Of a DNA stretch of 64,000 nt, positions 1 to 64,000 are shown one piece after another; position 1 is the first letter of the stretch, and each line of letters starts with the position of its first letter. Location of the stretch: positions 3,989,442 through 4,053,441 of the forward strand of contig NC_087392.1 in the NCBI RefSeq assembly GCF_963675165.1, in the 5' to 3' direction. Position numbers and translations under genes: made by a program. The notes under the pieces were generated by a model. It had not been told where the DNA came from and did not search any database. It saw only the letters and a program-made list of their open reading frames with translations. The DNA is from Halichondria panicea (taxonomy: Eukaryota; Porifera; Demospongiae; Suberitida; Halichondriidae).

Positions 1-890
1 TGGCAAAGCTCATGGGAAGATGGTCGTTCAACATCTCTGTCTTTGAGGCAGTGACGAACAATCGGCAGTAGAGGGTGGGTGGGCTCAATTAGTCTGATGT
101 GAAATTGTCTTCTATCTATCTCAGGTACTGGAACATACGCTCGAATTGCTTGATTCGGAAATTGTAGATCAAACACTTCTCTTGTTTCAAATCGATCAGT
201 TGGCTTTGGAAAGTGTCGAGTTGTGATCTGAACTAGCAAAACACCAAATGAGAAGTTGTCTAGATGCTCTGTGTACACTGGTGGTTCGTTTAGTGCCTCG
301 GGTGACATGAAGGCTGGTGTTCCCGGGCATGTGGTCATTGTAGCTAGTCGATTGACGTTTATGTCCCTGAATTTGGACATTCCGAAATCGGTGATTTTGG
401 CTCGACTGCCTGCAATCAGTAGGACATTGTTACTGGAGAGGTCGCGATGGATGATCCCATTGGAGTGGAGAAAGGTAAGTGCTTGAGCTATGTCATAGGA
501 GAGGTTGATTTGGATGTGATAGGGAATGTCTCCAGGTGATGACTCCAGGAAGTGTGTCAGACTCTCGTCCATGAGTTCCATGAGAAGAACTGGTGCATTT
601 GTGTCGGGATCGCGATACGTCCCTAGGTACTGTACAATGTTGGGGTGGTTGATGCGACTCAGAAATGCACACTCTGTTTCGAATCTTCTAAACGGGTGTC
701 TATGTTCTTTGCCAGGATCGGGAGCAATCATTTGGAAGAGCACTGGATAGAGTAGCTTGGCAGCACAGAGTAGCTGGTCACACTTGGCTTTACACACTGC
801 CCCATAGGAGCCAGTACCAAGGGTGTCATTCTTGAAGAGTTGCACATTTTGGAAGATGTACTCTTGTTCACGGCCATTTCTATCAGCCAT
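1..890 (-). CDS. Protein kinase of the kinase/coiled-coil/Kelch family (copy 1), 3' part off the window
   Basis: The frame is open from ATG at 890 to the left edge without a stop, giving about 296 residues of kinase domain. Visible motifs are a glycine loop (GTGSYGAV), the VAIK-type lysine in CAAKLL, the catalytic loop HRDLSSNN, DFG, and the SPE motif before subdomain IX (DNFSFGVLL). It is nearly identical to the complete paralogue at 12,829-15,060, so a coiled coil and Kelch repeats are expected beyond the edge. Unlike copies 2 and 3, it reads through the VERPSS position where those have a stop. It is probably a serine/threonine or TKL-like kinase; the substrate is unknown. The sequence shows no lesion, but whether the whole gene is intact cannot be judged. 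Confidence 0.85.
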   Translation of the reverse strand, partial: MADRNGREQEYIFQNVQLFKNDTLGTGSYGAVCKAKCDQLLCAAKLLYPVLFQMIAPDPGKEHRHPFRRFETECAFLSRINHPNIVQYLGTYRDPDTNAPVLLMELMDESLTHFLESSPGDIPYHIQINLSYDIAQALTFLHSNGIIHRDLSSNNVLLIAGSRAKITDFGMSKFRDINVNRLATMTTCPGTPAFMSPEALNEPPVYTEHLDNFSFGVLLVQITTRHFPKPTDRFETREVFDLQFPNQAIRAYVPVPEIDRRQFHIRLIEPTHPLLPIVRHCLKDRDVERPSSHELC

Positions 891-1346
891 TGTTTTAGGT
901 TTCCTTACTAACCAAACATACTAACCAAACCGGCTTTGCAAATTATACAGCTGTATTTTAATTTTTCAGTTTAGAGTAATTATTAACAGTTTGTTTTCTC
1001 ACTATCTCATATACACATACAAACGTTTTCATTTTTCATTCTGTGGACTGAGTCAATTCCCCCTTGTGTTTCATATAATTATAAGGTCGCTTTGCAAATA
1101 ATTATGTGGAAGGTTATACGTTAGGCTGTCTCAGAATGAAATGCATAACGATAATAAAGGACTGGAATGTTTCCATAAGTTTGCAATTGCAATAGCAGTT
1201 CTTAATAGGTGTATACAGTCTATTTGTATCCTCTGTAAAATGTGACTGGCTAACTATTATTGTGATGCTATCAAAATCGTAAAATACTAATGCACACTTT
1301 TTGAACGTATTTGTACTACATACTGAGCACCTCCTATCCACTACAG
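891..1346. other. AT-rich spacer, no gene seen
   Basis: This is the upstream flank of kinase copy 1, about 450 bp. Its right part (about 1,315-1,346) matches the intron end found before the SMARCAD1-like exon at 15,303, including the words catactgagcacc and ccactacag. It appears to be old intron sequence. Confidence 0.6.
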
Positions 1347-1540
1347 ATGATGAGCTCAACAAGAGGATGGACGAATGGTGGACCTTCGCCAGGCCGCCAA
1401 CCATCCCCTACTTCTGAGACACCACTACACTGACGACACCCTATATACACTGCATGGTGGGGGCCATCCTAAAAGGAGTCCAGTCACAGATGCTCATCCT
1501 AACCTGCATGGTGTGGGAGCCTCTTCCTCAGAGGGTGAGT
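1347..1540 (+). pseudogene. Decayed SMARCAD1-like SNF2 helicase exon (copy a)
   Basis: A canonical acceptor (ccactacag) is followed by an exon encoding MVDLRQAANHPLLLRHHYTD, with stops and shifts before and after. The peptide matches the RK-ANHPLL-R-YYT segment of SMARCAD1-type SNF2 chromatin remodellers, between the two helicase lobes. A sister copy at 15,303-15,540 is longer and keeps the next motif. A premature stop (CTTCTGAGAC) in one frame and a shift after the TDDTL motif mark it as a relic. No other SMARCAD1 exon lies in the right order nearby, so it is almost certainly not translated. Confidence 0.7.
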
Positions 1541-1734
1541 GTACACTGCACGTTGAGTTTGTACGACAATTAGACAATTTGTCGCACATTTTTTTGCTCA
1601 GCTATTAAAATAAGAAAATATACACCAACGAAATTACTCGCTATGCAGCAACTCTTAACAAAACAATTTTGTTCGTGTACAGTATACTATACAAGAAGAA
1701 CAAGTTAGGCACTATGCAAAGTAATATTTCACAT

Positions 1735-3362
1735 TTTCTTAGTGTATGATTTCCTCCCACCACCATCAGTTTGTTCCCAGGAATGACAGCAGTTAGGCAC
1801 GATGATCGAGGTGTCGACATTAGGCTGACAACAGTCCATGATGTCATGTTGTACTGATATAATATTATGTCCTTATGTCTATTAATGGAGTAATCCCTCC
1901 CACCCACTGCCAGCAAATGGCCATTGACAGTAACAAGAGAGGACCAGCTAACTGGCAAGGTGGAAATCTTCTCCCATATAGCTGAGCTTGGCTTGGGACT
2001 GAGTTAGTTGTCTTAATGATAATGAATGCTTCTCTTGATCATCATCAGCTCATTGGTGTATGTACACATAGTCTCCACAGATCGTTGTTGATGGTTGATT
2101 GGTACAGGTATGGAGCTAACAATATACCATTGCATGACAATATTAACAGTGTTTAATATTTCGACAGTAGTTAAAATGTTTGAATCACGTGATCCCTCAG
2201 CCACTACTAGTGTGTTGTTAGTGTACACAGCTCCAGATGTCAATCGTCCAGTTGGCATGGGAGGGAAGTGTTTAACCCATTTGTTGCTATTGTAGCTGTA
2301 TAGAGTTTATTACTATAGCGCTGTGTGTCTGACCGTCCCCCCACAGTTGTGAGCATTTCATCAATGCAGACAATAGCGAAGTACGTGTTAGGGCAAGGTG
2401 GTAACTCATGCCAGTGATTTTTGCTTAACTCAAGAACAGTTTTACTTGCACCTGACTTGAAGTATGCCTTGTCTCCAATCACGGCTGATGATCCATACCT
2501 CATATTATCAGGTGCATCAGGTAGTGACTCTATTGTAATAGGTTTCATTGATGTAGCTGGTCTTCTATTTTGTAGTGCAACTTGCAATAAATGAATTGGT
2601 GCATTCGAATCGATGAATCGTGAATTTCCTCGTTTTGCTTGCCAATGTTTGTCTCAGTTGAGTCACTTCTCTGTCTCGTTGATCGATAGTTTGTCGGAGG
2701 GCAGCAGTGTTCTCCTCACTTAATTGCAACTCTTGGTTGAGTCTCCTCAGCTGTCTCTACCTGGCTTCAGCCTCGTGTTGAAGGGTTTGGTTTTCTCGTG
2801 TTGCTTGGCCTAGTCTTGCAGTTAGTTGACCAATTTCAATGTAATTTGTATGTAACTGCTCATTGTTTTGTTTTATTGTCTCTCTATTTGTTTGTGCTTG
2901 TGTGTCTTTCTCCGTAATTTGCTCATTCTTTTCTGTTATAATGTGTTGATTTGCTTGCATGTAGTTGTTCATCTTTCTCTCTGAGCATCTGGTGCAGGTC
3001 TTGTTGAGAGCTTTCTTGGTACTGTGGTGTCCTCTTGAGAGCATCTATAGTGTTTGGCAAAGCTGTTGGGAAGATGGTCATTCAACATCTCTGTCTTTGA
3101 GGCAATGACGAGCAATCAAAAGGAGAGGGTTGGTTGGCTCAATCAGGCTGATGTGGGCTTGTCTTCTGTCTATCTCAGGTACTGGAACATACGCTTGAAT
3201 TGCTTGGTTCGGAAATCGCATCTCAAATACTTCTCTTGTTTCAAATCGATCTGTTGGCTTTAGAAACTGTCGAGTTGTGGTCTGAACTAGAAGCACACCA
3301 AATGAGAAATTGTCTAGTTTCTCTGTGTACACTGGTAGTTCATTTAGTGCCTCGGGACACAT
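1735..3362 (-). pseudogene. Kinase/coiled-coil/Kelch pseudogene (copy 2), 5'-truncated
   Basis: Homology to the 743-residue paralogue begins abruptly at 3,362 inside the kinase C-lobe (MCPEALNELPVYTEKLDNFS) and continues through the coiled coil (about 3,045-2,650) to the Kelch end near 1,738. The kinase N-lobe, glycine loop and catalytic loop are missing. A TGA replaces the CGA/AGA arginine codon of DRDVERPSS at about 3,077. Several frameshifts split the Kelch part into three frames (2,587-2,240, 2,258-2,013, 1,958-1,740). The same TGA occurs in copy 3. It cannot encode a working kinase. Confidence 0.85.
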
Positions 3363-4347
3363 GGAATATCAAATGTTGTTTAAGTGGATTCGCAGAGAGT
3401 AAAAAAAACTATAGTGAATACACAAGTATATAAACATCTATAATTATATACATGATCGAAATCGGTAAGGTTGTATACGCGTCGTCGTATGGATGCATGA
3501 CATTGTTGAATTCTAGATGCTTTTGTTTTGTTGAGAGGGGTAGGATCTGGTTGACTTGCATTTGTTCTTACAAGCTTTTTGCTTCACATCCTAAAAAGAC
3601 AATCACTTTAAAAAACATGCAACAGAACTGCATTCAAGAATTTTGTGGTACAGACGGCCCTCACATGGTTATATGCACCGATTGAAAAAGAACAACCCCG
3701 TCTAGCTCTACAACCGAAGTGAATATTTCGCACGTAAAGCCAATGGAAAAATGCTGATGTCGTCCTGTCAAGAGCAGATTCTGCATCAAACTACTTTTCT
3801 AAGTTCCCTTTCACGCTGAAAAAGAAAGGAGGTATGTAAGAGACTTGGAACATTGTGTGTCTATCGTTTGTTTGTTAATTAAGTAAATTTGTGACGTCAT
3901 GCCAGTCTATAAGCATGGTTAGTTTTTTGGTGTGCCACGTGGAGCTTGAAAGAGAACTGAAATAATTAAGAACTGTTGTGTGTCTATGTCTTTGCGTGTT
4001 GGCCGGCTCTGTTGACTGTCTCTATAGTTAAAAAGTCAAGCTACCAGTGACTAGCTAGTCCTACATAGATTGTTCTATCCGCTCGGTGACATCCACATGA
4101 TGTCGTATTAGCATGCTGATAGGCCGGGCACGCCCAGTAAAGAGTGGGCATTGAGTGAGTACGTGGGACAACTCCACACTGTTACCAGACCCTTCTTCTA
4201 GTGAATAGGCGTGGCTTGCAAGACTAAATTATTGTGTTTTTCAGCAAACAAAATTAATGTTTATTTGCTCTTTTCTCGTATACAGTTCACAATTTTTACT
4301 ACTATGCTCCCCCCACCCCCACCCCCACACCTTGCACACCCCACAAA
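3363..4347. other. Unassigned intergenic sequence
   Basis: No coding pattern or clear repeat ends were recognised. It starts exactly where kinase copy 2 is broken off, so 3,362/3,363 is a rearrangement junction. A C-rich tract (4,303-4,330) lies just before the SMARCAD1-like exon. Confidence 0.5.
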
Positions 4348-4545
4348 GAGTGGACGAGTCGAGTTCCTATTACCAGAAGCAAGTGAGACAGGCCAAGCAG
4401 ATAATGACACCCTTTACACTGCAGAGGCTCCAGTCACAAGTACCGAGTCAGCTCTCAACCAAAGTATCCAGTACGAAGTATTGTCAGCTGACGGAGACTC
4501 AGTGGAGGGGCGTGATGAAGAGGTCATTCAGGGTCAATAAGGGCC
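4348..4545 (+). pseudogene. Decayed SMARCAD1-like SNF2 helicase exon (upstream exon)
   Basis: After a C-rich tract and an AG, the + strand encodes a peptide containing QVRQAKQIMTPFTLQRL and KYCQLTETQ. This corresponds to the SNF2 segment around the AKQI-KPF-LRR motif of SMARCAD1, which lies just N-terminal of the ANHPLL exon found at 1,347 and 15,303. Downstream the frame runs into a stop at about 4,583 without a clear donor. Kinase copy 3 lies on the opposite strand immediately after it, where the following SMARCAD1 intron would be. Assignment is from remembered family motifs. Confidence 0.6.
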
Positions 4546-4965
4546 GACATGGTGTTAGGAGACCGTGGTTAGTTTGTGTGGGTTAGTCGTAAGAGATGCA
4601 GTGGGTGTGGTTTGATTTTCAGAGATTGCTTCCGTTCATAGTCCCTCAAACATTGTGTGTTGTACTTGTAAAAGCCTTGTTCTCATGCTGATTTTTTTGC
4701 TATGTCGAAAAGTACGACCTACTTTAAGGTATATACACTGCTTCCGCATGCGCAAATAGCACAAAATATTTAAGCTAAATGCACAGGCACATTACGTGAC
4801 TGTTGTTGAGCGTAGTTTTTTGGCGCATCAATATTTGCCGAGTGGTTTAATTATGTGGTAGATCTAGACCAGCTGGACTGGAGTCAGTTTTTGCTGATAT
4901 TTTAATTAACACATTAACTTACTGACTTATACTGTTTGATATTACAATAAGACACAAAGAACAAG

Positions 4966-7218
4966 TTAGGCACTATACACAAAAGTAGCTATTTCACATT
5001 TTCTAAGTGTAACATCTCCACCCACCACCATCAGTTTGTTCCCTGGGAGGGCAGCAGTGAGGCAAAATGATCGAGGTGTTGACATTTGACTAATGACAGT
5101 CCATGATGTCATATTATTGTACTGATATAATATTATGTCCTTAGTTCTGGAGTTCACTCCACCCACTGCCAGCAGGTTGCCATTGACCGTAACAAGAGTG
5201 GAATCGCTAACCGGCAAAGGGGCAATCTTCTCCCATATAGCTGAGCTTGGCTCGGACTGAGTTAGTTGTTTTAATAAGCATTTGTATACTGAATACTTCT
5301 CTTGATCATCATTAGCTCGTGAGTGTATGTACACATAGTCTCCACAGATCGTTGCTGATGGTTGATGACTTCACACCGGTAACGGGGTACAACTGGACCA
5401 TTGCTTTTCCTCCGTGTTCAGTATCTCTACAGTAGATAAACTAACTAGATTTACTCCCCCTGCCACTACGAGTGATTTGTTAGCATACACAGCTCCTGGC
5501 TTGTCCCGTTTAGTTGGCATAGGAGGAAACTTGTGTTCAACCCATTTGTTGTCATCGTATTTGTACAATGGATTACTAGATTGATTTGTTCCTGATTGTC
5601 CCCCCACAGTTGTGAGTACGTTATCAACACTGACAATAGTGAACAATTTGTTAGGGCAAGGTGGTAACTCCAACCAGCGATGGTTGCTGTTTAAAGTATA
5701 AACAGTATTATTTACATTTAACTTAATGTATGTCTTGTTTTCGATCACAGCTGATGATCCATGAATCATATCCACATCTGTTGTAGTTAATGGGTCCCAT
5801 GTCACTTCAACAGGTTTTTTTAGTATAGCTTGAGGTTGTTTCTCCTTATCTTCATGTGCAATTTGAGTCGATAAATCGGGAATTTCCTCGTTTTTCTTGA
5901 CAAAGTTTGTCTCAGTTCAGTCAATTCTCTGTTTCGTTGATCGATGGTTTGATGTAGGGTAGCAATGTTCTTCTCACTTGCTTGTAACTCTTGGTTGAGT
6001 CTCCTCAGCTGTCTCCCTGATTTCAGCCTCCTGTTTAAGAGTTAATTTGTCTTGCTGGAGAGATTGCTTTTCCGTTTTCTTTGCATTTATCTGTCGGTCT
6101 TTAGCTGTGATTAGCTTATCTTTTTCAGTTATAATATTTTCGTTTGTTTGTAGCTGTTCATCTTTAGCTTTTATTTGCTCATCTTTTTTTCTTACTAGCT
6201 GTTGATTTGTTTGTAGTTGTTTGTTTTTTTCTGTTATAAGCTGTTGTTTTGAGTGTAGTTGTTGATCTTTTTCTCTGAGCATCTGGTGCACGTCTTGTTT
6301 GGAGTTTTCCTGGTACCGTGGTGTCCTTTTGAGAGCATCCAGTGTTTTGCAAAGCTGTTGGGAAGATGGTCATTCAACATCTCTGTCTTTGAGGCAGTGA
6401 CAAGCAATCGGCAATAGAGGGTGGGTTGGCTCAATCAGGCTGATGTGGGCTTCTCGTCTTTCCAGTTCTGGAATTGTTACTTTAGTTTCAGATGGATTTT
6501 GTGGATATGAAAGTTGAATACTTTCAATTGGCTTTGGAAATTGTCGAGTTGTGATTTGAATTAGAAGCACACCAAATGAGAAGTTGTCTAGTTTCTCTGT
6601 GTACACTGGTGGTTCGTTTAGTGCCTCGGGTGACATGAAGGCTTGTGTTCCTGGGCATGTGGTCATTGTGGCTAGTCGGTTGATGTTTATGTCCGTGAAT
6701 TCGGACATTCCAAAATCAGTGACTTTGGCTCGAGTGCCTGCAATCAGTAGGACATTGTTGCTAGAGAGATCGCCATGGATAATCCCATTGGAGTGAAGAA
6801 AGGCAAGTGCTTGAGCTATGTCATAGGAGAGGTTGACTTGGATGTGGTAGGGAATGTCTCCAGGTGATGACTCCAGGAAGTGTGTCAGACTCTCGTCCAT
6901 GAGCTCCATGAGGAGAACTGGTGCATTTGTGTCGGGATCACGATAGGTCCCCAGGTACTGTACAATGTTGGGGTGGTTGATGCGACTTAGAAATGCGCAC
7001 TCCGTTTCGAATCTTCTAAACGGGTGTCTATGTTCTTTACCATGATCGGGAGCAGTCATTTGGAAGAACTCTGGATTGAGTAGCTTGGCAGCACAAAATA
7101 GCTGGTCACACTTGGCTTTACACACTGCCCCGTAGGAGCCAGTACCAAGCATCTTGTTTTTAAAGAGTTCAACCTTTTGGAATGTATACTCTCGTTCATG
7201 GTCTTGTCTCTTAGCCAT
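4966..7218 (-). pseudogene. Kinase/coiled-coil/Kelch pseudogene (copy 3), full length but broken
   Basis: ATG at 7,218 opens a 282-residue kinase domain that ends at a TGA (6,370-6,372) replacing the arginine codon of DRDVERPSS. Beyond it the family coiled coil continues (6,291-5,974), then a 2-bp loss near 6,016 shifts the frame. Kelch segments follow in two more frames (5,805-5,371 and 5,334-4,966). The catalytic loop reads HGDLSSNN instead of HRDLSSNN, so the HRD arginine is lost; K and DFG remain. The intact copy is one exon, so the breaks are lesions and not introns. A truncated 282-residue pseudokinase could still be made from the first frame. Confidence 0.85.
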
Positions 7219-7770
7219 AGCTACTAAACTTGTTAGTACAGTTTTAGTTATGTCACAGTTTTAATGTGCACAGTTTTAAGCTAGCTAGAAATTTGGGTGA
7301 ATTATTTTGTGTACGTGCTTTTTGGGTGTGTTAGGAATTTGCAGTTTATTCATGAGTGATTTGCATCATGTTGTACCATGGTTACGTTAATAATGATTAT
7401 AATTATGTTTTTTGTTCGCCTTTTTGTGTATGTCATTGTGTATGTCTTTTTACCACATACTGAGCACCCCTATATCCACTACAGTTGATTGCTAATGGGC
7501 GTAATGGTTGTAATATCTTAATAACCGTTGGGTATATTTCAGTTGACAAAAACCATATTAGTAACACGAGGGAGAGCTACAGCTAGCTGCGCATGTGTGC
7601 ACAAAACCATTGAATAAATACAGAACGTAATATAACAAATACTACACTAAATACAAAAACATATTAACTAATTAAGGATATATATAATTATGTGAGAGCT
7701 ACAATAATTACAAAAATCGAAGTTCGTTCAGTTTGTACTATAACCTCACGTATTACCGTAATAGTTCAGC
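7219..7770. other. Spacer with a SMARCAD1-like intron end but no exon
   Basis: Positions 7,452-7,486 repeat the catactgagcacc ... ccactacag acceptor region seen before the SMARCAD1-like exons at 1,347 and 15,303, but unrelated sequence follows, so the exon has been lost. The remainder is AT-rich and featureless. It ends at the C-terminal end of the gypsy pol frame. Confidence 0.55.
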
Positions 7771-8426
7771 CGTTGTTGAGATCTTCCAGGGTATGTTTTT
7801 CGGGGAACCTGGTCAGGGGTTTAAGGTGCATCCCCAGAACTGGGAGTTTCACTGTTGATGGAGTAGCAACGGTATCGTGGAACAGATCAAGATCAGCGAA
7901 AGTGTCTACATCAGTGGCATTGTTATCGAATTCGTTATCCAGTTCATTAGTTTCGTTCGCGAGTTCGTAGGATCTGGAACCTTTAGCTTCCTTACATGGT
8001 CTTGATGACGTCGGACCAATCTATTGTCATGGAGTCTGACCATAATTATAGGAAACTGGTCCGGTGACTTTTTCTATAGACCTTGATATCCACTTGGGGC
8101 CTGTGCCAAACCCTCTGACATACACACTCTCTCCCTCTCGGAAAACTCAGTTACGATTTGAATCATGAGCATGCTTCTGTTGTGATTGTCGTTGTTCGAC
8201 TTGCCTAGTCAAGCTGGGTGTTAACATGTCTAACCGTGTCCTGAGACGTCTACCTTGCAGTAATTCTGCCGGTGTCACACCAGTAGTACTTTGAGGGGTC
8301 GCTCTGTACGCCATCAAAACCTCGGCCAATCGTTCCTCCATTGCACCAGCAGTTACTTTCTTTAGGCCTTTTTTTACGATTTGAACGGCCCTTTTTCGGC
8401 AAGCCCATTAGTGGCAGGGTGGTATG

Positions 8427-9229
8427 TAGCCTCGGTCCCAGGCCGATTTTTTTTTAATAGAACGAAGTTGAAAAACACGGCCTGGTATTGATTGTATCTG
8501 GGCGTGGCAGGAACAGGAAACAAAAGCAGAGATTCTTTACATTTTGTTTCCTGCTTTTTTTCTGTAATACTAAAGGTGTACGTAGAGGCATTTTACTCCC
8601 GTAAAAGTTACAGTAATTTAGCTCCGTGTCATGTTCTCAATTTATAGCTAGCTAGCTATGGCATGCAACACATTGTCTTGTTTGAAGCAAGATGGCCTCA
8701 CTCTCATGGCAGAACAGGCCCAGGCTCTCAAGCTCCTGTTTGAGGGAAGGGACGTGTTTATCTGGTTCCCAACAGGGTATGGCAAGTCTCTCTGCTATAT
8801 CAGTTGCTACCCTTTTTAATGGACTACAAGCTAGGTAGGACCAAGGCTCCTCCTGTTGACAAAAGTGTTGTTCTTGTTAATTGTCTCTCCCCTTGTATCT
8901 CTCATCATGAGACTCATGATTGACCAGATCAGGAGTCTAAACAATAGAGGTGTTTCTGCTGCCATCCTCAGTAGCAATAAAGGAATCGACAAAGATTTGG
9001 TTGCCACTGCCAAAGAAGTGTCTTCTGGGAAGTATTTCCTGCTGTATACTGCCCCAGAGGCTGTTGTTGAAGACCACTGTTGGAGGATTCATTTTTTGTT
9101 GTACCACAAGTCAATTTGTTTTTATGTATTAAAAAACCACGCCCAGATCACGCCCAAATACAATCAATACCAGGCCTAGTAGGCGACCTAGCGTTCAATT
9201 GGAGACGGATCGGCCTGGGGTCGAGGCTA
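8427..9229. mobile_element. MULE-like TIR element (803 bp) carrying a RecQ-helicase fragment, nested in gypsy integrase
   Basis: Termini are inverted: TAGCCTCGGTCCCAGGCCGA at the left and the reverse complement of TAGCCTCGACCCCAGGCCGA at the right. A perfect 9-bp direct repeat GGTGGTATG flanks it (8,418-8,426 and 9,230-9,238). Removing the insert and one repeat restores the gypsy integrase words SAPYHPATNG, proving the insertion. A second, inner pair of inverted repeats (about 8,482-8,515 and 9,133-9,175, CCTGGTATTGATTGTAT) brackets the helicase fragment. A 9-bp duplication with TIRs fits the Mutator/MULE superfamily. No transposase is present. Confidence 0.85.
8659..9105 (+). pseudogene. RecQ-like DEAD/H helicase N-terminal fragment inside the TIR element
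   Basis: ATG at 8,659 opens a frame with the Q-like lead-in, Walker A motif PTGYGKSLCY, then after a frameshift near 8,815 motif Ia (VSPLVSL) and LLYTAPEAVVED. These are the first roughly 150 residues of a RecQ-family helicase; DEAH and the second RecA lobe are absent. It lies wholly within the 803-bp TIR element, so it is either a captured host fragment or the remnant of an element-encoded helicase. It cannot be active. Confidence 0.75.
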
Positions 9230-11764
9230 GGTGGTATGGGGCAGAAGAGATGTGTTTGATGCCAGTGTTTGTCAGAAACGTTTCAAACTCTTCGCTTACA
9301 AAACAAGGCCCATTATCGGTAACAAGTGTTTCAGGTAGGCCAAACTGAAAAAACAAAGTTTTAGCGATGTGGATGACCGTACTGGAGGTGGCTGAATTCG
9401 TCGGGTATGCCTCAATCCATTTCGAGTGTGAATCGATGACGATCAGGATCATTTTGCCTTGAAACGGGCCAGCAAAGTCCATATGTAGTCGAACCCATGC
9501 AGGGTCTGGATGGCCAACTCCATGGTTGCAGTGGTGTTGCTGGTGGATCCGGCTGTTGCTGTTGACATGGTACACACTGTTGTATGGATTTCTCGATGTC
9601 GGAATCTAGTCCTGGCCACCAAACGTACATTCTGGTGAGTGCCTTCGTCCTAGTCATCATATCTGCATGGGTGGCCTTCGTGAAGTTCTTGGAGAACCGC
9701 TTGTCGGCCTTGCGGTGGTACAACCACCCGAGCTCCCCATAAAACACAACCTTGGTAAACTGACAGTTCTGTCTGTTTTGAAGAAAAAACGGATAATTCT
9801 TTGCTGGTTTCTCGAGGCCAACCGTGTTCGATGTAGTCTTTCACTTTTCGCATCTGCATTTCCGTGGTCCTGAGTTTTTCAAGGTAATGGAGTACTCGTA
9901 TGCTGACAGTAGCAATGACCACCTACGAATTCGAGCAGAAGCCTGAGCCGATGTGGGTTTGTATTGATGCAACAAGGATAACAATGGTTTGTGGTCCGTC
10001 ACCAATTCAAAACAATGTCCAAACACATATGAATGAAACTTTTTTACCCCAAAGACCAGAGCCAAGGCTTCTCGCTCTATCTGCGCGTAGTTGCATTCAG
10101 CTTTCGACAATGATCGAGACACTACCCAATTGGTCTTTCCAAACCGTCTGGCATGCGGTGTGCCAGCACAGCGCCTATCCCATAGGATGAGGCATCACAC
10201 ATGAGGAGTACAGGTAAGTCGGGGTTGAAATGCACCAATAATGTGTCTTTGGTGAGCAACGTCTTCGAATTGTTCACGACAACTAACTCTTTTAATTCTT
10301 CGTCTAAAGGCAGTTGCAAATATGCTTGGCTTAGATCTAGCTTTGTAAAGGCTTTTCCACCAGCCAGTTTCACAAACAGGTCTTCTACTCGCGGAATCGG
10401 GTACTTATCCAACTTTGCCACCGGATTTACCGGTTGTTTGAAATCCCCAAATGCGCACCCTTCGTTTGTCTGGTTTAAGAACTGCAACAATTGGGGTTGC
10501 CCAGTCTGAATGTTCCACTGGCTCTAGGGTACCCTTTAACACAAGTTTTACAAGTTCAGTTTCCACCATGTCCCGATAAAAATACGGTACACTACGTGCT
10601 CTGAGGAACCGTGGGGAGGAATTTTGGCCTTAAACCCCTTTGCTGTTCCTAGGTCAGAGCCAAACACAGTCCTGTGTTTCTCCATTAGATCGTTAAGGGC
10701 AGCGTTCTGTAACCAAAAAAGTTCGTACCAATTCAACTTCATATCTCTTCAAGCCAATTTCTGCCCAGCAAACTAGGGCCCTCCCCTTTTACAATAAGCA
10801 ATGGAAGGGTCACTTCTTGGCCACCGTACTTTACCCGCACATCTACTGTACCCAAAACTGGGATGGACTCACCCGAATATGAGTGCAGTGTGATAGTCGA
10901 TGTGGCCAGAGTTGCTATCGGCCACTGGTTATGGAAGGTCTGTTCAGACATCAATGTTAGCGACACACCTACGTGTCAATTTCCATATGTACCGGTTTTC
11001 CGTCAACTTGGCTGTGAATGGCTTAGTTTTCTTCGAGGAGTTAATTGCGAACAGTTCATATTCGTCCTCACTATCAGTGCTCTCGGTGACATCATCTTCC
11101 ATCTTGTGTACCTGTCGGTCAGTACTTGTGAGCGACACATGGTATTGAGATGGCTTTTCCTCCCGCAGTTATGACAGATTGCCTCCTTGTACCGGCATTC
11201 GTCGCGTTTATGACCAGTTTTTCCACAACAGAAACAATTTCCAGTAAACTTCTGTGTTCGACCGGTCACTCGACCAGCTCTAGGGACCTTGTGAGTTATC
11301 CTTTGCGTTCTTAGTCGCCGTTTCCATGCCTTGGGCGAGGTCAATGGTCTTTACAAGTGTGAGTTCTTTTTCAGCCAGTAGTCTCTGCTGAAGCTTGCTA
11401 CTGTTGATCCCACAGACAATTCTGTCTCTCAGCATCTCGTTCAGGGAGGCATCGAAATTGCAAAATTCGGCTAGAGCCCTGAGTTCAGCCACAAAATCAG
11501 CTATTGTTTCTCCTTGTTTCCTTACGCGGCTATGAAACTTAGCACGTTGTACTGTCTCCGATGGTTTTGGATTGTAATGTTCCTGGAGCAGTGCTACTAG
11601 TTCTTCAAAAGTCTTGTCACCCGGTTTAGCAGGGGACACCAGGTTCCTTAACAGAGAGAAGGTCGACGGTCCCACGACAGCTAAAAACACACTTCTCTTC
11701 TTTAGCTGACCACATGCAAGACGCTTTCAGCCACAGACCAAGAAAGATGTGAGGACATCTTAGG

Positions 11765-12085
11765 TATATGACTGGATATTATTGCAATTCGTTCAGAACT
11801 ATGCTTCAATTGCCAAATCGCTAACTGAACTGACAAAGAAGAGTTTGCCAGAGAATATAGAGTGGACAGAGAAAACCAAATTAGCGGCTGAAGAAGGTAC
11901 TCGTATCTGCTCCACTAATGAAGAACCCTGTTTGCTCTGACATTTATCTTGCAGACAGATGCTTCGGGAGTTTTAATTTCATGGTGTAACATTGTAAAGG
12001 ACAAGCTAACGCCAATGTTAATGCCCTCTCGCGATTGGAGAATGGCAGCAATTCGTACCAGGGAAGGAGGGAGGAAATGTGACAG
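11765..12085 (+). pseudogene. Second Ty3/gypsy fragment (RT end and RNase H end)
   Basis: On the opposite strand to the main gypsy element, a broken frame encodes QFVQNYASIAKSLTELTKKS followed by IEWTEKTKLA, typical of the RT connection region. Then, at 11,999-12,070, comes GQANANVNALSRLENGS, resembling the G-x-N-x-x-A-D-A-L-S-R end of gypsy RNase H. The RNase H body is missing between them, so this is an internally deleted relic. It abuts the gag end of the minus-strand element. Confidence 0.7.
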
Positions 12086-12828
12086 ACTCTCTATTTAAAC
12101 GAATAATGCTAGATTACTTATTAGTGCTAGATCTAGATTATGAGAACAAAACACATGCTAGGGTTTTATGTGTCATTGGGTCTTAATTGAAGTTTTGAGT
12201 GCTAATGAGTCAACCTGTGACAGTTTTACGTTAGTAAGCCTTGGTAAAATTATAATGTACACTTGTTTGTTTATTACCTTTTCAAATCAGAAAGACCTTC
12301 TCTAGAGAGCTAGGGTGAGTGATTCGATAGGAGGTTGCCCTTGAGTCATTTTGAATTAGATAGTCCAATTTATGCATGGAAGCTTACTTTTAAAGAGAGC
12401 TCTTTTAAAAGATGCATACAAGAGTCAAAAGAGCAGCCATTGTGAACTCTCGGACCTCTTTGCAGATCATTAAATTATATCATTGACAGGAAATGCAATA
12501 TTGTAGATCTATACATTCTTCTATCCTTGAAAGTCACATCAATAGATCAGATATATAGACTTCTGTCTTCAGGCTCCTTTTATAACACTCTTGGTTAATG
12601 TATAATTATGCAATCAGTGGCTCTCGGGCCTAAGTTACTACTGAGCCAATTTCTATAACTTCTTGAGCAAAGTAAAACAAACCGAGAAGCATAGCACAGT
12701 GCAGCTTACAACATTCATTGTTGAAGTAGAGTTACAATTATCACATTCAAATTTCGATACTATAATTATACAGATATATATACAGATCGATACTATAATT
12801 ATACAGAACAAGTTAGGCACTATGATTA
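12086..12828. other. AT-rich spacer, no gene seen
   Basis: It contains a short direct repeat (gatactataattataca at about 12,756 and 12,789) just past the kinase copy 4 stop. Otherwise no feature was recognised. Confidence 0.5.
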
Positions 12829-15060
12829 TTATTTTACAAAAGTAGCTATTTCACATTTTCTAAGTGCACCATCTCCTCCCACAACCATCAGTTTGTTCCC
12901 AGGCAGAACAGCAGTGAGGCATTCTGATCGAGGTGTTGACATTTGACTAACGACTGTCCATGATGTCTCGTTGTACTGATATATGTCCTCAGTTTCATCT
13001 CCATTGGAGTCCAGTCCACCCACTGCCAGCAAGTGGCCATTGATGATAACAAGAGAGGACCAGCTAACTGGCAAAGGGGCAATCTTCTCCCATGTAGCTG
13101 AGCTTGGCTCGGACTGAGTTAGTTGTCTTAATGAGCATTTGTATACTGAATACTCCTCTTGATCATCACTAGCTCGTGGATGTATGTACGCATAGTCTCT
13201 ACATATCATTGATGATGGTTGGGTGATTGGCACAGGTAGTGAGCTAACACTAGACCATCGCATGTTCACAGTTTTTAATATTTCGACAGTAATTAATTTG
13301 CTTGAATCACTCCATCCTCCAGTCACTACAAGTGTGTTATTAGCGTAAACAGCTCCAGGTGTCCACCGTTTGGTTGGCATGGGAGGAAAGTGTTCGACCC
13401 ATATGCTGTTAATGTAGCTGTAGAGTTTGTTACTAAAGAGTTGTGTGTCTGATGTTCCCCCCACAGTTGTGAGCATGTCATCAACACTGACAATAGTGAA
13501 CTCCCAGTTAGGACAAGGTGGTAACTCGTGCCACATGTTGTTTCTGAACTCATAAACAGTTTTATTTCCATTATTAAAGTACGCCTTGTCTCCAATCACG
13601 ACTGATGATCCATACCACATATCAATAGGTGCATCAGGTAGTGACTCTATTGTAACAGGTTTCATGGGTGTAGCTTGAGCTTGTCTCTCATCTCGTGGTG
13701 CGACTTGGTGCATTCGAGTCGATAGATAGTGGATTTCCTCGTTCTTGCTTGCCAACATTTGTTTCAGTTGAGTCACTTCTCTGTCTCGTTGATCGATGGC
13801 TTGTTGGAGGGCAGCAGTATTCTCCTCACAGGATTGCAACTCTTGGTTGAGTCTCCTCAGCTGTCTCTCCCTGGCTTCAGCCTCTTGTTGGAGAGTGTTC
13901 ACCTCATGTTGGTTTTCTTGTGTTGCTTGGCCTAGTCTTGTAGTGAGTCGACTAACTTCAATGTCCATTGTATGTAGCTGCTCATTGTTTTGTATTATTG
14001 TCTCTCGATTTATTTGTGCTTGTGTGTCTTTTTCCTTAATTTGCTCATTCTTTTCCGTTATAATCTCTTGATTTACTTGTAGTTGTTCATTTTTTTCTCT
14101 GAGCATCTGGTGCAGGTTTTGTTGGGAGCTTTCTTGGTACTGTGGTGTCCTCTTGACATCACCCAGTGTTAGGCAAAGCTGTTGGGAAGATGGTCTTTCA
14201 ACATCTCTGTCTTTGAGGCAGTGACGGGCAATCGGCAGTAGAGGGTGGGTGGGTTCCATCAGGCTGATGTGGGCTTGTCTTCTCTCTATCTCAGGCACTG
14301 GAACGTTGGCTTGAATTACTTGGTTTGGAAATTTTGGATCAACTAGTTCTCTTGTTTCAAATGGATCTGTCGGTTTTGGAAACTGTCGAGTTGTGATCTG
14401 AACTAGAAGCACACCAAATGAGAAGTTATCTAGTTTCTCTGTGTACACTGGTGGTTGCTTTAGTGCCTCGGGAGACATAAAGGCTGGTGTTCCCGGGCAT
14501 GTGGTCATTGTGGCTAGTTGAGTGCTGTTTGTGTCCCTAAATTTGGACATTCCAAAATCAGTGACTTTGGCTCGACTGCCTGCAATCAGTAGGACATTAT
14601 TGCTGGAGAGGTCACGGTGGATGATCCCATTGGAGTGGAGAAAGGCAAGTGCTTGAGCTATGTCATAGGAGAGGTTGACTTGAATCTGGTAGGGAATGAC
14701 TCCAGATGTTGACTCCAGGAAGTGTGTCAGACTCTCGTCCATAAGCTCCATGAGAAGAACTGGTGCATTTGTGTCGGGATCGCGATAGGTTCCTAAGTAC
14801 TGTACAATGTTTGGGTGGTTGATACGACTCAGAAATGCACACTCTGTTTCGAATCTTCTAAATGGACGTCTATGTTCTTTGCCAAGATCGGGAGCAGTCA
14901 ATTGGAAAAGCACCGGATAGAGTAGCTTTGCAGCACAGAGTAGCTGGTCACACTTGGCTTTACACACTGCCCCGTAGGAGCCAGTACCTAGAGTGTCGGT
15001 CTTGAAGAGTTGAACATTTCGGAATACGTACTCCTGTTTATGGTCTCGTCTCTCAACCAT
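12829..15060 (-). CDS. Protein kinase with coiled coil and Kelch repeats, 743 residues (copy 4, intact)
   Basis: One uninterrupted exon. Residues about 15-290 form a kinase domain: glycine loop GTGSYG (25-30), lysine 45 in CAAKLL, HRDLSSNN (148-155), DFG (168-170), SPE (196-198) and D211 of DNFSFG, so all catalytic residues are present. Residues about 310-470 are a heptad-rich coiled coil full of E, K, Q and N. Residues about 480-743 carry Kelch-type beta-propeller repeats (ELPPCPN...TTVGG, FPPMPTKR...VVTGG, APLPVSW...LAVGG, STPRSE...MVVGG). The architecture suggests a kinase oligomerised through the coiled coil and recruited to partners by the propeller; substrates are unknown. There is no signal peptide or membrane segment. 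The lack of introns, unlike most neighbours, suggests an origin as a retrocopy or a naturally single-exon family. Confidence 0.9.
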   Translation of the reverse strand: MVERRDHKQEYVFRNVQLFKTDTLGTGSYGAVCKAKCDQLLCAAKLLYPVLFQLTAPDLGKEHRRPFRRFETECAFLSRINHPNIVQYLGTYRDPDTNAPVLLMELMDESLTHFLESTSGVIPYQIQVNLSYDIAQALAFLHSNGIIHRDLSSNNVLLIAGSRAKVTDFGMSKFRDTNSTQLATMTTCPGTPAFMSPEALKQPPVYTEKLDNFSFGVLLVQITTRQFPKPTDPFETRELVDPKFPNQVIQANVPVPEIERRQAHISLMEPTHPLLPIARHCLKDRDVERPSSQQLCLTLGDVKRTPQYQESSQQNLHQMLREKNEQLQVNQEIITEKNEQIKEKDTQAQINRETIIQNNEQLHTMDIEVSRLTTRLGQATQENQHEVNTLQQEAEARERQLRRLNQELQSCEENTAALQQAIDQRDREVTQLKQMLASKNEEIHYLSTRMHQVAPRDERQAQATPMKPVTIESLPDAPIDMWYGSSVVIGDKAYFNNGNKTVYEFRNNMWHELPPCPNWEFTIVSVDDMLTTVGGTSDTQLFSNKLYSYINSIWVEHFPPMPTKRWTPGAVYANNTLVVTGGWSDSSKLITVEILKTVNMRWSSVSSLPVPITQPSSMICRDYAYIHPRASDDQEEYSVYKCSLRQLTQSEPSSATWEKIAPLPVSWSSLVIINGHLLAVGGLDSNGDETEDIYQYNETSWTVVSQMSTPRSECLTAVLPGNKLMVVGGDGALRKCEIATFVK

Positions 15061-15302
15061 AGCTATTGACTTGTTAGCAAAGTATAAAGGTTGTGCAGTT
15101 TATATGCTAGCTTTGAAAAGGGGCGAATAGTTTTTGTGTACGCTTAATTGTCGGGTGTGTCGGGATTTGTTTGCAGTCATAGTTACGTTAACAATGAATG
15201 CCATAATTTAAATCATTTGCTGTTGTTCACTTTCCTTGTTTATTGTGTACTGTGCATTGTATATGTCTTTGTATCATACCGAGTACCCTTTTCCACTATA
15301 CA

Positions 15303-15540
15303 GGATGCTGATGAGCTCAACAATTCAAGAGGATGGACGTGATGTGATGGTAGACCTTCACAAGGCCACCAACCACCCCCTACTCCTGAGACACTACTAC
15401 ACTGACGACACCCTACACTGCATGGTGAGGGCCATCCAAAGTCACAGCAATGCTCAACCCAACTTGGTGTCACTGTGACGTGGGAGGATATGAGTGTAAT
15501 GTCCGACTTTGAGCTGCACAATCTCTGCACACAGCTATAG
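15303..15540 (+). pseudogene. Decayed SMARCAD1-like SNF2 helicase exon (copy b)
   Basis: After an acceptor-like ttccactatacag, the + strand encodes DADELNN, then VDLHKATNHPLLLRHYYTDD, then in a shifted frame SVMSDFELHNLC. The last two match consecutive SMARCAD1 motifs (ANHPLL-R-YYT and the EVMTDFELH-LC segment). Stops at 15,342 (frame of DADELNN) and 15,477 and the frame change make it non-functional as it stands. It is the best-preserved of the copies. It lies just upstream of kinase copy 4 in divergent orientation, the same arrangement as copy a with kinase copy 1. Confidence 0.72.
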
Positions 15541-16061
15541 AGTACAATGTGTGAGAGTGTGTAGGATAAGTGGAGGTCAATGACTGATTGTAGAGTTAAT
15601 GTCTTTAGTAGTTCAATATGTGTGTACACAATGCAGTACTGTGTCATTATTAGGAGGTGTGATCACATGTTACGTGGTGCACATGTACACACATAATTAT
15701 GTAGGAATATCAGAACACACCCTACCCGGGAACTTCATGGGAGTGTTATAGTAAATTGTTGTTCACTTGAATAGAATGCGAGTACATCGTTTTACGTATT
15801 TGTCACAACTTTTCATTTATACTTTTTCCCCTGTAGGATGATTGTGTGGTGTTCAGTCATTCACAACGATGCTCGACATTTTTTTGCTGTGTTTCTATGG
15901 TAATACAGCTACACCAACCTACACCCGTCATGAGGTAAGTTAGTGACAAGAGTACATGTGTAGAGTGGAGCCCTGAGTTGATTAACCTGTACACACTAGC
16001 GTAACTGAGACTGTCTGTAGTAGCTTAGAAACAGAATTTTGTTTTGTATTACATAGAGGTG
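15541..16061. other. Spacer, no gene seen
   Basis: No coding or repeat structure was recognised. A Y-rich tract with ccctgtag at 15,828-15,837 could be an old acceptor but no SMARCAD1-like exon follows it. Confidence 0.45.
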
Positions 16062-16403
16062 CAGTTGAGCCTCGATTATCCGAACCCGTACCCCGATCAT
16101 CATCTGAATTCTCGATTATCCGGATGAAAGATTCGTCCAAATTCATAGCAAACACCTACTCGCGCATGCACATTAAGTATGCACGTGGTTGAAAGCTTTT
16201 GTGTCAGAAGCAGCAGCCTAACAGAGCTTGCTACCTAATTGTTCTGTCACTGATGCATTATGTCCAAGACTAGTACATTTGTAAGAGCTCTGGACATCAT
16301 TTTGAATACAGATGCTACTGGAACTATTGCAAAGTCATTCTGGTATTTCAGCCATCCAGATGAGGTGGGGACACCAGGTGTTCGAATAATCGAGGCTCAA
16401 CTG
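16062..16403. mobile_element. Tigger/pogo-like MITE, 342 bp
   Basis: The left end is CAGTTGAGCCTCGATTATCC and the right end is its near-perfect inverse ending GAGGCTCAACTG. TIRs of the form CAGT-GA-CCTCGATTATCCG are typical of pogo/Tigger elements. The expected TA target duplication is not clearly kept. No transposase frame is present. Confidence 0.85.
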
Positions 16404-17690
16404 TAGTAGCTTCATCTCGATCGGTACGAGCTATGAAGTAGGTGACCTGGGATCATCAGCACTGGTTTAGAAGCGATATGGGGCTCCCCCCACGGCCCTA
16501 TTTCACTAGCGCTTTGAGGCCCCTCCAGCGATATGGGGCCCCATTTATAACTTGCTGTGTAGATAGTAATTTATGGTATCTGTGGCATAGACTATGCTTG
16601 TAGCCTCAGCCTTATGCTCTGAGAAGATCTTAATATTATTGCTCATTCATAGTTATGGGTATAAGCAACTCGTCAGTAATAGGGAAGCTTATAGCCAAAC
16701 TAACATTGATAGGAGCTGCTTACATCAGTCATGCACAAGCTCTCTTAATTGCTGACTAAGTGCATAATTTGATAACACCATGGCTTGCAGGCGTAGCTAA
16801 GCATACCAGAGCAGGAAGATGTAGATCTATCCTCAATACTGTAGAGATTTTCTTCGGAACTGAACTCGAGAAATTTTGTTCATATCATGTGCCCCTGTTA
16901 ATTTTATAGCTGTTCCTTTAACTGGCTCTGTTCCGAGTCTTGGAGATCATGAGAGAAACACGCACACAGAACATGCATGCAGACATACATAGAAACAAAG
17001 ACGAGCAGGGCCTCTTCACAACACAAGTATATTGTCTACTATAACAAAAAGCACAGAGCCTTGCTCTTCATATAGAATACACAATTTCTACAGAAACACT
17101 CTTGCATTACACTGGAAAATAGAACAACAGGTGGCCATACTGACTGTACCATCCTCCACTGACAATTTCTTGCTCTTTGATTTGCAGTTTATTCTCAGCT
17201 CCGAGGAAAAGCTCTTGATAACAATTACACTAAGTCAGTAGCCAATGTCTTATGCTCAATATGAATGCATGCATGTGCTGTGTACAATGGCTATTTGTGC
17301 TATTACACTGTAACGCAGGTATTTTATGGTTGCCCTATTAGGGTATCATACAGGATTTTGAAATAAGAACAAGTAACCAGAACATTTTGGTGAAAAAAGG
17401 TCAACTGTTATTTCAATACCCTGTTATACAGTATGTAAAATTTCCAGCTATGGACACTCAGTCATATACAACTAGTACCTGAATGCAAAAAGGGGGGGAG
17501 GGGAATTGGAGCTAGCTAGGGGGGATATCCCCTTCCCCCCTGTATGACACCCTGTCTATAATGTTATCCTCAGTGACCAAGCAGCACAAATTATAGGCTT
17601 ATAGGCTAGTAATATATTCTGTATTGGACGTTTAGATCTACATAAACATTATAGCCATTGATTCTCAACTCAACCTCCTATTAGTATTAG
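16404..17690. other. Repeat-rich spacer without recognisable genes
   Basis: It holds a short direct repeat (agcgatatggggc at 16,471 and 16,529). It also holds a weak inverted pair, gggtatcatacagg (17,341) and cctgtatgacaccc (17,539), which may bound a small degenerate MITE. No coding signal was seen. Confidence 0.4.
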
Positions 17691-18147
17691 CAAGAGTGCA
17701 TAAGAAGAGAAGAGTGTCGAACTACTGATACTTCTACACAAACACTGTGCACAAAGTAACATGACTCGCACGTGATAAAGTATTGTAAATTTACTAGTAA
17801 TCTCCTAGTAAATGTTAACCGTGACGTTTTTAGGGGTGTGGTAATCGAACAATTCTAGCTAGTTGTTCCCGTTCAACGTTCAGAGCTTGTGGAGCTGCTC
17901 ACTGCACACTGATAGGAGACGATCTCTTCACAAAAATCATCTAAATAGAGACAATAGTCGAGTTGATCCTCTTCACTTGCACTGTTTACTCACTATTAAC
18001 AACTTTTGTGCGTTGCGTAATTATGCGCAAACGTCATCAATTGCGAGTTGCTCACGTGCAATTGACAGGATGTCACGTTACTTTGTGCACAGTGTTTGTG
18101 TAGAAGTATCAGTAGTTCGACACTCTTCTCTTCTTATGCACTCTTGG
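17691..18147. repeat. Long inverted repeat, 75-bp arms, about 300-bp loop
   Basis: The left arm (17,691-17,765) and right arm (18,072-18,146) are reverse complements over about 75 bp with one or two mismatches (core GTGTAGAAGTATCAGTAGTT). A third, partial copy of the arm lies at 18,254-18,276. This is a foldback structure, probably an inverted-repeat transposon; no flanking duplication was identified with confidence. Confidence 0.8.
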
Positions 18148-20084
18148 TATTAGGCTTCTGCGTACACAAAGGTGCGTTTGTAGACGCTCTGGCCCTGAGG
18201 TATGGATAGCGTCCGCCAAACACTGCTACAAACTGTGTCTGTGGTGCAAACTTGTAGAAGTATCAGTAGTTTGAGACTAGCTCCCAGGACTACTCTAAAC
18301 ATCATTGCTATGCTAGACTAAATAGGTCTATGGATGCAGAAGGTAGGGCTAGGGATTCGTGTATGTTCTGATCTAAACTGAAGAATGATGAGAATCACGA
18401 AAATGGTAGCGGATATCTCTAGGTACTAGGTATTGAATGAAAGGTTTTTGATATAGATCTAGATCTAGGATGATATTCTACTCTGCTTTTTAACAACACA
18501 TGCTCAGCAGTGCTGGAAACTGGAACAGGACGGATCAGAGAATGAAAGACAGATGTTCTGTAACAAGACACTCTCTTTAAAACTGTCAGAACTATAGCTT
18601 TAATATATGTGACTCCATGCATTTAATGATATGCACTAGTCTTGTATGTGGATGGTTAATATTATGACTTGTTCTTTCACATGGTACCGACTCCTGGTAC
18701 CAATACACCTACCACAACTCGGCTTCCATTTCGAGGGCGGCCTGAAAACGAGGTTTAAATGTTCCTGTCATTCGCCTAAAAAGAACTATCCATATTAGAG
18801 CATAACCAATCAGATTGTAGTATTTGTGATTATTTAAAATAGAACCACCCGATATAAAACCAGCTACACCCAGCCTGATTTCCAGTTTTAAATACGAAAG
18901 GAGGCAATAGCAAGTATTTATTGAGGTAATAATCAAGCTTCACCGTCTCATGATGCTGTCAGTATTTTCTTTCAAATTTTTACTAGGAGTGATCTCATTT
19001 TTGGAAAGGGGATAGCCTCGATTCCAGGCCGCTCTCAATTGAGAAAGACGGCCTGGTATACACTGTCTGCGCATGCGTTAATTGCCCCCAAGAATCTTGG
19101 GGGTCGAGATGTCTTAGTAAATTAGTCAGTATACTGTATATTTACAATGATGTCATTGCACAAATCATAGCAGTTTTAATAAGATACTTGCAACATTTAT
19201 GGCCTAGACTATAGTAGACTATAGTGACTAGTTTTGTTGTGATTGCTTCTACTTCTCTTCTGGGATCATGACGGATACACGGCTCCATGTAGTATACACT
19301 ACTGTGGACTAGACTCATCTACTTGTAAGAAGGTAAAAGGTATATAAAAAGGAGGAACTTTGGAGGGCCTCAGTCTGATTATTACAATTCCTGCTTCTAT
19401 ACAACTACAGGTAGTACTGTACTGTAGGTGGCTGCAAAAATTACCAGTATGAACTCGTGAGTTGGTTAATTTATACCTGTTTGGAGCGTGGTATCCTATC
19501 CGAATGTTTTTCTCTATCGCTATAGGCTGGACAGAAGGGTTATGGCTGCCATGCAGTGATGCATCAAACAAACCTCAATAAAAAGTAAGCAGCTCAATTC
19601 TAATAACAATTATCACTTTTCAGCTGAGAGTTTCCAGAGGAAGAAACTAACTTTTCACTTCACTTCACTTCCCTGACTATAATTTCTGTTACAAGTTTTA
19701 CATCGAATGTGCATTAATAGTCTCTGTACCATGACTGTGGTATAATCAGTACACTTAATTATGTTTAAAATGAACTTGTTTGCAAAGCATGTGTTTCAAA
19801 TGTGTTATGCATGCCTCCTCCAATATGCAACATGATCAACACTGAACCCATAATAATTATTATTATGAACCACTAACTCAGCCATGATGTATTTAATAGG
19901 ATTGGCTTACATGTACACTGGACAGTGAACACAATAAATTTATAAGGCTCTTGATAGCACATGAAAAGATATAGAGGGCGATCATAATTCGAAAGTGCCA
20001 AGTCAGCATAATAATGAAACCTTGTTAATTAATATCACCATTCCATTTTTGTATGCACATGTCACTAATCTTTTGCCTCTTTTC
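18148..20084. other. Spacer with transposon fragments
   Basis: No gene was seen. At 19,013-19,110 there is a single left end of the TAGCCTCG family (TAGCCTCGATTCCAGGCCG ... CGGCCTGGTA) followed by GCGCATGCG and a 19-bp palindrome CCCCCAAGAATCTTGGGGG. The same layout recurs at 26,969-27,075. Confidence 0.5.
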
Positions 20085-21581
20085 TCTCCAGCACTCGCGG
20101 CCAAAGATCAGCAGCCCAAAAGCCTGCCAGAACCTCCAGCGTGGCAGAAAAAAAGTCTTCGTGCAGTTCTCTATCCAAGGCAGTTTCACTATCCGAAATA
20201 GGCCGCAAGCCCTGGAAGTGAGAGACGAGGAAGGAAACTAGAACTCTATTCATTATGGGAGATCTTCGACGAGCTTGAGTTGAAGAACGAGCTTCGATCA
20301 AAAGAGTATTTGTCCAGAAAATGATCGTATTGCACAACAGTGTTCCGAAAAATGTTGAAGGAGTGCAAAATAAACCAAAGATGGTCAGTGGACGGAAATG
20401 TAGAAATTACAAGCTTAGGTTGCGTGCCAGAGATAGTGAACTCGTCAAGACAGCTAGCAGACGTAATTGTCTGGACGGACGACAAATCAGAAGTAGCTTT
20501 GACTGCAGAAGTACACAATCTTCCCCCCAATGTACTTGACTGAGCGGAAGGCAACTCTTGGAACCACAGATCTTTTGCGGAACCTCCAGCAAGGCAACGA
20601 TGTCACATCAACCACAGCGTTTGCACTACTGAATACTTTCTGCAAGCAATGTATCACCCAAATTGATGTCGAATGGAAAGACCTCCGTTTTGAGACAACC
20701 ACTACTCGGTTCCGGGATGTCAAGGATAGCATTGCACAAATAAGGAAAATGTTGTTCGAGAAGTGCCCTTGAGGTGTAAGTTATCACTCTGTTGTGAATA
20801 CATGATTCGGTTGTCTGAACCAGACTTGTTTTTATTTGACAGCAACCCGTACACTGAGCAACTTCTGTCCACTACGCACGTCATTGTTCGATCAGACACT
20901 ACAGTATACAAGGTTTTGTATAGCCCAAATGAAAAAGACTCCTTGCAACTGTACTGGGATCAATTCGAAAGGGCGTCATCTCTTCCGTCACAATCACACG
21001 ATGTACGTTGCCCTTCCAAACAAAAGTGATGAGGGGTAGTGAAGTACCTGTATTTGCCATTTAATTGTCTGGACAGAACTGAAGCCAAGGGTTGCTTGAA
21101 AGAATTTGTAAAGCTTACGAAAGTTGCTTTGGATGAATTACATGGTTTTGGTTTATCTCGTAATGACATACGAATGGCGAATATATTATTCGATGCTGAT
21201 TATAGACTAATGCTTGCTTATTGACTTGGATAGAGCTGATTATGTTAGCAAAGTGTCATCTTTTTTCTCGACCGAAATGCCCAGCTGCATGTACACGCAT
21301 GATGACGAGCACATATTCAAGGACGGTATCGAGACTGATTTTTACCAGTTGGGGTGGTTAATAGCATGGATTCTAAAACCGAAAAAAAAGGTGAACTACC
21401 CTACCACGAAAGAGTTTGGAGTAAGGAACCACAACTTATCCGTAAGAACAGATTGATATATAGCCTCACTATAGTCGTGGAAGGAAAGTATTTCGAAGAG
21501 TATTTAGTTGATATTCCAGAGGACCAAACCTCCATCGCGGACATACTGAAGGCTCGATCAACAATAACTGAACTATTGTAG
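20085..21581 (+). pseudogene. Decayed kinase-like gene with an unknown N-terminal domain
   Basis: Coding-like sequence runs through several frames without introns. The C-terminal part (about 21,039-21,400) has ALDELHGFGLSRNDIRMANI followed after a shift by LDRADY, a layout like the N-D-x-R-x-x-N catalytic loop and D-L-D-R metal site of divergent kinase-like folds. The N-terminal part (about 20,260-20,540) contains GCVPEIVNSSRQLADVIVW and AEVHNLPP, which might be a nuclease-type core but is not certain. Stops occur at 20,201, 20,538, 20,769 and 21,224. It resembles repeat-encoded kinase proteins such as the kinase domains linked to Crinkler-type proteins, but that link is a guess. Confidence 0.5.
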
Positions 21582-21870
21582 ATAATAGGATGTGTCAAAT
21601 TTGTGCAGAAATTAAAATAATTATATTGTTGTCTTTGTGATATCGTCTATTTTGTTGTCTGTGATTATTAGGATTTGTTGCCCAGTGAGTGGGCAGATCA
21701 AAGCAATCCAGTGCTCTGTATATGGCATGTTGCATCACTACCATAGATTTGCACTGCATTATATGGCATAATGCACTGGGATTATATGCACTTGCACTGT
21801 ACTGTGTGTAAATGTAGATTTCTGCAAGAGATATCATAATTATTCGTAGCACGTGATTGTTATGTAATAG
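21582..21870. other. Spacer, no gene seen
   Basis: AT-rich sequence between the decayed kinase-like gene and the 3' end of the LINE. Nothing was recognised. Confidence 0.4.
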
Positions 21871-23240
21871 TAATTGCCCTACATGTCAAGTCAGCAAATA
21901 TGTGTAGCTTTTTCTTCTTATTATTTGTCACCTCCGCTTTAGGAGAGTAGCCTTTACTGGCCATGTGACTTACGAAATTGTCAACGTGTCGGGTGTGGTC
22001 AATAATTGGGCGCGCGCCAATCTCAAATTGTGGAGGTAGTTCACAGCAAATTTTGGGGCGCATGTGTCCTCTATCCAGGTTGTTCCGAGGAGGAAGCTAG
22101 TCGAATAAGAGGTTTGGGGATGAGATTATCGAAGCGATTGTGTCTGGGGCCAGAGGTAGCTGTTGGTCACGGATATCTTGGAGGGCTGGGCAGACGATTG
22201 AGAAATGATATGCATTCTCTGGTCCTGTACTGCATAACTTCCACAGTGGGGAGATGTTGCCCCTGAATCTAGCCACGTCTGCCTCTAAACCATCACAGTT
22301 CACTAACAGTCTAACTCTGAAGTTTGATCTCTGCAGCATCTGTCTGTCCCCTTTCGATACCATCCAGTGAGGGAAAATGTGCCCATTGGTGATGGACTTA
22401 GGCCTGCATTTGGAGATTGGGATTGATCCACACTGAGATTGAAGGAGAACATACTCATTGGTTGATAGTATCAGTTTTATTGAGTTTTTCCATGAAAGTT
22501 TGGAGCAGGGTAAGGCAATTTTAAGATCTGGGATAGAATGCAGTGCATATTCCTCAAGGGAGAGAGCCCATGAGTGAATTATGCTAGATTGCCCATTGTC
22601 TCCTAGTCTCTTAAGTAGGACTGTACGGGCTAGTGAGCTAGGGTTGAGGCTTAGAAGTGAAAAAATAAAGTTGAGCTTTCTGCTGGCAATAGCTTTATTT
22701 ATAGGAACTGTTCCTAGCAGGAAATTGAGAGCAGTAGACGGGTATCTAGTTGGAAGTCCCTGGATGGTTCTAAGGATTTTTCTGTGCACCCTCTCAAGCA
22801 TAAGAAGTTCTGTTTTGGTTAACATCCACAGCTCCGATCCGAAAAGGAGGGTGGGTAAGCACAGTGTTCTGTAAAGTTTCAGGATTGTGTGAGGGTGGAG
22901 GCTTCCGAATCTAGCACCCACTGCGTTGAGAGCAAAGAAAGCACTTCTTCCACGAGAGGCTCTTTCGTTTGTCCTAGGCATTATTGATGGAGAGACTGAT
23001 TTGAGTATTCCTAAATGGTGGGCCTCCTCTGCTTCATTAGGTTTCCCAAAGACCAGTGCCGGAGCTCTCGATTTTTCGCTCTAGACACTACTGACTCGCC
23101 AATCACTAAAATAGAAGATTTGGACGGGTTGATTTTATATCTCCAAACGCAGGAGTATTCATACACCGTGTTAATCATTGTCTGTAGGGAGAGGGGATTG
23201 TCTGCAACAAGTGCAAGGTCATCTACGTGATGCTCAATAC
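21870..23240 (-). mobile_element. 5'-truncated non-LTR retrotransposon (LINE), reverse transcriptase C-terminal half
   Basis: On the minus strand sequence begins at the RT active-site motif (HVDDLALVADN, a changed YADD) near 23,230. After a frameshift near 22,985 it continues as a 294-residue frame (22,981-22,097) with LYRTLCLPTLLFGSELWML, the conserved segment after the RT palm of CR1/Jockey-like LINEs, and a C-terminal Cys/His region. 5' truncation is the usual outcome of target-primed reverse transcription. The upstream endonuclease and most of the RT are missing. Clade assignment is uncertain. Confidence 0.85.
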
Positions 23241-23571
23241 AGTGACCTTATACCTGAGAACTAACAGGCTAGCTACATAGAAGTGATCTTACAATTGCTG
23301 CCTGTTGTTTTTATTAGCCATAGGACTCTACAAACGCTGAGTTTTCTGTATCTGAACGTATTTGCTGCAAAAATTGCCAATTAATTTCCAAATTGTGTGG
23401 CCGTATTTTAATCGGCGTGGATTCGAGGCTAGTCAGACCTCGGCCTGGGCTTTTGTTGTAACCTTTGACCTGGCAATGTTTCTAAAGCTAAGCTAGCTAG
23501 CTAGCTATCATATACTGGGTTAACCATATACTGTGCACTGAAGCTGGTACGTACAAGTACAAGGTGTGGGA
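23241..23571. promoter_or_regulatory. Region upstream of CHORDC1 (putative promoter)
   Basis: About 330 bp between the LINE and the CHORDC1 start. It holds part of a TAGCCTCG-family element (ATTCGAGGCTAG and CTCGGCCTGGG, 23,421-23,450) and a run of GCTA repeats (23,491-23,506). No TATA box or defined promoter element was recognised. Confidence 0.3.
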
Positions 23572-26500
23572 ATGGACAACAATGAGTTGATACAGTGCTA
23601 CAATAAAGGCTGTGGCCAAAAGTTCAAGGAGGAAGAAAACAATGATGGTAAATTTAATAAAATAGTAGCTCTATAAAATGATAGCTGGCGATTATAACAT
23701 TGGCTCTGTACATCTCCAGAGGTATGCAAGTACCATCCCGGTGTGCCAGTGTTCCACGATGCACTAAAGGTACCGTGTGCTTGTGTTATACTTAATGCAC
23801 TAGTCTACGAGCACAATATTAATTATTAAAGCATCTCTTTGACAAGGTGTTGTTGGGTGAGGGGTAGCCATTTCACCCGTGCATATACATACATGTAGCA
23901 AGTTTTTCGCGCATAGTTTCACAGACATTTATACTAATTCACTTCATCTCTTCCTCACACACACACAGGGGTGGTCTTGCTGCAAGAAGAGGAGCACTGA
24001 CTTCACTGATTTTTTGCACATTCCAGTTAGTCCATTACATGCCTCGTTAATTTGTGAGGTGGTAAAGAGTTCATGTCCTGGATCCACTGACGTCTGTTTG
24101 ACTCACATTATTCACTTACTCCACCGTAAATACAGTGTAGCCCTGAGTTTTGAGCACAAACTTAATAGTTCTACATGTAGTAGCTTTTACATCGAGACGG
24201 TTATGAATGTATCTAACACAGTACTAATTTGGGTTACCCCTGCAGGGTTGCACTACTGGGCCCCACAATCCAGTGAAGCCTCCGGAAGCTGAAAAATCGG
24301 CCATTGCTCCACTCAAGGAGGGAGAGGTGTGTGTCCTTTCTTATTCTCTGAGTCAAAAACCTTCTCTCGGTTCAATATCTAGATTACACAATTATGCAAT
24401 CCTGTGATGCAGAATGACCTCTAACTTGTTAATATACATGTAGGCCTGATACTGATTCAGTTGAGATGGATTCTGTATCTCAGAACGTGTGTAGGCACAT
24501 ATATGCTACAGTAACGTCAATCAATCTTTTTTGCTCAATAGGAGTGGCTCCTTTGCTTATTTATTGCCTGTTTGTGTACACGGGAGTTGTGAGGAAACAT
24601 CCCCACAAGAATGTGTCCATATCCTGTGTGGTTGAGCTTAATTGCTTGTATTGCCCTCTCACTCCTCCAGTCTATTATTGTGAAGGGACCTCCTCCTCCG
24701 CGGGCTAGACAGAAACTGATTGAGGCCAGACCAGCGTAAGAACACTACCCCCACCTCTACCCACTGTGCATTCATGTACTTGTATCATACACAACATTGC
24801 CTAGACTACCCAGCAATTTATAATGGTATCTGTCTCATTCCACCATTTGAACAAATAAGTCTGTTCTGTAGCTATTGTTTGATGTTATCTCACATTCGAT
24901 GCTTTTAATTGGTTCCTATATAGCGTCAAAACCTTATTGTATGATCTTCTGTACTGCCTAGTACCAAGGGCGTATACGCCCTTGCTAGTACAGTGATATT
25001 ATTGCGCTTCCTGTGTATTACATGTAGCTGTGTTTATTACACCTCCACAGAGTCCTTAATTTATGGTCTTAGAACTGTACGACCAAACGATCTGCTAATG
25101 CTTGTTGTCTACTATAGTACCTAGTGTTAATTATTGCTTACTGTGTGTTCCAAGGTGAACATTGCTCCAGGGATGATGAGCCTATGGTGAAACTGAAGAC
25201 AAAGGTCACCTCATCGCTGTCCTCACTACTGACCAGACTGGCCAGGCAGGCTACTGTGGAGGTGACAAAGAATGACAAGGAGAACACCTCTAAAGAGTCA
25301 TGTGACATGGAGACAGTCGATATAGGAACCAATTGCAAAAACAACGGATGTGGCGCAGTGAGTTGTTGTCAAGCTTATGTCTATATCAATTGACAAAAGG
25401 TCAAAGAAGTGCATCATAGCTCATTGTGCAAGTACTGACCTAGCCTCGTTTTCAGGCCGATTTTTCTTAGAACGAAGTTGAAAAATACGAGTTGGCGACC
25501 TAGCGTTATTTTAGAGACAAATCGGCCTGGGAACGAGGCTAGTACTGACCATACGTACATGTGAACATGTGAACACTTTTGGGCCCTAATGGGAAGAGCC
25601 CTGTTTAGGTGTCCGGGATTTAATGTTTAATTCTGTGTGCTTATTAGCTGTCATGTGATTTAGAGTGATCTCTGGGATGCATGATGGTATTGAGTTGTGT
25701 AATACCCTGAGTATAGAACTATATTCAGCTATATTCAGGGCATTACACAACTCAATAACTAATGCTGCATGGACTTTCTGAATATAGAAGTGTTCTTATT
25801 TGACAGTCCATGCAGCATTATGGGTTCCACGTTACCTCTAAGAGATGGGAACTACTGTTTTATTCTGTGTTAACCCTTGCAGGTGTATGTGGGGGTAGAG
25901 AGTTCCATCTCACGGTGTCAGCACCACCCCGGAGTGGCCATCTTCCATGATGGGTGCGTTCAGTGAAACCTTGATTAGAAAGCACTTCAACAATTTGTCC
26001 TTTGTAGAGAAGTTTTGATTCCACTGTTATTACACCTTACCTCTTTGTTTCCATAGCTACAAGTTCTGGAGTTGCTGTCAGCGTCGGACGTCAGACTTCA
26101 ATGAGTTCCAGCGACAGGTGGGCTGTGCCACTGGGGACCACCTCTGGATAAAGGTAGCAACTCCACTTAATATGATGTGTGCACTCACTTCAGTACAAAA
26201 GTGAGGTGCTATCCACAGTGTTATTGTGTGCGTGATGTCTGACGCCTCGGTATATTATTTTATCCCTACAGGGAAGGGATGTGGTTAGGCAATCCCTTGA
26301 TGTAATGCACTGTAATATATGGTTACCATGGTTATTTGTTCTTGTGTAAACTGTTACGTGTATGTAGTGCAACACAGAGGAGGTACCACATCCGCGAGTC
26401 GCAGGAAGTGTTTGAGAGCCACATTCTTTATTATCTCCAGGTTAAAGTTCAATTGCGTGTTACCTGCCAAACCTAAGCTGGGCTATTTATAGCTGCCAAG

Positions 26501-27457
26501 AGTCTGATTAGTGCACAGTTTGATCTAGTTAACCACCGTTTAAGCTTCAGAATCTTCAGGAGGGATGCCTGGAGTTGCCATGGGTATCACTTCATTTGAT
26601 GTGCTTATTAAACGTTGATATAAGGGGTTCAAACACTTCCTGCGACTCTCGGAATTCGTATCTCCTCTGAGTGCAACACATCATAGCACTGCAATGTTGT
26701 CAAACAATGGCTGTATGTTCGACATGTATATACAATGTGTGTAATAGTTCGTGTGTCTCCACTACACAGCCCTATGCAAAGGCCCAGGCCTGTCGCTATG
26801 ACTGGTATCAGATGGGATCATTTGTGGTCGTCTCTCTGTTTGCCAAGGCCTGTCTACCGGAACAGTGCTCGTTTGAAGCTAACCCCACTACGGTGAGGGT
26901 GACACACTCATATACGTATAATGTGCTAGTGCCTACATGTATCATATTATTCTCAGCTTCTTCATACTTAGCCTCGAGACCAGGCCGATTAAAATACGGC
27001 CTGGTCTCTATTGCATGGGTAATAGTGCACATGCGCGAACTGAGTCACCCAGAATCTGGGTGACTCGTATACTTTAGTAAACCTTTGTAAAATTATACCG
27101 TAAACTAGTTTGTTTACTAGTTTCTTTCCGTATTAATTTTAACAAATACTTGTCTCCTGTGAAGCTGTGGGTTATGCTCTCTATGGTGTTGTCGAGAAGG
27201 CTTGCACACTAGTCTGAAGCCAGAAGAAGCTCTCATTTGTAACAGAAACCAAGTTCAAAACATCACGACCATCCAGCCATCATAGAGGTAGATGAGAGCC
27301 TCTTCTGGTTTCAGACTAGTGTGCAAGCCTTCTCGACAACACCATAGAGGTTTACCATTCTCAAGCCTTGTAGTGGTTCTTTTTACACAATATTTATTGC
27401 TGAGGCTAAAAGAGTTTAACCTACTGCCTTGGCTAGCTTGTGCTGGTGTTCTATTGA

Positions 27458-27494
<37 letters not shown>

Positions 27495-28005
27495 CAGTTG
27501 AAGTTGTGTTTGGAGTATGAGAATGGCAACCATTGCTATGAAGACACCATCAAGCTGCACGGGGTAAGAGACGTTAACTCTTATGTTCCTATAATTGTGT
27601 CATGATGTACATTATCTGTTGCTTTGTTTACCTAAAGTCGCTAGTTGTTGCTTCTCAAAGTTACATTGTAGATAACAAAAGCCTAGCCCTCGGTCCCAGG
27701 CCGTTTTGTCTCTAATTGGGAACGAGGCTAACAAAGACTAGAAAATGATACTTCTGTGTACATCGGATTATTGTTGGTTAAGTTAGAACGCTTTCTGTTC
27801 TTCTGTAATGAGATGTCTGTTGGTTGCATGCCTAATCATATTGCCCTCTTTCTTCTCTCAGGTCATTGACCCGGACAAGAGCTCTGTGGAGCTGATGGGC
27901 AGTAAGGTAGACCTCAAACTGAGAAAGGCCGATCTCTTTAGCTGGACTTCACTGAAGTTCAGGGATGCAGCTGAAACCAAAGACACTAAACAGGTGTCCA
28001 GCTAG
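23572..28005 (+). CDS. CHORDC1: CHORD and CS domain protein, CHORDC1/morgana orthologue, 338 residues, 11 exons
   Basis: Exons: 23572-23647, 23720-23769, 23969-24025, 24246-24326, 24671-24735, 25171-25357, 25883-25953, 26057-26153, 26770-26892, 27498-27563, 27862-28005. All join by GT-AG in phase to 1,017 nt, and 338 residues matches the usual length of about 330. Residues about 9-66 are CHORD1 ([20 protein letters not shown]), about 165-228 are CHORD2 (HHPGVAIFHDGYKFWSCC), both zinc-binding Cys/His domains, and about 229-338 are the CS domain. The family binds HSP90 and acts as a co-chaperone (ROCK regulation in animals; RAR1 is the plant relative). The exon 6 acceptor was chosen at 25,170 because the earlier AG at 25,154 creates a stop. 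Introns 6, 8 and 9 hold TIR elements or hairpins. Confidence 0.95.
25441..25541. mobile_element. 101-bp MITE of the TAGCCTCG family with 9-bp TSD
   Basis: Both ends are TAGCCTCG in inverted orientation, with CAGGCCGATTTTT inside the left end. A perfect 9-bp duplication GTACTGACC flanks it (25,432-25,440 and 25,542-25,550). Its ends match those of the 803-bp element at 8,427, of which it looks like an internally deleted form. It lies in CHORDC1 intron 6. Confidence 0.9.
25689..25820. repeat. Two adjacent hairpins in CHORDC1 intron 6
   Basis: Hairpin 1 (25,689-25,756) pairs ATTGAGTTGTGTAATACCCT with ATTGAGTTGTGTAATGCCCT read from the other strand, with a short loop. Hairpin 2 (25,760-25,820) pairs TAATGCTGCATGGACT with its exact complement. 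They may be the two halves of a decayed foldback element. Confidence 0.75.
26375..26669. mobile_element. MULE-like MITE, 295 bp, 9-bp TSD, in CHORDC1 intron 8
   Basis: Long inverted termini (about 43 bp) begin CAGAGGAG and share GAGTCGCAGGAAGTGTTTGA. A perfect 9-bp target duplication AGTGCAACA lies at 26,366-26,374 and 26,670-26,678. Long TIRs with a 9-bp duplication indicate a Mutator-like non-autonomous element. The TIR sequence differs from the TAGCCTCG family. Confidence 0.9.
26969..27075. mobile_element. One-ended TAGCCTCG-family relic with terminal palindrome
   Basis: TAGCCTCGAGACCAGGCCG is followed by CGGCCTGGT, GCACATGCGCG and a 25-bp palindrome (27,043-27,067, core ACCCAGAATCTGGGT), ending near CTTTAG. 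The same order of parts occurs at 19,013-19,110. No right-hand inverted terminus was found. It lies in CHORDC1 intron 9. Confidence 0.55.
27178..27349. repeat. Long hairpin in CHORDC1 intron 9
   Basis: The arms (27,178-27,236 and 27,288-27,349) are reverse complements over about 55 bp with few mismatches (core GTCGAGAAGGCTTGCACACT) around a loop of about 50 bp. A foldback transposon relic is the simplest reading. Confidence 0.8.
27687..27732. mobile_element. Short TAGCC-family MITE, about 46 bp
   Basis: TAGCCCTCGGTCCCAGGCCG and the inverse end GGGAACGAGGCTA are nearly back to back. The flanks acaaaagcc and acaaagact look like an eroded 9-bp duplication. It lies in CHORDC1 intron 10. Confidence 0.6.
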
Positions 28006-28593
28006 GCTATAATTATGTACTGTGCAATCAAAGTCATAAACGTTATACAGACTTACTACATTTTGGTTAGCTTTACTCTCTCTACTATTTATTTCTTTGT
28101 GTACTGGATACTGTACTTTACTTGTTAACTTGTGATAACTGTGGGGCTTATGAAAAGTTTGTGTATAGTATGCTTTCCCTACTGAGAAATAGCCTTGGGC
28201 ATGTTGAGAAGCATACATTTTGAGAAAAGTTTATTCATATCAGAGTACCAAGAATTGGTGTATTGTGGTCAGCAATAATTTTAGTTGATGTACAGTTCTC
28301 GGGCATGCAAGCCTGTATTGTCTTGGGCAGGGGAAGTATTGACAGGTCTTTCGTAGTGCATGTAATACACGTGTTGAGCCATCCAGATGACATCACAGTG
28401 ATGTAATGGTAACTACATGTAGACTATTTTTAGCATTAGAGGCCAGTACCTGGGGAACTACCTGGTACTTTTCATAGGGGGTTCCCTGGGGATTTCCCCT
28501 TGTGTTCAGTGTGCATATAATTGTAAGCAGTTAGCCTCCCTTTTCAGTTAATTTTAAAGCTAAATTTCTAAGTCAAAACAGATCATCTACCAA
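28006..28593. other. CHORDC1 3' flank, no gene seen
   Basis: About 590 bp between the CHORDC1 stop and the alpha-kinase start. AT-rich; no clear polyadenylation signal or repeat was singled out. Confidence 0.4.
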
Positions 28594-30217
28594 ATGGCAT
28601 ATCCTCAGCTTCATGTAACGTTTGGCAACAAGCATTTTGCTGAGGGCCGCTTCAGAAGAGCCTACAAGGGAACCTATAAAGGCCCACCCAGCAAGTATGG
28701 CGACTCGGCTGTAGTTATGCCTCGAGGCGTAGCCGCACGAGGGATACGGTAAAGCTGACTGTGTGTGTGTCTGTCTGTGTGTGTGTGTGTGTATTCCAGC
28801 TATAACTGCTCAACGGTTGCAATGTAACGAAAACTAACAGCTTCTATAGGCTTCTAGCCACGTTCTCTTGGATTTTGATTCGTGGATTAGCAAACTAAAG
28901 CTTCTTTCTCGAGTTATGGCTAGTTTGACTCACATTGAAGGCTGTTGCAGTCTCTTCAGAATCTTTCATAGCATCATCTGTCCGCACAAACTTTCTATTC
29001 AACATATGAGTTAGCCTTGCACTAAAGCGCTAGCTTTTTGTTAGCTACAATACTCAGAAAATATCTTTTAAAACAGCTCGCTAGCAGTAGCCATTTGTGA
29101 AATTGATCTCTTTGGACACACCCTTTAATTATTCCTGTGGATGTAATGCGCATGCGCGCTCATTCCCCAAAAATAATATCCCAAGATCCTCCTGGCAGAA
29201 TCATCTTTGTCTTGAGGGCCTGGTATATAAGCCACATAACACTACCATATAACAATATAGATAACAATATGCATGTACACAGGTCTTTTCTTCTTAGATA
29301 TTATATACACTGAACTACAGATCCTGGAAGAATCAATTTTCTTCTTTCTTGAGATCCTGGTAAGCCACATAATACAACAATAGATGCATGAAAATAAGTC
29401 TTTTCTTCTCAGTGACTTTATATAGATAAGCTAACTTTAATACTAATATAACACTCTAATACTTTTAAGCGAAAGCAAAAACATGGCGAGAGGCATTAGC
29501 ACAGCGCCAGCTTGAACACTAGTTAAAGAAAGCAAAGAATCGTACATGTGGAAATCTACAGACTGGAATGTCACTGTGGAAATGCACAAAGAAGCGCAGA
29601 AGCTTGCAGAAGGATTCAACCGTTTTTCTAAGACCAATTTCCCTTTGAAATTCACCGATGTTGACGTTGTAATAATAACAGAAACTAACACCCCCGACTC
29701 CACTCCTAAGCTGAATGAGTACTGTGTTGTTGAGGACTACATACCAGGACAGTTCAACAAGTGGTGTAACAATTACGGTTTCATTTCAGCTGAAGCCAAG
29801 AGCTCCAACTCCAGTATGCCTGCCTTCATGCACTGGAGTTGGTGTCACTCAAATGGAGAGAAAATGATCTCAGACCTGCAAGGTGTTCGCAGTGATGACC
29901 CACAATCTTACACCCTTACAGATCCTGCTATGCTCTCCCTAACTAACAGCTATGGAGTCACTGATATGGGAGTTGAAGGAATGGCGATGTTTTTCCTGCA
30001 TCACGAGTGCAGCTCATTTTGTGAGAGATTGTCTAAACCCAAAAAAAGCGATTTCCTTGGAGTTATTCCAGACAGGCAGCTCTCAGCTACTATGCAGCAG
30101 TTAAAGAATCTTGGAGATGCAACGACGTACACTCACGAGCTCAAGTTCCCCCCTGGAGTGAGGGAAGGCATCACAACCGTGTTCAGGAGAGTGGCACGTG
30201 GTGGATACGTATACTGA
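28594..30217 (+). pseudogene. Alpha-kinase gene split by a transposon insertion
   Basis: ATG at 28,594 encodes MAYPQLHVTFGNKHFAEGRF and continues to GDSAVV at 28,711, where an element of about 800 bp interrupts it. Coding resumes in the right frame at 29,520 (VKESKESYMWKSTDW) and ends at 30,217. The second part has the alpha-kinase hallmarks FNKWCNNYGF, ISDLQGV, LTDPAM and YGVTDMGVEGM, and the zinc-site HHECSSFC. The parent protein would be a single-domain atypical (eEF2K/MHCK-type) kinase of about 265 residues. The 223-residue downstream frame has its own ATG (29,549) but lacks the N-terminal strand region. I found no splice pair that would remove the insert in frame. Confidence 0.8.
28718..29519. 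mobile_element. Family B non-autonomous element (TGCCTCGAGGCG) in the alpha-kinase exon
   Basis: A second copy lies at 44,278-45,003 and a truncated relative at 49,583-49,960. Shared landmarks are TATGCCTCGAGGCGTAGCC at the left, ACTGCTCAACGGTTGCAATG after a (TG)n tract, and CATGGCGAGAGGCATTAGCA near the right. TAGTTA at 28,712-28,717 and 29,520-29,525 forms a target duplication. No protein is encoded. The termini are only weakly inverted. Confidence 0.75.
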
Positions 30218-30429
30218 CTGGATCGCTACATGGCATGCATTTTTAATAGACATTATATTTATGCAGGGGTACATGCATTCGTTGATCAGTATATAATTGA
30301 TGTGCCCCCCTCCATTTAAATTATTCACATTAATTCTTATACCTTTGTTCACCAAACACTGTTTTTGAATGCTCTATAATTATGACATGATATTTTATAA
30401 ACATTGAAAATGGGTTGAAAATACATCTC

Positions 30430-32719
30430 CTAGTCCTCATCACTCAGTTTGTGTAGAGACACAGAGGACAGTCTCCAACCAGGTATCTTGTTGGTCTGTT
30501 GTAGAGTGTACAGTCCAAAGTTACCGTCCCTATGACGTGTGTGTGTGGGGTGGGGGTATTGTGTGTGAGGGTGAGGGTGAGGGGGAGTACTATGTGTGGG
30601 GGTGAGTGTGTGTGTGTGATGGTGAGCTAGTGCGTGTGTGTGTGGAGGGGTGCATGGGGTGGCATTGTGAGGATTAAAATTGTTACAATATACAATCAAA
30701 ATAGCTTCCAAATTTTATGTTTATTCTTGCAAACTGTTACGAGTACTGTATAACACCAATTAAAAGCTGAATATAGTTTAACACTGTCGTAGAGATTTGA
30801 AGTAATTAAGTGACTCACATGAGTGCTCCAGGGTTGATAACAGTGGTGTTGCCAATGGTGACCTGACCGCTAGCCTCATGGGTGTGACCATGTACATTTA
30901 GGATCACATGATGTTGCTGTATATACAGTGAAAGGAACACATGTAAAAATGAACTACAACGCTATAGCTGTGGAACCCGCAAAAGTGGATTCCCTAAAAT
31001 ATGGGTATCACCTCTTATATCATAAAAATTAACTACTCATAATCCAAACAATAAACAAGAGTGTACCAAAAGCGGCATTCTTTGAAACTTGATGTGAGAA
31101 ACAGCCACAGCACTGTGACAGTAGTAATAATGATGCATAATTACATGTATACTAGTGAGTCTAGCCAGGGTCGTTACTCGTGACACATGCAGGTGTGTGT
31201 GTATGCTTGCTTGTGTATACTCACCAGTTCCTCCTTACAGAGTGCAGTGTAGAGGCTCTGACTGCCACAGATAATGGGGCTCCGGGGGTCAACATGGGAA
31301 ATGGTCGTACCTAATAAATGAAAGAATTTCAGTTGATAATCCAAGGATGTACCACTGGTCGGTGGTGGATTGTACTAACCACCTCTAGACAAAAATAACC
31401 ACCACTATATACAAAAAAATAACGACCTCTTAAGTCTAGTTTATCAAGAAATGTGCGTGTTGAATTAAGGATTGAAAATAGCCCCCATTTCGAAAATTCT
31501 GGACACGCCACTGATCGTACAAATTGGAAGGATGCTTACGAAAAAACATTACAGTATTATATTGCAAATAGAAGTCAGCTAAATAACCAATGAAAATATC
31601 AACCTAGTTTCCTTAGACCAATTCCTTAGACCATATCTCAATTGAGTTCCCCTTTCAGAAGTACATGTACTGTCACACACAAACTTATTGGCAGTTACAG
31701 CTACTAATTGATGCACTCACTTACTGCAGTGCTCAGGGCCAGAATGAGTCATGAAAATTACAGCATCAGTTTCTTTTAGTGTCTGTGTTCCAAACACTGG
31801 ATCCAGAAGCTGAGACAAATCATCACTGTACTCTTGATCAGTCAGGTATGGGAATCCGTCCCAGACCTTTTGCCCTTTTCTGAATCCCGGTACACTTCCA
31901 CCCAGGCCCAGTAACTCCAGATTGGGTGCTATGGTAACTCGTCTCATGTGTACGTTGCATGGAGAGGTGTCAGTGTCTTGTCCCTCTGTACTGAATGTAG
32001 TGATGGCATCGTGCTGTATCAAGGCATAGGAAACTGTTAGACCATGATAGTTTCATTAGCCAAAAGTTTACCAAAAATTAATAGGTAATATAGAATGTGC
32101 TTTTGGTGACAGTACTGGCCAAATTCGATTCATAAAAAAGGCACTTTAATTTGTACGCTCAATCTAAACACTTACCCAATCAAGAATTGAAAGATATTGC
32201 GACAGAGGTACAGTACATGTATGTATGTATGTATATACAGTATTATAACTTAATGTTCCCAGCTCACGTTTCCTGGGACATAGTAGACCTTGCTAGCTAG
32301 AGGGCTGAACTCTTCGAGCACTTTGTCCAGTAACATGTGTTGATCCCTCGTCTCCTCAGGGGGTGCAGAGTGGCAAAGCTCCAGTGGCATATCTGCCAGG
32401 TCACCTGACACCAGGGCTATATCCACCCTGTAGGGAACATAGAGGCTGCAACTCAAAACCACAATACTACACATTTTAAGTACACCCTCACCCGTACCCG
32501 TACCCGAACCCTTGACAGTCAAAATCTCAATAAGTGCTCCAATAATAAAGTGATGTCCATTAATTTTATTACTCTCATTTTGGACTTCACAGTACACTTT
32601 GAACGATTGAAGTACATGTATAGCTAGTCAGTAGTGATCTCACTTGAGATTGTTTTTCCTGAGCCATCGACTCATTTGGTAGACTCTGTGAGAGGCTATA
32701 TGGACATCACTAGCATGCA
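30430..32719 (-). CDS. Calcineurin-like metallophosphoesterase, first exon not found
   Basis: Exons on the minus strand: 32719-32644, 32427-32268, 32013-31725, 31310-31225, 30916-30819, 30529-30430, all in phase with GT-AG. Metal-site motifs occur in family order: D-x-H (SDVHIAS), GDLAD, GNHD split across exons as VPGN/HD, THSGPEHC, and HGHTHE. These are the residues that hold the two metal ions of calcineurin-like phosphoesterases. The C-terminus is KLSDED. The 5' exon with the ATG lies upstream of 32,719 and was not identified. The substrate is unknown. The last exon uses an acceptor (cgtcatag) downstream of a CA-rich tract. Confidence 0.85.
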
Positions 32720-33013
32720 CTGCATAGGGGAGACACCATTCATGCACTTGATAGGGCACAGTATAGAGCTGACTTACATATGAGGAGCTGTTGTGAGTGC
32801 TGCATAGCTTATATACTAGGACTCACTGGAGTAACACCTGCATGCTGATCAATTTTATGTAATAGGTAAAGAACGTCATAAGATTTTACGAGTATAATGA
32901 TTTGTCCGTTAATGATATTTACCAGGTGGCCTCCTATAAAAATTTTGTATCAGGACAGTACTAGTATTGATACGTACATCATAGGGGCACATTCATTATA
33001 ACACAGACACACA
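32720..33013. other. Gap between the metallophosphoesterase and NOP2
   Basis: About 290 bp. It should contain the missing first exon of the phosphoesterase or its promoter, plus the NOP2 3' UTR. I could not choose a start codon with confidence. Confidence 0.4.
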
Positions 33014-35275
33014 CTATAGTTCCTCTACAGTCTCGTTGTCTTCTTCATCCTCAGATGAAGGTTCTTTGTTCTTCACTTCTGCTCCAGGAATCTTGTTAGA
33101 AAACTTCTTTAGCTTTGCCACAAAGAACCCGTCCATGTTGTGAGTGTGAGAGTAAATTCTCCTCGTTAGTGAAAGAGAGGGGTGAAAACGTTTTTCTCTA
33201 TAGCGACAAAACCCCTCAGCTCCTAACTCTAGTCCGGTGGGAACTAGCTTGACGTGCCGTCTCTTGAGAGCGTAATCCACGACCCATTCGTTCTCCTCAA
33301 CCAGTACCGAGCACGTTGAGTAGACCAAATAACCTCCGCTTGATGAATTAGCATCAAGACAATCCAGAGCCGTAAGAATGAGCTGTTTTTGGAGGTGAGA
33401 GCTCTTCAAAATGTCTCTTTCTGTCTTGCTCGTCTTTACCGAAGGATCTTTCGATATGACACCAGTTCCACTGCAAGGTGCGTCCAATAAAATCCGATCA
33501 AAGCCGGTCATGACTTGAGTAAACATTCGGCCATCGTAATTGCACACAATCGTATTGCTAACTCCGAGTCTGTGACTATTCGCAACAAGTGATTTGGTCC
33601 GATCTTTGTTGGAATCGTTTGCTATAATAAGCCCGGTGTTCTTCATGAGCTGAGCAATATAGGTAGTCTTTCCACCAGGAGAGGCACACATGTCCAGGAT
33701 TCTCTCATTTTCTTGAGGAGCCAAAGCGATAACCGGAAGCATTGAAGAGGCTCCCTGCAACATGTAATGACCAGCCAAATACTCAGGAGTGGCACCAATC
33801 GGGACTGAGCTATCATAGACTACTAAACCAACTTTTGACCATTTTCCAATTGGATCCAGATTTACCCCTCGAGATATCAAAGCCTGGGCAAGATCTCTTC
33901 TTCGTGTTTTGAGGGTATTTGTTCGAATGGTCACGGGTCGCTGTGTTTCACAAGCTTCCAAGAATTCCAAAAGCTCAGATACTTTGAACAAATCCATAAA
34001 CGTCTCGATTAGAAACTCGCTGTAGCCATAGTAGGTCATTAGATCTGCACGAAGCAAGGCTAGATACTCCGTTCGAGATTTTCCCTCTTGCCGAAGCTTC
34101 TTGAAGTTGCACAGGACGTGAACAACCTCTTTTATCCGCTGATTGACATTCTGCAAATCTTGTGGCTCATTTGCAATCTCTTCTAAAGTAGGCAGTTCGA
34201 AGACATCAGAATCTGCTATGTTTTCGGTCAACTCTGCTTTTGCAAGAAGTTTGTCAGCCTTCTTTTTGCGATCAAGTTTTTTTGATTTTTTCTCCATTGT
34301 AGTCATCTCCTCATCTTTGTCTGAGTCATCAGAGTCATTGTCCGTACCATCGAAATTATCATCCATTACTTCATCTTCTGAGCTGTCAGTATCTTGTAGG
34401 TTGCCCAGGGTTACCTCTCCGTCTTCTGTGCAACAATAGGAAGAGTGATAAATTCAGCATAATGACCGAAAAAGTAGTTTTTACGATAAATGGGGGGTTG
34501 TGTACAAACTGGACAGAAATAATGGTTGCTAGACAAGGATAGTCAGAGCACCATACCACTAGTGGCGTACCATTGTCCATCATCTCGTCTTCTGAGCTTT
34601 CCACACCTTGTAGGTTGCCAAGGGTTACTTCTCCGTCATCACTGCCTGTGTAATAACAAACAGCATTGATCAATTGATTTTACTTTTCATTACAGAACAA
34701 AATGACCACATTAGCAATAATTATCTGGGATCAAAGTTCGTGACACCGAATGACTCATAACATAATTATTGCAAACAGGATAAAGAGGATTACAAACTAA
34801 GCACAGAAACAATATATTTCTACTTTATATCCCTATGACCGGCCGTACCTTCATCATCACTGTTTCCATCGCTTCCTCCACTCAGTAAGTCCTGCTTGAA
34901 CGAGACATGGCTCTTCTTGCTTGGTGTTGACGTTGGCTTTATACTCGGTTTCAGCCACTTTTGATTATCATCGCTGTAACCTACCGGTACCAGCCGATCA
35001 GCACCCTCAACCAATATTGGAGCTTCCTCGTCCAAAGATTTGACAGCTTTTCGTCTCTCCTGCTTTTTTCGAGCGATTTCTTCACGAGCAGTCTTAGCAG
35101 CAGCGATGAGTTTAGATCTCCTGCGAGCTCTTTGCTTGATTCTTCCTCCAACTTGGCCTTGTTTGACGCCAAGAGCATCTTCAGCGCTAGGAATAGCAGG
35201 TGCAGCTTGCTTCCTGGCCTTTCTGCCAGGCCCTCGCCTGTCCTTTAGCTCTTTTCTCTCCTTAGTTCGGCCCAT
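33014..35275 (-). CDS. NOP2: rRNA cytosine-C5 methyltransferase NOP2/NSUN1, 637 residues, 3 exons
   Basis: Exons 35275-34849, 34645-34571 and 34425-33014 join to 1,914 nt. The N-terminus is basic (RKARKQAAPA...KQRARRRSKL), fitting a nucleolar protein, followed by an acidic region. The methyltransferase core (about residues 320-600) has TIRTNTLKTRRRDL, the SAM-binding DMCASPGGKTT (about residue 410), the cysteine motif DAPCSGTG (about 477) and YSTCSV, ending with YSHTHNMDGFFVAKLKK. The family methylates C5 of a cytosine in large-subunit rRNA and is needed for ribosome assembly. Length is close to yeast Nop2 and shorter than human. Exons 2 and 3 begin with a duplicated acidic segment. Confidence 0.95.
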
Positions 35276-35383
35276 ACTGTACTACAGCTAGATATCTTCT
35301 TTGATGCGCCACGTGGATATGGCCACATGGGTGGAAGGGATCACGTGATGTTTCTTATGGCCTTTGACCTTTATAACCACATT

Positions 35384-35680
35384 TACCGTACTTATTCGAT
35401 TTAAAGCGACACTTTTAAATAATTACGAAGCCAGAGGTCGTTTCTTTTGGAGGTTGAATTGGAGGTTAATTGTACTGTCCTCGATTATAGGCCGCTTAAA
35501 TTACATTGTTTCTTGCGGCTTGGAATCGAGGATGTGGTTTGACCTCTATTTAGGACGCGACATAAAAAAATAATTGTGAACGCTGCAGTCGCTATTATTT
35601 TTTTAAAGGTCAGAAAATTGGAAAAGATCGAGGGTGTCGCATATTTGGAGGGTCGCTTTAAATCGAATAAGTACGGTATA
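35384..35680. mobile_element. MITE between NOP2 and the 138-residue ORF
   Basis: Termini CCGTACTTATTCGATTTAAA and its inverse TTTAAATCGAATAAGTACGG are perfect over about 25 bp, extending into GCGAC, flanked by TA on both sides. Length is about 295 bp. The TA target suggests the Tc1/mariner-pogo group. It occupies most of the shared upstream region of the two divergent genes. Confidence 0.88.
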
Positions 35681-35767
35681 CTCGATCTCAGCACAGCATA
35701 GCTAGCAAGTCAAGTGGGAAATTTCGAACCTCTTCAATCAATATAATTATTATTCAGGCGGTTTTTG

Positions 35768-36181
35768 ATGGATATGGAGTATAATCAACTGATCCAGTAT
35801 GATCAGAATCTGGCAGCATGCTATGAGACAGAGTACCTACTCAGTATGAAAGTGGAGGATCAGGATTTCTATGACTACCCCGATATATCCGAAGTGTCAA
35901 CAAGGTATGCACTACCCAAACCTAACACCTCTGAAGCCCCAATCATGTGTGGTAATGATGACATGGAGATAGACACTACAATATCTTATTCACAAGCACA
36001 AGTGCAGCAAAATCAATCGAGATGCAGTACTTCCAGTAGTGATATCAATGTAAACAACGGTGTTTGTATTCAAAGCACTGCAGTCGGGGAACATTCAAAA
36101 AATGCGATGGTTTGTATAGACGAGGAACATTCTGATGGACCAAATAGAAAGAAAAAATGCTTAAGACAATCAGAATCATAA
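35768..36181 (+). CDS. Unknown acidic 137-138-residue protein
   Basis: A single open frame from ATG 35,768. It is rich in D, E, S and Q, with tyrosines in the first half and a basic patch near the end (NRKKKCLRQ) that could be a nuclear signal. I do not recognise a family. It has no membrane segment or signal peptide. It is divergent from NOP2, with 492 bp between the start codons. Codon composition and the absence of simple repeats make it more credible than a chance ORF, but it could also be the last exon of a longer gene. Confidence 0.45.
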   Translation: MDMEYNQLIQYDQNLAACYETEYLLSMKVEDQDFYDYPDISEVSTRYALPKPNTSEAPIMCGNDDMEIDTTISYSQAQVQQNQSRCSTSSSDINVNNGVCIQSTAVGEHSKNAMVCIDEEHSDGPNRKKKCLRQSES

Positions 36182-36317
36182 CTATACAGTATAATACAGT
36201 GCGTCTGTTTTTACCATTGCAATTCCATGTAACATACGGATACCATACAACATAATGATGTTTGTCAACAAAGAGATTGTGCTGAATGAAAGCTTTGTGT
36301 ACAATAGCCAACGGTAT

Positions 36318-38854
36318 TTAAATTGCAGTTCCTCGTTCCAAGTTCTGCTTTATCTCAGTAGTGTACTTGTCATAGAACCGGGACACTTTCTTGTTGAACC
36401 TCATGTTCTTGTCGTTAATGTAGTCCACATCCGCATCCGCAGCGTTGGCTCTCTTTCTCCTGTACTTTCCCCTCTTATCAATCCTGCAGAATCATTACTA
36501 TAGTTGTAGGCATAAAACACATACGTGAGCGCACAATTACATGTCATAAACTAGAGGCTAATAGCAAAACCTCTAATTGATGGAACTTATGTTGTCAAGG
36601 GGTGTTAATTTCTATGCACTTTTAGGACTTGGTTGAGTGTCCTGATATTAAAATTAATTGTGTCCTTATTTCAGGGAGCTCACATTTAGAGCCCTGGGGG
36701 ATTCCACTGTAACTGTAAGCCATGGCTATCACTAAGCAACTTTACACTGGGATGAGCCTAGGGAGCTATTATTACAAGTGCTAGTGATAAGCCAAAGGGG
36801 CTATTATTAAAAGCAAGAGTCCATAATAAAAGAGAGAGAGAGTATTGAACGAAGCCTTGCCTTGTTCGAATGACTTCCTGCGTGAAACGCGTGATCAATT
36901 AATCAAAATTTGGCAATAAAATCACTGCTGCCTCGAGGCAAGTGGCAGCTCTAGGTCGGATTGGTCAGTTACCGAACAGGAAGTAACGTTACTTTCCGAA
37001 TACATCTGATGCAGGTAATGCTTCGTTAGATACTCTCTCTCTTTTATCATACACTCTTGTTAAAAGTTAAATATCGTAACAAATACGTTCAGTGTTATGA
37101 CAACAACTGCTTGCACACTTTCGAACTTCTTACAATAATTAACACTCACTGCTTATCCAGATCAGCGACCATCCTGTCCATGCCAGCCTCTGATGCACCC
37201 CCGTCCCCACCATGCAGCAGTGTGTTCACTGTGGGGTAGAAGTCGGCCCCCATCTTGGCTTTCTGTTTCTCATAGTCGGACATGTTTGGCTCTATCTCCT
37301 TCACTACTCTCTCGTACTGACGATGTTGCAGCTGTGCAAAGTCTGGGTGTTTGTGTGCGTGTGTGTGTGTAGAGAGAGAGAGAGAGGGGGGGGGGGAAGC
37401 ATGTATTATTTAACACTAAATAGTAGCAAATTCTGAATGTGTACTAATTTTAATTACCCCTACAATACAATTACAAGCCAGCGGTATTTACAACTGCAGG
37501 AGTTAATCTTTTTGTTCCACATATACACAATAATTATTGTTTTATCGAGTATTTTAGGTCATGAAATTGAACATTTCCTGCGCTCAAGCTATTGGCCTTC
37601 AAAATAAGTCCTCATTTTAACACGTCATAGCTATTACTTTTTGGGAATTTGGATTAAGAACAAAACGATCTAAGCACATCATTGGACACTAGGATTATAT
37701 AATAGTACGCTTAATAAATTTATTCCCACCTGAAAATCCAGGATCAGGGTTTTTCTTTCGTCTCAATTTCTTCTCTTTTCTCTCAAGGTCAGCAGCGGAC
37801 ACATCCAACAACTTGACCCTGTCATAGTCCTCACCAGCCAACTCAGCTTCCTGGAAGGGAGGGGGGCACAGTAGAGCAATGTATTCATGCTTTAGTTAAG
37901 TATCCTTAAGAATAGAGCTACCGTCTTTTTTCTATTAAATTACAGCACCACCCAGTGGTGCAAAAAAACAACAATAATAGTTAGGCACTTATACTAGAGT
38001 AGCGTTGAGCAATAGAACGTAGAGTACTGGTAGCTGTTTCTGTGGCGCTGTAATTAGAAAAAAGACGGTAATACACATTGTAAACCGCTTTGTATATCAG
38101 GCACACAAATCGATAGTTGGAAATTCAGAATGTTATTAAATACAGTCAAGCAACAGATTAGTCAGTGTTACCTATACACAAAAGCTCATGAGTGCATTCT
38201 CACCTTCTTTGCTTCCTCCTCTGCGAGCTCCCACTCCACTTTTTTCTTGCGAGTCTCCCAGTTGGCCGGCAACTTGTTTCTCTTGTCCTCTTCTACTACC
38301 TCCACATGGTTCAACTTACGAGCCTCATTCTGAAGATACAAATTGCGAGGATTTTGTAACAATGAAAGAATAGTTTAATTGCAAGGAATTAAAAATTGAT
38401 ACAATGTACAGCTATAACTCAGGAGTACATAAACTCCTTAGGTACATGTACATGTAATCTATGGCTATACTACATTCTAATCGTTATTTTCAACTAGTAC
38501 ATGCCCTAGGCATACCCACCGTACATAGCACATGGCAGGCCAAAATATGCTTCGCACATAACACATGTATGTACGTACACACGGCAAATGTACAACGTAA
38601 GGTAGGCATAGACACCTTACCCTTCTTAAATGGAGTTCTCTCAGTCTCTTCATCCTTTCTTCTTTCTTTGCTTTCAGACCAGACTGTGAGCTTGGGCCTG
38701 GGGTAGGATCGGTGACAGAGCTGGGACCGGGAGGTGAGGACTTGGGGTGAGATTCAGGGGAATCAGACTCGTCACTAGAGGTTTCTGGTGACTCATCTTT
38801 CTCTGGGACCGCTTCAGACTCAACAGATGTAGACTGTTGCTCCTCTGAAGACAT
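36318..38854 (-). CDS. SYF2: Pre-mRNA splicing factor SYF2, 279 residues, 5 exons
   Basis: Exons 38854-38621, 38329-38204, 37850-37730, 37342-37150 and 36483-36318 join to 840 nt with all phases correct. The C-terminus [11 protein letters not shown]...[19 protein letters not shown] is diagnostic of SYF2, a NineTeen-complex-associated spliceosome protein needed for pre-mRNA splicing. The N-terminus is Ser/Glu/Pro-rich low-complexity sequence (residues 1-60), followed by the coiled, basic core ([20 protein letters not shown]). Introns 2 and 4 each hold a MITE. The gene is head-to-head with CEP162. Confidence 0.95.
36814..37059. mobile_element. TIR element in SYF2 intron 4
   Basis: Ends CAAGAGTCCATAATAAAAGA and the inverse of ACAAGAGTGTATGATAAAAG frame about 246 bp. 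Both continue with a (GA)n tract and AACGAAGC. TTAAAAG directly repeats on both sides (7 bp). The superfamily was not decided. Confidence 0.75.
37921..38068. mobile_element. 148-bp MITE in SYF2 intron 2
   Basis: CCGTCTTTTTTCTA...AATTACAGC at the left is inverted at the right (GCTGTAATTAGAAAAAAGAC then GG), with TA on both sides. The small size, TA target and TIRs suggest a Tc1/mariner-type MITE. Confidence 0.85.
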
Positions 38855-39087
38855 TGTAGGAGAGAAAATACACACACACGGTCCAGATGAGTGGTTACTG
38901 GACTGTATAAAGCTACAAAGGTCATGTGCAGTGCAGTGGGTACGGGTCGTGTGGAAGGAAGTTCTGTTGCTAACAAAATGGAGGCTGCAATGAAGTGCTA
39001 ACAACCTCTCTGCTCGCTGAATACAGCTCCATCAGCAGATGTTTAATCATATCTGGACGACGGGACACTTGTGCCTTGCAAGATAAG
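38855..39087. promoter_or_regulatory. Divergent promoter region SYF2/CEP162
   Basis: Only 233 bp separate the SYF2 start codon (38,854, minus) from the CEP162 start codon (39,088, plus), so the two genes must share one bidirectional promoter or have abutting ones. No TATA box was evident. Confidence 0.6.

Positions 39088-64000
<24,913 letters not shown>

Follow-up and report, generated by a model that had tools for sequence, protein, structure and literature searches.

The intronless kinase–coiled-coil–Kelch genes of the sponge Halichondria panicea look like an undescribed recognition system, since the residues that likely bind ligands have been driven apart by selection, as in immune receptors. 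We consider it likely that they form a family of soluble receptor kinases under birth-and-death evolution, with a Kelch face that recognises a diversity of ligands, probably non-self ones.

Gene copies in the window and their local cluster

The analysed stretch of 64,000 nucleotides (the window) carries four intronless copies in its first 15 kb, all on the minus strand, as the first-pass annotation had stated. These copies, and the parts of copy 4, are located as follows.

1..890 (890-1, running off the window), minus strand: copy 1, kinase part; the intact gene of 727 aa extends to the left
1725..3362, minus strand: copy 2, relic without residues 1-194 (starts at 195), split across frames with stops
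4978..7218, minus strand: copy 3, full-length relic with four in-frame TGA stops; HGD replaces HRD
12829..15060, minus strand: copy 4, an intact gene of 743 aa without introns (kinase–coiled-coil–Kelch)
14176..15000, minus strand: copy 4 protein kinase domain, residues 21-295 (PF00069, E 2e-38; K45, HRD148, DFG168)
13705..14127, minus strand: copy 4 coiled-coil helix, residues 312-452 (single-sequence fold, most 10-residue blocks with pLDDT 82-92)
12832..13626, minus strand: copy 4 Kelch propeller, residues ~479-743 (PF24681, PF13964, PF01344), carrying 19 diversified sites

The order of kinase, coil and Kelch that had been read from the 743-aa chain of copy 4 was recovered with Pfam domains and the 141-residue helix between them. 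The Kelch matches begin at about residue 505, and the propeller has six blades by our own count. As previously noted, copy 4 keeps its catalytic residues (K45, HRD and DFG), while copies 2 and 3 are dead, the former truncated and frame-broken and the latter interrupted by in-frame TGA stops. Copy 1, presumed to be intact, proved to be an open frame of 727 aa once traced to the left past the window edge. However, the picture of one intact copy among relics had to be abandoned, as a stitched region of 41 kb on contig C16 (C16:3964501-4005441) contains eight copies on the same strand, six of which are intact. Nor is the family small and local, with one surviving member: it is spread genome-wide over at least 57 loci (80 matches merged by hand, which gives a lower bound), of which 41 lie on C16, and 39 open frames were extracted. 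Wnt exons mark the genome as that of an animal. Further broken or partial copies occur beyond copies 2 and 3. Around the gypsy fragments, a search for direct or inverted repeats of at least 60 bases found none.

Homology between the copies reaches into the upstream DNA, which argues for DNA duplication and disfavours retroposition as the copying route. Two neighbouring genes (C16_3967 and C16_3970) are a mosaic pair, with nucleotide identities of 95-98% in Kelch windows and 79-93% in kinase windows. The birth-and-death evolution 'as in receptor or immune families' that the first-pass annotation had suggested is supported by tandem and dispersed duplicates and by relics beside intact copies. 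It is further backed by the mosaic pair and by the strong diversifying selection in the Kelch loops described below.

Domain architecture and relatives

K45 and DFG are present in all 39 open frames and HRD in 38, the exception being C9_3673p, with HCD instead and gaps in its glycine loop. Judged by these active-type motifs (VAIK Lys, HRD, DFG), the family members are protein kinases. The N-terminal kinase resembles tyrosine-kinase-like (TKL) kinases in its sequence, and the best natural matches among solved structures, again by sequence matching, were CTR1, TNNI3K, BIK1 and IRAK4. From the kinases IRAK4, TNNI3K and plant CTR1 and BIK1, the sponge proteins differ in having a Kelch propeller and a coiled coil attached. 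By hydropathy, no strong membrane segment was found: 19-residue means peaked at 1.44 for copy 4, at residue 665 within the Kelch part, and at 1.63 across the 39 genes. The transmembrane segment with an ectodomain that marks a membrane receptor kinase was thus not seen by this measure.

For the Kelch part, sequence matches in structures were KLHL2, KLHL3, KLHL17 and Keap1. The propeller is common to these proteins and the sponge family, whereas here it is joined to a kinase and is hypervariable at candidate contacts. With an E cut-off of 0.01, the Pfam scan gave copy 4 no BTB or BACK model, which sets it apart from KLHL proteins, and no NACHT or NB-ARC match, which sets it apart from NLR/STAND proteins. 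The scan gave no F-box match in copy 4 either, and NCBIfam matches were limited to general models for kinases and coils, at scores far under the cut-offs. Plant F-box/Kelch genes also show lineage-specific expansion with Kelch as the specificity domain, and the FBK genes of wheat have reportedly been surveyed in one study. Those genes carry an F-box, whereas the sponge family has a kinase instead.

The first-pass annotation had called the architecture unusual, and within the literature searched no kinase–coiled-coil–Kelch family was found. The claim stands for that scope, and the Amphimedon genome paper may contain a prior mention. In a figure legend of an Eph paper, Kelch is named as one of the domains depicted together with kinases of choanoflagellates or filastereans, the protein being unspecified, and to the extent of that legend the pairing of kinase and Kelch may predate sponges. 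A scan of prokaryotes gave 72 loci with at most 34% identity, all confined to residues 1-323, which span the kinase and the first part of the coil, and none over the Kelch part, where a Kelch-only relative would be missed because both seed peptides lie in the kinase. Four pattern matches were found on viral contigs, none of which was confirmed as a relative. A large species-specific receptor repertoire in a sponge is also formed by the NLRs, with 126 NACHT+LRR genes in Dysidea avara (PMC12909245). These, however, carry NACHT and LRR, and copy 4 has neither by Pfam; the word 'kelch' is absent from the main text of that paper.

Selection on the kinase and the Kelch propeller

The first-pass annotation had proposed a dN/dS estimate for copy 4. 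Against nine close members, overall omega was 0.36-0.48, with 0.14-0.33 for the kinase and 0.43-0.70 for the Kelch part. The kinase is conserved (M0 omega 0.30), and in a young subclade of six genes omega was about 0.26-0.27 for the kinase, 0.56 for the coil and 1.09 for the Kelch part. Codon models were run with our own code rather than a standard package, and two near-identical genes were dropped from the 28. For the Kelch part, the comparison of M1a with M2a gave a 2dlnL of 417 (p2 0.088, omega2 5.67) and 20 sites with P>0.9, including the last residue, which few genes possess. When this residue was removed, 2dlnL was 413 and 19 sites were found. The same comparison for the kinase gave 9.8 and two sites. 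Diversifying selection in the Kelch propeller loops is strong. At the 19 sites, the 28 genes have 26 distinct letter sets, with a mean pairwise difference of 15.6 out of 19.

If the genes were neutral debris of tandem duplication, a local expansion in decay with most copies functionless, dead copies such as 2 and 3 and the other broken or partial ones would be expected. This is very improbable, given that six of the eight local copies are open, that kinase omega is about 0.26, that there are 39 open frames, and that omega is well above 1 at the Kelch loops. For the family as a whole, neutral decay is ruled out by the selection results; it holds for individual relics.

Recombination or alignment error might also have produced the Kelch signal. 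A mosaic pair does exist, and when the Kelch tree was imposed on the kinase data, 2dlnL was 152 with ten sites, so wrong trees can give a false signal in the site test. Under neutrality, however, 2dlnL was at most 11.1 in six simulations of two-tree mosaics and at most 19.7 in ten with heavy recombination, and none of these 16 came near the observed 413-417. Tree-free hold-out tests are free of the wrong-tree weakness. Sites chosen in 20 genes had a pN/pS of 2.80 in six others, compared to 0.88 for the remaining Kelch part; the reverse test was weaker (1.41 compared to 0.54). These and the split-half tests concur with the site test and, as three families peak at identical offsets (see below), an artefact is hardly credible.

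Position of the diversified sites

With strands assigned by hand, all 19 selected sites fall in d-a or b-c loops (P 7.6e-11), and under a mechanical rule counted from the GG doublet, 13 of the 20 sites with the highest variability lie on the same face (P 4.6e-6). By our own strand assignment, the sites in these loops would make up one face of the propeller. Since the single-sequence fold of full-length copy 4 is poor (pLDDT 44.5, the coil being the only part confidently modelled), this assignment is based on the order of the strands and the register of the motifs. Variable positions at offsets -15, -14, +2, +4 and +7 coincide with what we take to be the ligand-contact positions of Keap1.

Further kinase/Kelch families in the genome

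Two further kinase/Kelch families, C1-type and C3-type, vary at the same blade positions. For 20 C1-type exons, omega2 was 11.8 with a 2dlnL of 577, the split-half test gave 3.87 compared to 0.68, and 17 of the 20 top sites lay on the d-a/b-c face. The 18 C3-type exons gave 2.32 compared to 0.68 in the split-half test, with 19 of 20 top sites on that face. Exons of both types were picked from among open frames, and exon joining in split families was deduced from exon order. The blade profiles of the three families correlate at 0.85-0.91; counted from the GG doublet, their peaks fall at -15, -14 and +2.

In a fourth family, Kelch precedes the kinase. The comparison used 142 Kelch rows among the matches listed, scattered single rows on other contigs being excluded by hand, and 125 of 126 kinase matches, the remaining one being a second piece. 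Another row set gave 71 hand-merged loci out of 131 matches, excluding rows on C1, C3, C11, C13, C15 and C16, weaker C8 and C9 rows and second pieces. Across several families, kinase/Kelch loci number in the hundreds. We lean towards seeing them as a recognition system in its own right, with some 300 or more loci for soluble receptor kinases that bear hypervariable Kelch faces, rivalling sponge NLR sets in size, in which gene conversion would swap Kelch halves between kinase halves and create new specificities. Its architectures would number four or more: kinase-coil-Kelch in one exon, kinase-coil-Kelch in split exons, kinase-Kelch and the reversed Kelch-coil-kinase.

Discussion

A multigene family with birth-and-death evolution, omega above 1 at the presumed binding surface and a conserved signalling part were found together, as in diversified recognition receptors. 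We infer ligand binding, activation by clustering, a cytosolic location and an immune or recognition role. A ligand would dock on the variable propeller face (d-a and b-c loops), the coiled coil would gather chains, and the kinases would phosphorylate one another and then signal. Copies arise by DNA duplication, can swap segments and are eventually lost. With the kinase held constant by selection and the propeller face driven apart, nearly each gene has its own set of putative contact residues. The ligands are most likely foreign or highly variable molecules, either microbial or self/non-self; self partners that change quickly could also produce this pattern in place of microbes.

In an allorecognition or gamete/self recognition system, the Kelch face would read a polymorphic self molecule, as in HET-D/HET-E, and the kinase would trigger rejection or fusion control. 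The Podospora HNWD/NWD genes (HET-D, HET-E, HET-R) are likewise a multigene family with diversified propeller loops, in which the propeller performs recognition. As described in passages of PMC1805685 and PMC2873952, the WD40 propellers of HET-D and HET-E show the same pattern of positive selection on d–a and b–c loops, exchange between members and inactivated copies. These fungal proteins, however, combine WD40 with NACHT/HET and lack a kinase, whereas the animal genes combine Kelch with a kinase, and HNWD/NWD repeats are nearly identical inside a gene, whereas sponge Kelch blades are distinct. An own residue set in nearly every gene would also suit allorecognition, but hundreds of loci in several families suit many ligands better than one self marker, and we regard it as unlikely.

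Less likely still, the proteins may be kinases guided by Kelch to fast-changing internal substrates, in genome conflict or development, rather than receptors of foreign ligands. The hydropathy without a strong membrane segment and the kept catalytic motifs would agree with this, but internal substrates alone do not explain why three separate families have each diversified at matching blade positions. Soluble receptor kinases for diverse ligands remain our preferred reading.

Animals without antibodies are thought to sense microbes and kin via NLR, SRCR and immunoglobulin-type receptors. If our reading is true, a further recognition system would exist near the animal base, and in each gene some 19 residues would make up a measurable specificity code, which would predict the members that share ligands and would be directly testable. 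The data also suggest that the same classes of loop were diversified in two propeller types, WD40 in fungi and Kelch in this sponge, a point of relevance to the evolution of recognition surfaces.

A single-exon kinase–Kelch family in and beyond the window

Four minus-strand kinase–coiled-coil–Kelch genes, designated copies 1 to 4, and one retroelement were located in the window:

890–1, minus strand: copy 1, running past the left window edge
3362–1725, minus strand: copy 2, lacking residues 1–194 and scattered over frames
7218–4978, minus strand: copy 3, with four in-frame TGA stops
9198–11726, minus strand: degraded Ty3/gypsy-like element between copies 3 and 4, with integrase core and RNase H-like pieces
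15060–12829, minus strand: copy 4, intron-free, 743 residues

In copy 4, Pfam places a protein kinase at residues 21–295 and Kelch motifs from about residue 505 to the C-terminus, and the sole confident region of a single-sequence fold was a long helix between them (residues 312–452). We also searched for repeats of at least 60 bases around the Ty3/gypsy-like element, but none were found. Near the array, an alpha-kinase domain (PF02816, E 4e-39) is encoded by an open frame at 29516–30214 (plus strand); this kinase type is unrelated to that of the array. A single open frame at 45643–47076 (minus strand) contains TRAF zinc fingers and a MATH domain, a possible signalling adaptor, and a long GT-rich simple repeat at 56961–57600 yields several artificial frames when translated.

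Copy 1 is complete to the left of the window (open frame, 727 aa), and four further open copies follow within the 25 kb read there. In total, the joined 41 kb carry eight copies on the same strand, six open and two relics. The assembly comprises 131.5 Mb in 39 contigs, the window being C16:3989442–4053441; Wnt exons were found at three of its loci (10 matches) and in none of 14 prokaryote controls, which identifies the genome as that of an animal. When searching the whole genome with the query protein P0001, we found at least 80 matches, merged by hand into at least 57 loci, a lower bound from the best 60 candidates scored. At least 41 of these lie on the window's own contig, C16, at 3.76–5.70 Mb, and the remainder are spread across nine other contigs. 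From 36 sources, selected partly for open frames and with 10 partial or broken match rows excluded, 39 uninterrupted frames of 657–855 residues were extracted, one of which (C12_4041m) has no ATG within the stretch read. The ATP lysine and DFG are kept in all 39 and HRD in 38, the exception being C9_3673p, with HCD and a gapped glycine loop.

Duplication and exchange between copies

Flanks, compared over about 150 bases at most for many copies, were homologous in 119 upstream and 24 downstream pairs; the pair at 4.484 and 4.502 Mb of C16 shows 100% identity over 150 bases upstream and 147 downstream. Such shared flanks fit duplication of the copies as DNA. The members of this pair (C16:4484318–4486531 and C16:4502512–4504725, read as L035 and L036) are identical at every compared protein column and in their short flanks; one is either a very young duplicate or a product of the assembly.

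There is also at least one instance of segment exchange within the family. C16_3967 and C16_3970 (named by contig and position in kb) share 95–98% nucleotide identity in windows from codon 481 and 79–93% in five kinase windows, in four of which C16_3967 is nearer C16_3976 (one tie) and in four of which C16_3970 is nearer C16_3982.

Diversifying selection on the propeller

Protein identity across 28 close members averages 88% for the kinase, 70% for the coil and 73% for Kelch. In a young subclade of six genes at 5.4–5.7 Mb, omega is 0.27, 0.56 and 1.09, respectively. Codon models M1a and M2a were compared with our own code in 26 genes. For Kelch, M2a places 8.8% of codons at omega 5.67 (2ΔlnL 417; 20 sites with P > 0.9). 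One of these sites is the last residue, present in few genes, and without it 2ΔlnL is 413, with 19 sites above 0.95. These 19 sites form 26 distinct letter sets in the 28 genes, with a mean pairwise difference of 15.6 of 19; the mosaic pair C16_3967/C16_3970 differs at one. For the kinase, 2ΔlnL was 9.8, with two sites. C-lobe residues 225–262 show raised synonymous and non-synonymous change, with pN/pS of 0.35 and 0.61, below 1. With the kinase tree, one site of this stretch (246) has P > 0.9; with the Kelch tree, nine exceed 0.95.

With the two trees exchanged, 2ΔlnL was 473 for Kelch and 152, with 10 sites, for the kinase; the kinase value cautions that an incorrect tree inflates the test. 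In neutral simulations, the maximum was 11.1 for two-tree mosaics (n = 6) and 19.7 under heavy recombination (n = 10). In a tree-free hold-out, sites picked in 20 genes had pN/pS 2.80 in the six left-out genes, compared to 0.88 in the remaining Kelch codons; swapping the gene sets gave 1.41 compared to 0.54, and the two top-20 lists have 13 sites in common (P 1.4e-12).

Other kinase/Kelch families of the genome

Three further families were found, their exons being provisionally joined by order and strand:

C1-type, L048 (C1:15719500–15724000, 1743–4216): kinase exon, then Kelch exon; at least 125 kinase loci, mainly on C1 (15.5–17.4 Mb) and C6
C3-type, L049 and L071 (C3:1005000–1015000; C3:0.87–1.72 Mb): one exon for kinase and coil, followed by a Kelch exon; about 56 loci, a hand count of rows at 73% identity or more
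C9-type, L050 (C9:854000–857500, 724–3500): reversed order, Kelch exon, then coil and kinase; 71 loci

Among the matches listed, a Kelch match lies within 4 kb downstream of 38 of the 125 C1-type kinase loci, upstream of one and near none of the other 86; for the 71 C9-type loci it lies upstream in 56, downstream in four and is absent from 11. Together with the C16 family, kinase/Kelch loci total about 300 (57 + 125 + 71 + 56), with relics counted and the C1-type tallied mostly by kinase alone. Kinase identity between families is only about 28–35% where compared, and the C3-type is possibly an intron-bearing relative of the C16 family. SRCR domains are very numerous as well (at least 213 matches, best 150 candidates scored), and SRCR receptors are said to be expanded in sponges.

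In 20 C1-type Kelch exons, taken from contig C1 and selected as open, omega2 was 11.8 and p2 0.134 (2ΔlnL 577, 23 sites); the split-half test, the sole recombination control here, gave pN/pS 3.87 compared to 0.68. For 18 C3-type exons, also selected as open, the split halves gave 2.32 compared to 0.68.

Most variable sites lie on one predicted face

Each of the 19 selected C16-family sites belongs to a d–a or b–c loop when strands are hand-assigned from motif order (P 7.6e-11); these loops make up 88 of 264 Kelch positions. In the Kelch fold, both lie on one face. By a mechanical rule using only the distance from the GG doublet, by which blades without a doublet are missed, this face holds, of each family's 20 most variable sites, 13 in the C16 family (P 4.6e-6), 17 in the C1-type and 19 in the C3-type. 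Blade variability profiles of these three types correlate at 0.85–0.91. Variability peaks at −15, −14 and +2 from the doublet, with a broader rise from +5 to +7; the Nrf2-contact residues of Keap1 probably have these offsets too.

The C16-family propeller is under diversifying selection in two loop classes, and its kinase has intact catalytic motifs and is under purifying selection.

Comparison with known systems

A search of titles and abstract openings of open-access papers returned no kinase–Kelch receptor family, and an earlier mention is possible; the main text of PMC4053784 does not contain 'kelch'. In the accessible parts of two sponge studies, unnamed "Kelch motif containing" genes shift expression in sponges given microbial patterns (PMC6208332), and Kelch propellers and kinase domains are both among differentially expressed families (PMC11000336); neither states there that the two share one protein. 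A figure legend in PMC6993872 names Kelch as one of the domains shown with choanoflagellate or filasterean kinases but does not specify the protein, so the combination of kinase and Kelch may predate sponges.

The absence of BTB/BACK (Pfam, copy 4) excludes the C16 family from KLHL proteins, and that of NACHT (Pfam, copy 4) from HET-D/HET-E. Hydropathy sets it apart from membrane receptor kinases, as no strong membrane segment was found (maximum 1.44 in copy 4, at most 1.63 over 39 genes). As far as the accessible parts of the sources go, fungal HET-D/HET-E are nevertheless the nearest working analogue: their WD domain sets recognition, and positive selection acts there on four WD40 positions, which belong to the d–a and b–c loops (PMC1805685, PMC2873952).

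We suggest that the kinase–coil–Kelch proteins are cytosolic and that their variable Kelch face binds ligands, which may be foreign or variable. The coil would cluster the chains, and the clustered kinases would trans-phosphorylate, with downstream signalling to follow.
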